A DNA stretch of 57,531 nucleotides from Blastocatellia bacterium (GTDB lineage: Bacteria > Acidobacteriota > Blastocatellia > Chloracidobacteriales > JADJPF01): assembly GCA_025057015.1 (NCBI GenBank), contig JANWYG010000012.1, positions 1 to 57,531 on the forward strand, read 5' to 3'. A program made the translations under genes and the position numbers. Below, one piece after another: positions 1 to 57,531 of this stretch; position 1 is the first letter of the stretch; each line of letters starts with the position of its first letter. Under the pieces are notes generated by a model, which was not told the origin of the DNA, searched no databases, and saw only the letters and a program-made list of their open reading frames with translations.

Positions 1-376
1 ACCGACTGCTACGCCGCTATCTCAGCAGAAGTCCGACAAGCCATCCTCGGAAGTCTCGTTTGCAGACATCTTTGCAGGCAAACCACCTCAACAGAAAGCT
101 CCGACTGCACCTGCTGCTCCGGTCGTACCTCCGCCACCGACTGCTACGCCGCTATCTCAGCAGAAGTCCGACAAGCCATCCTCGGAAGTCTCGTTTGCAG
201 ACATCTTTGCAGGCAAACCACCTCAACAGAAAGCTCCGACTGCACCTGCTGCTCCGGTCGTACCTCCGCCACCAGCTGCTACGCCGCTATCTCAGCAGAA
301 GTCTGACAAGCCATCCTCGGAAGTCTCGTTTGCAGACATCTTTGCAGGCAAACCACCTCAACAGAAAGCTCCGACT
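1..376 (+). repeat. 135-bp in-frame tandem repeat, about 2.8 copies visible
   Basis: Units start at 1, 136 and 271, each 135 bases (45 codons). Units 1 and 2 look identical over the visible stretch. Unit 3 differs by only a few bases (for example AGC for GAC-type changes near 274, and TCT for TCC near 303) and diverges after about 376. The array probably continues left of the window. Near-identity at DNA level, including third codon positions, points to recent duplication or ongoing homogenisation. Confidence 0.95.
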
Positions 377-2041
377 TCTCCCTCAACAGCTACTCCTACT
401 ACATCGCCTTTGCAAACACAAAAAGCTGAACAAAGATCTCAAACCGCATTTGAAGCGTTTAACCTGTTTCCCAAAGAAGAAGACAAAGAACAGAAGGCTC
501 CACCACCTCAGCTAACGCCGAAGCCTGGTATGCAGTTGAGGAATCCAAACACTATCAATTTTGAATCATCACTGTTTGGAACGAAGCCTGAAGAAATAAA
601 AGGTTCTCCACAAGAGATATTTGCTCCACCTGCACCGCCACCCGCTCCTACAAAAGAGGCCAAAACATCCTCTTTGGTCTTTTCCATGGAAGAGCTAGCA
701 AATGCCACTCCGGCCATACCTTCCAAACCCACCACTGGAGGGCCTGAACCCAGTTCCAAACCTACCACAGCATCTGGGGAGCCAAAGTCTGCTCCATTTG
801 CAACCCCTTCAACACCGCCACCGCTTCCACCGCTACCTCCATTACCAACCGGTCAGCAGCCTGACAAGCCGAGTTTTGGTAGCGCTACTGGAAAACCAGA
901 ACCCAAGGCTGGCCCAGAAGCGCTAGCTTCTATATTCTCTGCGGCTCCGCCGCAGCCGCCAACACCACCGCAGAGCGTTAAACCTCCTGCTTCAGGTCTA
1001 ACCGTCGCAGAAACCAAATCCCCTTTACCACCGCTCCCCCCACTTCCGCCGGTTACTGCTTCAAGCGGGTCGGGTGAAACAGCTAAGAGCGGTCCGCTTA
1101 GTTCTAAACCTGGAGTGCTTTATATTCCTGACGAGAAGGAAGCTGCAAGTGCTCCTCCAGTCTCTAAGAGACTAGATCCTTACAAGTCTTTGCCCATATT
1201 CTCTACCGCACCAGACAAAACTAATCCACCACCTCCTTTACCAACACCAACGAGTAGCTCCACTTCTTCTGCACCTCCCTTGGGATCGCTGTCTAAGGAT
1301 CTAACTGTTCCCTCCAAGCCATCTTTACCTCCAAATTTACCTATAAGGATAGAGAAAACTCCAACATCACCTTCTGCAACGCCATCTACAGCAACTCCTC
1401 CGCCACTTCCTCAAGAAAGCAACACCTCTGTAGAGTCTAAAGTGTCAGAGATAAAATTTGAACCTACCCCACTTAAAAAGCTAGATTTACCAGAAATTCC
1501 GAAGAAAGTTGTAAGCTCTTCATCCGTAACAGAAAAGAATAGCAAGCTTATAGTTGGCATAGCTGCAGCGGTAATAGTCATTCTAGCAATCGGCTTCCTA
1601 CTGATACCCAGAATAGGTAGCAGCAAAGATCCAACGCAACTGCCAGCTGAATCCTCGAATATGGAGAATAAACCTAAAGCTGAGTCGCCTCTGGCACCTA
1701 TGAGTCCCGCTAACTCTTCTAGTTCGGCTCAGCAGCAACCAACTGCTGGACAACCAACCATTCCCACGGACACCAAGGAACGCATCAAATATGCGCTAGA
1801 GGAGATAAACAAGACCACACTACGAGTACAGAGTGTAATGCCAGACAGCGATCCGTTAAAGCAAATGCGGCTTAACCAACTAAATGCTTTTAGGGAGCAG
1901 CTGCAAGATTATTTGAAGAAAGGCATAGTTACTGATGAAGCAAAGGCATATGCAGATTCGGCTATTAGCCAGCTTATAAGGCTAAATAGTCAGCTCGATC
2001 TTCTACCTCCACCAAAAGAAAAAGTAAGAAAGCAAAGATGA
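2..2041 (+). CDS. Proline-rich repeat membrane protein, 5' end missing
   Basis: The reading frame is open from base 2 to the TGA at 2039-2041, so the true start lies left of the window. About 679 residues are visible. The first 125 are a 45-residue tandem repeat holding the motif SFADIFAGKPPQ. A long Pro/Ser/Thr/Ala-rich disordered stretch follows, with scattered short hydrophobic motifs of similar type (EALASIFSAAPP, SSLFGTKP). Near bases 1547-1610 there is one hydrophobic segment (GIAAAVIVILAIGFLLIP), probably a membrane anchor. About 100 mostly helical charged residues follow it. That tail resembles the tail of the PP2C phosphatase at 14680-16260. The function is not recognised. The architecture suggests a cytoplasmic scaffold-like N-terminus and an extracytoplasmic helical domain. 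It converges on alr with a 6-base gap. Confidence 0.8.
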   Translation, partial: PTATPLSQQKSDKPSSEVSFADIFAGKPPQQKAPTAPAAPVVPPPPTATPLSQQKSDKPSSEVSFADIFAGKPPQQKAPTAPAAPVVPPPPAATPLSQQKSDKPSSEVSFADIFAGKPPQQKAPTSPSTATPTTSPLQTQKAEQRSQTAFEAFNLFPKEEDKEQKAPPPQLTPKPGMQLRNPNTINFESSLFGTKPEEIKGSPQEIFAPPAPPPAPTKEAKTSSLVFSMEELANATPAIPSKPTTGGPEPSSKPTTASGEPKSAPFATPSTPPPLPPLPPLPTGQQPDKPSFGSATGKPEPKAGPEALASIFSAAPPQPPTPPQSVKPPASGLTVAETKSPLPPLPPLPPVTASSGSGETAKSGPLSSKPGVLYIPDEKEAASAPPVSKRLDPYKSLPIFSTAPDKTNPPPPLPTPTSSSTSSAPPLGSLSKDLTVPSKPSLPPNLPIRIEKTPTSPSATPSTATPPPLPQESNTSVESKVSEIKFEPTPLKKLDLPEIPKKVVSSSSVTEKNSKLIVGIAAAVIVILAIGFLLIPRIGSSKDPTQLPAESSNMENKPKAESPLAPMSPANSSSSAQQQPTAGQPTIPTDTKERIKYALEEINKTTLRVQSVMPDSDPLKQMRLNQLNAFREQLQDYLKKGIVTDEAKAYADSAISQLIRLNSQLDLLPPPKEKVRKQR

Positions 2042-2047
2042 CGATTG

Positions 2048-3184
2048 CTATCGAGTTGAGCCAGTTTTATACACTCTTGGCACTCGTTTAGAGATGCCAC
2101 AGGTTATTTCGTAGGAGATAGTATCAATATTTCCAGCCACTTCCTCTGCTGTGATACTCACATCTCCCATCTCGCCTATCAGGACAACTTCGTCACCTAT
2201 TTTAACTCCCGGTATATCGGTTACATCCAAGAGCGTCAGATCCATACTAACGCGTCCTACTACAGGAGCATATCTTTGCCTAACTATTACTCGAGAGTTA
2301 TTCGAGCAAGCTCGTCGCCAGCCATCATCGTATCCTATTGGTATCGTTGCTATCAGACTACGGTGCTTCGTAACAAAAGTGGCACCGTAGCCTAACGGCG
2401 TTCCTGCGGGGACTTCCTTTATTAGAATTATGCGCGAATGTAGCGAAAGCACGGGTTTTACTGCTGGAGGAGGAGGACTAGGAGCTAGGACATCTCTCCA
2501 CAAACCGTATATCAACCCTCCTGTACGAACCATATTACCTCTAGCTCTAGGCCAGCGGTGCAAGCCAGCACTGTTTGACAAATGTCGATAACACACTCGG
2601 CCTAAGCGCTGCTCTATCAGTTTCAGACAGGCTTCGTAGCAGCGAATCTGTGCGGCTGTTTCCTGATCTCTTTCAGGTTCGTCAGCAGCAGCAAAATGCG
2701 TATAAACACCTTCTAACACCGCAGCTCGGCAGGTAACAGCATAGTCTAGCAAACTTGTAAGCTGTTCAGGTCGCACACCCAAGCGTCCCATTCCTGTATC
2801 TACTTTTAGATGATAAGCAAGTTTACGGCCAGCTTTTAGAGCAACTTCCTCTAGGATCTTCAGCATGTCTATGTGATAAACAGTAGGCGTAAGGTCTAAT
2901 TCCAAACATTCTTGTGCTTGTTGGCGTTGCCAAAATCCTCCAAGGCAAAGTATAGGCAACCCTACGCCTGCTTGCCGAAGTTGACAGCCTTCTTCTACCA
3001 AGGCTACTCCAAACTGATCTGCTCCATGGCGTTCTAGGCAAAGCGCAGCTTCTACTGCACCGTGTCCATAAGCATCGGCTTTAAGCACGGCCATAACTTG
3101 TACCGCATCACCAACATATTGCTTCACGGCAAAGTAGTTTTCCACAAGGCGATCAAGCCTTATTTCTGCCCAAGTGGGTCGCAT
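2048..3184 (-). CDS. alr: Alanine racemase
   Basis: PLP-dependent alanine racemase, making D-alanine for peptidoglycan. The protein has 378 residues, usual for the family. The PLP lysine is K35 in the motif AVLKADAYGHG, and the catalytic tyrosine is Y266 in GYGATF. I chose the ATG at 3184: it overlaps the dnaB stop as TGATG, which suggests translational coupling, and gives the classic start [12 protein letters not shown] five codons upstream would also be open but is less likely. Expression probably depends on dnaB upstream. Confidence 0.96.
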   Translation of the reverse strand: MRPTWAEIRLDRLVENYFAVKQYVGDAVQVMAVLKADAYGHGAVEAALCLERHGADQFGVALVEEGCQLRQAGVGLPILCLGGFWQRQQAQECLELDLTPTVYHIDMLKILEEVALKAGRKLAYHLKVDTGMGRLGVRPEQLTSLLDYAVTCRAAVLEGVYTHFAAADEPERDQETAAQIRCYEACLKLIEQRLGRVCYRHLSNSAGLHRWPRARGNMVRTGGLIYGLWRDVLAPSPPPPAVKPVLSLHSRIILIKEVPAGTPLGYGATFVTKHRSLIATIPIGYDDGWRRACSNNSRVIVRQRYAPVVGRVSMDLTLLDVTDIPGVKIGDEVVLIGEMGDVSITAEEVAGNIDTISYEITCGISKRVPRVYKTGSTR

Positions 3185-4548
3185 CAGTTTTCCCGCCAAA
3201 GATTTTCAAAACGCGTAAATTGCCTTAAGAAAGCTAGTTTGACAGTATCCGTAGGACCATTGCGCTGCTTACCTATGATTATCTCAGCAATTCCGGCATT
3301 TTCCTCCGTAGGATGGTACATCTCCTCTCTATAGATAAACAGAACCAGATCAGCATCTTGCTCTATGCTGCCGCTCTCACGTAGGTCAGAAAGTTGCGGT
3401 CTATGGTCAGAGCGGGTCTCAGGCGCCCGCGAAAGTTGACTAAGCGCTATCAAAGGAATTCCTAGTTCTTTTGCCAATCCCTTGAGATCACGTGAGATCT
3501 GCGATACCTCTTGCTGCCTATTTTCAGCCTTTGTCCGAGCCCGCATAAGTTGCATATAGTCGACTATAAGCAAGTCTAATCCGTGCTCAGCCTTGAGGCG
3601 GCGAGCCTTAGCTCTCATCTCCAAAACAGATAAGGCTGGTGTATCATCTATGAATATTCTCGCTTCAGCTAGCTTTTGCAGTCCTATTGCAAGTCGTGCC
3701 CATTCGTCGCGATTGAGAAATCCTCCACGCAATCTATGGGCGTCTACATGGGCTTCCGAACAAAGCATGCGAGTTACAATTGCCTCCTTGGTCATCTCTA
3801 ACGAAAAGATACCGACAACTTTCTGGGCTATTATCGAGACATTTTGCGCAATAGATAGCCCAAAAGCGGTCTTACCAGCACTAGGACGAGCAGCTATTAC
3901 TATTAAGTCTGACGGCTGTAATCCGTTAGTTAACCGATCTAGATCGGTAAAGCCTGTAGGTATACCAGTCATCATTTGCGGCCGCTCGGCCATTTGCTCG
4001 ACTAACTCGAGCTGCTTTCTGGCCACTTCCGCAATGCTGACAAATCCCGTCTGTATTCGATCCTCAGCTATTTGAAAAATCGCCTGCTCGGCACTATCTA
4101 AAATTTCATCTGGATTAGCTTCTTGATCCAAGCAACTGTAGATTATCTGGTTTGCAGTAGAGATTAGACGACGTAATACTGACTTGCCCCTTATTATCTT
4201 CGCATAGTGCTCTAGGTTAGCGATCCTGATAGCACCATCTAACAAGTTAGCTAGATAAGCTACTCCCCCAATCTGTTCCAGTTCGCCCGACTTCATGAGC
4301 TCTTCTTGTAAAGTAATCAGATCAATAGCTCGGCCTGTTTCAGAAAGAATGACCATCTTGTCAAATATCTTTCGGTGTGAGTCGAGAAAGAAATCGTTCC
4401 GCCGAAGTAACTCTACAGCCTGATTACAAAGAGTACCGTCAAGAAGTATAGCTCCCAGCACCGCACGTTCTGCTTCTATACTTTGTGGTAACGGACGCTC
4501 CAGCGTAACATCAGAAGATATCCCGCCTACCCTAGACGCCTTAGACAT
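3184..4548 (-). CDS. dnaB: Replicative DNA helicase DnaB
   Basis: Hexameric replicative helicase, 454 residues, the usual length. The N-terminal DnaB domain covers about residues 20-125 ([15 protein letters not shown]). The RecA-like C-terminal domain carries Walker A RPSAGKT at about 221-227, Walker [10 protein letters not shown] near 330, and the DnaB-type motifs LSQLSRAPE and [13 protein letters not shown]. No intein is present. It starts at an ATG at 4548 and ends in a 1-base overlap with alr. It is divergent from the DsbD-alpha gene, with 145 bases between them. Confidence 0.98.
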
Positions 4549-4617
4549 AGTTGAAAATCATATCTTCAGAAGAAAAAGACGTCAAATTGCTAGACAACTC
4601 GATCAACTAAACGGAAC

Positions 4618-4633
4618 CTAGCTGATCAACTAG
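4618..4633. promoter_or_regulatory. Imperfect palindrome in the dnaB/DsbD-alpha divergent spacer
   Basis: CTAGCTGATCAACTAG is a 16-base sequence in which 14 positions pair with its own reverse complement. It sits midway between the divergent starts at 4548 and 4694. Another ACTAG element occurs nearby at about 4630-4650. It could be an operator or chance AT-rich symmetry; no regulator is known from this sequence. Confidence 0.2.
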
Positions 4634-4693
4634 TATGCAAAACTAGCTCTGTCACAAACAATCGAGCGATAATAGGAGAATAAGGAGGTCAAC

Positions 4694-5215
4694 ATGCTAG
4701 CGCTGCTGTTACTAGGTTGGGTCGCTGCTATAGCAACCGTTCAGGATCCTGCCAAGGCTGTAACCGCTAAAGTGTACGCTTCTACAGACAAGGTAGTTCG
4801 CGGTGGCAGTTTTGAAGTAGCTGTAGTACTTGACATAGATCCAAAATTTCATATTAATTCAGCCAAACCGCTAGACGAAAACCTGATACCGACAAAAGTA
4901 GAGCTACTGGAAACCAGCGGCTTTAAATTCTCACCTCCGAGCTATCCGAAAGGCACCCTTCAAAAATTCTCTTTCTCTGACCAATCTTTGTCAGTCTACC
5001 ATGGAAGAGTCATTATACGTCTCAGCGGAAATGCGGCAAAGAACGTAGAGTTAGGACAGAAGAAGCTGAAGCTACAGTTAGCTTACCAGGCTTGCAACGA
5101 TCAGGCCTGCTTTGCTCCTAAGAAAGTCGAACTGCCTTTAGAAATAGAAGTAGTGGCGCCGGGCACAAAAATCTCTCCAATAAACCAAGAATTTTTTCCT
5201 CGCCGTGGTCGCTAA
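4694..5215 (+). CDS. Secreted DsbD-alpha-like (DsbD N-terminal domain) protein
   Basis: A 173-residue protein with a short N-terminal signal (LALLLLGWVAAIA) and one immunoglobulin-like domain of the DsbD N-terminal type, which passes electrons to periplasmic thiol proteins. Family hallmarks are FHINSAKP, then YQACNDQACFAPKKVELPL, where the two cysteines of the redox pair are visible. There is no transmembrane CcdA-like part and no C-terminal thioredoxin domain, so it is a stand-alone alpha domain. A strong Shine-Dalgarno (AAGGAGG) lies 6-8 bases before the ATG. It converges on nrnA with a 3-base gap. The electron donor is not encoded nearby. Confidence 0.8.
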   Translation: MLALLLLGWVAAIATVQDPAKAVTAKVYASTDKVVRGGSFEVAVVLDIDPKFHINSAKPLDENLIPTKVELLETSGFKFSPPSYPKGTLQKFSFSDQSLSVYHGRVIIRLSGNAAKNVELGQKKLKLQLAYQACNDQACFAPKKVELPLEIEVVAPGTKISPINQEFFPRRGR

Positions 5216-5218
5216 GTT

Positions 5219-6187
5219 TTAGGCGCGAGTAGCTGGAGAGACATCGAGTTCCTCTTGTAAGCAGGTGATAGTCTGTTGTTTTACATACTCTAAAGAGCCT
5301 TTGATGGTGCAACCGGAAGCGTTTCTATGTCCTCCTCCGCCAAACTTTTCGGCAACACGAGCAACATTTATCTCACCTTTTGACCTGAGACTGATGCGAT
5401 AAACTTCAGGAGCTATCTCTTTGAAAAAAGCCACTACTTCAACTTCTCCTACAGCTAGAGGATAGTTGACTATGCCATCTAGATCTTCTTCCGTGGCATT
5501 CGCTTCGGCTATTTGTTCGAGTGTTATGCTAAGCCACGCTATCCGCCCGCTTTCGTCCCTATCAAGTGAGGAAAGGGCTGACGCTAAGATCTTAATCTTG
5601 CTGAACGGATACGAATAGAACAAGGCCTGAGAAATATGTGCCGGGCGAGCTCCTTTGCGGACCAGCTCTGAAGCTATTTTAAAAGTACGTTCGGTAGTGT
5701 TCGAGTAATGAAACGACCCCGTATCAGTCAATAACGCCGTGTAGATACACTCAGCTATCTGCTGATTTACGGCTACTCCGAGCGCTTTGCAGAGATTATA
5801 AATCATCTCCCCAACTGCAGACGCCGTAGAGTCTATCCAGTTGATCGCACCAAATAAGGTAGTGGTGCTGTGATGATCGATATTGACTACGAACTGTTTA
5901 TCAAGATTAAGCAATCCCGGACGATCTATATCGCTACACTCTATCACGAATGCTGCATCATAACCTGTAGGTACACAAGAAACTTTCAGTACTTCCTTAG
6001 CACCAGGCAACTTAGAATAGGTTTGCGGAACACCATCGCGCATCAGCACATCCACTTGTTTGTTTAACGACTTGAGTATCCAGTATAGTGCTAATGACGA
6101 CCCCATACTGTCCCCATCGGGTCTTACGTGTGAGGTTATGCAAAACCTATTCTTAGTCTCTATCAGCTCAACAACTTGACTCAGCAT
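5219..6187 (-). CDS. nrnA: DHH/DHHA1 phosphoesterase, NrnA-like
   Basis: Bifunctional oligoribonuclease / pAp phosphatase family, degrading short RNA or c-di-nucleotide products in the cytoplasm. Metal-binding motifs are SHVRPDGDSMGSS near the N-terminus and NIDHHSTTT (the DHH motif). The DHHA1 substrate motif GGGGHRNASGC lies near the C-terminus. Length is 322 residues from the ATG at 6187, which puts 18 residues before the first motif, as is normal in the family. A GTG at 6226, inside rbfA and preceded by GAGGAA, would add 13 residues and cannot be excluded. It follows rbfA, a common order (nusA-infB-rbfA-nrnA). Confidence 0.92.
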   Translation of the reverse strand: MLSQVVELIETKNRFCITSHVRPDGDSMGSSLALYWILKSLNKQVDVLMRDGVPQTYSKLPGAKEVLKVSCVPTGYDAAFVIECSDIDRPGLLNLDKQFVVNIDHHSTTTLFGAINWIDSTASAVGEMIYNLCKALGVAVNQQIAECIYTALLTDTGSFHYSNTTERTFKIASELVRKGARPAHISQALFYSYPFSKIKILASALSSLDRDESGRIAWLSITLEQIAEANATEEDLDGIVNYPLAVGEVEVVAFFKEIAPEVYRISLRSKGEINVARVAEKFGGGGHRNASGCTIKGSLEYVKQQTITCLQEELDVSPATRA

Positions 6188-6209
6188 TAATGGCTTGTGG
6201 AGACCAAGA

Positions 6210-6557
6210 CTATGGCCTTTCTCCACCTTCCTCTCTTAGTAATTGCTCTATACGAGACGCCTTCTTACTAGTCTCATCATAGAAAAAGAGCAGCTCAGGT
6301 ACTTTTCTAAGCTGAAGCCTTAGCGACAGCTGGTATCTGATAAATCCAGCCGCTTTCTTGAGCGCCTCTAGGATGACAGATATGTCTTGATTATCTGTCA
6401 CTTCGAAATAGACTTTTGCCACACTCAGATCCTTAGCTAGCTTGACGGCAGTGACTGATACATCAGCAAACCGCTCATCTTCAAGCTCATACTCTATTAG
6501 TTCAGAAATTTCTCTATGAATTGCTTCTGTCAAACGCTCAAGTCTAGTTTGTTGCAT
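6210..6557 (-). CDS. rbfA: Ribosome-binding factor A
   Basis: RbfA binds the 30S subunit during late 16S rRNA maturation. It has 115 residues, the usual size. Family features are the N-terminal RLERLTEAIHREISELIEYEL helix region and VAKVYFEVTD in the KH-like core, ending with PELLFFYDETSKKASRIEQLL. The ATG is at 6557, just 4 bases after the infB stop, so both are surely on one transcript. It is followed by nrnA. Confidence 0.95.
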   Translation of the reverse strand: MQQTRLERLTEAIHREISELIEYELEDERFADVSVTAVKLAKDLSVAKVYFEVTDNQDISVILEALKKAAGFIRYQLSLRLQLRKVPELLFFYDETSKKASRIEQLLREEGGERP

Positions 6558-6561
6558 TTCT

Positions 6562-9500
6562 CTACAGTTCTGTAGGCACTACTTTCTCCTTAGTAAACGC
6601 CTCGATCAGGTCCCCTTCTTTTATGTCAGAATACTTATCTATACCTATACCGCACTCGAATCCCTCTTTAACCTCTGAGACGTCTTCTTTGAAACGCTTC
6701 AGACTAGCGATTACGCCCTCGTAGACTACCACTCCGTCACGAACAAGCCTTATGTTTGCCGTACGCTTTATGACACCACTAGTTACAAAGCAGCCGGCGA
6801 TATTACCAACTTTTGGCACCTTTATCACGCGACGGATCTCAGCCTTACCAAGCGATACCTCCTTAAAGGTTGCATCTAGCAAGCCTAGCATAGCGTTGCG
6901 TATCTCTTCTTCTACCTTGTAGATGATCGTATGCAACCTAATATCGACATTCTCTTGTTTGGCTAACTCTTCAGCGCGTTGCTCTGGTCGCACATTAAAA
7001 CCTATGATAACAGCCGAATGCGCCATATCATTGCTGGCTCTTGCAAGCAGCACGTCAGACTCTGTAATCGCACCTACACCGCTTCTGATAACTTTGACCT
7101 TAACCTTATCTGTAGAGAGCTTCTGCAGGGTATCTTTGAGAACCTCGACAGAACCTTGTACATCAGCCTTCAATATGACAAGCAGCTCTTTGAGCTTACC
7201 AGCCTTCATAGCTTTGAAGATGTCCTCAAGGCGCCCTGCTGAAGAGCGCGAAAGCTCGAGCTGGCGCTTCTTCAACTGGCGTGATAGGCTTATCTGTTGC
7301 GCCTTTGCAACGTCGGTAACCACCTGGAACTGATCTCCTGCTTCAGGTACACCTTGCAGGCCCAGTACTTCCACAGGCGTAGACGGCCCTGCTTCTTGTA
7401 CCTGCTTGCCACAGTCGTCAAACATAGCTCTTACGCGCCCAAAGTAGAGCCCAGCTATCACCGGATCACCTACGCGAAGAGTCCCATTTTGCACCAACAC
7501 CGTAGCTACAGGCCCACGTCCCTTGTCAAGCTTCGCCTCAAGTACCACACCGCTGCCTAGCCTCTTAGGACTAGCCTTTAGGTCAAGTATGTCTGCTGTA
7601 AGCAATATCATCTCCAGCAAGCCAGTCAGGTTTATGCGCTGCTTGGCGGAAACTTCTACCATAACCGTATCTCCGCCCCAGCCATCCCACACCAACCCAT
7701 AATCGGAAAGCGCTTTTTTGACTCTCTCAGGCTGTGCTTGCGGTTTGTCTATCTTGTTAATCGCCACAACTATGGGCACACCGGCTGCTTTGGCATGTTC
7801 TATCGCCTCAACAGTCTGCGGCATTACACCGTCATCTGCCGCTACGACAAGTACAACTACATCAGTGACCCGAGCACCACGAGCACGCATCCTAGTAAAA
7901 GCTTCATGACCAGGTGTGTCTAAAAATACTATCCTACGCTTGCGCTCAGGGTTATCCGGATCAGGAACTTCCACGGAATACGCACCTATGTGCTGCGTAA
8001 TACCGCCAGCCTCCCCTTCAGCTACCTTAGTCTTTCGAATAGCATCAAGCAAACTCGTCTTACCGTGGTCTACATGCCCCATGACCGTGACTACAGGGGC
8101 TCGAGTTTCAGTATCTTCAAAAGCCTGAGGTTCAGTCTCAAACTCCACCTCAGCAGTCATCTCTTCAAAAGTAGCAAAAGAGACATCATAGCCAAAATCT
8201 CGTCCGATTTCGCGAGCAACATCAGCATTAAGCGTCTGGTTTATAGTCGCCATTACGCCCTTATTTAGCAGCAAGGCCACTACTTCCTTCGGCTTTACGT
8301 CAATCTTTTCAGCAAACTCCTTCACCGTACAGCCTTCTACCAACTTTATAGGCTTAAGCTCGGTTGGTATCGGTCTAGGAGTTGGTATACTAGTAGGCGT
8401 TTCTTGTCGAATAGGAAGCTTCTCCTTGTCCTCTTTCTTTATTACAGCCTTAATAGAAAGCTCCTGAACAGTTTTACGGCCTTTCTTTCTGTTATCCGGT
8501 GGAGGTACATAAGCACGTAGATCCACTGGCTGCTCAGCAGGCTGCGGGAGGGAGGATTTAGGTTGTACGGTACGAGGACCCGGCCCCGGCCGCAGAGACT
8601 GTTGCTGTCCAGTGTGCTGAGGCTTCTGCAGGCGCTGCTGGGTGGGAGTAGGCACTGCTGGTATCGGTTGCCGGCCACGCTGCTGCATCTGATTTCGAGC
8701 TTGAGCAGAAGGAGGAGCTGCAACAAGACTTCCTTTGCCCACGGAAGTTTGAGCTTTTGTATTTAAAGGTACGATCTGTGTTCTAGCAAACCTGGGCTTA
8801 CTCTGTTCAGGCTTAGCAACAGGTAGTTCAGCTTTGGCAGCAAGTGGTTCGGGTTGCCTCTGCGGTTTCTCCGGCTCTACATAACTAGATGATTGCGTTG
8901 CCACAGAAGCTGTTTCGACTTCCTTATGCTCAAGGTTTTTCAAAGTAGCTGCTGCTCCAGCAGTAGGAACCTCTATTCTCACAATACGAGGCTTTGAAGT
9001 CTCTACCTTCGGAACTTCTACCTTCTTATCCTCCGGCAGATTAGGAGACGCAACGACTGGTGCAGAAACTGAAGTCGGCTCTGGCTGAGCTTGAACAGAA
9101 ACCGTTCTAGGAGCCTCAACCGACTGAGGTGTCTCAGCAGAGGCTGCCGCTGCCGTCGGTAAAGTAGTAGCCACCTGAGCTGGCGCCTGAGCAGAAACTA
9201 CAGGCGTTATCTTTTTGACTATTCTTATCTGAGGTGTCGGCCGAGCGGGAACAATAGACGTAGCAGCTGGTGCTGGTAATTGACTCTGCGGCGGCTTCGA
9301 TGGTTCAGCAGCAGTTTTCACCAAATCGACCTGAAGAGCTTCAACTGGCGAACTAACAGCCGTTTCTCTGTGCTTGACAAGCTTTACCTTCCTTTCCACT
9401 TGCGACTTTTGAGGAAAGTATTTGCTCTTCACTTTCTCGGCTACTTCCAAAGGAATGGAATTAGAAGGGACGGATACATCATATCCAAATCGACGTACTT

Positions 9501-9567
9501 CCTCGATCACCTTTTTGTTGTCTAACTTCAGCTCCTTTGCCAAATCGTAAATTCTTACCTTAGACAT
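6562..9567 (-). CDS. infB: Translation initiation factor IF-2
   Basis: 1001 residues. The N-terminal IF2_N module ([21 protein letters not shown]) is followed by a very long Pro/Ala/Gln/Val-rich linker at about residues 65-400, and a second IF2_N-type module ([20 protein letters not shown]) near 415. The G domain carries G1 GHVDHGKTS (about 496), G3 DTPGHEAF (about 549) and G4 NKID (about 603). Domains II, III and IV follow to the end ([18 protein letters not shown]). It brings fMet-tRNA to the ribosome. It sits between nusA and rbfA in the classic operon. Confidence 0.98.
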
Positions 9568-9613
9568 TAAAACTCCTTAATAGTTATTGCCGAGCAGAGC
9601 CTCTCAGCTTGCC

Positions 9614-10921
9614 TTATGTTTCAGAAGTTGAATCTAAGCTAGTAGCCTGCTTTTCTCTCCTAACTTCCTGAATTTCACGTGCAAACCCTATGAGAGAGTT
9701 TGCCTCATCCAGACTTACATCCAATATTGTAGCTATTTCATCCGCCGATTTACCAGCAAGTTCTTCCACCGTGTTTATACCAGCAGCCTTGAGCAGAGAA
9801 GCACGAAACTGATCTATGCCTTCGACAGCAGTTATGGGCACAGACGAAGACGACATTAAAGCTTCTATCTGACTTGCAACCTCACGCTTCATCTCAGCTT
9901 CGCTTCTGATATCTATATGCCACCCTACCAGCTTAGCAGCAAGTCGCACGTTCTGCCCCCTTTTACCTATGGCAAGGCTAAGTTGCGAATCTTCTACAAT
10001 AACTTCCAGCTTTTTATTATGGAAGTCGGTAACCTGCACCCTACTGACCTTTGCCGGCGAAAGAGCATTCGCTGCAAATACTACAGGATCAGATGACCAT
10101 TGTATTATGTCTATTTTCTCGCCCCGTAGCTCGCGAATTATAGCCTGCACCCGCGAACCTTTCATACCTACACAAGCTCCGACTGGATCCACATCAGGTT
10201 CGTTCGACATCACAGCTATTTTAGCCCTGTCACCTGGCTCGCGCACAGCTGCCTTAATCACCACAGTGCCGTCATAGATCTCAGGTACTTCCATCTCGAA
10301 AAGCTTCTTGAGCAATTCGGGGCTTGAACGAGAAACCTCAACCTGCAATCCTTTGGACTCCTTCGTCACTTCGTGAATAACAACCCGGATGCGCTCACCT
10401 TGAGAAAAATGCTCGACAGGAGACTGCTGAGAACGAGGAAGTACGGTCTCGATCTTTCCTATGTCAACTATGATATTTCCCCGTTCAAACCTCTTGACAA
10501 AGCCATTTACCAACTCCCCCTTCTTATCTACATACTCCTCGTAGATGTTATTGCGCTCAGCTTCCCTGACCTTTTGGAAAATAATCTGTCGCGCAGTTTG
10601 TGCTGCTATGCGGCCTAAGGAAAGTTGCCGGGGAAACTGCAGCTCATCGCCTATCTCCACATCCTCACCTACAACTTGTAACGCTTCTTCTAGGCTGATC
10701 TCTAGATCAGGATTAGTGACCTGACTAACTACCCGCTTTACAGCATAGAGCTCTACTTCTCCCGTTTCCTTGTTATAGACCGCATGAAGATTCTCTTTAC
10801 TTCTAGACTGCTTGCGAGAAGCTGTAACAACAGCATCCTCTATTGCGCTGACTATAATTTTGGGATCGATATTCTTCTCGCGACTCAACGCTTCTATGCT
10901 CTCCGCTAAAATGCTGGCCAT
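9614..10921 (-). CDS. nusA: Transcription termination/antitermination factor NusA
   Basis: 435 residues from the ATG at 10921. This start has a GAGGGAG ribosome site directly before it and gives the typical start MASILAESIEALSREK; the frame stays open 33 codons further up, but those codons show no NusA likeness. An N-terminal RNA polymerase-binding domain is followed by S1 (about 130-200), KH1 and KH2 (DPVGACVGMKGSRVQ; SLAIGKRGQNVRLAAKL), and a short C-terminal helix-hairpin-helix (GIDQFRASLLKAAGINTVEELAG). It acts in pausing, termination and antitermination. The usual upstream neighbour rimP is not present. Confidence 0.97.
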   Translation of the reverse strand: MASILAESIEALSREKNIDPKIIVSAIEDAVVTASRKQSRSKENLHAVYNKETGEVELYAVKRVVSQVTNPDLEISLEEALQVVGEDVEIGDELQFPRQLSLGRIAAQTARQIIFQKVREAERNNIYEEYVDKKGELVNGFVKRFERGNIIVDIGKIETVLPRSQQSPVEHFSQGERIRVVIHEVTKESKGLQVEVSRSSPELLKKLFEMEVPEIYDGTVVIKAAVREPGDRAKIAVMSNEPDVDPVGACVGMKGSRVQAIIRELRGEKIDIIQWSSDPVVFAANALSPAKVSRVQVTDFHNKKLEVIVEDSQLSLAIGKRGQNVRLAAKLVGWHIDIRSEAEMKREVASQIEALMSSSSVPITAVEGIDQFRASLLKAAGINTVEELAGKSADEIATILDVSLDEANSLIGFAREIQEVRREKQATSLDSTSET

Positions 10922-11064
10922 ATCTCCCTCACTTCCTTGCCATCCGTGCCTTAGAAAGAGTCCTTCAAAATCGACTTCTGTTTGCCAAGATTTTCTAGGT
11001 ATACAAACGTCTCTTAGCAATTGTATAACGCCCGGCTACTAGCCGTCCAAAGCTCGCCCTTGAA

Positions 11065-11178
11065 CTACGCCTGCCACTGATACTCACGCTCTTCTGCAGT
11101 CCTATCATAGAAACACTCATAGCTGCTCTCCTCAGTAGAGCTCGCAATTAATTCCAGGCGAAGATACTCCCACTTCAC
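11065..11178 (-). CDS. Possible 37-residue small protein or gene remnant
   Basis: GTG start at 11178 preceded by AAGGGAT, reading MKWEYLRLELIA then a Glu/Tyr-rich tail to a TAG at 11065. The opening loosely resembles the first strand of DUF4177-type proteins (M-K/R-W/Y-E-Y). It is too short for a whole domain, so it could be a tiny gene, a decayed gene, or chance. I place little weight on it. Confidence 0.2.
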   Translation of the reverse strand: MKWEYLRLELIASSTEESSYECFYDRTAEEREYQWQA

Positions 11179-11408
11179 CTATCCCTTAAGTTCTCCAACT
11201 ACCACAGCAAACGTGCCAGCTAACCGCACGGTCATCTTCTGTTACCTAGCTGGCCTAATAAACACTCACAACAACAACTGAGGGCGCTGCCTGCCAACTC
11301 AAGTGCATAACTTTTAGCTCTCACCTAGAACTATACCCTCTACTTAAGTCCCGCAACTTTAAATCCTGTCTCGAAGCCTACAGCCCCTCACCGTGCCAAA
11401 AACAACTT

Positions 11409-11435
11409 AAAAAAATAAATGGGCTTGAAAGCCCA
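11409..11435 (-). terminator. Possible minus-strand intrinsic terminator before the CHAD gene
   Basis: On the minus strand, TGGGCT-TTCA-AGCCCA forms a 6-bp stem with a tetraloop, followed by ATTTATTTTTTT. This would stop antisense transcripts coming from the CHAD gene before they reach the nusA leader. The stem also overlaps the candidate -35 box of the CHAD promoter, so only one of the two readings may be functional. Confidence 0.3.
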
Positions 11436-11455
11436 CTTTGCAGTAAGCCTATAAT
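11425..11455 (+). promoter_or_regulatory. Candidate sigma70-type promoter of the CHAD gene
   Basis: TTGAAA at 11425-11430 and TATAAT at 11450-11455, 19 bases apart (slightly long). The ATG of the CHAD gene follows at 11501 with AAAGGAG 6 bases before it. The -10 box is a perfect consensus. Confidence 0.4.
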
Positions 11456-11500
11456 CATAGAATATATAGCAAAACAAATCAAGCCTCCAAAGGAGTTCAT

Positions 11501-12007
11501 ATGAAGTGGAAAACAAACCTCGACAAAGCAGCTCCAGCAATAGAAGCCGCTAGAGCAATTATTACAGAAAAGTTCAAAGAGGCAATATCTCACGCATCTG
11601 GAGTATACGAGGAAGACGTCGAAGCAGTACATGACTACCGAGTAGCTCTTAGGCGGCTATGGGCTGCACTGAAAGTCTTTGAGTACCTGTTCGACGATAA
11701 AGACGAACTAAGACAGCTCCTTAGAAAAACTAGAAAACTGGCAAGAAGGCTAGGCACGGTACGAGATCTTGACGTTATGATCGAACAACTAAAAACCCTC
11801 AAAAACAGCGCTACTGAAGCGGAAATTCAGCTACTAGATCTGTTAATAGAAGACTGCAAAAGAAAGAAAAAGAAACGCTTCGCTCGCCTAGTAAAGTTTA
11901 TGAAATCGCTCGAGGCTGAAAGTTTTGACCATGAGTTTATCCGCTTCTTCTCCAGCCATAGCAATCAGCAAAACCTTCGCCCCAACATAGGAAGTGAGGT
12001 GTTTTAA
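11501..12007 (+). CDS. CHAD domain protein, N-terminal half
   Basis: 168 residues covering the first half of a CHAD domain, a helical domain with conserved histidines linked to polyphosphate binding. The family motif VHDYRVALRRLWAALKVF and the KLARRLGTVRDLDVMIEQL helix are clear. The frame ends at a TAA at 12005-12007, and the next codon is the ATG of the following gene in the same frame, which continues the same domain. This is therefore one domain interrupted by an in-frame stop. Start ATG at 11501 with a good AAAGGAG site. Confidence 0.8.
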   Translation: MKWKTNLDKAAPAIEAARAIITEKFKEAISHASGVYEEDVEAVHDYRVALRRLWAALKVFEYLFDDKDELRQLLRKTRKLARRLGTVRDLDVMIEQLKTLKNSATEAEIQLLDLLIEDCKRKKKKRFARLVKFMKSLEAESFDHEFIRFFSSHSNQQNLRPNIGSEVF

Positions 12008-12436
12008 ATGAAAACGTTCCTACAAAGCGCTGTCGAAATAATTCCGGAGACGTTAGAAGAATTCTGCGAACACAGTCCAGAAGATATCTCAACCAGAGCA
12101 CTACACGAGCTGCGTATCAGCACCAAAAAGTTGCGCTATACCTTAGAACTGTTCGGCTCTTGTAGCCCAGACAATTTTGCTCCGTTTATAGCTCAGCTCA
12201 AGAAGCTCCAAGAGCTGCTCGGAGAAATACATGACTGCGACGTTACCATACAACTGCTAAACGAGAAATTGCCGATGATAATCGACACCGATCCAAATTT
12301 GCTAAATAGCCTAGCTTCCCTGTTATCCAAGTTAGCCTACCGTCGCACGAAGCTGATAAACGAGCTCAATAATCTTCAAAGTAGTTTAAGAGACTTCCCC
12401 ACACGGTTGCGAAATGCAATAAAGGCTATGTATTAG
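12008..12436 (+). CDS. CHAD domain protein, C-terminal half
   Basis: 142 residues carrying the second CHAD repeat: RALHELRISTKKLRYTLELF and KLQELLGEIHDCDVTIQLL, with the conserved His and basic residues intact. It is in the same frame as the gene before it, separated only by TAA (TTT-TAA-ATG). The ATG has no obvious Shine-Dalgarno, so translation would need re-initiation or stop-codon readthrough. Both halves keep normal family motifs, so the interruption is recent, functional, or a sequencing error. Together they would give about 311 residues, a normal CHAD length. Confidence 0.75.
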   Translation: MKTFLQSAVEIIPETLEEFCEHSPEDISTRALHELRISTKKLRYTLELFGSCSPDNFAPFIAQLKKLQELLGEIHDCDVTIQLLNEKLPMIIDTDPNLLNSLASLLSKLAYRRTKLINELNNLQSSLRDFPTRLRNAIKAMY

Positions 12437-12497
12437 CGTTAGTTTGTGTTATAGTTCTAGTTCTTTTACTTGCTGCTGGCTTAAGAAAGGTCATTCT

Positions 12498-13427
12498 ATG
12501 GCAAGAGTGCTTGCTGAAAGTGTACTGGAATTAATAGGTCAAACTCCACTACTACATCTTAACAGAATACAAGCAAAAGAAAACTGTGCTAATATCTACG
12601 CTAAGCTCGAATACCTAAATCCCGGCGGCAGTATCAAGGACAGAGCAGCCATGGGATTGATACTGGACGCCGAGCGCCGTGGAGTGATAACTACGGGCTC
12701 TACAATAATCGAACCTACAGCAGGAAACACTGGCATAGGACTTGCTCTCATAGGTAGGGCTCGCGGCTACAGAGTAATACTGTGTGTACCGGAAGGTTAT
12801 AGCCGAGAAAAGATGATCGTCACCGAAGCCCTAGGTGGAGAGATCATTTACACGCCTCAGGAAGAAGGCATGACTGGAGCAATAAATAAGGCAAGAGAGC
12901 TAGCAGCGCAAATTCCAAACTCGTTTATCCCACAACAGTTCGAAAATCCTGCCAATCCCCGCTATCATTATATGACCACGGCAGTAGAAATAGACGAAGC
13001 GCTTGCAGGCAAAGTAGACGCCGTCGTGATCGGTTGCGGCTCATGTGGCACTTTTACCGGAGTAGCGCGATACTTTAAGGAACGTAATCCCAAAGTGCTA
13101 GCCGTCGCAGTCGAAACTGAAGGTTCTGTCTTGGGAGGCGGAAAAGCAGGGCCGCACAAAGTAGAAGGTATCGGCACGAGCTTCATTCCAGGCAATTTTG
13201 ACCGAGAAGTCTGCGACGAGATTATCGCTGTTACCGACGAAGATGCCTTTCGTATGGTCAAGCGGTTGGCACGTGAAGAGGGCGTACTGTGCGGTGGTTC
13301 AGCAGGTGCAAATGCCTTCGCAGCGCTACAAGTAGCCCGCAGGTTTCCACGAAATAGCAACATCGTTACCGTCTTTGCCGACGGAGCTGAACGTTACCTT
13401 AGCAAGGGAATCTTCGACTGGAGTTAA
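12498..13427 (+). CDS. Cysteine synthase / cystathionine beta-synthase family enzyme
   Basis: 309-residue fold-type II PLP enzyme. The Schiff-base lysine is K47 in PGGSIKDRA. The substrate loop is PTAGNTGIGLA, and the PLP phosphate site is VIGCGSCGTFTG; the serine opposite the ring nitrogen lies in LCGGSAGAN. Start ATG at 12498 has AAGAAAGG before it; the frame is open 18 codons upstream, but those codons look non-coding. It has no C-terminal CBS pair. It lies 2 bases before a cystathionine gamma-synthase/lyase gene, so it may be a cystathionine beta-synthase in reverse transsulfuration rather than a plain CysK. The sequence alone does not decide. Confidence 0.9.
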   Translation: MARVLAESVLELIGQTPLLHLNRIQAKENCANIYAKLEYLNPGGSIKDRAAMGLILDAERRGVITTGSTIIEPTAGNTGIGLALIGRARGYRVILCVPEGYSREKMIVTEALGGEIIYTPQEEGMTGAINKARELAAQIPNSFIPQQFENPANPRYHYMTTAVEIDEALAGKVDAVVIGCGSCGTFTGVARYFKERNPKVLAVAVETEGSVLGGGKAGPHKVEGIGTSFIPGNFDREVCDEIIAVTDEDAFRMVKRLAREEGVLCGGSAGANAFAALQVARRFPRNSNIVTVFADGAERYLSKGIFDWS

Positions 13428-13429
13428 CT

Positions 13430-14572
13430 ATGGGGTTTGCTACCAAAGCTATACACGCAGGACAAGATCCCGATCCAACGACAGGAGCCATAATTACTCC
13501 TATTTATCAGACTTCTACGTTCGTCCAAGAGAGGTTAGGTCAGCACAAAGGATTCGAGTACGCTAGAACTCACAATCCTACAAGACTAGCCCTTGAACGC
13601 AACCTAGCTGCGCTTGAACACGGTCGCTTTGCTTACTGCTTTGCCTCAGGCATGTCGGCAATAACGGCCATCCTCATGATGCTTAAAGAGGAAGAACACT
13701 GCATAGTCTCAGATAATACCTACGGGGGAACATTTCGTCTCTTCGATAAGGTACTAAAACCCCTCGGTCTTAGATTTAGCTACGTAAACACTTGCAACAT
13801 AGACGAGATACGCTCTGCGGTGTGTCCTCAAACAAAAATGCTTTTCATAGAAACGCCTACTAACCCAATTATGCTGCTCACTGATATTGCCGCCGCCGCC
13901 GAGCTGTGCAAAGACTATGGATTAAAACTCGTAGTCGACAACACGTTCATGAGCCCTTATTTTCAACAACCATTAAAGCTAGGAGCGGACATAGTAGTAC
14001 ATTCAACCACGAAATTTCTAAACGGTCACAGCGACAGCGTAGGAGGTGCAGTCATACTCAACGACGAGGCAGATGCAGAACACATATCGTTTTTACAAAA
14101 CTCGGTTGGGGCTATACTAAGTCCTTTTGACTCGTGGCTAGTGCTGCGCGGCATAAAAACCCTAGCTGTGCGTATGCGCCAGCATGAGGAAAACGGACGT
14201 GCCGTAGCTAATTTTTTAGTTGAACATCCAAAGGTAAAGAAAGTATTCTATCCTGGATTGGAAATACATCCCCAATACGAGTTGGCTAAGCGTCAGATGA
14301 GTGGCTTTGGCTCTATGATTTCATTTGACGTTGGTTCATACGAGAAAGCAGCGCAGTTTCTTAACAGTGTCCAGTTATGTTCTCTTGCGGAATCGCTCGG
14401 CGGTGTAGAAAGTTTAGTGTGTCATCCTGCCTCGATGACACACGCAAGTGTCCCGACCGAGGAACGCAAGCGGCTGGGCATAACCGATGGCTTGGTAAGA
14501 ATCTCCGTAGGTATAGAAGACGTGGAAGATATCATAGCAGATCTTTCGCAAGCGCTAGACAGACTTTCGTAA
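13430..14572 (+). CDS. Cystathionine gamma-synthase/lyase family enzyme
   Basis: 380-residue Cys/Met metabolism PLP enzyme. The PLP lysine is K195 in HSTTKFLNGHSD. Other family marks are YARTHNPTR near residue 45, FASGMSAI, and the C-terminal SLGGVESLVCHPASMTHAS. Its neighbour's beta-replacement enzyme suggests homocysteine to cystathionine to cysteine (lyase direction), but MetB activity is equally possible. The start codon lies 2 bases after the upstream stop, so the pair is co-transcribed and coupled. A terminator follows at 14584. Confidence 0.92.
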   Translation: MGFATKAIHAGQDPDPTTGAIITPIYQTSTFVQERLGQHKGFEYARTHNPTRLALERNLAALEHGRFAYCFASGMSAITAILMMLKEEEHCIVSDNTYGGTFRLFDKVLKPLGLRFSYVNTCNIDEIRSAVCPQTKMLFIETPTNPIMLLTDIAAAAELCKDYGLKLVVDNTFMSPYFQQPLKLGADIVVHSTTKFLNGHSDSVGGAVILNDEADAEHISFLQNSVGAILSPFDSWLVLRGIKTLAVRMRQHEENGRAVANFLVEHPKVKKVFYPGLEIHPQYELAKRQMSGFGSMISFDVGSYEKAAQFLNSVQLCSLAESLGGVESLVCHPASMTHASVPTEERKRLGITDGLVRISVGIEDVEDIIADLSQALDRLS

Positions 14573-14583
14573 CACGGTTAGGC

Positions 14584-14624
14584 AGTTCTTCCTGCTTTTA
14601 ACTAGCAGTGAAGAGAACTTTTTT
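14584..14624 (+). terminator. Intrinsic terminator after the transsulfuration pair
   Basis: Two-step stem: AGTTCT (14584-14589) pairs with AGAACT (14614-14619), enclosing CTGCT/AGCAG (14592-14596 with 14604-14608), followed by a run of six T to 14624. It lies just past the stop at 14572 and before the PP2C gene. Confidence 0.6.
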
Positions 14625-14679
14625 GATATAAATTGCATAAGTAATCTCAAGCAGAAGGACTACCCCGCAAAAGTTTTCT

Positions 14680-16260
14680 ATGGCTAAAGAACCGAAGATA
14701 GATATTTCGCTGTATGCTCAGACAGACATAGGGATGATAAGACATGGCAATGAAGATAACTTTCTTGTATTAAACTTGGCTACAGCACAGACCTGGACCG
14801 CAGAAACAAACGATATACCAGAAGGTTTACTATCCTTTTCGCTTAAAGCTCCTGGTTCTTTGGTAGCCGTAGCAGATGGCATGGGCGGAGCACTCGCTGG
14901 CGAAGTTGCAAGCCAAATGGCTGTTTCTATTGTCCGAGATAGATTACTGCAGCTTCTTGCCACACCAAAATTCTCGCAGATACCGTTTCATGAAAAACTC
15001 CGCCTAGCGATAGAGCAAGCAAACTCTAGAATTAATCAAGAAAGCCTCACCAATATTGAGTACTCCGGCATGGGAGCTACATTTACCGCCGCAGGTATAG
15101 AAGGCGACATAGCCTATCTTGCTCAAGTAGGTGACTCGCGCTGCTACCTCATTAGGCAAGGTAGAATAGCCCAAATGACAAAAGATCAGTCACTCGTCAG
15201 CCAGCTAGTAGAAGCAGGGCATATTACCGAAGAAGAGGCCGAACAACATAGTTACAAGAACGTCATACTGCAAGCACTCGGCGCTCAGGCAAAGGTGAAC
15301 GTCATAGTAGATAAGTTCAAACTTCGCCGAGGAGACATATTACTTCTGTGCTCGGATGGGCTTTCTGGAAAGGTCAAGAATAAGGAGATACTTGACATAG
15401 TGCTAGCAAACTTTCCTGACCTAAAAGCCTGCTGCCAAGCTCTTATCAAACTCGCCAACGAACGAGGAGGAGAGGACAATATAACCGTCGTTATAGCTAA
15501 GATCTCAGGTGATGGTCTGATAGAACCAGACACTGATGGGCCTCAAAAGCCAGAATTTATCCCTCGCGATCCAACCTTACCTGACGAGATAGACCCTTCA
15601 CAACTTACCTCTCTAGAAGAACCTACTCTTCGACCCGAACGCTCTAAAGGAAACAAACTTGACGTCATAGAGACACAAGAAGTGCAGGCAACTATGCTAA
15701 ACTTACCTGCAGTTTCTCCTTTAACTCCTACTTCCTCCTCTCAACCAAATACCAACCCGAGTAATGAAGCTATAGAAGCTCCTATTGCCAATAGTCCGGT
15801 ACCTCGATCACTTAGAACAACTTTTGCTCTAGTTCTTATAGTAGTAGCCGTCATCCTTGTAGTCGCCTACTTTAGCGTCAGATATCTAAACGCCCGGCAA
15901 AACCCAGCCTTTCAGCAAATGCCAACCCCGCAGAAGCCTTCCGAATCTGCTGGCACAGATACTTCCCTAGCTGCCAAATCAGAGTATGAATTTAATCTAG
16001 TAATGATCAACGAGTCTCTAGAAAGGTTAGCAGCACGAGCAGAAAATATGCCTGCTACGCAAAAAAAAGACCTGGAGACGGCCTTAACCAAGATAAAGGA
16101 GAGACTTAATAAACTCCAACTACCGGAAAAAACTCTCAGTACAAAGGAAATGACCACCGAATCTAACCTGCTCCTAGAAGAACTTGCCGAACTAGAAAAA
16201 AAATATCCTCCCGAAAGTTTTCCTCCCCAGGTTCCTGTCACAGAGTCCAAAAACAACTGA
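14680..16260 (+). CDS. Membrane-anchored PP2C-type Ser/Thr phosphatase
   Basis: 526 residues. The PP2C domain spans about 10-275 with its metal-binding motifs intact: RHGNEDNF, VADGMGGALAGE, QVGDSRCYLI, LCSDGLSG and GGEDNITVVIA. A disordered acidic/Pro-rich linker covers about 285-375, then one transmembrane segment at about 380-402 (FALVLIVVAVILVVAYF). About 115 helical residues end the protein outside the membrane. It should dephosphorylate Ser/Thr-phosphoproteins and could oppose the kinase at 30536. Its TM plus helical tail resembles the end of the protein at 2-2041. The start ATG has only a weak ribosome site. Confidence 0.93.
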   Translation: MAKEPKIDISLYAQTDIGMIRHGNEDNFLVLNLATAQTWTAETNDIPEGLLSFSLKAPGSLVAVADGMGGALAGEVASQMAVSIVRDRLLQLLATPKFSQIPFHEKLRLAIEQANSRINQESLTNIEYSGMGATFTAAGIEGDIAYLAQVGDSRCYLIRQGRIAQMTKDQSLVSQLVEAGHITEEEAEQHSYKNVILQALGAQAKVNVIVDKFKLRRGDILLLCSDGLSGKVKNKEILDIVLANFPDLKACCQALIKLANERGGEDNITVVIAKISGDGLIEPDTDGPQKPEFIPRDPTLPDEIDPSQLTSLEEPTLRPERSKGNKLDVIETQEVQATMLNLPAVSPLTPTSSSQPNTNPSNEAIEAPIANSPVPRSLRTTFALVLIVVAVILVVAYFSVRYLNARQNPAFQQMPTPQKPSESAGTDTSLAAKSEYEFNLVMINESLERLAARAENMPATQKKDLETALTKIKERLNKLQLPEKTLSTKEMTTESNLLLEELAELEKKYPPESFPPQVPVTESKNN

Positions 16261-16305
16261 TAAACAAGTCTCTTCGGCCACAAACAGAGTTTTACAGAGG
16301 TTGAA

Positions 16306-16327
16306 CTAGCACCTAGATCGGTGCTAG
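16306..16327. promoter_or_regulatory. Perfect 8-bp inverted repeat upstream of the aldehyde dehydrogenase
   Basis: CTAGCACC, six bases, GGTGCTAG: a perfect inverted repeat of 8 bp arms ending 21 bases before the ATG at 16349. No T run follows, so it is not an intrinsic terminator. It could be an operator for an unlinked repressor of the dehydrogenase, or an mRNA hairpin near the ribosome site. Confidence 0.4.
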
Positions 16328-16348
16328 AGTCAAATAGCGAGGAAGCAG

Positions 16349-17908
16349 ATGTCCACAATAGTTGTCGAACAACAGCAACAACGCAGGTACATAGAAAATA
16401 TTTGTCCGATTACTGGTGAGGTTATAGGACGCGTAGCAATAGCAACGCCACAAGAAGTTACAGCAGCTGTCGCAAAAGCCAGAAAAGCTCTGCCTAATTG
16501 GACAGCCTTACCTATATCAGAGCGGACAAAGTATATCCTAGCCATAAGAGATCTGTTTGTTGAACGGCGAGATCACGTGCTCGATACAATAAGGAAAGAT
16601 ACTGGTAAGACGCGCACAGACGCCCTATTGGCTGACGTATTTACTCTAGTGGATGCACTGACCTTTTTCTGCAAACACGCAGAAAAGACGCTAGCACCAA
16701 AAGAACTACCTCTACACTTTTTTAAAACTAAAAAGAGCTTGCTCTACTACGAGCCTCTTGGCGTAGTAGGCGTCATCACACCTTGGAATTTTCCAACAGC
16801 ATTTCTTACAGATGTTGCGTTAGCGCTGCTTGCCGGCAACTGCGTCATACTCAAACCGTCAGAAGTAACTCCCTTGATAGGAGAGCTAACAGCAGAGCTA
16901 TTTGCTGCTGCTGGGTTACCCGAGTCTGTCTTTCAAGTTATCCTTGGCGACGGCACTACAGGAGCAGCACTCGTAGCGAGCGACATAGACAAGCTAGTGT
17001 TTACTGGCTCTGTACGCACCGGAAAGATGATATACCGCGAGCTAGCTAATAAAGATAAGTTCACTCCGGTAGCTTTGGAGCTCGGTGGCAAAGACCCGAT
17101 GATAGTCCTCGAAGACGCAGATCTCGAACGTGCAGCAGAAGCTGCCGTTTGGGGAGGCCTTGTCAATTCTGGCCAGATGTGTTCCAGCGTAGAACGAGTC
17201 TACGTGATAGATTCGGTCGCAGATAAGTTCACCAACCTGGTCGTCAACAAAGTAAAAACACTCAGACAGAGTAGCGACGACGGCCCAGAAGTAGACATCG
17301 GAGCGATAATCTTCCCCAAACAACTTGAAATAATAGAAGAGCATGTCCAAGATGCCATAGCAAAAGGAGCTAAAGTGCTCACAGGCGGAAGCAGAAATAC
17401 CGATCTTCTGCCAGGCTACTATTACAAGCCCACGGTGCTTGTTGATGTAGACCACACGATGAAAGTAATGACTGAAGAAACTTTCGGGCCAGTTATTCCA
17501 ATTATGAAAGTCCGCGATGAGGAAGAAGCCATAAGACTAGCAAACGATAGCAGATACGGTCTTACGGCCAGCATCTGGTCGCAAAACACGGAGCGTGCGA
17601 AACGCCTCGCTCTCCGCATAGAAGCTGGAACAGTAGCAATAAATGACTGCGGAGCTACAGGCTTTGGACTATGCGAGGCCCCTTGGTTTGGAGTCAAAGA
17701 TTCAGGCTTTGGATTTGTCCATTCGCTCGAAGGTCTCAAAAACTTCTGCAAAATCAAGCACTTAATAGTAGATAGAGGCCTACTCAAGAGAGAATTCTAC
17801 TGGTTTCCTAACGGAGCTAAAAGTTACCGCCTGCTTTTGACTATGTTCGATATGCTTTTTGCGAAGGGCAGCAAAAAGCTACAAGCCATCTTCAGGAAAG
17901 GAGTTTAA
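16349..17908 (+). CDS. NAD(P)-dependent aldehyde dehydrogenase
   Basis: 519 residues. The nucleotide-binding region holds TPWNFPTAF and FTGSVRTGK. The general base is E244 in ALELGGKDP and the catalytic thiol is C278 in NSGQMCSSVERV. The dehydrogenase core ends near residue 480 (FGVKDSGFGFVHSLEGL); about 40 extra residues, partly hydrophobic and basic (RLLLTMFDMLFAKGSKK), could touch the membrane. It oxidises an aldehyde, substrate unknown; the family is close to succinate-semialdehyde or broad-range dehydrogenases. GAGGAAG lies before the ATG. The next gene follows after 3 bases. Confidence 0.92.
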   Translation: MSTIVVEQQQQRRYIENICPITGEVIGRVAIATPQEVTAAVAKARKALPNWTALPISERTKYILAIRDLFVERRDHVLDTIRKDTGKTRTDALLADVFTLVDALTFFCKHAEKTLAPKELPLHFFKTKKSLLYYEPLGVVGVITPWNFPTAFLTDVALALLAGNCVILKPSEVTPLIGELTAELFAAAGLPESVFQVILGDGTTGAALVASDIDKLVFTGSVRTGKMIYRELANKDKFTPVALELGGKDPMIVLEDADLERAAEAAVWGGLVNSGQMCSSVERVYVIDSVADKFTNLVVNKVKTLRQSSDDGPEVDIGAIIFPKQLEIIEEHVQDAIAKGAKVLTGGSRNTDLLPGYYYKPTVLVDVDHTMKVMTEETFGPVIPIMKVRDEEEAIRLANDSRYGLTASIWSQNTERAKRLALRIEAGTVAINDCGATGFGLCEAPWFGVKDSGFGFVHSLEGLKNFCKIKHLIVDRGLLKREFYWFPNGAKSYRLLLTMFDMLFAKGSKKLQAIFRKGV

Positions 17909-17911
17909 GCG

Positions 17912-18358
17912 ATGGCAATTACTTGCTACAAAGAATACCAAAAAAAAGAGCGCATACGAGGACTCGACAAACGCTGCCGTGAACAGCTTGCGGACTCTCT
18001 AGCCAGGATTAAGACATCTATAGTAGACCGCATAAGCCAGACTAAGGTCGAAGATGTTAAACCCATACAACCAGACCTTATTATTGCCAGACTCGACCAA
18101 CTAGAAAACAAGATCCGGTACGCTAGTTACGGATATAGTGGCGCCTTCGACATAGTTAAAATAGATATCTCCACACTCGACAGGCTTTACGAATTTGATC
18201 GCTCTCTCAGTAGTCGTATAGAGCAAATCAAACAACTCGTAGCAAAAACAGACAAGTTGACCAACTCTGAGTTAAGCGCAGCCTTTAGAGAGATATCCTC
18301 AGCTATAAAAGCACTCGACGAACACTTCGACGAGCGACGCCGTCTATACGAGCGCTAA
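17912..18358 (+). CDS. Helical protein of unknown function
   Basis: 148 residues, not recognised. It is highly charged, predicted all-helical with coiled-coil character ([19 protein letters not shown]; heptad-like C-terminus with [16 protein letters not shown]), and has no signal peptide or membrane segment. It starts 3 bases after the aldehyde dehydrogenase stop and lies 34 bases before the SPFH gene, so it is in the same transcript. Its position suggests a partner of the SPFH protein; this is inference. Confidence 0.75.
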
Positions 18359-18392
18359 GCCAGAAAGTTTATACTTGCAAGGAGCAGTAAGT

Positions 18393-19361
18393 ATGCCTAT
18401 AGAGGTTATTCAGTTTTTCGACCCAACAGGCCGGCAAATCGTCCATCGCTTCCCACCTTACGGATCGACAGATATAAAAATGGGTGCACAGTTGATAGTC
18501 CAAGAAAACCAATCGGCTGTCTTCTTCCGAGATGGTAAAGCATTAGACGTATTCGGTCCTGGCAGACACACTCTGACTACCAATAACCTACCTCTACTGA
18601 CTAGTCTTCTCAGTATACCTTTTGGTGGCATATCGCTTTTTCAGTGCTCTGTAATCTATGTCGGTAGGCAGGTTTTTCAAGACCTAAAGTGGGGAACGAA
18701 AGCTCCTATCTTGGTACGTGATCCACAATTCGGCCCACTAAACTTACGCGCTTTTGGCAAATACTCAATCCGAGTAACTGACCCTCAGCTCTTTGTAGCC
18801 ACCATAGTAGGCACAAGAGGACGAGTATCTACCGAACAGATAGAAGATTTCTTGCGTGACATAATAGTGCAACGACTATCCGATCTACTTGCTGAAAACT
18901 TCAAGTCGGCCTTTGAGCTGGCAGCCTACTATGACGAGATGGCAGTCGCAGCAAAAGCTCGCGCAGCCGATGATTTCGCCAAACAAGGACTAGAACTGGT
19001 AGATCTTATCATAGGCTCTATAACGCTGCCCGAGGAAGTGCAAAAGCGTATAGACGAAGGTGCTGGCATGCGAGCTATAGGTGATATGGCTACCTACATG
19101 CAGTTTCAGTCAGCTCAAGCCTTAGTCGAAGCAGCTAAGAACCCAGGTAGCAATATCAACCCAGGTATGGGCCTCGGTATGGGCTTCGGTATGGGTCAAA
19201 TGATGGCACAGCAGTTTTCTGGTACACAGCAGCAACCCCCTGCTACTACCCAAGGTTCACTTGAAGAGCGTCTTAAGAAGCTTGACTCGCTTAAGGCAGC
19301 CGGCCTAATTACCGAACAAGAGTATGCCCAAAAGCGAGCAAAGATACTTGATGAAATCTAA
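18393..19361 (+). CDS. SPFH-domain protein of the YdjI/virion-core-like type, with SHOCT tail
   Basis: 322 residues from the ATG at 18393, preceded by AAGGAG; a TTG six codons upstream is less likely. The SPFH (band 7-like) domain covers about 20-220 ([22 protein letters not shown] opens it, shortened here to the marker [19 protein letters not shown]). A Gly/Met-rich stretch ([14 protein letters not shown]) follows, then a C-terminal SHOCT motif ([19 protein letters not shown]). In Bacillus the homologue YdjI works in a membrane-stress module with zinc-ribbon and PspA-like partners. Here the neighbours are a helical protein and, further on, a zinc-ribbon membrane protein. Confidence 0.88.
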
Positions 19362-19474
19362 TGAGAGGCAACAGAGGGGGAAAGCTTCTCCCCTCTATTC
19401 CTTGACAAGCGCAAAGGAAATGACTTATCTTTGCCGTTCGGACAAGCCTTGCTTACTTGGCGAAAGGTCGGGAA

Positions 19475-20173
19475 ATGCTCGGCGAACAGATAGGAAACCT
19501 AGGTAAGCGCGCTTTGAATGCTATAGTAGAAGCTATTGCCGCGCTTAATCCAAATCCCAACCATCTAACTCTCGTCGGGCTGTTGATAAACATAGCAGCT
19601 GCATTTCTGTTCGGATATGGGCACTTCTTTATAGGAGGGCTTGTCCTGCTGTTTGCGAACATCTTCGACATGCTGGACGGGCGCGTAGCCCGACTAACAG
19701 GTAGAGTAACCAAATTCGGAGCATTTTTCGACTCAGTAATGGATCGTTACTCCGACATCATTGTCCTGGTCGGTATAACGATCTACTACGCCAGAGATAC
19801 CAAAGATCATAGTACGCTCTATGTAGCCTTGACGGGGATTGCTATAGTAGGCTCGGTTCTAGTCAGCTATACCAGAGCCCGTGCCGAAAGCCTTATCTCT
19901 GGCTGCAAGGTTGGCTTCCTCGAACGTCCCGAACGTGTCGTGTTGCTCGTCATCGGATCACTTACCGAAATAGGCCCTTATCACCTCTTCTTGCATAAAA
20001 TGAAGGCAGTCATCTGGGTACTCGCAGTGCTATCGCATTGGACGGTAATACATCGCGTCTATCACACTTGGAAAGAAGTACAACTTGAAGACGCTACTGC
20101 CAGACAAGCTATCAAAAGCACTACCCAGTCGCCTACTGAACTAGATAACAAAGTAGAGATTTTCGGGGCCTGA
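19475..20173 (+). CDS. CDP-alcohol phosphatidyltransferase
   Basis: 232 residues from the ATG at 19475, with AAAGG before it; a TTG six codons upstream is possible. The integral membrane protein has about six hydrophobic segments. The catalytic motif D-G-x2-A-R-x8-G-x3-D-x3-D is seen as DGRVARLTGRVTKFGAFFD followed by SVMDRYSD. It joins a CDP-activated lipid or alcohol to a polyol in phospholipid synthesis. Substrate cannot be assigned; the active site motif is normal. It precedes the zinc-ribbon protein by 18 bases. Confidence 0.9.
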   Translation: MLGEQIGNLGKRALNAIVEAIAALNPNPNHLTLVGLLINIAAAFLFGYGHFFIGGLVLLFANIFDMLDGRVARLTGRVTKFGAFFDSVMDRYSDIIVLVGITIYYARDTKDHSTLYVALTGIAIVGSVLVSYTRARAESLISGCKVGFLERPERVVLLVIGSLTEIGPYHLFLHKMKAVIWVLAVLSHWTVIHRVYHTWKEVQLEDATARQAIKSTTQSPTELDNKVEIFGA

Positions 20174-20191
20174 CCGAAGGAGTCAGAAAAC

Positions 20192-20971
20192 ATGATTTGT
20201 CCCTGTTGCGGCAAAGAAACTCAGCCAATAGCTACAAGCTGTAGCTGTGGAGCTCGCAAAGTAGGTCCTCCCCTTGGAGAACCTGAATATGTAGTTCCGA
20301 AAGTGGGAACCGCTATATTAGCACTAGTTTTTGCATTCCTCAGCCTACCAGCCTTTCTTTGGAAATGGCTCGCCATATTCGGTATCTTCTCGATCCTGCT
20401 TGCCCGTAGAGCCATCCTTGCCCATAAGGCCGCACCTTTGCGTAACGGCGGATATAAAATGGCCTGGCTAGCATTTGCAGTATCCTCTTCGTTATTGCTA
20501 GCTATTGCCCTGTATATAGGCCTCGGAATACCGAAGTACCTGAAAATGCAACTAGAAAAACAGAAAGCAGCTACAAGAGCCCAGATGTACAGCATCGCTA
20601 TAGCCCTCATGGAGTACAAAAAGAAGCACGGCACGTATCCTAGAAGCCTTAGTGAGATACAAGCCGATCAGGAAAACCCTATAGCATTGACCGATTATTG
20701 GGACAACAAAATAGACTACCAAGCCACAACTGAACTGGCTACGGATGCCAAGGCAGAAGGACTGCCGACGACAGTAGTATTCAACCAATACCAGTTGATA
20801 TCAAACGGGCCAGATGGCAAGCCAGGTACTTTTGATGACATTGTGCTGAGAGATGATAGAATAGTTTTTCCAGTGCCGTCAGAAACTAACGATGACACCT
20901 TCTTCTTTAAAACTCCAAAAAAAGAAGTAAAGCAGTATGTTCTCAAAAATTCTGATAGCAAATCGCGGTGA
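20192..20971 (+). CDS. Zinc-ribbon membrane protein with pseudopilin-like C-terminal domain
   Basis: 259 residues. The N-terminal zinc ribbon has C3, C6, C17 and C19. Then come two or three hydrophobic segments typical of DUF4190 (VGTAILALVFAFLSLPAFL; RRAILAHKAAP; MAWLAFAVSSSLLLAIAL), and a C-terminal domain like the globular part of type II secretion GspG pseudopilins: ALMEYKKKHGTYPRSL, LTDYWDNKIDY, and the calcium-loop-like SNGPDGKPGTFDDI. Known DUF4190-pseudopilin fusions occur in several phyla; role unknown. Its 3' end overlaps the start of the biotin carboxylase gene by 35 bases. Confidence 0.82.
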   Translation: MICPCCGKETQPIATSCSCGARKVGPPLGEPEYVVPKVGTAILALVFAFLSLPAFLWKWLAIFGIFSILLARRAILAHKAAPLRNGGYKMAWLAFAVSSSLLLAIALYIGLGIPKYLKMQLEKQKAATRAQMYSIAIALMEYKKKHGTYPRSLSEIQADQENPIALTDYWDNKIDYQATTELATDAKAEGLPTTVVFNQYQLISNGPDGKPGTFDDIVLRDDRIVFPVPSETNDDTFFFKTPKKEVKQYVLKNSDSKSR

Positions 20972-22442
20972 GATAGCCGTCCGTATAATGCGTACCTGTC
21001 GTGAGATGGGCATACGTACAGTAGCCATCTATTCAGATGCCGATCGCAGCGCACTACATGTACGCCATGCCGACGAAGCTTACTACATAGGAGCTTCTCC
21101 CTCAACCGATAGCTACCTCTGCATCGATAAGATCATAAACGTACTGCGTAAAAGTGGTGCAGAAGCCGTACACCCTGGCTATGGCTTCTTATCAGAAAAT
21201 AGCAATTTCGTCGCAGCGGTAGAAGCAGCAGGTGCAGTCTTCATAGGTCCTTCGGCGCACTCGATGCGGCTTATGGGTGACAAGATAAGCGCTCGCAAAA
21301 TAGCTGAATCTGCAGACACTCCAACAGTTCCCGGCACAACTAAACCACTTGAATCGCTTGACGAGGCAATTGCTATCGCCGAGCAAATCGGTTATCCCGT
21401 AATGCTCAAGGCAGCAGCAGGCGGAGGAGGCAAGGGCATGCGCATGGTAACGACCCGACAGGAATTAATAACCGCGTACGCGCTTGCTCGCTCCGAAGCC
21501 GAGGCAGCCTTTAAAGACCCCACAGTATACCTAGAAAAACTCATAGCTAGGCCACGACATATCGAGCTCCAGATACTGGCAGATAAGCACGGCAATTATG
21601 TCTACCTGGGCGAACGAGAATGCTCTATACAGCGACGTAATCAAAAGGTCATAGAAGAATGTCCTTCACCCATAAACGATCCGCAACTGAGAAGAAGCAT
21701 GGGTGAGGCAGCAGTCAGAATAGCTCGCGAAGCAGGTTACTACAACGCCGGCACTATAGAGTTCTTAGTAGACGCCGACAAAAACTTCTACTTCCTCGAA
21801 ATGAACACGCGACTACAAGTGGAACACCCAGTGACTGAAATGGTCACCGGCATAGACTTAGTAAAAGAACAGATAAAAATAGCTGCCGACTGCAAGCTCA
21901 GCTTCACCCAACAAGACATCATCCTGCGAGGACATGCCATAGAATGTCGCATATACGCCGAAGATCCAGAGAGAAACTTTATCCCTAGCCCAGGTCAAAT
22001 ACTAAGGCTACGCACTCCAAACGGCCCTGGCATCCGTGACGATAGCGGTGTTTATGAAGGGTTTGAAGTGCCGATCTATTACGATCCTCTGCTTTCCAAA
22101 CTAATCGTCTGGGCTAACACTCGACAGGAAGCTATAGCAAAGATGTTGCGAGCCCTTGACGAGTACTCCGTAGATGGAATCAAGACCACTATAAGCTTTT
22201 TCAAACAGATATTACGCCATGAGGAGTTTGTCAAAGCTCATATAGATACTGGCTTCATAGCCCGCAATTGGCAACCTTCTTTACAACAAGGCAATAAGAT
22301 TAGCCCTCCTGAAAGAAGAGAGCTTGCTGCAATCATAGCCGCAATACATCTTTCAAAGAGCAAGGGTAACTCCGAAAAACCTCAACAAAGAAATCTCTGG
22401 AAAGTTGCTGCTAGAGCAGAAAAACTGGGATTGCTCAGATGA
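20937..22442 (+). CDS. accC: Biotin carboxylase subunit of an acyl-CoA carboxylase
   Basis: 501 residues. ATP-grasp enzyme that carboxylates biotin. Motifs: ILIANRGEIAVRIMRTCRE at the N-terminus, the ATP loop AAAGGGGKGMRMV near 160, ERECSIQRRNQKVIEE and MNTRLQVEHPVTE. It runs about 50 residues past the usual AccC end (about 449), into a Lys-rich region. It overlaps the BCCP-type gene as ATGA. The combined length of the two proteins (664) equals that of alpha subunits of propionyl/methylcrotonyl-CoA carboxylases, so this may be a split alpha chain rather than the acetyl-CoA system. Confidence 0.93.
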   Translation: MFSKILIANRGEIAVRIMRTCREMGIRTVAIYSDADRSALHVRHADEAYYIGASPSTDSYLCIDKIINVLRKSGAEAVHPGYGFLSENSNFVAAVEAAGAVFIGPSAHSMRLMGDKISARKIAESADTPTVPGTTKPLESLDEAIAIAEQIGYPVMLKAAAGGGGKGMRMVTTRQELITAYALARSEAEAAFKDPTVYLEKLIARPRHIELQILADKHGNYVYLGERECSIQRRNQKVIEECPSPINDPQLRRSMGEAAVRIAREAGYYNAGTIEFLVDADKNFYFLEMNTRLQVEHPVTEMVTGIDLVKEQIKIAADCKLSFTQQDIILRGHAIECRIYAEDPERNFIPSPGQILRLRTPNGPGIRDDSGVYEGFEVPIYYDPLLSKLIVWANTRQEAIAKMLRALDEYSVDGIKTTISFFKQILRHEEFVKAHIDTGFIARNWQPSLQQGNKISPPERRELAAIIAAIHLSKSKGNSEKPQQRNLWKVAARAEKLGLLR

Positions 22443-22930
22443 AAGTAACTCTTGAAACAGCCGAAAGTAAGCTAAGTATCTCGTTTGACCTGAAAGACCA
22501 CAGCTTGAAAGCCAACGTCGACGGTAAACCCTATGAAGGTACCCTGCTTAACCCTGAACCAAACGTGTACCTGGTACTTATAGACGGTAAGGTCTATGAG
22601 TACAGAGTATTTAGCAACAGTGAGGGCGAACTAGTAGTCTACTTCGGTGACCAAAGTATAACTTTCAAGCCAACAGAACTCAGAGGCCGTAAGCAAAGTA
22701 AAGTCGCCGAGGCCGGCAAAATGCCCATCACAGCACCTATGCCGGGACGTGTCGTCAATATCCTTAGAAATGTCGGCGATTTAGTTACCGAAGGCCAAGG
22801 TGTGGTTGTTGTAGAAGCTATGAAGATGCAAAACGAAATGACTGCTCCTAAAAGCGGTAAGGTAGTTAAAATAAACGTCTCCGTCGGCCAAGCTGTGAGC
22901 TCTGGTGAAGTGCTCGCAGTTATAGAATAA
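22439..22930 (+). CDS. Biotinyl carrier protein of an acyl-CoA carboxylase
   Basis: 163 residues. The C-terminal biotinyl domain has the modified lysine K129 in VEAMKMQNEM. The N-terminal ~80 residues (ISFDLKDHSLKANVDG; YLVLIDGKVYEYRVF) look like the beta-barrel BT linker of acyl-CoA carboxylase alpha chains, not the Pro/Ala linker of E. coli AccB. It overlaps accC by 4 bases (ATGA) in another frame, so the two are translationally coupled. No carboxyltransferase gene is in the window. Confidence 0.9.
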   Translation: MKVTLETAESKLSISFDLKDHSLKANVDGKPYEGTLLNPEPNVYLVLIDGKVYEYRVFSNSEGELVVYFGDQSITFKPTELRGRKQSKVAEAGKMPITAPMPGRVVNILRNVGDLVTEGQGVVVVEAMKMQNEMTAPKSGKVVKINVSVGQAVSSGEVLAVIE

Positions 22931-23052
22931 CTATTTCAGAGCTACGATTTCAGTCTCGAATCGGCTGCTCAGTAAATGGCGTTACTCCGCTCTACCTGTG
23001 CAAGCAGTTTAATCACTACTAAGAATTACAAAAACGACAACAGCACTAGCCT

Positions 23053-23388
23053 CTAGAACGGCTCAGCTGCATCAAACGCAAAACTGTGAATATCGTCTAT
23101 GCGTATATAGAGCTTTCTAAAATAGCCTGTAGGTAAATGGTTCGAGTAATGTTCCACATAGCAGTCTTCAAGCTCCAGCACGTCTGGCTCAAGTCTCACC
23201 CGCGATAGGTTGTTTTCTACGCCTTCACTACTGCGCAGGTTGAGATTGTCGCTAGTAGAGCGCGAGATCTTACCCCGCACGACTCCAAACGGAGTGTAAA
23301 GCACTAGACTACTGTACATCCGCGCTGGATCGGTATCTAAGGAGGCACGTATAGCAGTAAAGAGCGTATCACTCATCCTAAATCGCAT
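23053..23388 (-). CDS. Conserved-looking small protein of unknown function
   Basis: About 111 residues from the ATG at 23388; a GTG at 23394 and an ATG at 23376 are also possible starts. Not recognised. A beta-strand-rich centre (YSSLVLYTPFGVVRGKIS) is followed by an acidic part and FRKLYIRIDDIHSFAF. No signal peptide or membrane segment. It lies alone on the minus strand, divergent from the histidine kinase and convergent with the BCCP gene. An SH3/LSm-like fold is only a guess. Confidence 0.65.
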   Translation of the reverse strand: MRFRMSDTLFTAIRASLDTDPARMYSSLVLYTPFGVVRGKISRSTSDNLNLRSSEGVENNLSRVRLEPDVLELEDCYVEHYSNHLPTGYFRKLYIRIDDIHSFAFDAAEPF

Positions 23389-23487
23389 TTCCACTTCTTC
23401 TTACTCCCATCTCTAGTATACTACTTCAGCGAGAATAAATCTTCGCGAGCAAGAACGCAACATATATACTTCATAGACTTAGCTAAG

Positions 23488-23516
23488 TTGCAGTCCTAGC
23501 AGCTCTATTGTATTTT
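23488..23516 (+). promoter_or_regulatory. Candidate sigma70-type promoter of the GAF histidine kinase
   Basis: TTGCAG at 23488-23493 and TATTTT at 23511-23516 with exactly 17 bases between. Transcription would start near 23523, giving a short leader to the ATG at 23548, which has GGTGGAGAAAGAGAG before it. Confidence 0.45.
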
Positions 23517-23547
23517 AGTCCAGCAAGCCTACGGTGGAGAAAGAGAG

Positions 23548-25785
23548 ATGAAAGACTATAACCAAAATCTTTTGAAGTACATCTTAAGCCAACACAATTA
23601 CTCTCTGCAGCAATTCACCAGTAGGATCTTGACCGACTGTCTGCAGATACTCACTACAACTAACCTAGAGCTCGGGATATCTCCAGAGATAACGCTCTTT
23701 ACAGAAGCACCTTCCGAATTAAAACATTTGTCGCAATACCAACTAGAGCTATCAAAAATCTCACGCTACACAAAAAAGCTACCCCATGACGAATGGTTTA
23801 CAATATCGTATGGCGAAGAGTTTTCTTTCATACTACTGGTACAAACCGAAGAAAAGATTGACTATAACAAGCTCTGTGGCTTGATAGCTTACGAGCCAGC
23901 AGTAGTGGTAGACGCAATTAACTGGCTCTCCCTAAGATACCAACTGCCGATCTCTTTAAACAAAGTTCTGACTAAGCCACAGAAGGCTTATTACGCAGTG
24001 CTCAGCAAGTTCTCAACCAACGTCAACTTACTACCCAACGAACAGCAGCGAATTGAGCAAGAGATGGAAGCTACGCTCTATAAGCTGGCCCTTTCTAACA
24101 GCGAACTGGCCGTGCTTAATACCATGCTTGAACTGATAAGCCGTTCGCTAGATTTAAAAGAGATTTATGAAGGGCTACTTAAGGCCGTTGCATTGGTAGA
24201 CATAGAGTCGGTAATAATCCTTCTGGATGAAGGTAAACGGCTAAACATAGACTTCTGGGGTGGCACTTCGCTAGAAGTAGCAGAAGCTACTCGCAGCATA
24301 GCCGGGGAATCCTTTTACCCGTTAAGAGAAAAGCTTTTGGAAATCAGTACAGCTTACGTCGATCAGCTTAGCTCGCAGTTTCCTAAAGCTGCAGAAGCTT
24401 TGATAAAAGCAGGCGTACAGACCGCCGTATTCGTTCCGCTACATAGTCGAGATTCCACCATAGGATTTATGATACTGCCGCTCAACAATTATAGAAAATT
24501 CTCTTCTGACGATTTGAGACTGTTTACAAGTATCGGTTCACAAGTCGGACTAGCAATAGAGGCGGCAAGACTTTATGAAAACTCGCAGCGGCTTGCAAGA
24601 CAAATGGCGGCGCTTTTCGAAGTGGGTAAGACGATAAGTGCACACTTAGAGCTTCAACCTCTTTTTTCTTCTATAGCCGAAAACGCAGCTAAACTGCTCG
24701 ACGCAGATCAGACTGCCGTGGTCATCCTGGATCGTAACAGCAAGGCAGTAGTAACCACTGCAGAGTGGCACTCGAAGAAACCCCCGACGAAGGCCAACCT
24801 GCTGAGCTTCGCCCAAACCAAAGCATCCGCAGAGGTAGCTAAGCCAACCATAGAGTCATACGAAGGCAGCTCAATAATTTCTTGTCCCATAGTAGTATCA
24901 GAACGTATCTCGCCGCAGCATTCTCTTCTAGGTTCGCTATGTGCACTACGTAGTACGAAGGAGAAGTCTAGTTTTAAGGATGCCGATCTTGAGCTGCTTG
25001 CCAACTTAATCTCACAAGTGGCCGTGGCTATAGAAAACGCCGAGCTCTATAGCAAGATACTCGAAACTAATGCCCAACTGCGCGAGGCTATAAGGCTTAA
25101 AGACGAGATTGTCTCCATGGTAGCTCACGACTTCCGCTCACCTTTGACTTCTATACAGGCATTTAGCGAAATTTTGCATGATCGCATCGACAATCCAGAA
25201 TACAAGCGCTACTTGGCGATAATCAACCGCCAATCCAAACACCTAGCGTCGCTTGCAGCAGATACTTTGACCATGTCCCGTCTAGAGTCAGGCAGTCTCC
25301 CGTTTAAGTTCACAAAATTCAAGCTCAACGAGTTGATAACCTCCATTATAGAAAACCGCGCTGCAACGGATACTAACGCCGATATCAAAGTTGAGCTACC
25401 CGAAGAAGACATTGAAATAGTAGGCGATCAAGGTAGGCTTTATGAAGTAATAGATAACCTCGTAGGTAACGCAATTAAATACTCTCCCGATGGAGCATCA
25501 GTGAAGATAAAGCTGACCAAGGTCAATGATAGCGTTCAAGTTTCGGTAAGTGATCGCGGTATGGGCATTTCCGCCGAAGATATCCCGAAGCTCTTCCAAA
25601 AGTTCAGCCGCCTCGAAGCAGCTCGGCAGCGACAAATCGCCGGTACAGGCCTAGGTCTCTATATCTGCCGCTGCATTATCGAAGCCCATAAAGGCTCAAT
25701 TTGGGTAGAAAGTGTCAAAGGCAAAGGCTCCACTTTCCACTTCAAGCTGCCCAGCAACTTGTCTCCAGAGTCAGCAAATCCCTAA
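23548..25785 (+). CDS. Cytoplasmic sensor histidine kinase with tandem GAF domains
   Basis: 745 residues without a membrane segment. The N-terminal ~180 residues are unassigned. Two GAF domains follow at about 190-335 and 365-505 (the second opens ALFEVGKTISAHLELQPLF). The HisKA phosphoacceptor is H527 in MVAHDFRSPLTS. The ATPase domain has the N box DNLVGNAIKYSPDG, the G1 box DRGMGI and the G2 box GTGLGLYICR. All catalytic boxes are intact. It senses an unknown cytosolic ligand or redox state. No response regulator is adjacent; the next gene is a sugar-nucleotide epimerase. Confidence 0.93.
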   Translation: MKDYNQNLLKYILSQHNYSLQQFTSRILTDCLQILTTTNLELGISPEITLFTEAPSELKHLSQYQLELSKISRYTKKLPHDEWFTISYGEEFSFILLVQTEEKIDYNKLCGLIAYEPAVVVDAINWLSLRYQLPISLNKVLTKPQKAYYAVLSKFSTNVNLLPNEQQRIEQEMEATLYKLALSNSELAVLNTMLELISRSLDLKEIYEGLLKAVALVDIESVIILLDEGKRLNIDFWGGTSLEVAEATRSIAGESFYPLREKLLEISTAYVDQLSSQFPKAAEALIKAGVQTAVFVPLHSRDSTIGFMILPLNNYRKFSSDDLRLFTSIGSQVGLAIEAARLYENSQRLARQMAALFEVGKTISAHLELQPLFSSIAENAAKLLDADQTAVVILDRNSKAVVTTAEWHSKKPPTKANLLSFAQTKASAEVAKPTIESYEGSSIISCPIVVSERISPQHSLLGSLCALRSTKEKSSFKDADLELLANLISQVAVAIENAELYSKILETNAQLREAIRLKDEIVSMVAHDFRSPLTSIQAFSEILHDRIDNPEYKRYLAIINRQSKHLASLAADTLTMSRLESGSLPFKFTKFKLNELITSIIENRAATDTNADIKVELPEEDIEIVGDQGRLYEVIDNLVGNAIKYSPDGASVKIKLTKVNDSVQVSVSDRGMGISAEDIPKLFQKFSRLEAARQRQIAGTGLGLYICRCIIEAHKGSIWVESVKGKGSTFHFKLPSNLSPESANP

Positions 25786-25812
25786 AGCTAATCCAAAACT
25801 AGGATACTGAAG

Positions 25813-26766
25813 ATGAAAGTACTTGTAACAGGTGGAGCAGGTTTTATCGGGTCACATCTCTGTGAGTCTCTACTTAGAAGAGGTGATAAGTTAATCATAA
25901 TAGATGACCTAAACGACTTCTATCCACCTTCGATAAAGCGGTCTAACTTACAAAATGTCTCCAAAGCGGGCGGCTACACCTTCTATCAGCTAGATATAAG
26001 GAACGCAGCAGGCCTGCATTCAGTATTCGAATGTGAGCTTCCCCAAACAGTAGTACACCTAGCCGCACGCGCAGGCGTAAGACCTTCGCTGAAAGCTCCA
26101 GTCTTATATGAGGAGGTCAACGTCGTAGCAACTATCCATTTACTAGAATTATGCAGAAAATTTCGAGTAGAAAACTTCATCTTTGCCTCCTCGTCCTCCG
26201 TATACGGCATAAATAGCCGCTTGCCGTTCCGAGAAGATGATCCTATAGACCGGCCTATTTCGCCTTACGCAACTACGAAACGCAGCGGCGAACTACTCGC
26301 CTTCAACTACTCTTATCTTTACAATCTCAATGTTACCTGCCTGCGCTTTTTCACTGTCTATGGCCCTAGGCAGCGGCCAGAAATGGCCATCTATTCATTC
26401 ACGCGGCAAATACTCTCCGGAAAGCCAATACACATCTTCGGCGATGGATCTTCAAGACGCGACTATACCTATATAGATGACATCGTAACAGGTATAATCT
26501 CTGCCATAGACCGCCCAAAGAGATTCGCAATCTATAACTTAGGCAACTCTTCGCCTGTCACACTGAACGAGCTAATAGAGACCTTAGAGCAAGCTTGTGG
26601 CAAAAAGGCAATAAAAGCCTACCTGCCAGCAGAAGCTGGCGACGTGCCAGCTACTTACGCAGCGATAGATCTTGCCCGTAGCGAGTTAGGTTTCGAACCA
26701 ACCACCGATCTTCAGACCGGTATAGCACGCTTTGTTAAGTGGTATAAAGACGGGGCAATAGACTAA
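25813..26766 (+). CDS. NAD-dependent sugar-nucleotide epimerase (UDP-glucuronate 4-epimerase-like)
   Basis: 317-residue extended SDR. The NAD motif GGAGFIGSH is at residues 7-15; active-site YATTK at about 157 follows the SSSSVYG serine. The N-terminal LIIIDDLNDFYPPSIKRSNL-type segment (shortened marker DDLNDFYPPSIKRSN) is characteristic of UDP-glucuronate/galacturonate epimerases. RDYTYIDDIV marks the sugar-binding region. Likely supplies a sugar nucleotide for LPS or exopolysaccharide; exact substrate uncertain. It is 27 bases after the histidine kinase, so possibly co-transcribed. Confidence 0.88.
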   Translation: MKVLVTGGAGFIGSHLCESLLRRGDKLIIIDDLNDFYPPSIKRSNLQNVSKAGGYTFYQLDIRNAAGLHSVFECELPQTVVHLAARAGVRPSLKAPVLYEEVNVVATIHLLELCRKFRVENFIFASSSSVYGINSRLPFREDDPIDRPISPYATTKRSGELLAFNYSYLYNLNVTCLRFFTVYGPRQRPEMAIYSFTRQILSGKPIHIFGDGSSRRDYTYIDDIVTGIISAIDRPKRFAIYNLGNSSPVTLNELIETLEQACGKKAIKAYLPAEAGDVPATYAAIDLARSELGFEPTTDLQTGIARFVKWYKDGAID

Positions 26767-26822
26767 GCTTCTTAATAAACTGCCGCTCGACTTGTAGTAG
26801 TTTATTGGTATAAATATTTTCT

Positions 26823-29800
26823 ATGATGCTCTGCAGCATATTGCTAATTCTGTTCAGCACAGTTGCAGCTCTTGCGCAAAGTGATATAACCGAAAAAGGA
26901 AAACTCACTTTAAAGGCTTTCACCGATCGAGAGGGTTTGCCACAAAATTCGATCAATGGGATAGCTTTTGACAAGCAAGGACGGCTGTGGGTAGGCACAG
27001 CAGACGGCGCAGCATATTACAACGGCCGCACCTGGACCGTAGTTAATATGCCTAATCGACAGGTTTCTAACAACATATACAGCCTTCTTGCCGCAAGCGA
27101 CGGAAGTGTATGGTTTGGTCTTTTCCAAGGCGGTATCGCCAAGCTCAAAGACGACCAATGGACACACTTCTCCACATCAGATGGTTTGCCTTCAGACTGG
27201 GTAAAGTGCTTACTTGAAGATCGATATGGCCGAATTTGGATAGCTACAGACAAAGGTGTAGCAGTGTACTTCTCTGGCAAATGGCATAACCGGTCAGAAG
27301 GCCTTCCTTCACCCGATACCAGACGGCTGCTCGAAACCGAACGGGCCGGCAAGTGGACTCTGCTTGCAAGCACAGCTAGAGGAGTAGCGCGACTTGTCGA
27401 AGAAGATAACAAATGGGTGGTCGAAGTAGATGAAACACAGCTACCTCCGTTAACAGACAAACCCTCTGTAGTGCCCATAGCCGAGACTTACCACCAAGGC
27501 AAGCGCTCTCTATGGCTAGGCATTCGCAAAAGCGGTCTCGCTGAAATTACAGAGGATGGTAAAGTCAAACTGCATACCACTTCCGACGGATTGGCAGATA
27601 ACACAGTACACTCATTACTAGTTACTAACTCTGCCCAAGGTGAACAAACTCTCTGGGCTGGAACCTACAATGGACTTTCGCGCTTCTGGCGCGGTAAGTG
27701 GACAAGCTACGGCGAGTCACACGGACTAGCAAGCACCGATATCAGATCGCTTGCTGCTACTTCAACTGAAGACGGTTTAATGCTCCTTTGGTTGGGTACT
27801 AACAGCAACGGACTGGTAAGGATGTTGCTTACCACCACTTCCTTCGATAAGTCAGTTGGTCTGTCCAATAATGGAGTATTTTCTATACTAGAGACCTCCG
27901 ACGGAGCATACTGGTTTGGCACTTACGATGGCTTGACCCGCTACAAAGAAGGTGTTTGGACCGTATATAACCAAAGCTCAGGGCTACCCGGTAGAATAGT
28001 TTCATCGCTAGCAGAAATAGATGGATATGTCTGGATAGGAAGCTCCATAGGCGGTCTAGCCAAATTTGACGGACACCGGTTCAAGACCTACAATGCCGAA
28101 AATGGGCTGCCTAGTACGGTAGTGCTATGTATCATCCGTACCTCAGATGGAGCAGTCTTGGCCGGAACTAACGAAGGAGTCGTAAGACTCGAAAATGACA
28201 GAATAAAAGAACACATTCTTGAAGTATTACCAAACAAATACGTAACTTGCCTAGCTGAATCCGGCAAGCGTGAGAAAACTCTCTGGGTAGCTACTCGCAA
28301 AGGCCTAGCTCGTTACAACTCAGGTACTTGGCAAACCGTAACTGGCCTACCAAACGAACATATCCTCAGTCTGATGATAAGTGAAGCTGAAGGAGAAGGC
28401 GAGTACTTATGGGTTGGAACGAAGGGTGGACTAGCAAGAGCGCTGATAACAGACGAGCTACGCTGGGAAGTGCTTTCTGACACAACTACGCCAGCGTTAC
28501 CCAACAACGTCATATATAAGATATGTCAGGACCGACAAGGCCGAATCTATGTAATGACCAACAAAGGCGTAGCTGTTCTTATAGGTAACAAGACTTCCAA
28601 ACTCACCGACTACCTAATACAAACACTTAACATAGAAAATGGCTTACCGAGTAATGAATGTAACCAAGGTGCTGGGTTTGTAGACAGCAAAGGGAGGGTT
28701 TGGATAGGCACGATCTCCGGCGCTGCAGCCTATGATCCTGCTCTAGAAGTCCCTAACCGAAAGCCTCCAGAACTTCACTTGGAACGAATCCTTGTAAACG
28801 GCATACCTGTCAAATCGCTTGACTCAATTCTCGAACACGACAGGAACAACATCAGCTTTGAGTACTTCCTAGGAAATTACTTTAGAGAAAGTGAAAACAC
28901 TTTTAGGACACAGTTAGCAGGCTTTGAATCGCAACCTACACCTTGGACTACAAGTACCAGGCGCGAGTATACAAACCTTCCGGAAGGAAGGTATGTTTTC
29001 AAGTTATGGGGTAGAGACTACTTAGGCAACGAATCAGCCGTATTGTCGATAAAGTTCAAAATAGCACCTGCTCCCTGGCGCACATGGTGGGCATACGCGT
29101 TCTATTTGCTGCTTCTTATTAGTAGCGGATATAGCGCCTATAGGCATCGACTGCGAAGACTACAACAAAAGCAAGAAGAACGCATAGCTCTGCTAATGCG
29201 GCTGCTTAACAGTACCCGTGTAGTTAACTCGCAGCTTGACTTACAACAAGTGCTTGAAAAAATAGCCTACGAAAGTGCCAGTCTGATAGACGGCGAACCT
29301 GGCGGCATAGGCCTCATAGAAGGCGATAAAGTCGTATTCAAACGCATCTGGAAGAAAGACCGGTGGATAGATACAAGAATAGAATTTGAGCTCGGACAAG
29401 GTATAGCAGGTACGGTGGCTAAAACCGGCCAACCAATACTAGTAAACGATCCAAAAAGCGATCCTCGTCTTGCCTATCCGGATTTGATAGAAGAATACTG
29501 CGTTCAGGGATTCATAGAAGTACCAATTTTCGATAAGGCAGGTAAAGTAGTAGGTGTACTTGAAGTACGCCGTCGGGCAGGAGGGCCACTGCTAACCGAA
29601 ACTCACAGACAGTTGATAGAATCATTTGCACACCATGCAGCCGTAGCTATAGAAAATGCCAATCTCTACGGTGCGCTGGAAGAGAAAAACCTGCTCGTTG
29701 TCGAATCCTTACGAGAAATAGAAAGACTTTATAAGAACGAGCAGAACGTAAATAAGCAGCTACAGCAGCTTGACCGAATGAAGAGCAACTTCATGGCCGT

Positions 29801-30530
29801 TACTTCTCATGAACTACGCACACCGCTTACCGTACTCAAAGGCTACTTAGATGCCCTTTCTGAAGGCTACTTCGGAAAGCTTGCCGTCACTCAACAAAAA
29901 CACATAGATGTATGCCTTAGAATGATCGATCGATTGATATCAACTCTAAACCTCATACTCGAAATGCTCAAGATAGAGGAGCGAAAGATCATATTACACC
30001 GTAAACCACTAGATCTACAGCTTTTACTATCAGAGATAGCTCAAGAAATGCGCCCTTTTGCTGAGCGACGACGACAGCAGCTGAAGCTAGAGCTTTGCCA
30101 AACAGTCATAGTCGAAGGAGACAGAGAAAAGTTGAGCTTAGTGTTTCTCAACCTATTACAAAACGCCATCAAGTTTACTCCTGATAGTGGCACTATCAGA
30201 GTCATCTGCAAGGCAAATGACAGCTTCGTAGAAGTAATCATAGAAGACGAAGGTATAGGCTTAGAAAGCGACGAACTGGAAAAAATATTTGACAAGTTTT
30301 ACACAAGCGAAGATTCTATGACTCATAGCAGTGGCACATACCAGTTCGGAGCAAGAGGTGTCGGCCTGGGTTTGGCTGTTGCACGTAGCTACGTAGAAGC
30401 ACACGGCGGAAAAATTCGAGCAGAATCAGCAGGTAGGGGCAAAGGTAGTAGCTTCTTCGTCATTTTACCGGCTTTAAGCGAGGCTCCTCTGGGCACCGTC
30501 GCCGAAAGAAACAGGGCTAGGGAGAAATAA
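26823..30530 (+). CDS. Propeller-type periplasmic sensor histidine kinase (Reg_prop, Y_Y_Y, GAF, HisKA, HATPase)
   Basis: 1235 residues. Signal peptide 1-20, then about 14 Reg_prop repeats forming a two-propeller sensor region to about residue 640 (recurring motif DGLPSDWVKCLLEDRYGRIWIA in part: GRIWIAT, GSVWFGL, GRVWIGT). A Y_Y_Y Ig-like domain covers about 655-745, one TM helix about 755-778, GAF about 800-950, HisKA with H996 in VTSHELRTPL, and HATPase with QNAIKFTPDSG, DEGIGL and GVGLGLAVARS. Such proteins usually sense sugars or polysaccharides, often with a fused regulator. Here it ends after the ATPase domain. The TATAAA at 26809-26814 lies just before the ATG. The multi-domain kinase follows after 5 bases. 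Confidence 0.93.
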   Translation: MMLCSILLILFSTVAALAQSDITEKGKLTLKAFTDREGLPQNSINGIAFDKQGRLWVGTADGAAYYNGRTWTVVNMPNRQVSNNIYSLLAASDGSVWFGLFQGGIAKLKDDQWTHFSTSDGLPSDWVKCLLEDRYGRIWIATDKGVAVYFSGKWHNRSEGLPSPDTRRLLETERAGKWTLLASTARGVARLVEEDNKWVVEVDETQLPPLTDKPSVVPIAETYHQGKRSLWLGIRKSGLAEITEDGKVKLHTTSDGLADNTVHSLLVTNSAQGEQTLWAGTYNGLSRFWRGKWTSYGESHGLASTDIRSLAATSTEDGLMLLWLGTNSNGLVRMLLTTTSFDKSVGLSNNGVFSILETSDGAYWFGTYDGLTRYKEGVWTVYNQSSGLPGRIVSSLAEIDGYVWIGSSIGGLAKFDGHRFKTYNAENGLPSTVVLCIIRTSDGAVLAGTNEGVVRLENDRIKEHILEVLPNKYVTCLAESGKREKTLWVATRKGLARYNSGTWQTVTGLPNEHILSLMISEAEGEGEYLWVGTKGGLARALITDELRWEVLSDTTTPALPNNVIYKICQDRQGRIYVMTNKGVAVLIGNKTSKLTDYLIQTLNIENGLPSNECNQGAGFVDSKGRVWIGTISGAAAYDPALEVPNRKPPELHLERILVNGIPVKSLDSILEHDRNNISFEYFLGNYFRESENTFRTQLAGFESQPTPWTTSTRREYTNLPEGRYVFKLWGRDYLGNESAVLSIKFKIAPAPWRTWWAYAFYLLLLISSGYSAYRHRLRRLQQKQEERIALLMRLLNSTRVVNSQLDLQQVLEKIAYESASLIDGEPGGIGLIEGDKVVFKRIWKKDRWIDTRIEFELGQGIAGTVAKTGQPILVNDPKSDPRLAYPDLIEEYCVQGFIEVPIFDKAGKVVGVLEVRRRAGGPLLTETHRQLIESFAHHAAVAIENANLYGALEEKNLLVVESLREIERLYKNEQNVNKQLQQLDRMKSNFMAVTSHELRTPLTVLKGYLDALSEGYFGKLAVTQQKHIDVCLRMIDRLISTLNLILEMLKIEERKIILHRKPLDLQLLLSEIAQEMRPFAERRRQQLKLELCQTVIVEGDREKLSLVFLNLLQNAIKFTPDSGTIRVICKANDSFVEVIIEDEGIGLESDELEKIFDKFYTSEDSMTHSSGTYQFGARGVGLGLAVARSYVEAHGGKIRAESAGRGKGSSFFVILPALSEAPLGTVAERNRAREK

Positions 30531-30535
30531 CGCTA

Positions 30536-33055
30536 ATGCAGCCGTGTTCCAATAAGAGATGTAGCGATCCGCTACCGAGCACTTCCGGCAGATGTCTCAC
30601 CTGTAATTCCCTCACCATAGGTAAGTTAGTACGTGACCGATATCTGGTCAAAGAGATGGTTAACCGCGGTGGCTTCGGTGCTACCTATCTTATAGAAGAT
30701 ATCGATCTTTTCAACGAGCGACGCATACTTAAAGAGCTTCGTCCAGCTTCGGAAGAAGGTAGTGAAACACCTACTAGCAAACGCCGAGAAACTGCTGAAA
30801 GGCTTTTTTTACGTGAGGCTGACACACTAAGAAAACTCAATCACAAAGGTATTCCTAAACTTTATGCTTATTTCATAGACGAAGGTTTCTCCTACCTCGT
30901 CCAAGAGTACATCCCAGGCAAAACCCTAATAGAAGAGGCAGAAGAAAAGCCATTTAGCGAAAGAGATGCGAGACAAACGCTGTTCGAAATTGCCGAAATC
31001 TTAGATTACCTGCATTCGCAGCAACCTCCTATCATACATAGAGACGTTAAGCCGCAGAACTTGATGCGCCATACCGACGGACGATTGATGTTGATAGACT
31101 TCGGTGCAGTCTGTCGCGCAGCTAGCCAAGGCCAACAAAGGCAAACTCTAATAGGCTCACCTGGCTACGCTCCCCCAGAACAACAAGTCGGACGTCCAGT
31201 ACCACAAAGCGATCTGTACGCCGCTGGTGCTACTATAGTCAGGCTGCTTACAGGCATACACCCTTCGCAACTTACAAATCACAAAACCAAACAGATAGAA
31301 TGGGATGCAGAAGACTATGTAAGCAAAGAGTTCGCAGCTTTGATCAACGGCCTGCTCGTGCTAGACCCACAGCTGCGGTGCCCAACTGCTGCGGTTTTGA
31401 TAAGCGAGCTGAAGAGATTGGAATCAGTACCTTGTATCATCAGCAGTGAGAGAAAAAACAGATCTTCGGCTGGGCAGCTAGCTACAACAACGTCTTTAAC
31501 ACAAGATCGTGCAGAGTCAAAACATGTGCAAGCGAGCTTAGTTACAGCACTTAGAAGCATAACGGAAGTCAAAGAAGGCTCGCTTTCCAGTACGCCTGTC
31601 CCGACATTACTCTTTCGCATCTATCAAAAGCGTATGACGGGTCTGCTGAAGCTAGAGAGAAAAGGGGCACAAAAGACTATAACTTTCCAGTCAGGAAGCA
31701 TCGTCTTCGCTACCAGCTCGCTGGCAGAAGAAAGACTAGGTGAAATGCTGTTACAGCGAGGAAAAATCAGCTTTGCGGAGTATCTTAAAGCTGAAGAGCT
31801 GATGAAACTTACAGGTAAACGCCTAGCAAGCGTATTACTCCAAATGGGCGTGCTTGCTCAAGAAGAGTTCGTAGACACGGTAATACAACACGTATCAAGT
31901 ATTGTCTACTCAGTTTTTGGTTGGACAGAAGGTAGCTATAGCTTCGAACGGGCTGAGCAACCAGATGAATCAATAAAGATGCCGTTTTCCACAGCGGACA
32001 TAATTTTCGAAGGTATACGACGCATCGACGATATGGAATTGATAAAGCGATGGATAGGTGACTTCAAGCGTCTGTTACGCACTACCAGAGAGCCTCGCTT
32101 GCTCTACCAGGTAGTTACCCCTACTCCACGAGAAGCTTTTATTATCTCACGTATGGACATGGCCATATCTGTAGACGAGTTGTTATCATTAGGTGGTTTG
32201 TCAGAAGAGGAAACCTTGAAGACCATCTGCTGTCTGCTATCGATAGGTATGCTCGAACTAGCAGATGAAGACCAACCCCAGCAACCGCCCCTATCAAACA
32301 TCCTAACGCGTCCAGCCCCTCTTCCTCAAGAACTTGACTTCATCACGGTAGCCCAATTCTGCCGCGAGGTGGAAAAAAAGTTAGCTAGCATAGAAACTTC
32401 CGATGCATATGCGCTACTTGAGATCGATCGGGGAGCTACCGATCGCGATGTCCTAGAAGCATATCAGAAAATGGCCCGCAAGTTTCATCCTGATCGTAAT
32501 TCCCAGCTACTGAACTACAACTTGCGTATACTAGACGACCTAGAAAAAATCTTCTCCGCCGTAGCCTACGCTTATGAAATGCTTAAAACTGAGGACCGTC
32601 GACGACAATACGATGAAAGACTACGTACACTGGGAGTTCTCGATACCCCTAGCGAAGAATTCACTTACACCGGAACTAAGGACCCCTCGACCCTCGACTG
32701 GATGAAGGAAGAGAACTGCGAGCGGTTGATACGCATAGGTCGCAAACACTACGAAGCTGGCCGATATGGAGATGCACGTATGGCACTTGAGAAAGCTATA
32801 AGAATCGATCCGCGACACGGAGATGCACACTTCTATCTTGCTCGCACACTATCACACGCCGAAGGTACCTTTCAGCTGGCCGAACAGTCTTTCCGCCGAG
32901 CTATCGACTTAGAGCCTGACAACGCCGACTACTACGCAGAATTCGGACTGTTCTTGCAAAGATTCCAGCTAAATGATCAGGCCGAGAGCTTATTCAGAGC
33001 TTGCCTTCAACTAAATCCGAACCACCCCGTAGCCAAGAGAACCTCTCGGCTATGA
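30536..33055 (+). CDS. Multi-domain Ser/Thr kinase: Cys prefix, STPK, DUF4388, J-domain, TPR
   Basis: 839 residues. A four-cysteine prefix (C4, C9, C20, C23) is followed by a Hanks-type kinase at about 36-295 with Gly loop NRGGFGATY, K66, HRDVKPQN (168-175) and DFG (188-190). A DUF4388/PATAN-like signalling region covers about 350-575 (MTGLLKLERKGAQKTITFQSG). A J-domain at about 622-695 has HPD at 651-653. TPR repeats run from about 735 to the end. All catalytic kinase residues and the HPD are present. It starts 5 bases after the propeller kinase, so a two-step periplasmic-to-cytosolic signal is plausible (inference). It shares 6 bases with the convergent gene at 33050. Confidence 0.92.
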   Translation: MQPCSNKRCSDPLPSTSGRCLTCNSLTIGKLVRDRYLVKEMVNRGGFGATYLIEDIDLFNERRILKELRPASEEGSETPTSKRRETAERLFLREADTLRKLNHKGIPKLYAYFIDEGFSYLVQEYIPGKTLIEEAEEKPFSERDARQTLFEIAEILDYLHSQQPPIIHRDVKPQNLMRHTDGRLMLIDFGAVCRAASQGQQRQTLIGSPGYAPPEQQVGRPVPQSDLYAAGATIVRLLTGIHPSQLTNHKTKQIEWDAEDYVSKEFAALINGLLVLDPQLRCPTAAVLISELKRLESVPCIISSERKNRSSAGQLATTTSLTQDRAESKHVQASLVTALRSITEVKEGSLSSTPVPTLLFRIYQKRMTGLLKLERKGAQKTITFQSGSIVFATSSLAEERLGEMLLQRGKISFAEYLKAEELMKLTGKRLASVLLQMGVLAQEEFVDTVIQHVSSIVYSVFGWTEGSYSFERAEQPDESIKMPFSTADIIFEGIRRIDDMELIKRWIGDFKRLLRTTREPRLLYQVVTPTPREAFIISRMDMAISVDELLSLGGLSEEETLKTICCLLSIGMLELADEDQPQQPPLSNILTRPAPLPQELDFITVAQFCREVEKKLASIETSDAYALLEIDRGATDRDVLEAYQKMARKFHPDRNSQLLNYNLRILDDLEKIFSAVAYAYEMLKTEDRRRQYDERLRTLGVLDTPSEEFTYTGTKDPSTLDWMKEENCERLIRIGRKHYEAGRYGDARMALEKAIRIDPRHGDAHFYLARTLSHAEGTFQLAEQSFRRAIDLEPDNADYYAEFGLFLQRFQLNDQAESLFRACLQLNPNHPVAKRTSRL

Positions 33056-33388
33056 CTCTAAAGCCACGCGGTAGTGCACTACGTTTGTACTCGACCCCTC
33101 AGGCTTTACTACTTTGCGTGCCTTAGCTGCCCCATCTTCTCCAAAAAACTTTTTAAGCAGCTCCCTTGCTTCATCTTCAGTGGGCGCCCGGCGCGGATAA
33201 GACATACTGAAATGATAATCGGGCTGCCCTGTGCTGCTATCTACGGTCAGCATCAGCGTCAGCCCTGTATTCGAATGAAAGACAAAGTTGTTTGGATCAA
33301 ATCCTACCGGAATCTTGCCCGCAGGATACGTTCTAGCAGTCCTCTTTAGCCGCTCTACCTCTTTGTCACTAAGATCTTTTGGCAACAT
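33050..33388 (-). CDS. Small protein of unknown function
   Basis: 112 residues from the ATG at 33388, with GGGGAAAGGG just upstream; a GTG one codon earlier is possible. Not recognised. Visible features: N-terminal PKDLSDKEVERLKRTARTYP, a beta-rich middle (TGLTLMLTVDSSTGQPDYHFSMSYPR), and EDEARELLKKFFGEDG. No signal peptide or TM segment. It ends inside the 3' end of the kinase gene on the opposite strand (6-base overlap). Confidence 0.7.
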   Translation of the reverse strand: MLPKDLSDKEVERLKRTARTYPAGKIPVGFDPNNFVFHSNTGLTLMLTVDSSTGQPDYHFSMSYPRRAPTEDEARELLKKFFGEDGAAKARKVVKPEGSSTNVVHYRVALES

Positions 33389-33452
33389 CACCCTTTCCCC
33401 AGAAATGTGCTAGGGAAATTATCGCCAGATCACAGAGATTTGTCGATACAGC

Positions 33453-33800
33453 TTAGACTATTTCCACCTTGCCATGATCATCGCAGTGCCCGTCATGGGG
33501 ATGATGCAAGTGCCCCGCTACTATATAATCGGTATGATCTCCATGCGGTACAGCCTCATGCCCACACTTGCTGCTATGCTCATGGCCAGCCTCATGCCCG
33601 TCGCAACTGTGCCCAGAAGTGCAAGCCGACGGATTCGCCTCACTTACCTCAAGATTATGCTCATCACAGTGCCCCTCATGTAAGTAGTGCAAATGTCCGT
33701 CATGCACATAGTCTATGTGGTCACCATGCCTTACAGCCACATGCCCACACCCACTGCTATGCTCATGTTCATGCCCCTCATGCATCTGATGGTCACTCAT
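33453..33800 (-). CDS. Histidine-rich protein with internal duplication
   Basis: 115 residues, very rich in His, Asp, Gly and Cys, and not membrane-spanning. It consists of two near-copies of the module CGH-AV-HGDH-DY-GHLH-GHCD-H, at about residues 16-48 and 81-113, each with one CGH and one GHCD cysteine site. Such proteins are often found in proteobacteria and acidobacteria and are commonly mislabelled zinc transporter or permease. Metal (Zn, Ni, Cu) binding is very likely. A strong GGAGGG site precedes the ATG, and a near-consensus promoter lies at 33857-33885. Confidence 0.85.
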   Translation of the reverse strand: MSDHQMHEGHEHEHSSGCGHVAVRHGDHIDYVHDGHLHYLHEGHCDEHNLEVSEANPSACTSGHSCDGHEAGHEHSSKCGHEAVPHGDHTDYIVAGHLHHPHDGHCDDHGKVEIV

Positions 33801-33856
33801 AGTTTTCCCTCCAAGATTTAATCATCTGATGAATTAAACAATTCACTAACTGTGCA

Positions 33857-33885
33857 AATATATAAACTCTCATCGCTCCTGTCAA
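33857..33885 (-). promoter_or_regulatory. Near-consensus sigma70 promoter of the His-rich protein
   Basis: Reading the minus strand: TTGACA (33885-33880), 17-base spacer, TATATT (33862-33857). Transcription would start near 33850, about 50 bases before the ATG at 33800. The -35 is perfect, so the gene may be strongly expressed unless repressed; no clear Zur/Fur palindrome was found over it. Confidence 0.7.
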
Positions 33886-33969
33886 TAGGAAAGTGCAAAA
33901 AGTGGCAGGTTTATGATAAAGAGTGTCACATAGAATCAGACATTAGCTCAACAATCTAGGAGTACCTTA

Positions 33970-34932
33970 ATGAAAGCAATACGAGTATATGAGTTTGGTA
34001 GTCCAGAAGTACTCAAGTACGAGGATGTCCCGACTCCTCAAGTAGACCGTCAACAAGTCTTGGTCAAAATCCATGCAGTAGGAGTTAATCCAGTAGATAC
34101 TTACATTAGATCAGGCTCATATGCACTTAAACCAGATCTACCGTACACGCCTGGTATGGACGCTGCAGGAGTAATAGAGAAAATAGGCGAAAGGGTAAGT
34201 AATCTCAGTGTAGGCGACAGAGTATATACTTCCCAGACCCTGACCGGAGCATACGCAGAATATGCTCTCTGCACACCTGAACAGTTACACCCGCTGCCAG
34301 ACAATACTTCTTTTGAGCAAGGCGCAGCAATCAACATACCATATGTTACTGCCTACAGAGCACTCTTTCAACGAGGCCGAGCCGTACCATCTGAGAAAGT
34401 GCTAATACACGGCGCAAGTGGAGGAGTGGGACTTGCAGCTGTGCAGTTTGCCGTAGCGGCAGGACTAGAAGTCATAGCCACTGTAGGAAGTTCAGAAGGT
34501 CGCAAGTTAGTAGAGCAAAGCGGAGCACATCATATTCTAGATCACACTTCGTCAAACTATCTCGAGTCGGTCAAAGAACTTACAGCAGGACATGGTGTGG
34601 ATCTCATATTGGAAATGCTAGCAAACGTCAATCTAGCTAAAGATTTGAGTGTGCTAGCGCGCGGAGGGCGAGTAGTAGTCATAGGCAGCCGTGGCACAGT
34701 AGAGATTACGCCGCGAGAACTAATGTCACGCGAGGGTGACATACTAGGTATGTCGCTATTCAATGCCACTCAGAAAGACCTCAATGCAGCTCACGCTGCT
34801 ATTTACGCCGGGCTACTTAACCATACTCTTCGCCCGGTAGTAGGCAGAACATTACCACTTGCCGAAGCTGCTTTAGCCCATAAAATCGTGATAGAATCCC
34901 GCGCCTTGGGCAAATTAGTCCTGATACCATAA
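33970..34932 (+). CDS. NADPH:quinone reductase-like medium-chain reductase
   Basis: 320 residues of the zinc-free MDR family (QorA-like). N-terminal GroES-like domain starts MKAIRVYEFGSPEVLKYEDV. The nucleotide-binding region is HGASGGVGLAAVQFA near 150 with SSEGRKLVEQSGA after it. No zinc-binding cysteine cluster is seen. It reduces quinones or enals with NADPH, substrate unknown. A second, related MDR gene follows 24 bases later. Likely one transcript. Confidence 0.88.
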   Translation: MKAIRVYEFGSPEVLKYEDVPTPQVDRQQVLVKIHAVGVNPVDTYIRSGSYALKPDLPYTPGMDAAGVIEKIGERVSNLSVGDRVYTSQTLTGAYAEYALCTPEQLHPLPDNTSFEQGAAINIPYVTAYRALFQRGRAVPSEKVLIHGASGGVGLAAVQFAVAAGLEVIATVGSSEGRKLVEQSGAHHILDHTSSNYLESVKELTAGHGVDLILEMLANVNLAKDLSVLARGGRVVVIGSRGTVEITPRELMSREGDILGMSLFNATQKDLNAAHAAIYAGLLNHTLRPVVGRTLPLAEAALAHKIVIESRALGKLVLIP

Positions 34933-34956
34933 GCTCATCAAACTCTAGGAGGGATA

Positions 34957-35970
34957 ATGCGCGTATTTGAGATACAAGAGAGCTTCGGGCTGGACTCGCT
35001 CAGGATAGCTGAGCGAGACATGCCTAAGCCAGGCCCTGGACAAGTGCTGGTCAAGATAAAAGCCGCGTCACTTAACTATCGCGACTTACTGACGGTAACA
35101 GGAGCTTATAATCCCCGACAACCGCTGCCACTTATACCCCTTTCAGATGGTACCGGAGAAGTAGTAGAACTAGGTGAGGCCACTAGCCGATTTAAAGTAG
35201 GCGATCGAGTCTGCGGCATCTTTGCCCAGAAATGGCTCTATGGCAGACCTACAAAGGCTAAGTTGGCAACTACGCTCGGCGGACCTCTTGATGGAATGCT
35301 CGCCGAATACGTCTGCTTACACGAAGACGGTTTAGTAAAGATCCCCGACTATCTCAGCTTCGAAGAAGCTGCAACGCTGCCTTGTGCAGCTGTCACTGCT
35401 TGGAACGCCTTAGTAACTCACGGTAACTTACGCGCCGGACAAACTGTGCTCGTACAAGGTACAGGCGGAGTATCTATCTTTGCATTACAAATAGCTCGGA
35501 TGATGGGTGCTAGAGTCATAGTGACTTCGTCAAGTGAGGATAAGCTCGAACGAGCACGAGCCCTTGGAGCAGACGCAACCATCAACTATAAATTGACCCC
35601 TGATTGGGATAAAAAAGTACGTGAGCTAACCGACGGTGAAGGTGTAGATCACGTAGTCGAAGTAGGCGGAGCAGGAACCTTCGAGAAATCGATCAAGGCA
35701 GTAAGATTTGCCGGACGAATTTCTATTATAGGCATCCTTTCGGGAACAACCACTCAACTAAACCTCATACCGCTGTTAATGCAGAACATCACCGCTCAAG
35801 GGATTATCGTAGGTAGCAGAGAAACATTCGAAGAGATGAATCTAGCCTTCGCTCAAAACCAAATAAGACCGGTAATCGATAAAGTCTATTCCTTTGAAGA
35901 CTCAATAGAAGCGTTCAAATACCTAGCTTCAGGTAGTCATTTCGGAAAGATCTGTATCCGCATCAGTTAA
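34957..35970 (+). CDS. Zinc-free medium-chain alcohol dehydrogenase/reductase
   Basis: 337 residues. MDR family with ASLNYRDLLTVTGAY and PLIPLSDGTGEVVELG near the N-terminus, and the Rossmann motif VLVQGTGGVSIFALQIA. The catalytic zinc ligands of alcohol dehydrogenases are not in place, so it belongs with quinone-oxidoreductase-like enzymes. AGGAGGG precedes the ATG. It is a paralogue-like tandem partner of the gene before it. A bidirectional hairpin separates it from the convergent methyltransferase. Confidence 0.86.
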   Translation: MRVFEIQESFGLDSLRIAERDMPKPGPGQVLVKIKAASLNYRDLLTVTGAYNPRQPLPLIPLSDGTGEVVELGEATSRFKVGDRVCGIFAQKWLYGRPTKAKLATTLGGPLDGMLAEYVCLHEDGLVKIPDYLSFEEAATLPCAAVTAWNALVTHGNLRAGQTVLVQGTGGVSIFALQIARMMGARVIVTSSSEDKLERARALGADATINYKLTPDWDKKVRELTDGEGVDHVVEVGGAGTFEKSIKAVRFAGRISIIGILSGTTTQLNLIPLLMQNITAQGIIVGSRETFEEMNLAFAQNQIRPVIDKVYSFEDSIEAFKYLASGSHFGKICIRIS

Positions 35971-35983
35971 TTGCCAAGCAAAA

Positions 35984-36005
35984 GCCCTAGGTAAAAACCT
36001 AGGGC
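35984..36005 (-). terminator. Intrinsic terminator between convergent genes
   Basis: GCCCTAGGT, loop of four, ACCTAGGGC: a perfect 9-bp stem at 35984-36005. On the minus strand it is followed by TTTTGCTTGG, so it mainly terminates the methyltransferase gene (stop at 36013). On the plus strand no T run follows, but the strong stem may slow read-through from 35970. Confidence 0.65.
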
Positions 36006-36012
36006 ATTAGCG

Positions 36013-36627
36013 CTACTTAACACATCTAAAGACAAAAGCCGGAGGGAAGTTTCTAAACACTACAGAGGTATCCATTCTACTGAAAGCTTTAGTATGCACA
36101 CGTGTAAAACTCGACGTGGTTAGTATACGTGAATGGACGTATTGATAGGTAACAAATACACCACCTGCTCTTAACGCTCTCCATGTACTAGCCATGATTC
36201 GGCTGCAAACTTCGGGCTTGATTAAAGCGAAAGGCAAGCTAGAAATGACATAGTCAGCGGCGTCAAGCCCCAGTCTTTCAAGATGCAACTCCACATTTTC
36301 AGCACTGTCATTTATTATATTAGTTCCTGGAAACTTATTTCGCAGCATTTCACAAAGCTCAATGTTCGTCTCCAAAGCAAAAAAAAACGCCTTCTGCTCC
36401 ACTCGATCCAATATAGCTTTTGTAAGCACGCCAGTACCTGGGCCGTATTCTACGACGACGCGAGCTTGCTCTAAATTAAGCCTAGAGAGCATTCCCTCAA
36501 CCAAAAAGCGGGAACTAGGCACAGCTGACCCTATCTCTGTCGGATTTTTCAGAAAGGTCTTTACAAACAACAGGTGTTCACTGTATTGTCGCATCTGCTC
36601 ACCTAACAACGGACGCAAGTTGGGCAT
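36013..36627 (-). CDS. Phospholipid N-methyltransferase-like SAM enzyme
   Basis: 204 residues. SAM-dependent class I fold: EYGPGTGVLTKAIL is the SAM loop, and SSLPFALI is the NPPY-like motif IV. The N-terminus FLKNPTEIGSAVPSSRFLVEGML is the hallmark of the phosphatidylethanolamine N-methyltransferase (PmtA-like) / ribosomal adenine dimethylase-related group. Substrate could be phosphatidylethanolamine; not provable here. ATG at 36627; no clear leader. A 9-bp hairpin terminator follows the stop. Confidence 0.8.
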   Translation of the reverse strand: MPNLRPLLGEQMRQYSEHLLFVKTFLKNPTEIGSAVPSSRFLVEGMLSRLNLEQARVVVEYGPGTGVLTKAILDRVEQKAFFFALETNIELCEMLRNKFPGTNIINDSAENVELHLERLGLDAADYVISSLPFALIKPEVCSRIMASTWRALRAGGVFVTYQYVHSRILTTSSFTRVHTKAFSRMDTSVVFRNFPPAFVFRCVK

Positions 36628-36658
36628 TTATACCAGCTTTTCCTTATAAACTCAATAC

Positions 36659-38158
36659 CTAAGGAGTCTGAGGTTGCTCAGTAGGCTCAAGTTCCTTGAG
36701 CATGGCAGAAGCAGCGTGATTACTAGGATCCAAGGTAAGTATTTGCTTGCATTCAAGAATAGCTGCCTGCTTATCGCCAGTTTCTTTAAGAAGCTTTGCC
36801 AATTCAATACGAGCAGGTAGGAAATATTCATCTATCTCTAAAGTCTTCCTAAAGGTCTGTAAAGCTTCGCCTTTTCTATCCGCCATAACACAAACTTGAG
36901 CCAACTCAAAATGCACATCTCGCAAAAAGTTTTGCCCACGCGGTCTAAACTCTCGCTGCAAGAGCACCTTGTACTCATCGATAGCTTCCGGATAACGGCC
37001 TGCACGCACTAAAAGTTGAGCTAGACCATGCCTTATTCTCGTCTGCCAAGGTTCTATCTGAAGCAGCTTACGTAACTCATCCACTGCAGCCGCAAGATTA
37101 CCTGAATCGAGTACTGCAGTAGCTATAGCCAACTGCGTCTGATAGTCGTCAGGAGAATTGACAAGCGCTTGCCGAAGATCTGCAAGTGCAGAATCATGCT
37201 CAGCCCGGGCTATTCGGCCTTTGACGATACTCAGATACATTCTAATCTTCGGATCAAGGGGGTTAAGCTTAAGAGCTATCTCCAGTTCCTGCTCGGCAGC
37301 CCGCAGTTCACCCTTCTCCATTAACAGCCTACCGAGAAACAACCTGTCCATAGATGAATTTGGACGCTGAGGTATAACAAACTGCCTATAAGTCAGTATC
37401 GCTGTGTCTATACGTCCTTCGGCGGCATCCAGCTGTGCAAGCAAAGCATGGGCTTCTACATCGACTATGTTGAGATTAAGTGCTTCACCAGCGAGCTTAC
37501 GGGCACTTTCATAGTCGCCAAGTTTGTAAAATTTGAGCGCAGCATTGACCATAGGAAAGCTCCACTGTGGAGCCAGCTCCAATGCCTTGCGATATGCTTT
37601 GAGTGAGTCCTTATCTTTCTTTTGTTCTGACAGCGCACGTCCTAAGCCGTTGTAGAGAAAAGCTGACTCATCGTCTACCTTCAGCCCTTGCCTAAAAGCT
37701 TTTTCCGCACGTACAGCGTCCTTGTCAGACAAAGCTATCATGCCTTCATAGAAGCTGTCCATGACGCGAGCAGTCTTATCATCTGGCCGAAGCTCCCGAG
37801 CCTTTTCTATGTATGCACGACTGCGCACCCAATCTTCGCGCTTATAAGCACGGTCGATGCCCTGCAAGTACTGCGATAGAACCTCCGAGCCAGCTTTCAT
37901 CAGGTTCTCAAACAACAAGTCCCTAAGACGAGGTAATTGTTTTTCCTTTGGCACATTGACACGCAGAATGTTGTACAGGTCAAAAGCGCAGGTACCTGAA
38001 GGCTCTATTAAAACTTTGTTTTGTACTGCAGCCTCTATCTGCTTGACCAAAGGATGTGGTTCCTCAACTTGTTGAGTAGCTTGTTTCTTACCCTTCTTAG
38101 GCAAAGGTTTATCTGCTTGAAAACCAGTCAAGATAACCAATAATACCAGGACTATCAT
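36659..38158 (-). CDS. Secreted or periplasmic TPR-repeat protein
   Basis: 499 residues. The N-terminus MIVLVLLVILTGFQ is a signal sequence, then a basic stretch (KKGKKQATQQ). About eleven TPR-like helix pairs fill the rest, for example SAFLYNGLGRALSEQKKDKD and NLAAAVDELRKLLQIEPWQT. Such proteins act as protein-binding scaffolds; no enzyme motif is seen and no partner is obvious. ATG at 38158, 18 bases after the PTPS stop on the same strand, so possibly co-transcribed. Confidence 0.82.
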   Translation of the reverse strand: MIVLVLLVILTGFQADKPLPKKGKKQATQQVEEPHPLVKQIEAAVQNKVLIEPSGTCAFDLYNILRVNVPKEKQLPRLRDLLFENLMKAGSEVLSQYLQGIDRAYKREDWVRSRAYIEKARELRPDDKTARVMDSFYEGMIALSDKDAVRAEKAFRQGLKVDDESAFLYNGLGRALSEQKKDKDSLKAYRKALELAPQWSFPMVNAALKFYKLGDYESARKLAGEALNLNIVDVEAHALLAQLDAAEGRIDTAILTYRQFVIPQRPNSSMDRLFLGRLLMEKGELRAAEQELEIALKLNPLDPKIRMYLSIVKGRIARAEHDSALADLRQALVNSPDDYQTQLAIATAVLDSGNLAAAVDELRKLLQIEPWQTRIRHGLAQLLVRAGRYPEAIDEYKVLLQREFRPRGQNFLRDVHFELAQVCVMADRKGEALQTFRKTLEIDEYFLPARIELAKLLKETGDKQAAILECKQILTLDPSNHAASAMLKELEPTEQPQTP

Positions 38159-38176
38159 GCTAGACCCTTAAAGTCT

Positions 38177-38584
38177 TTATCCTACTTCGGTATAGACGGC
38201 AAACGAGGTAGGCGTCTCCCAAAGTTTCACCGAGACAACCGGAAAGCCTTTTGACTTAGTGTACTCATAGATCATCTTGGCAATGTTTTCAGCCGTCGGA
38301 TTATCTTCCATAGCAAGGAATACCTCGTTCATGTCACGCAGGACCGGGATCAGCGGATCATCCTTCCTAAGTAACAGCTTGTGGTCGAGTTCGGACATAA
38401 TCCAACTCTTCACTCCCTCTTTGATATCTTCAAAATCGACCAGCATGCCGCGATGATCAAGTGAGTCAGCCTGTAGAGTTATCTCGACTCGACCATTGTG
38501 ACCGTGCAGGTGCTTGCACTTCTTAGCATAGTCGCGCAAGCGATGCCCATAGCAAAAATCTATTTCCTTCGTAACTTGAAACAT
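38177..38584 (-). CDS. 6-pyruvoyl-tetrahydropterin synthase / QueD family enzyme
   Basis: 135 residues. Zinc ligands H14, H27 and H29 and catalytic C23 sit in the motif CKHLHGH. LDHKLLLRKDDP and PTAENIAKMIYEY are further family marks. Members make 6-carboxy-tetrahydropterin (QueD) for queuosine or pyruvoyl-tetrahydropterin for biopterin. The adjacent SDR has pteridine-reductase features, which favours a pterin route over queuosine, but other que genes are not in the window to test this. The SDR gene lies 16 bases upstream on the same strand. Confidence 0.88.
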   Translation of the reverse strand: MFQVTKEIDFCYGHRLRDYAKKCKHLHGHNGRVEITLQADSLDHRGMLVDFEDIKEGVKSWIMSELDHKLLLRKDDPLIPVLRDMNEVFLAMEDNPTAENIAKMIYEYTKSKGFPVVSVKLWETPTSFAVYTEVG

Positions 38585-38600
38585 CTCTGCTCCTCAAAAC

Positions 38601-39323
38601 TTAATAAATAGTCCTTCCACCGTCGACTACCAGGTCGATTCCTGTCACGAAATCAGCTCTCAGCAAATACAACACGGCATCAGCAATATCTGCCGGTGTA
38701 CCTAATCTATCCACAAGAGTACGCTTTTGAGCTAGCTGCGCTTTCTCTGCCAGTTCACTTTCGAACAGCACTGCTCCTGGCGAAATCGAATTGACTTGTA
38801 CCTGCGGACCTAAGGCTCGTGCAAGCCCCTTCGTCATAGCTACCAAACCTGCCTTAGATATACAATACGGTATAAGGTCAGCATAAGGGCGGTTCGCTGC
38901 CCAATCAGCTAAATTGACTATTTTACCACCGCCCCGCTTCTTCATATCTAATCCAAGCAACGTAGATAGCAAGTAAGGAGCGCGCAGGTTGACGTCCATT
39001 ATCACTTCCCAGCCAGCAATATGATTTTCTATCGGCGTCTTAAAATATACAGAAGCATTATTGATCAGGATATCCACAGGGCCAAAGTCTTGGGCACGGC
39101 AAACGAGAGATTCGATCTGCTGCTGTTTGGCAAGATCGGCTTTCAGCACTATAGCTTGTCCACCCAAGGCAAGTACTCTGCCGCGAACTTCCTGGGCCTC
39201 AGCTTCGGATTTGTTATAATGTATTATCAAGCGGGCACCAGATGCAGCAAGCGCCAAAGCTATAGCACGCCCTATCCTACGTGCCCCTCCTGTAACCAGC
39301 GCAGTTTTACCTTCAATCTCCAT
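38601..39323 (-). CDS. Short-chain reductase with pteridine-reductase signature
   Basis: 240 residues from the ATG at 39323. The cofactor motif is TGGARRIG (11-18), with Arg where most SDRs have Gly: the TGx3RxG form seen in pteridine reductases (PTR1/FolM). D140 in LADWAANRP takes the place of the usual active-site Ser, 13 residues before Y153, with K157 four further (YCISK). That D-x12-Y-x3-K spacing matches PTR1. It would reduce biopterin or dihydrofolate. It overlaps the rsmD 3' end by 11 bases and precedes the PTPS gene. Confidence 0.85.
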   Translation of the reverse strand: MEIEGKTALVTGGARRIGRAIALALAASGARLIIHYNKSEAEAQEVRGRVLALGGQAIVLKADLAKQQQIESLVCRAQDFGPVDILINNASVYFKTPIENHIAGWEVIMDVNLRAPYLLSTLLGLDMKKRGGGKIVNLADWAANRPYADLIPYCISKAGLVAMTKGLARALGPQVQVNSISPGAVLFESELAEKAQLAQKRTLVDRLGTPADIADAVLYLLRADFVTGIDLVVDGGRTIY

Positions 39324-39900
39324 CAGTTCCACTATCCGCAGCTAAATTCTCTGCATAACTATAAAAACTCACCTCAGAGCTGCCTTGTTTGAGTTTGCGA
39401 TAGCACTGTAAGCGACCTACCTTCTCAAGTAGCCCATATCGGCTACGATGTTCTACCATCAGTATACCTTTCTCGGACAGGATTTCGTTGCTTGCTATAA
39501 GTCGCAACACAGGCAAGTATAAACCTGCATCATACGGCGGATCGAAGTATATAAGCTCGTAGCTCAGGTGCTTGCGTATAAGCAGCTTGAGAGCTTTTAA
39601 CGCGTCCATACACAACACCTTCACTTTCATTTCCGCTTGACACTTCCTCAAATTCTCCCTGATTACTTGTACCGCTATGGCAGCAGGTTCTACCATTACA
39701 ACTTCAGCTGCTCCTCGGCTAAGTGCTTCTATGCCGACTGCACCACTGCCAGCACAGACATCGAGAAAACTTCTGCCCTCTACCTTCCCAAACAAAACAT
39801 TAAAGATCGCCTCGCGCAGACGATCCGAAGTAGGCCGTATCTGCGTTCCTGGCAAGGTCCTCAGTTTCCTACCCTTATATAGCCCAGCTATTACTCGCAT
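39313..39900 (-). CDS. rsmD: 16S rRNA (guanine966-N2)-methyltransferase
   Basis: 195 residues. N-terminal RVIAGLYKGRKLRTLPG and RPTSDRLREAIFNVLF are RsmD landmarks. The SAM loop is FLDVCAGSGAVGIEAL, and the catalytic motif DPPYDAGLY fits m2G methylation of 16S rRNA. ATG at 39900 is divergent from the deacetylase gene, with only 31 bases between the two starts. The SDR gene begins inside its 3' end. Confidence 0.95.
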   Translation of the reverse strand: MRVIAGLYKGRKLRTLPGTQIRPTSDRLREAIFNVLFGKVEGRSFLDVCAGSGAVGIEALSRGAAEVVMVEPAAIAVQVIRENLRKCQAEMKVKVLCMDALKALKLLIRKHLSYELIYFDPPYDAGLYLPVLRLIASNEILSEKGILMVEHRSRYGLLEKVGRLQCYRKLKQGSSEVSFYSYAENLAADSGTDGD

Positions 39901-39918
39901 CAGAACTATCTCTTATAC

Positions 39919-39934
39919 TATAATCGCAGCTATG
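39919..39934 (+). promoter_or_regulatory. -10 box directly before the deacetylase start (leaderless?)
   Basis: TATAAT at 39919-39924 is a perfect -10 hexamer. The ATG of the deacetylase is at 39932, which is where transcription should begin, and no Shine-Dalgarno is visible. The -35 region inside the rsmD start is weak. This suggests a leaderless message. Confidence 0.45.
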
Positions 39935-40867
39935 AAAACTGTCATAGTCTACGACCACAGATACACAGAGCACGAGACGAGCAGCTTATACGGAGTTCAT
40001 CCAGAACGTCCAGAACGCGTAAGCCTGATTGCAAACCATCTGAAGAGTAATGAGCTTGATTTGCTATGGCTCCTGCCGAAGCAGGCCGAACGTAGCGATG
40101 TTTTGCGGTGTCATACTTCAATGTTGTTCGATCTCGTCGAAAGAGCTTGTCAAACTGGCATAGAATACCTAGATCCAGACACTGCTATCTGCAAACATTC
40201 GTTCGACGTAGCGCTGCTAGCAGCAGGCGGAGTACTTACTGCGATAGATAGCGTAGTCGGAGGCAATCGGAATGCCTTCGTCATAGTTCGTCCTCCAGGA
40301 CACCATGCTACGGCGGAGCGTTCTCAAGGGTTCTGCTTATTTAACAACGTCGCTATAGGTGCTCGCTATGCTCAACACCGCCATGGCCTGGAGCGCGTCC
40401 TAATAGTAGACTGGGACGTCCATCATGGAAACGGTACTCAGGACATCTTTTACACCGATGATTCGGTATTTTATCTTTCGCTTCACCAGTACCCACACTA
40501 TCCTGGCACTGGAAGTAGAACTGAAGAAGGAGATGGCCGCGGACGTGGCTACACACTCAACGTACCGCTAAGAGCTGGCACTTCAGCCACCGATTACCGC
40601 AGCGCTTTCGAGAGAGCACTATCTCAGGCGGTAAACAAACTACACCCCGATCTAGTTCTAATTTCGGCTGGCTTTGACTCGCACAAAGACGATCCACTAG
40701 GTAACCTGCTGCTCGACGATGCAGACTTTGCTTGGATGACAAACCAACTAAAAGCTGTAGCAGAAAAATACGCAGCAGGACGACTTGTTTCAGTACTAGA
40801 GGGAGGATACAACCTCAAAAAGCTACCTGCTACCGTAGCCGAGCATGTAAAAGCTCTTTGCGACTAG
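39932..40867 (+). CDS. Histone deacetylase-family (HDAC/AcuC-like) hydrolase
   Basis: 311 residues of the class II-type zinc deacetylase fold. The double-His charge relay is in RPPGHHATAERSQGFCLFNN (shortened: RPPGHHA and GFCLFNN). The zinc site is DWDVHHGNGTQ with a later D in SAGFDSHKDDP. GVHPERPER is the usual N-terminal motif and LEGGYNL the C-terminal Tyr. It removes acetyl groups from proteins or polyamines; native substrate unknown. I start it at the ATG at 39932; the frame is open 85 codons further up but runs antisense through rsmD. Its stop (40865-40867) touches the 3' end of the tRNA on the other strand. Confidence 0.92.
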   Translation: MKTVIVYDHRYTEHETSSLYGVHPERPERVSLIANHLKSNELDLLWLLPKQAERSDVLRCHTSMLFDLVERACQTGIEYLDPDTAICKHSFDVALLAAGGVLTAIDSVVGGNRNAFVIVRPPGHHATAERSQGFCLFNNVAIGARYAQHRHGLERVLIVDWDVHHGNGTQDIFYTDDSVFYLSLHQYPHYPGTGSRTEEGDGRGRGYTLNVPLRAGTSATDYRSAFERALSQAVNKLHPDLVLISAGFDSHKDDPLGNLLLDDADFAWMTNQLKAVAEKYAAGRLVSVLEGGYNLKKLPATVAEHVKALCD

Positions 40868-40941
40868 TAGCGCATACGGGACTCGAACCCGTGATCTCAG
40901 CCTTGAGAGGGCTGCGTGTTAACCGACTACACCAATGCGCC
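40868..40941 (-). tRNA. tRNA-Glu (anticodon CTC)
   Basis: 74 bases on the minus strand. Acceptor GGCGCAT pairs with ATGCGCT, with a G-T first pair. D arm GTGT/ACAC, anticodon stem CAGCC/GGCTG with loop CTCTCAA, giving anticodon CTC. T arm ACGGG-TTCGAGT-CCCGT is standard. No encoded CCA. The 3' end directly abuts the stop codon of the convergent deacetylase gene. Confidence 0.95.
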
Positions 40942-40953
40942 TTAGCGAAGACA

Positions 40954-40983
40954 AGTATAGTTTGTCAAAACAAATCCTGTCAA
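40954..40983 (-). promoter_or_regulatory. Near-consensus promoter of tRNA-Glu
   Basis: Minus strand: TTGACA (40983-40978), 18-base spacer, TATACT (40959-40954). Transcription would start near 40947, six bases before the mature tRNA 5' end at 40941. Confidence 0.75.
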
Positions 40984-41123
40984 GCTTAGCTGACACAAAC
41001 CAGGAAAAAGCTACAAACGTCTGAACACTTTCTCGCACCGAATGTCGCCTTTTATTAGGGAGAGTCAATCTCGCCTCATAGTGCTCTAAAGCACAATCTT
41101 TCCTGATTATGCGGCTTTAGCTA
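40984..41123 (+). other. Non-coding stretch between tRNA-Glu and ytxJ
   Basis: About 140 bases with no credible frame. It ends in a strong plus-strand terminator at 41124, so a short untranslated RNA (small RNA or attenuated leader of the following gene) may be made here. I recognise no known riboswitch. A weak plus-strand -35-like TTGTCA is at 40962-40967. Confidence 0.3.
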
Positions 41124-41156
41124 AAAGGCAGGGCCAGTAAACCCTGCCTTATTTTT
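41124..41156 (+). terminator. Strong intrinsic terminator upstream of ytxJ
   Basis: AAGGCAGGG, loop of eight, CCCTGCCTT, then ATTTTT. The 9-bp stem sits at about 41126-41150 and the T run to 41156. It lies only 20 bases before the ATG of the next gene, so it either ends an upstream RNA or acts as an attenuator. Confidence 0.7.
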
Positions 41157-41175
41157 CGAATTATGCGAGGAGCTT

Positions 41176-41523
41176 ATGCCACAGCTAAAAAGCCTAAACA
41201 ATCTAGAACAGCTCGAACAAGCTTTACTATCAGATAGACCTCAGTTATTTTTCAAGCACAGCAACACTTGTCCGATAAGCATGAACGCTTTCCGAGCATT
41301 ACAAAAACACCTTGCCTCGACCGCCACCGAAGACGTCGATTACTGGATGGTAGTAGTACAGCAGGCAAGAAGAATCTCAGACGTCATAGCTGACAAGCTA
41401 AGTGTCAAGCATGAATCACCACAAGCCATTCTGGTCAAAGCAGGAAAAGCAATCTGGCATCAGTCTCACTTTGCCATAACGCCCGAAGCACTAGATGAAG
41501 CTATTAGAAACGTACACCCCTGA
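41176..41523 (+). CDS. ytxJ: YtxJ-type thioredoxin-fold protein
   Basis: 115 residues. Monothiol thioredoxin-like protein of the bacillithiol-associated YtxJ family. The single active cysteine is C32 in FKHSNTCPISMNAF, followed by a thioredoxin-like strand order (DYWMVVVQQARRISDVIADKL; HESPQAILVKAGKAIWH). It probably removes bacillithiol from mixed disulfides in the cytosol, implying that the host makes bacillithiol. GAGGAG precedes the ATG. Confidence 0.88.
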   Translation: MPQLKSLNNLEQLEQALLSDRPQLFFKHSNTCPISMNAFRALQKHLASTATEDVDYWMVVVQQARRISDVIADKLSVKHESPQAILVKAGKAIWHQSHFAITPEALDEAIRNVHP

Positions 41524-41627
41524 GCCCTACTGCCTCAGAATACTTCGTCTAAATCAACCGGTGTAGGCTATCGCAGCACACACCTCAAGTTGTCGGACGT
41601 ACTATAGTCTTCTTAAGCTAGCAAGAA

Positions 41628-41700
41628 CGCACCCGGAGGGACTCGAACCCCCAACATCCAGATCCGAAGTCTGGTGCTCTATCCATTGAGCTACGGGTGC
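41628..41700 (-). tRNA. tRNA-Arg (anticodon TCG)
   Basis: 73 bases on the minus strand. Acceptor GCACCCG/CGGGTGC is fully paired, discriminator G. D arm GCTC/GAGC, anticodon stem CCAGA/TCTGG with loop CTTCGGA giving anticodon TCG, and T arm GGGGG-TTCGAGT-CCCTC. No encoded CCA. It lies 44 bases after the thiO stop on the same strand, so it may share that transcript. Confidence 0.95.
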
Positions 41701-41744
41701 AAAAAGATGCACTATTTTAACTTAATCCCGCACGCAATGGAAGA

Positions 41745-42863
41745 TTAAAGAACTCTAGCTGGGCTATAGAGGCGTAGCACAGCGTCCTCCGTGCCGTCTA
41801 CCACTAATGCAGCTATCAACTTCGCGGTAATAGGTGCAAGTAGTACTCCATCACGATAATGACCAGTAGCGTAGATAAGAGCGTCGACTTCCGGATGGTA
41901 ACCTAGCAAAGGTCGCTTATCTTCTGTAGCTGGCCGCAATCCAGACCAAAACTCTACCACTTCTGACTTTGCCAGAGCAGGCACAGTTTTTATAGCTCGT
42001 GCCAGCAACATTTGCAGTGCCTCAGCAGTAACGCGTTTGTCATAACCGACATACTCGAAAGTAGTGCCGACTATAATGCGCCCATCTAGGCGCGGAACTA
42101 GATAGGTATGCCCCGTATGGATTATACGCCTGAGCCTGCCAACCGTAGTTCTTAAAGCTACCATTTGGCCGCGTACTGGAATAAGCTTAGGAGTCTTTGC
42201 TCCTTCAACCCGGATACCTCCAGACCAACACCCAGCAGCGTTGATCACCACACCAGCAGTAATCATGTCATTGCCTGCCCGAACCCCAATTGCCTTCAGC
42301 CTGCCTCGGTTCCTATCAATCAGTATTTCGGTGACGTCGGCTCCTATAACAAAGTTGACACCTAGCTTCTGAGCAGCAGCTACTACTGCCTCAGCAAGCC
42401 TGCGGTTATCCAACTGCAGCTCTTGCGGAAAAAGATATCCGCCCAAAACTTCATCCGAAAGACCGGGCTCATGTTCTCTAAGTTGCTCAGCAGAAAGTTC
42501 TTCTATCGGCAAGCCTGCTTCGAACTGCCATCGGTAGCACTTAGCGAGCTTTTTAAGCTCGACTTCGTCAAACGCTACCTGCAGCGCTCCCTCAACTCTT
42601 AAACTTGAATCTAGCCCAGTTAGCTCCCTCAGCTCCTCAATGTACTGTGGGTAAAGCTCTAGACCTCTATAGCAAAAATCAAAGAAGTCATTTCTGCTAT
42701 CTATCTCAATTTGCGGTGCTAGCATTCCTGCCGATGCCCAAGTTGCTTCTGTACAAAGTCTTACCCTCTCTACCAGGGTAACTGCGACACCTTTTCTGGC
42801 TAGTTCCAACGCTATAGTGCATCCTATCAATCCACCGCCTATGATAACTACGTCAGCAGGCAT
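41745..42863 (-). CDS. thiO: Glycine oxidase ThiO (FAD-dependent)
   Basis: 372 residues. FAD-binding VVIIGGGLIGCTIALELA at the N-terminus, ATWASAGMLAPQIE near 45, and the C-terminal FAD contact YATGHYRDGVLLAPITA. Typical of ThiO, which oxidises glycine to dehydroglycine for the thiazole of thiamine. No other thi gene is in the window. The ATG is 6 bases after the pyrG stop, so both are co-transcribed. Confidence 0.9.
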   Translation of the reverse strand: MPADVVIIGGGLIGCTIALELARKGVAVTLVERVRLCTEATWASAGMLAPQIEIDSRNDFFDFCYRGLELYPQYIEELRELTGLDSSLRVEGALQVAFDEVELKKLAKCYRWQFEAGLPIEELSAEQLREHEPGLSDEVLGGYLFPQELQLDNRRLAEAVVAAAQKLGVNFVIGADVTEILIDRNRGRLKAIGVRAGNDMITAGVVINAAGCWSGGIRVEGAKTPKLIPVRGQMVALRTTVGRLRRIIHTGHTYLVPRLDGRIIVGTTFEYVGYDKRVTAEALQMLLARAIKTVPALAKSEVVEFWSGLRPATEDKRPLLGYHPEVDALIYATGHYRDGVLLAPITAKLIAALVVDGTEDAVLRLYSPARVL

Positions 42864-42869
42864 AAAAAT

Positions 42870-44561
<1,692 letters not shown>

Positions 44562-44569
44562 CTAACAAG

Positions 44570-45397
44570 TTATCTGTTCTCCAGAAGCTTCAACGCCCTC
44601 TCTAAATCCTGCGGCGTATCTATTCCAAAAGAACTCTGCTCCACCTGCACTACTTTGATCTTGACCCCCCGTTCAAGTGCCCTAAGTTGCTCTAGCTGCT
44701 CTATCTCCTCAAGTGGTGAGCAAGGCCATGAAGCATAGCAAAGCAAGAAATCTCTTCTGTAAACATAAAGTCCCGCATGCCGCTTAAAGCTTCCTATCAA
44801 CGCTCCGACTTGTTGCTGTAGACCCTGCATGCCAGCTTTAAGATAAGCATCTCTTGGAAAAGGTATGGGCGCACGGGAAAAATAAAGCGCATAACCTTGA
44901 TCATCAGTTACCACCTTAACGACATGTGGATCCAAGAGCTGATCTGGCTGAAGCAGCTCACATGTGGTGCTCATCTGCAACATAGGATCTTCAAGCAGCG
45001 GCTCTATAGCGGCATCTATCGTCTGAGGTGAAATAAAGGGCTCGTCACCTTGAACATTTACTATCAACTCGCTTCGCAAGTTCCGGGCTACCTCTGCTAT
45101 GCGATCCGTACCCGTACGATGCGAGGCCAAAGTCATCTGCCAATGCCCGCCAAAAGCTTCAACCGCAGCCCCTATGCGAGAATCGTCTGTAGCCACTATC
45201 ACCGAAGAGACTAAATGTGACTTCAGTACCTGCTCGTATACCCTTTGTATGAGAGTTTTTCCTGCGAGGTCTAAAAGCGGTTTACCTGTGAGCCTCGTAG
45301 AACCATAGCGCGCAGGAATAATCGCAACTATCGACTTTTTATCCACTGATGTTGAGGTTAGTCTATCTATGCCAGAAACGTCAACCTCTGCCAGCAT
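44570..45397 (-). CDS. kdsB: CMP-KDO synthetase (3-deoxy-manno-octulosonate cytidylyltransferase)
   Basis: 275 residues. The cytidylyltransferase motif IIPARYGSTRLTGKPL is at about 27-42, with NVQGDEPFISP and ATDDSRI. The first ~22 residues (MLAEVDVSGIDRLT) are an extension, so a later start is conceivable. It activates KDO with CTP for lipopolysaccharide, good evidence for a Gram-negative outer membrane. It precedes pyrG, which makes its CTP substrate. Confidence 0.95.
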   Translation of the reverse strand: MLAEVDVSGIDRLTSTSVDKKSIVAIIPARYGSTRLTGKPLLDLAGKTLIQRVYEQVLKSHLVSSVIVATDDSRIGAAVEAFGGHWQMTLASHRTGTDRIAEVARNLRSELIVNVQGDEPFISPQTIDAAIEPLLEDPMLQMSTTCELLQPDQLLDPHVVKVVTDDQGYALYFSRAPIPFPRDAYLKAGMQGLQQQVGALIGSFKRHAGLYVYRRDFLLCYASWPCSPLEEIEQLEQLRALERGVKIKVVQVEQSSFGIDTPQDLERALKLLENR

Positions 45398-45433
45398 AGC
45401 CTACTAGACTAACCTCTGGAGTGACAAGGACAC

Positions 45434-47251
45434 TTACTTGATTCTGAAGGCCGAACTCATGGAGCTACCCTTATTGCCAGCCTGATCTACAGCCTCCACT
45501 TTGACTACTGCAGCTTTGGCTTTAGAAAGTGAAGTACTTACTGCCCAATCAAAAGAGCTGATGCTTCCACCGAGTCCCTCTGCTATAGTCACCGGAAAAG
45601 TGGTACCACCATCAAGAGAGAGAAGTATACGCTGAGAACTGACACCCCGGTCGTCAGTTGCTTGCCAACGCACAGACACTGTTGCACCTCGTTTTACTTT
45701 ACTTGCTCCGTTAGCCACCGAAACGGCGCTTACCACAGGCGGATTAGTATCACGCTGAGCTGCTTCTATACGGAATGCGGCTGAAGTGCCGATACCCTTA
45801 TTACCACTGCTGTCTATGGCTTGTACGGCTACTACTGCTGACTCTGCAGTAAGATTCTCAGCTACATTCCAAGCAAAAGAGTTAATATTACCTGCCAAGC
45901 CAGAAGCTAAGGAGCGGTCGAAATTCGTGCCGCCGTCCAGAGAAAGTAAGATGTCATGCCTAGCTACGCCAACATCGTCACTACTAACCCAGCTAATCGT
46001 GTAACTCTGTCCAGCGATAATTCGTTCAGCGCTTAGTTTCACATTTGCAACCTTAGGTGGCGTACTGTCGCTACTGCTGGAAGGCTTGATCACAAATGGC
46101 GGCGATACACCTAGCCGACGATTTCCTGCTATATCTCTGGCCAATACTCCTATGACAGCACTCTGCGCTTGTAGCTGTGCGGGCACACTCCACGAAAAAC
46201 TCTGTATGGTGCCTGCTAAACCCTTAGCTATTACTTCAAAATTCACTCCTGCATCAGTAGACAGCCACACCTCGTGCGAGGCTACGCCTACGTTATCGGT
46301 ACTAGTCCAAGTAATCGAAATAGTCGAACCGGCTAGCACTTCTCTTCCTCCATTTACTACCACATCAGTGACTCGAGGCGGAGTTATATCCGGTACCTGC
46401 TCAACAAGATATTTCTTGAAGAAATCAATAGTTTGCTGCTCTATTTCCTGTGGACTAGGCACTACAGTAGATCCCGGTGGCGTTGGCATAAAATTGTGAC
46501 CGGCATTCCTAACCTTAGTAAACGAAGACGGTACGCCAACTTCTTGCAATGCTTGATACATTCTTTCAGAATGTTCTACGGGCACTACGGAATCATTATC
46601 GCCATGAAATAATATGATAGGCGGATCCTCAGCATCTACGTTAAATACTGGACTAGCTTCGCGAGCCACGTCAGGCTTCTCTTGCGGCGAGCCTCCAAGG
46701 TATGCTATCTCGGCACTGGTTAGAGGAACGTTTACAAAATCCATAGGCCCGAAATAACCAGCTGCCGCCCCAACCTTGGAGCTTTGATCACTCCAAGCCC
46801 CCACGTCATACTTACCTGTATTAGAGGCCACAGCAGCAAATACAGCAAGTGTTGCCCCAGCCGATGTACCATAAAGACCTATGCGAGTAGGATCTATCTT
46901 CCATGTAGAAGCATTGGCACGAAAATAACGTACCGCAGTCAGTATGTCTATAGGTGCTGCTGGAAAGGGTGCCTCACCGCTTAGCCTGTAGCTAACAGAA
47001 GCAAAAACAAAGCCCGCGTCAGTATACGGGCGTGCCTTTGTCTGTCCCTGAGATTTGTCACCCGAAGAAAAACCGCCACCGTGAACATAGATAACCAACG
47101 GCCGCAGTGTTGTACTCGGTTCTAGAGGCTCGTAAACATCCAAAGTAAGTGGACCTCGGGTAGCCGACACAGCCCCATAAGGCACATCGCGCGTGACTTT
47201 TTGCCCGTAAACTGTTGCGCTTAGCAATATGAACAACAAAAAACGTCTCAT
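45434..47251 (-). CDS. Secreted esterase/lipase with three Ig-like C-terminal modules
   Basis: 605 residues. A signal peptide (MRRFLLFILLSATVYG) leads into an alpha/beta-hydrolase of the BD-FAE/hormone-sensitive-lipase type: oxyanion motif HGGGFSSGDK, nucleophile S130 in GTSAG, Asp in HGDNDSVVP and His in AGHNFMP. From about residue 285 come three related modules of about 100 residues, each with a W-x-S/A-x-D-x-x-G motif, a LSxDGGxxF strand and a GLxGxIxSFxW strand. These probably bind a surface or carbohydrate. Strong GGAGG site before the ATG. Confidence 0.87.
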   Translation of the reverse strand: MRRFLLFILLSATVYGQKVTRDVPYGAVSATRGPLTLDVYEPLEPSTTLRPLVIYVHGGGFSSGDKSQGQTKARPYTDAGFVFASVSYRLSGEAPFPAAPIDILTAVRYFRANASTWKIDPTRIGLYGTSAGATLAVFAAVASNTGKYDVGAWSDQSSKVGAAAGYFGPMDFVNVPLTSAEIAYLGGSPQEKPDVAREASPVFNVDAEDPPIILFHGDNDSVVPVEHSERMYQALQEVGVPSSFTKVRNAGHNFMPTPPGSTVVPSPQEIEQQTIDFFKKYLVEQVPDITPPRVTDVVVNGGREVLAGSTISITWTSTDNVGVASHEVWLSTDAGVNFEVIAKGLAGTIQSFSWSVPAQLQAQSAVIGVLARDIAGNRRLGVSPPFVIKPSSSSDSTPPKVANVKLSAERIIAGQSYTISWVSSDDVGVARHDILLSLDGGTNFDRSLASGLAGNINSFAWNVAENLTAESAVVAVQAIDSSGNKGIGTSAAFRIEAAQRDTNPPVVSAVSVANGASKVKRGATVSVRWQATDDRGVSSQRILLSLDGGTTFPVTIAEGLGGSISSFDWAVSTSLSKAKAAVVKVEAVDQAGNKGSSMSSAFRIK

Positions 47252-47307
47252 ACATCCTCCCTCGCGGATATTTATTCGTTCAGAGGTGAATGTTCAAGAA
47301 AAAAGTT

Positions 47308-49212
47308 TTACCTTTTAAAGCCCCTCTTTATATCGCGCATCGACAAGCGTAGAACAATAGGACGCCCATGCGGGCAATTAGTAGGACACTCGGTAGCCAT
47401 AAGAGAATCTATCAGCCATCTCATCTTTTCTTCGTTCAAAGGAGTATTAATTTTAATAGCAGCTCGACAAGCCATACCTGCCGCTATCTCCCGTTGGAAA
47501 TCTTCCAAACTGACGGCTTCGCCTTCACTTTGCACCGCTATCAAATCCAAGACAAGCCTCCTCGCCTCTGCTACCGAAAGTAGCTGAGGTATCGCCTGTA
47601 GAGCTACGGTACGGCCAGATAGACGCATCGTATGAAAACCGCTTTTCTCCAGTGCCGGCTCTATCATCTCAAACGCTACAGCCTGCGCAGGAGTCAGCTC
47701 AAAAGTATCCGGAACAAGCAGCTGCTGTACTTCTAGCTTGCCGGCTTTCATTTTTGCCAGCTGTTGCTCAAACAGTATTCTTTCATGCGCCACATGCTGA
47801 TCTATAAGCACTAGTCCTTGTTCGTCCTCCGCTACTATGAAGCTGCTGCGCAGCTGTCCAAGCGGACGAATACCACCAACAATCTGCTCATCGTAGTCCA
47901 ATGTCAGAGAAGAACAAACAGTAGCTTCGTCAGTTTTAGCCAGAGCTGCCATATTAGTAAAAGTCTTTGGAGCATCTGAAGCTCGTGGCCGCTCTGCCTG
48001 CAAAGCTAGCAGCTGCTTGCTACAAGTAGTCGCTTGGAACGGATCCTCTACATCAGGTAACTGCAGTAGAACAGGCGCATCAACAGGCTTGGATAAACCG
48101 AATGTCTGCGAAGCATCGCTTGCTACACCTGCACTGCTTATAAGGTCAACCTGCGGCAAGTTACCACTTGCTGAAATAGATGTAGAAACCACTTTCTCAG
48201 CTGGAAAAGTGGCAAACGGCCTAGAGGCGGCAAGACAGTCGCGTATAGCATTACAGACGGCTTCGTGTATCAACTGTGGACGCCGAAATCGTACCTCTGT
48301 TTTCGCAGGATGAACGTTTACATCGACTTCGTTACCGGGTACTTCGAGCATCAACATCACACAAGGGTGTGCATCTGGAGGAAGTACGTTCTTATACGCT
48401 TCGCTGATGGCACGCGCTATGACGCGATCTCTCACATACCTGCCGTTTACAAACAGGTACTGCGCCTCACGACTTGCACGTTGCACGTCAGGTTTGGAGA
48501 CAAATCCTCGAATGCTTACAAAACCTACTTCTTCGTCTATCTGAACAAGCGTCTCGACAAAATCCGCCCCGAAAAGCTGGTAAGCACGCTCTTTTAGCGA
48601 GCTTACAGGCGTAGTCGAGACTATTTCGCGACCTGCACTACGCAAGACAAAACTTACGTGTGGGTTTGCAAGAGCATAATTAGTTACCAAATTACAGATG
48701 TGGTAGTTTTCTGTCGACTCACCCTTTAAAAACTTTCTTCGTGCCGGCACGTTGAAAAATAGGTCCGAGACCTCTACCTCCGTACCTCTAGGCCAGGCCA
48801 AGGAGACTACGTGAACTACTCTGCCACCTTCTATCCGTACTTCTGTACCTTCGACATCCTGCTCAAGCGCAGTCTTAAGCGTAACTCGTGCTACAGAGGC
48901 TATCGAAGGTAATGCCTCTCCCCGAAAACCGAGCGTAGTAATGTTTTCCAGCTCATCTATGTCATGCAGCTTACTGGTTGCGTGCCGTTCGAAAGCAAGC
49001 ACGGCATCTTCTTTGCTCATTCCTTCGCCGTTGTCAGCAACGCGTATTAGCTTTTTACCACCCGCTTCGGTATCGACCCTAATCTTTGTAGCTCCGGCAT
49101 CGAGGGCGTTTTCCAGAAGCTCTTTGACAACGGATGAAGGACGCTCTACAACTTCACCTGCGGCTATCTTGTTTGCCAAAGTATCGGGAAGTATCCTAAT
49201 TTTCGGCATCAT
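47308..49212 (-). CDS. mutL: DNA mismatch repair protein MutL
   Basis: 634 residues. GHKL ATPase N-terminus with KELLENALDAGA, RVADNGEGM and LGFRGEALPSI. The N-terminal domain ends near 330; a Ser/Ala-rich linker covers about 340-430. C-terminal endonuclease/dimer domain has QHVAHERILFEQ, ACRAAIK and CPHGRPIVLRLS. The DQHAxHE nicking motif is seen as DQHVAHERI, so nicking activity is plausible. The start overlaps the glycosyltransferase stop (ATGATG/TGA). Confidence 0.97.
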   Translation of the reverse strand: MMPKIRILPDTLANKIAAGEVVERPSSVVKELLENALDAGATKIRVDTEAGGKKLIRVADNGEGMSKEDAVLAFERHATSKLHDIDELENITTLGFRGEALPSIASVARVTLKTALEQDVEGTEVRIEGGRVVHVVSLAWPRGTEVEVSDLFFNVPARRKFLKGESTENYHICNLVTNYALANPHVSFVLRSAGREIVSTTPVSSLKERAYQLFGADFVETLVQIDEEVGFVSIRGFVSKPDVQRASREAQYLFVNGRYVRDRVIARAISEAYKNVLPPDAHPCVMLMLEVPGNEVDVNVHPAKTEVRFRRPQLIHEAVCNAIRDCLAASRPFATFPAEKVVSTSISASGNLPQVDLISSAGVASDASQTFGLSKPVDAPVLLQLPDVEDPFQATTCSKQLLALQAERPRASDAPKTFTNMAALAKTDEATVCSSLTLDYDEQIVGGIRPLGQLRSSFIVAEDEQGLVLIDQHVAHERILFEQQLAKMKAGKLEVQQLLVPDTFELTPAQAVAFEMIEPALEKSGFHTMRLSGRTVALQAIPQLLSVAEARRLVLDLIAVQSEGEAVSLEDFQREIAAGMACRAAIKINTPLNEEKMRWLIDSLMATECPTNCPHGRPIVLRLSMRDIKRGFKR

Positions 49213-49982
49213 CGATTATGTACCGGAGCTTGATTTGCGTTGCAAATCCCAAGCTCGTACCGCCCGAGGAAATAGTTCCACCTAACGGTAAGCAGGTCTA
49301 AAAAAGTACGTACCCCGGCTGCAAGTGTAACTTTCGTACCTTCAACATTGCTCCACAAAACAGGCACTTCCTGCAACCTTAGACCATACTTATGAGCTAC
49401 GAAAAGCACCTCTACGTCAAATCCAAACCCATCTATCCGTTGTAACTCAAACACAGGTCTAATCTTACTCAAACGATAAGCCTTAAAACCACACTGCGTG
49501 TCTCTAAAAGGCAAACCTGTCGCTACGCGCATAACTAGGTTAAAAGTGCGTCCTGCAAGCTCTCGCAACAAAGGCTGGTGCTGAAGTATAACCGAGCCTG
49601 AAAGTGCACGAGAGCCAAAAACTACATCTTTGTCTCCAGCAAGTATAGGTGCCATAAGCTTATCAAGCTCCGTAATCGGAGCTGAAAGATCGGCATCGCT
49701 AAATGCCACTATCTCACCTCTTGCGTTCAAAACACCGTTTCTTATGCTATAACCCTTACCACGGTTTGTTGGATTGCGCAGAACGACTAGCTCTACGCCT
49801 GCCTTCTGAAAAGCTTCCCTTGCTGATTCCACCATCTCTACGGTCTTATCCGACGATCCATCATCTACTACTATGACTTCGCTCTTGTAGTCTTTGCTCC
49901 CTAGAAAGTTCAGTACCTTCTCCAAACTCGGCAAAATTCTTTTCTCTTCGTTATATGCCGGAATTATCAACGAAAGTAACAT
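49209..49982 (-). CDS. Family 2 glycosyltransferase (DPG/dolichyl-phosphate-like)
   Basis: 257 residues. GT-A fold: LIIPAYNEEKRI, VVDDGSSDKT, NRGKGYSIRNG and the metal-binding DADLSAPI. QCGFKAYRL is typical of dolichyl-phosphate or polyprenyl-phosphate glycosyltransferases. It likely moves a sugar from a nucleotide donor to a lipid carrier in the inner membrane; no C-terminal TM domain is present. It is coupled to mutL and divergent from the YfhO-type gene. Confidence 0.88.
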   Translation of the reverse strand: MLLSLIIPAYNEEKRILPSLEKVLNFLGSKDYKSEVIVVDDGSSDKTVEMVESAREAFQKAGVELVVLRNPTNRGKGYSIRNGVLNARGEIVAFSDADLSAPITELDKLMAPILAGDKDVVFGSRALSGSVILQHQPLLRELAGRTFNLVMRVATGLPFRDTQCGFKAYRLSKIRPVFELQRIDGFGFDVEVLFVAHKYGLRLQEVPVLWSNVEGTKVTLAAGVRTFLDLLTVRWNYFLGRYELGICNANQAPVHNR

Positions 49983-50124
49983 CTCTACGCTCGCTGCCTG
50001 CCAAGGATAATTTTTTCCAAAAAGTTTTATGAATATACCATAGAAGACTTAGGACAATAAAGATAGCTACGCTTCGCAACAGCTTGACCGAGAACGCCTT
50101 AATGCGTTAAAGCTTTCGCGCTTG

Positions 50125-52560
50125 ATGAAAAACACTCTGATGACTAGACAACACCTAGTAGCACTCTGTGGTCTACTATTAGTAGTAATAGCTCTCTTCT
50201 GGCGAGTGGTATTCTTAGGCGAGACGTTGGTAGACCTTGCAGCTCACAGCAGGCAACTACCGTGGGGAAGCAACATAGCTGGCTACGAAGGCTACCCATT
50301 CAACCACCGTGATCTAACAGACACTTATGTCACCAGAGACTATTTCGTAGTAGACAGTTACCGCAACAGTGAACTGCCACTTTGGAATCCTTACAACTTT
50401 TGCGGGCACCCTATTTACGCCGATGGTGTTACCCGACCCTTTGCTCTTACAAACCTATTTTACGTATTTTTTGACGTCCCCTTAGGCTACAGTTTGTCAC
50501 GCCTTGCAGAATACTACCTTACAGCAGCGTTTCTATATATCTTTCTAATAGTTTTAGGTCTAAGCCCTCTAGCGGCAATAGTAGCAGCTTTAACACTACT
50601 ACTCTCCGACCACCTACTTTATCACTTGACTTGGTTAGGATGGACAGGTGGGCTAATGTGGTTACCGATGATCTTGGTTGGCGCAGAGCTAGCTATAGAG
50701 CGGCGCTGCCACCGCTGGGCAATCTTTTCCGGTATAGCTCTTGCTCTGCAGTTTTATAACGGCTTCATTCCCACCATGATCTACTACCTTGCCGCAACAG
50801 TGCTCTACTACCTCGGCGCAGCAACTTTGTCCTACCTCAACGAGAAAAAGCTAAGAGTATTTAAAGCTCCTCTCGTATATACTTCTGTGACGCTAGCAGT
50901 AGGATTTGGTCTATCTGCTCCGGTCTGGATGCCAATCCTAGAGTTACTAGCTCACTCCAACCGCAAGGTAGTACCTACGGAGCTCGGATATATCTGGATT
51001 CCGCCGTGGCACTTATTGACGCTGATATTTCCCCGTGCTTTTGGTGAAGCTTTTGACACCTTCTACTTGAAACTATTCGTAGAAATGGGCGTCTCGCAAG
51101 AGCGCAGTCTTTACTTAGGAATTGCAGCTCTACCTTTACTCACCATCGGTTTACTTAAACATGAAGATCGCCGTAAGTACTATTTTGCCGCTCTAGCATT
51201 ACTTGCTCTCCTGACCGTCACGCTCGTACCCCTCTACGTGCACATGACAAAATACATCCCTGTGCTGAAGACCATAAGAGCAACTACCCGTGTCAGCTGC
51301 CTCTATGGCTTTGCTACAGCAGCCCTAGTAGCATACGGAGTAGAAGTCATCCTGAAACTAACAAGGCCTGAAGTAGATCACTTCCTAGCCACAGTGAGAA
51401 AGTGTTGCTTTGGATGGTTTGCAGTATCTACGGTACTTACTACGTTACCCTTGTTTAAAATACCCGAACCCACAGGTAGCCTACCGCAACGATGGCTGCT
51501 AAAAGTGCTCTCTGGATTGTCTATGCAGTTTGAGCTGCGAATCAACAACTACGGCCTATTTCTCCCAGCGGCAGTAGTACTGTGCATACTACTACTTACC
51601 TTTCAGGCAAACATTTCGCCTAGAAGACTCTTAGCATTCATAGTACTGATACTTGCTACAGAGCTATGGTGGAACGGCACTCAGTATAATCGCAGCTATC
51701 CACGTACACAGCTTTACGCACCCACCAAAGTAACAAACTTCTTGCTTGAACGCTTATCTACAACTGCTGTTCCCAGTCGCGTACTTGTAGTACCGGCCGA
51801 GTTAGGCGGCAAACTAGCCGAACGAGGGCGGCGGATAGTCGCCCCTCCAAATACCTTGCTGCCGTACAGAATTGCAACTATCTCAGGCAAAGACCAACTC
51901 TTCCCGAAATGGTATCGAACACTAACAGCTCTAGTTGAACCACAGGAAGAACTAAGCCACGTCGTCTTTAGTCATCCGGTATCACCACTTTACGACTTAT
52001 TGGGTGTAAAATACTTCCTCACTCGAGCTGAAAATTCACTAAACAACTATCGAGAAATTTTTCTAGAAGAAGGAGTAAAAGTATATCAAAATGATAAAGC
52101 TATGCCGCGAGTATTTTTTGCTGAAGATATAATCAAAACTAGTTCACAAGCTGAAGCTATATCGCTACTATACAGTGTAGATTTACGTCACACTGTAGTA
52201 GTAGAAGCTCAAGGAGACTTCTGTGCAGCCACAGGCAGTGAAATGGCAGAAATAACCAAGTATAGTAACAATCGCGTAGTAGTAAAGACGGCAAGTACGG
52301 CCAGAGGCACACAACTACTTGTGCTTACCGACACTTGGTATCCTGGTTGGGAAGTAAGAATAGATGGTCAAAAAGCAGAGCTACTGCGAGCAAATGTAGC
52401 GCTACGTGCCGTCGCCGTGCCAGCAGGCAGCCACACAATAGAATTTGTTTTCAGGCCACAGACGCTACGGCGTGGCGCAATTACTGCTATCATAGTCTCT
52501 CTAGCCTCTTTGATAGGCTTTATAAAATTTCGGAGGGATGTACCGTGGGTGAATGGATAG
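50125..52560 (+). CDS. YfhO-type multi-pass membrane protein
   Basis: 811 residues from the ATG at 50125; a TTG one codon earlier and an ATG at 50140 are alternatives, none with a clear ribosome site. About twelve hydrophobic segments in the first 530 residues, then a soluble C-terminal domain ending with a last TM (ITAIIVSLASLIGFIKF). The first loop has the family motif with aspartates, DLAAHSRQLPW, and W-N-P in LPLWNPYNFCGHP. This GT-C-like family is linked to glycosylation of teichoic or lipid-linked polymers, and the divergent glycosyltransferase supports a sugar role. Its end overlaps the hydrolase start by 16 bases. Confidence 0.85.
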   Translation: MKNTLMTRQHLVALCGLLLVVIALFWRVVFLGETLVDLAAHSRQLPWGSNIAGYEGYPFNHRDLTDTYVTRDYFVVDSYRNSELPLWNPYNFCGHPIYADGVTRPFALTNLFYVFFDVPLGYSLSRLAEYYLTAAFLYIFLIVLGLSPLAAIVAALTLLLSDHLLYHLTWLGWTGGLMWLPMILVGAELAIERRCHRWAIFSGIALALQFYNGFIPTMIYYLAATVLYYLGAATLSYLNEKKLRVFKAPLVYTSVTLAVGFGLSAPVWMPILELLAHSNRKVVPTELGYIWIPPWHLLTLIFPRAFGEAFDTFYLKLFVEMGVSQERSLYLGIAALPLLTIGLLKHEDRRKYYFAALALLALLTVTLVPLYVHMTKYIPVLKTIRATTRVSCLYGFATAALVAYGVEVILKLTRPEVDHFLATVRKCCFGWFAVSTVLTTLPLFKIPEPTGSLPQRWLLKVLSGLSMQFELRINNYGLFLPAAVVLCILLLTFQANISPRRLLAFIVLILATELWWNGTQYNRSYPRTQLYAPTKVTNFLLERLSTTAVPSRVLVVPAELGGKLAERGRRIVAPPNTLLPYRIATISGKDQLFPKWYRTLTALVEPQEELSHVVFSHPVSPLYDLLGVKYFLTRAENSLNNYREIFLEEGVKVYQNDKAMPRVFFAEDIIKTSSQAEAISLLYSVDLRHTVVVEAQGDFCAATGSEMAEITKYSNNRVVVKTASTARGTQLLVLTDTWYPGWEVRIDGQKAELLRANVALRAVAVPAGSHTIEFVFRPQTLRRGAITAIIVSLASLIGFIKFRRDVPWVNG

Positions 52561-53207
52561 AACTTCAAGCAGATGACGGACATAGATTTGATTGCTACTT
52601 TGTCAATTCAGATACGAAGCGAGGGGGCATAGTAGTAATACAAGAAATTTTCGGGGTAAATGCCCATATTCGATCCGTAGCTGAAGGCTTTGCAGCGCAA
52701 GGCTATTCAGTAGCTGCGCCGGCACTTTTTGATCGCATAGAACGTAAAGTAATGCTTGACTATACCGCAGAGGCAGTGACAAAAGGTCGTAAGCTACGGC
52801 TCGAGCTCGGTTGGGAAAAGCCTATTCTCGATCTAAAAGCTGCTGTAACGATGCTAGCGCAACATGGCAAAGTAGCCACTATCGGTTACTGTTGGGGTGG
52901 GTCGCTTGCGTGGCTAAGCGCATCTAAGCTCGACATAGCCTGTGCCGTAGGGTACTACGGCGGCCAGATAGTACAGTTGCTCGATAAGAAGCCAACTAGG
53001 CCGATAATGCTGCACTTTGGCGAAAAAGACGAGTTGATACCTATGTCTGACGTCGACAAGATCCGAAATGCCTGCCCTGACGCAGAGATCTACATCTACG
53101 GCGCTGGTCATGGCTTCAACTGTGATCAGCGAGCAGATTACGACGCCGAATGCTCGAAACTAGCGCTTCAACGAACCTTAGATTTCCTTGCAAAGCATTT
53201 GAGGTGA
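52545..53207 (+). CDS. Dienelactone hydrolase-family protein
   Basis: 220 residues, GTG start at 52545 with CGGAGGG eight bases before it, inside the 3' end of the YfhO gene. Alpha/beta hydrolase with a cysteine nucleophile: C116 in GYCWGGS, acid in FGEKDELIP and His in GAGHGFNCD. The oxyanion-region glutamate E34 in IQEIFGVN matches the family. It hydrolyses an unknown ester or lactone. The S9 peptidase gene follows 11 bases later. Confidence 0.9.
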   Translation: MGEWIELQADDGHRFDCYFVNSDTKRGGIVVIQEIFGVNAHIRSVAEGFAAQGYSVAAPALFDRIERKVMLDYTAEAVTKGRKLRLELGWEKPILDLKAAVTMLAQHGKVATIGYCWGGSLAWLSASKLDIACAVGYYGGQIVQLLDKKPTRPIMLHFGEKDELIPMSDVDKIRNACPDAEIYIYGAGHGFNCDQRADYDAECSKLALQRTLDFLAKHLR

Positions 53208-53217
53208 GGTAGGGACG

Positions 53218-55170
53218 ATGTTGCTACTACTTGTCTTATCCTTCCTACTAGCTACTGAAGCAAAGCGAATTACTCCCGAGCTGATAATGACTTTGCAACT
53301 TGTGCAAGAAGCCCAGATTTCTCCTGACGGTCAACAGGTAGCCTTTACCTTGAACAGACCCCGAGCTGCAGACGAATCTCCCGGAGCAGACTGGCAAGAA
53401 ATTTGGATGATGTACATTAACGAAGGCAAGTTAAAGTGCTTTACCGCAGCTTCTCGCAATGCTCGCTCGCCGAGATGGTCACCCGATGGAAAAACTTTAG
53501 CGTTTATTTCAGATCGAGGAAAAGGCAACAAAGAACAGATCTACCTGATTCCCACAGATGGCGGTGAAGGAAAAGCTATTACAAACTTCGAAAACGATGT
53601 CGACTCTCTAGCTTGGTCACCCGACGGAAAATTCATAGCCTTCACGATGAAGGACTTACCCTCTAAGGAAGAACAAGAAGCTCAGAAAGCAGGCCGGGAT
53701 TGGCAGGTAGTCGACGAAAAGTACCTCTTTCGGCGAGTCTACGTGCTAGAGTTGTCTACAGGCAAACATTGGCAAGTAACCAAAGAACCACTGAACGTCT
53801 GGGAGTATGGTTGGGCTCCTAACTCTAAACAACTACTAATCTTCGCTAGCAGCACTACCTACGTGGACGATCAATATATGGCCGGTAAACTCTACACGGT
53901 ATCTGCCAGCGAAGGTTCGGCAAAACTGCTAATTCAGACAGAAGGTAAGCTAGAATCGCCTATTTGGTCACCCGATGGAAAGTATGTTGCCTGGCGTGGG
54001 GCATCTAAACTCTCCGATCCCGACTCAGGGTGCATATTTATAACCGAGGTAGGCAGTGGCAAAGCACAAAACTTAACGACAAACTATGAAGGTTCAGTAA
54101 CTTTCATCCGCTGGGCAGACGATTCTAAAAGTATCTTCTTCGGAGCCATCGAGCGGCAAGATACGGTCATACGTCGGCTAGACCTTACTAGCGGCAAGAT
54201 ATCCGAACCGATGCTGAAGGGCCTTATTTTTAACTCTCCAGCGTCGTTTGCTTCCGACAATAAGTACGTGCTGATAGCATCCACTGCAAAGCACCCGCCA
54301 GAGCTCTTCTTCGTAGAAGGTTCCAAGGCACGACGGCTTACACATCTAAACCCACAGTTCGACGATGTAGCGCTGGGCCAGCAAGAGATAGTCAAGTGGA
54401 AGTCCTACGATGGTCTGGAAATAGAAGGCATACTTATCAAACCCGTGGGATATGAACCGGGTCGGCGCTACCCACTGTTTGTTCAGTACCACGGAGGCCC
54501 TGAATCAGCCGATACGAATGGATGGTACGCAACTACTACAAGATGGGGGCAAATGCTGGCTTCGCACGGTATAGCTGTGCTTTATCCCAACTACCGAGGT
54601 AGCATCGGCCGCGGGGTAGCTTTTGCTGAAGCCAATCAGGGAGATATGATGGGCAAGGAGTTCGACGATGCCCTAGCCGGTATAGACTATCTCATAAAGA
54701 CAGGCTTGGTAGATGCCGATCGTGTTGCTCTAGGCGGCGGTAGCTACGGTGGGTATGCCGCAGCTTGGGCAGCAACTCGCCACAGCCACAGATTTAAACT
54801 TGCTGTGGTCTGGATGGGCGGTACTAACCGAGTAAGCAAAGTAGGTACGGCAGATAATTACAAAGAGGAGTCCATAGTCCATTGGAAAGCAGAACCTTAT
54901 GAGAACTATGAACTGTACTGGGATCGTTCCCCTATCAAATACATAAAGCAGGCGCAAACCCCGACACTCATTTTGCACGGCGAAAAGGATCAGCGCGTGC
55001 CCGTCAGTCAAGGCAAGGAGCTCTATACTGCTCTCAAATGGAAAGGCGTACCGGTAGAATTCGTCATCTATCCTCGCGAGGGACATGGCATACGTGAACG
55101 GGCACATCAGTTGGACTTTCTGCAGAGAATCCTCGCTCACTCATTAAAATACTTGTCGGTACAACACTGA
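53218..55170 (+). CDS. S9-family prolyl oligopeptidase/acylaminoacyl peptidase
   Basis: 650 residues with a signal-like N-terminus (LLLLVLSFLLATEA). A WD40-like propeller covers about 25-360 (repeating SPDGKTLAFISDRG and WSPDGKFIAFT motifs). The peptidase has nucleophile S509 in GGSYGGYAA, Asp in HGEKDQRVP and His in YPREGHGI. It probably degrades imported or periplasmic oligopeptides. Common, often in many copies, in Acidobacteriota. A short hairpin at 55194-55208 just past the end overlaps the neighbour's stop on the minus strand. Confidence 0.93.
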   Translation: MLLLLVLSFLLATEAKRITPELIMTLQLVQEAQISPDGQQVAFTLNRPRAADESPGADWQEIWMMYINEGKLKCFTAASRNARSPRWSPDGKTLAFISDRGKGNKEQIYLIPTDGGEGKAITNFENDVDSLAWSPDGKFIAFTMKDLPSKEEQEAQKAGRDWQVVDEKYLFRRVYVLELSTGKHWQVTKEPLNVWEYGWAPNSKQLLIFASSTTYVDDQYMAGKLYTVSASEGSAKLLIQTEGKLESPIWSPDGKYVAWRGASKLSDPDSGCIFITEVGSGKAQNLTTNYEGSVTFIRWADDSKSIFFGAIERQDTVIRRLDLTSGKISEPMLKGLIFNSPASFASDNKYVLIASTAKHPPELFFVEGSKARRLTHLNPQFDDVALGQQEIVKWKSYDGLEIEGILIKPVGYEPGRRYPLFVQYHGGPESADTNGWYATTTRWGQMLASHGIAVLYPNYRGSIGRGVAFAEANQGDMMGKEFDDALAGIDYLIKTGLVDADRVALGGGSYGGYAAAWAATRHSHRFKLAVVWMGGTNRVSKVGTADNYKEESIVHWKAEPYENYELYWDRSPIKYIKQAQTPTLILHGEKDQRVPVSQGKELYTALKWKGVPVEFVIYPREGHGIRERAHQLDFLQRILAHSLKYLSVQH

Positions 55171-55207
55171 GGGTCGAGCTAGTTTATCCGTTCAGCATCG
55201 AAGATGC

Positions 55208-55786
55208 TTATTCTACTTTGAGCTTCGAGCGGATAAACTCGTCAACCTCCTCTTCTACTAACTCGCCTGCTACTATCCAAGCCTTCTCTGCAAGCAGTTC
55301 GCCTTCAAGCGGCATCAGCTCAGGGATGAGAAAGACGTTAAACGGCGAGCCCCAGTTGCGACGATCACCTACTGCTTGGCGGTAAACGAAATGGCTAGTC
55401 TTATCCCGAGAGCCCATGTCTGTAGATTCTACCACCACTTTATAAGAATGTCCCCCTATGCTCTCGAAGTATTCCTGAGCCTGCTCAACGCTGCCATACT
55501 CATTTACCGCTATTACGTCAAAGCCTTTGTCCTTATACTTTTCATAAAGTCGTGCAAGAACAGGTGCCTCGAGATGCCAATTCCGACACCAAGGAGCATA
55601 ATAAACCACTAAGACGAGCTTCTTGCCCTTTGCCCAATCCCGCAAGTTTATCTGCTCGTCAGTATCTAATGCCTTTAAAGTCCAGTTCTTGTAATTTACC
55701 GTCTTTTCTTCCAGCGGCGCATACTCATGCTGAGCATTGACCGTCAAGCTAATTAACAACAACGCAAGCAATGCGAATACCCTCAT
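55208..55786 (-). CDS. Periplasmic thioredoxin-like (TlpA/AhpC-type) protein lacking the resolving Cys
   Basis: 192 residues from the ATG at 55786, with AAGGGGAAGGAG in front; the frame stays open 58 codons further but those are not signal-like. The signal peptide is MRVFALLALLLISLTVNA. The fold starts LRDWAKGKKLVLVVYYAPW. The active site reads C67-R-N-W70 where CxxC is expected, so only one thiol remains. This would limit it to monothiol chemistry (mixed disulfides) or non-redox binding. It is divergent from a peroxiredoxin, with about 114 bases between the starts. Confidence 0.85.
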   Translation of the reverse strand: MRVFALLALLLISLTVNAQHEYAPLEEKTVNYKNWTLKALDTDEQINLRDWAKGKKLVLVVYYAPWCRNWHLEAPVLARLYEKYKDKGFDVIAVNEYGSVEQAQEYFESIGGHSYKVVVESTDMGSRDKTSHFVYRQAVGDRRNWGSPFNVFLIPELMPLEGELLAEKAWIVAGELVEEEVDEFIRSKLKVE

Positions 55787-55821
55787 CTCCTTCCCCTTAT
55801 CAGATAAGCTTCCCGATCTAC

Positions 55822-55851
55822 TTGACATAGACGAATATTTTAGGATAGCGT
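55822..55851 (+). promoter_or_regulatory. Candidate peroxiredoxin promoter
   Basis: A perfect TTGACA at 55822-55827, then 18 bases, then TAGCGT (55846-55851), which keeps the TAnnnT pattern. The start of transcription would be near 55858, and the ATG follows at 55901. It lies in the 114-base divergent spacer with the thioredoxin-like gene. Confidence 0.4.
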
Positions 55852-55900
55852 AGCTCTGACTTAAGCAAAATAAAGTACTTTCCAAAGGAGCTAAACTGCT

Positions 55901-56533
55901 ATGAACCCAATGCCGCGAATAAACGACCCGGCTCCCGATTTCGAAGCTAAGTCCACACAAGGGATTATCAAACTATCAAACTACTTAGGCAAATGGGTAG
56001 TACTATTTTCACATCCAGCAGACTTCACTCCAGTTTGTTCGACAGAATTTATAGAATTTGCCCGCAGACAAGAAGATTTTGACAGACTAAACGCACAACT
56101 AATAGGACTTTCCATAGACAGTGTCTACGCCCATATAGCTTGGATCCGCAACATAGAACAACACTTCAACGTAGAGATAAAATTTCCAGTAATCGCCGAT
56201 CTTGATATGAAAGTCGCTCAACTTTACGGCCTAATACATCCAAACGCCAGTGAAACAGCCACAGTTCGAGCGGTGTTTATAATTGATGACAAAGGCAAAG
56301 TAAGAGCAGTAATCTACTATCCTATGTCTTGCGGAAGGAACATGGATGAGATACTGCGTGTCGTAGAAGCCCTACAAACAGCGGATAAACACGGTGTAGC
56401 CACTCCAGCAAACTGGACAGCCGGTAAAGATGTCATCATTCCCCCACCACAAACCCAAGAAGAGGCAGCAAAACGCCTACAACAAGAAGGCTGTAAAATC
56501 ACAGATTGGTACTTTTGCCAAAAAGCTCTATAA
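55901..56533 (+). CDS. Peroxiredoxin (Prx6 subfamily, archaeal-type C-terminus)
   Basis: 210 residues. Peroxidatic C46 in HPADFTPVCSTEF. PMSCGRNMDEIL marks the Prx6 group, and the C-terminus has C198 and C206 in GCKITDWYFC, as in archaeal Prx6 homologues where the extra cysteines help resolve the intermediate. Reduces peroxides with thiol donors in the cytosol (no signal peptide). AAAGGAG lies 8-9 bases before the ATG. A clear terminator follows. Confidence 0.93.
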   Translation: MNPMPRINDPAPDFEAKSTQGIIKLSNYLGKWVVLFSHPADFTPVCSTEFIEFARRQEDFDRLNAQLIGLSIDSVYAHIAWIRNIEQHFNVEIKFPVIADLDMKVAQLYGLIHPNASETATVRAVFIIDDKGKVRAVIYYPMSCGRNMDEILRVVEALQTADKHGVATPANWTAGKDVIIPPPQTQEEAAKRLQQEGCKITDWYFCQKAL

Positions 56534-56554
56534 ACACCTATCTAACCTTCTCTG

Positions 56555-56589
56555 AACACAAAGAAGCAGCAATACTTCTTTGTGTTTTT
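56555..56589 (+). terminator. Intrinsic terminator of the peroxiredoxin gene
   Basis: AACACAAAGAAG, eight-base loop, CTTCTTTGTGTT, then a T run to 56589. Twelve pairs, beginning 22 bases past the stop. Confidence 0.85.
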
Positions 56590-56983
56590 CTGTAAGCTTT
56601 GAGATGCCTATAATTCTCAGAAAAATGAAGCCCAAAAAACTGCCGATCTTTATAGCCTGAAATCCCAGAACTTCCTCAGATCTGGAAAGCCCCCCCCGAA
56701 ATTATCCCTAAAATTCACTTTCTCATACAATCTAACTTCTGCTAGAATGCGTACAAAATAATCTAGAGGTTTCTAGGTGTGCGTGCTACGATAAGAAAGT
56801 ACACTCTCGGCAGAAGCTCTGATAAACCCAGAATCGCAACAGGCCCTAGCTTTTAACCCCTAAACTCTAATCACTCTTCTGCCTTGGTTTGCTGCCGAGT
56901 TGTACCACACACATCCTAAGGCTTGAGATTCATTTAGCTCATAAGTCCCAGAGAGGACTAACTTCTGGGAAAAGGAGAGTAAA
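56590..56983 (+). other. Long non-coding leader region before the secreted protein
   Basis: About 390 bases with no convincing gene. An extended -10 (TGCTAGAAT at 56740-56748) suggests a start near 56755 and a leader of about 230 bases. Inside it, TCCCAGA (56946-56952) pairs with TCTGGGA (56964-56970), just before the AAAAGGAG site. No known riboswitch motif is recognised. The upstream part holds a C-run at about 56692-56698 but nothing clear. Confidence 0.35.
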
Positions 56984-57531
56984 ATGTTCAGAAAGGGACT
57001 TGTATCTGCAGGGATTCTATTATTACTTCTTTCTTCTCTGGCAACTGTCCATTCACGAAATCACAGCTTAGATTTACCGCCAACTGCCACCAAAACAGAA
57101 GCCAAAAATTCAATGGACAGAGAAGGTGCCTGCTTCCTCATACCCTCAAGCACTTCCTTCTCAGCAACTGTAGGTATGTCTTTCAGTCAAACCTTCACGG
57201 TCGATGATGGAGGTATGAACTTTGACTATAGTTTCGATTTCTCAGGCTCCCTACCCGCTGGACTGATGACTTCAAGTACAGCAACCTCTTTCACTATTTT
57301 TGGCTCGCCAACGGAAACAGGCTCTTTTAGTTTTACAATAGATCCTGCTCCACTTACCGGTCCCTGTGACCCTCTTGCCGAGAATTACATGATAGTAGTA
57401 AATCCCGCTCCTAGCTGCGATCCTACACTTAGCCCTTCTTCAGGAACCAACTTTGTCGCTACAGAAGGAACAACATTTACTCAAACCATCGCAGCGACAG
57501 ATTTAAACAATCCCAGCACAACATTTACATT
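56984..57531 (+). CDS. Secreted Ig-like (He_PIG-type) repeat protein, 3' end missing
   Basis: The first 182 codons of a larger gene; the window ends before the stop. ATG at 56984 with AAAAGGAG before it. A signal peptide (MFRKGLVSAGILLLLLSSLA) leads to Ser/Thr-rich beta-sandwich modules. The segment VGMSFSQTFTVDDGGMNFDYSF and later EGTTFTQTIAATD look like the putative-Ig repeats (He_PIG/cadherin-like) of large surface proteins; conserved Thr/Gly in each repeat supports this. Likely an extracellular adhesin or matrix-type protein. Function beyond surface exposure cannot be stated. Confidence 0.75.
   Translation, partial: MFRKGLVSAGILLLLLSSLATVHSRNHSLDLPPTATKTEAKNSMDREGACFLIPSSTSFSATVGMSFSQTFTVDDGGMNFDYSFDFSGSLPAGLMTSSTATSFTIFGSPTETGSFSFTIDPAPLTGPCDPLAENYMIVVNPAPSCDPTLSPSSGTNFVATEGTTFTQTIAATDLNNPSTTFT

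Follow-up and report, generated by a model that had tools for sequence, protein, structure and literature searches.

The DNA analysed here, a stretch of 57,531 nucleotides from a Blastocatellia genome (hereafter the window; genome G000), encodes two proteins that each end in a transmembrane (TM) helix and a tail with no Pfam domain above cut-off, and the question is whether they form one system. An earlier note, made by eye, had read the first protein (P0001, 2-2041, + strand) as a proline-rich docking protein and the second (P0002, 14680-16260, +) as a PP2C phosphatase, both carrying the same unassigned external domain and together suggesting an undescribed membrane signalling system. The layout on which that reading was built holds in both proteins: a Pro/Ser-rich stretch is followed by one strong TM helix (P0001 residues 517-535, 1550-1606, +, KD 3.17; P0002 residues 382-400, 15823-15879, +, KD 3.09) and then by a tail (126-144 residues). 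The catalytic domain of P0002 (about 14722-15498, +) matches PF13672 (1.5e-15) and PF00481 (9.2e-15), passes the curated cut-off of the Stp1/IreP family NF033484 (241 bits vs 230), and contains the metal-site motifs NEDN, DGMGG, SDGLS and GGEDN; the gene has metB-like and aldehyde dehydrogenase genes as neighbours.

Identity of the proline-rich protein

As it stands in the window, the P0001 frame has no Pfam or NCBIfam domain and is open to the window's first base, which could suit a stand-alone proline-rich protein for docking or scaffolding that has no catalytic domain. However, the window spans contig C19 from end to end, and its first bases fall inside a tandem repeat (1-376, +; 2.8 copies of a 135-bp unit, 98% matches) that marks an assembly break point. 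Each copy codes for a 45-aa unit containing SFADIFAG. The end of another contig, C4, holds 125 bp of a further repeat copy (L061 1-125), 99% identical and in frame with P0001, and the repeat is absent elsewhere in the G000 genome. The 445 residues encoded by the C4 reading frame (L061 2-1336, minus strand) include a PP2C domain at the N-terminus (PF00481, E=9e-19).

The related genomes G002 and G003 have the gene intact. It is a single ORF in each (1381 aa in G002, L062 4649-8794, - strand; 1386 aa in G003, L063 2025-6185, + strand) and comprises a PP2C domain, a long Pro-rich linker, a TM helix and the tail that we term the A-domain. Gene order is also kept: the FHA/zinc-ribbon gene found on C4 lies on one side and alr, the neighbour on C19, on the other, with a PAP2-like gene (a label given by eye) between the ORF and alr in both relatives. 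Given the repeat common to the two contig ends, the in-frame PP2C domain on C4 and the single-ORF orthologues, it is very strongly supported that P0001, at 679 residues, is the C-terminal back half of a second membrane-anchored PP2C phosphatase whose gene is 5'-truncated by the contig end and split between C4 and C19. The join rests on overlap, frame and synteny, no read spanning the junction having been seen. A separate docking protein is thus highly improbable, and the supposed pairing of such a protein with a phosphatase was mistaken: a contig break within a coding repeat made a phosphatase look like a proline-rich docking protein, and any finding that takes P0001 as complete is affected in the same way.

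The PP2C domain on C4 is 43% identical to that of P0002 (E=4.6e-61). In a maximum-likelihood tree of PP2C domains it groups with the sequences of G001, G002 and G003 (support 98/95), whereas P0002 falls in a separate clade (clade II). P0001 and P0002 thus represent two old paralogous clades of membrane PP2C phosphatases. PP2Cs from a sister family branch close to P0001 and not within the P0002 clade; the forks joining them are open, and their orthology to P0001 is likely.

The Pro-rich linker of P0001 (377-1549, +) is probably disordered and cytoplasmic, and is marked by recurrent [LIVM]F[SAGT] motifs. The joined linker of G000 has 11, several of them from the one tandem repeat, against 1.2 in shuffled sequences. 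The linker of G002 has 10 and that of G003 has 11, where shuffles give about 2, and each count exceeds the maximum of 1000 shuffles. The G001 linker, with six against 1.6, is inside the shuffled range, and no [LIVM]F was found in the strip of the P0002 linker that was searched. As short xLF[SAG] motifs they recur across genera in P0001-type linkers (377-1549 in the window; L062, L063, L067). The recurrent motifs are candidate docking sites, and the linker would fit a tether that carries such sites repeatedly.

Sequence and predicted fold of the two tails

The A-domain of P0001 occupies 1757-2038 (+; predicted helices at about 1772-1837, 1853-1921 and 1934-2002) and the tail of P0002, here called B-type, 15967-16257 (+; about 15982-16041, 16054-16119 and 16141-16203). 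The letters that had been aligned by eye are largely present (INKTTLR and INESLER, MP, TDEA and TKEM, a final PP), except that the proposed K-x-x-x-L of P0001 is K-x-x-L in P0002. I-N is present in two of six A-type and one of nine P0002-type tails, and M-P in only one of the nine, so the letters are mostly not conserved in orthologues. The helix-3 markers of the A-domain, A..YAESALSQ and QLD, are missing from P0002.

Statistical comparison gave no significant match between the two tails. BLASTP returned nothing (E=10), local and global alignments scored p=0.083 and p=0.35 against 2000 shuffles, and the optimal alignment differs from the register chosen by eye. The profile comparison that the earlier note had called for gave hhalign probabilities of 0.5-1.4% with two alignment sets: 0.47%, and 1.36% with cleaner alignments (P=0.038, helices 2-3 in register). 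In the controls (shuffled columns, reversed profile, cyclic shifts), the score of the better match is reached by three of 200 column shuffles and equalled or exceeded by many cyclically shifted versions of that profile (up to 16.99 vs 15.18). These results give no support to direct sequence homology of the two tails.

The predicted structures agree. AlphaFold2 models both tails as a three-helix up-down-up bundle, with helices at residues 6-27, 33-55 and 60-82 for P0001 (six sequences; pLDDT 88.0, pTM 0.74) and at 6-25, 30-51 and 59-79 for P0002 (single sequence; pLDDT 83.2, pTM 0.69). The solved three-helix domain 2kub matches both models (76 residues at 2.1 A for P0001, 79 residues at 2.3 A for P0002), and this shared match, in place of a direct superposition, suggests that the models have equal topology and handedness. 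The claim that the two proteins carry the same external domain therefore survives only at the level of predicted fold. Since three-helix bundles are very common, the same fold is no proof of common descent. The best PDB fold matches are unrelated or designed three-helix bundles with Z about 10, none of which stands out; a PDB sequence search found no relative (best E 0.33), and a PHROG search no match below 0.07.

These matches, together with shared letters that are conserved in neither family, could suggest that the tails are unrelated, being amphipathic bundles gained independently as spacers or dimerisers. The patchy presence of tails among clade II orthologues points the same way: B-type tails are also found on PP2C orthologues from a further family of the class, whereas other clade II members lack the tail or end at the TM helix. 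On the other hand, the two tails sit at the same place on paralogous enzymes, agree in size and helix boundaries and have a near-identical predicted layout, and we consider independent gain to have somewhat short of an even chance. The P0002 orthologue in G002 (L003/L069, G002:C46) stops right after its TM helix, its tail having been lost or never present.

The same paralogy, equal layout and equal predicted fold would be expected if both tails descended from one ancestral PP2C-TM-tail gene and diverged past sequence detection. This possibility concerns tail origin only. It is illuminated by the sister-family PP2Cs nearest P0001, whose tails (C-type) are similar in layout by eye. A and C tails gave a profile probability of 1.07%; A-C similarity is thus as undetectable as A-B even between likely counterparts, so that the lack of A-B significance, which otherwise speaks against a common ancestor, leaves common descent possible. 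B and C tails are weakly linked (21.5%, P=0.001, 0/150 shuffles), although the reversed profile scores 5.5% in the same comparison, which suggests composition, and the tail-less clade II members indicate that tails come and go. C-type tails were accordingly rejected as a bridge between A and B. Taken together, we give a common ancestor of the tails a slightly smaller chance than independent gain.

Occurrence of the A-domain on phosphatases and kinases

We defined the A-domain by the pattern A..[YF]A[ED]SA[LI]SQ plus QLD in helix 3, with P, D, K and L at fixed places before it; the P0001 tail has this pattern and the P0002 tail does not. A search with the P0001 tail found the domain at the C-terminal end of membrane Ser/Thr kinases from G001, G002 and G003 (E 2.8e-17, 1.1e-11 and 2.9e-11; G001:C163, G002:C57 and G003:C22); these kinase tails are 35-48% identical to it over the trimmed domain. 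The P0001 tail is about as near the G001 kinase tail (48% identity) as the tails of its own PP2C orthologues (45 and 40%). In the G001 PP2C the A-domain end is missing, as the gene runs off its contig. It is thus very strongly supported, from sequence comparison, that in the relatives the A-domain is common to a PP2C phosphatase and a Ser/Thr kinase. An undescribed membrane signalling system is retained in this other form and not as a pair of phosphatase and docking protein.

A small tree of tails sets those of PP2Cs apart from those of kinases (bootstrap 76), which suggests that the transfer or duplication of the A-domain predates the split of the genera. The dN/dS between G002 and G003 is about 0.17 for the PP2C tail and about 0.30 for the kinase tail; this purifying selection indicates that the domain is maintained. 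The A-domain PP2C and kinase genes are not adjacent. In all three relatives the gene immediately upstream of the A-domain kinase (L065 1517-3220, L064 5324-5986, and the start of L066) codes for a repetitive protein (567 aa in G002), which is a candidate partner; a search for it in G000 gave weak matches only.

In a class-wide search of 162 genomes, the A-domain was found only in the four members of one Blastocatellia family. Three matches near E=0.0003-0.001 lay outside the family in a phylum sample of 396 genomes; the only one inspected (L241) proved to be a TPR protein and was taken as chance. A scan of 84,980 species with a single peptide pattern, which would miss distant relatives, returned five A-domain loci, all in G001-G003 (MAGs labelled Acidobacteria or Blastocatellia).

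The 3.33-Mb genome of G000 itself holds about 55 Ser/Thr kinase domains as well as 14 PP2C matches, which is a very large set for its size, and none of the about 55 kinases examined carries an A- or B-type tail. Several of its membrane Ser/Thr kinases (L136, L153, L157, L162) have, as their C-terminal part after the TM helix, putative domains that by eye resemble the SUMF1/FGE type (formylglycine-generating-enzyme-like). Within the window, the protein at 30536-33055 combines DUF4388, DnaJ and TPR parts with a kinase domain whose profile match begins only at position 35, and may be a kinase without the glycine-rich loop.

Proposed role and comparison with known systems

The catalytic domains must be cytoplasmic, which places the tails in the periplasm. 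The positive-inside rule agrees with this for P0001 and its PP2C and kinase relatives, which are richer in K/R on the catalytic side of the TM helix. It does not agree for P0002, whose flanks (2 vs 3 K/R) do not favour an inside N-terminus, so that its predicted side rests on the catalytic domain. The TM segments of the kinases are weaker (KD 1.82-2.2).

We thus picture P0001 and P0002 as single-pass proteins with the PP2C domain facing the cytoplasm and a small bundle of three helices predicted in the periplasm. The bundle would most likely be a module for sensing, docking or self-association by which the phosphatase is positioned or its activity set, perhaps through ligand binding, and the long Pro-rich linker of P0001, with its repeated [LIVM]F[SAG] motifs, could serve as a cytoplasmic tether gathering partners. 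As a whole, we consider it reasonably probable that these are membrane PP2Cs with a periplasmic bundle as sensing or docking module, shared with a kinase, and this explanation is compatible with a common ancestor of the two tails. The best reading of the A-domain would be as a periplasmic sensing or assembly domain of a lineage-private phosphatase and kinase, in this respect comparable to PASTA.

A kinase-phosphatase pairing is proposed because a membrane Ser/Thr kinase of the sister genera likewise ends in the A-domain. The two enzymes would probably respond to one common periplasmic partner or come together via their tails, and opposing kinase and phosphatase would thereby act at one site. 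That they form a lineage-private pair, in which one external cue or tail-tail contact joins the opposing enzymes or tunes them oppositely, is a tentative and rather unlikely extension of this explanation. With no A-domain kinase found in G000, the pairing would not be obligate there. The same domain on a kinase and a phosphatase of one organism offers a simple test of whether both read one signal, and so bears on how membrane PP2Cs are regulated from outside the cell, a question open even for PstP of Mycobacterium tuberculosis (PMC12421883).

The closest parallels are systems in which the principle, an outer domain on kinase and PP2C, is already known; what sets the present case apart is the domain itself, its fold and the long linker with LF motifs. 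PASTA domains occur on Ser/Thr kinases (PknB, PrkC, StkP) and on some PP2Cs, mainly in Chloroflexota (PMC12088040), and the A-domain is likewise an extracytoplasmic domain on both enzymes. In contrast to the beta3-alpha fold of PASTA (PMC6213207), it is all-helical in the model, has no Pfam match and was found in a single Blastocatellia family; no PASTA match was found in P0001, P0002 or either tail. The catalytic domain of P0002 belongs with Stp1/IreP, to which P0002 adds a membrane anchor and a tail. PstP (Rv0018c) of Mycobacterium tuberculosis has an N-terminal PP2C domain, a single TM helix and a C-terminal periplasmic domain without known function and with two stabilising disulfides (PMC12421883); this outer part has been described as a putative PASTA domain (PMC12088040). 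The same order of PP2C, single TM helix and C-terminal periplasmic domain is predicted here for P0001 and P0002, whereas their outer domain is predicted to be a three-helix bundle of 80 residues, and the LF-motif linker in the cytoplasm is several hundred residues long. PstP is encoded in an operon with PknA/PknB (PMC12088040), unlike the kinase and PP2C genes described here, which lie apart.
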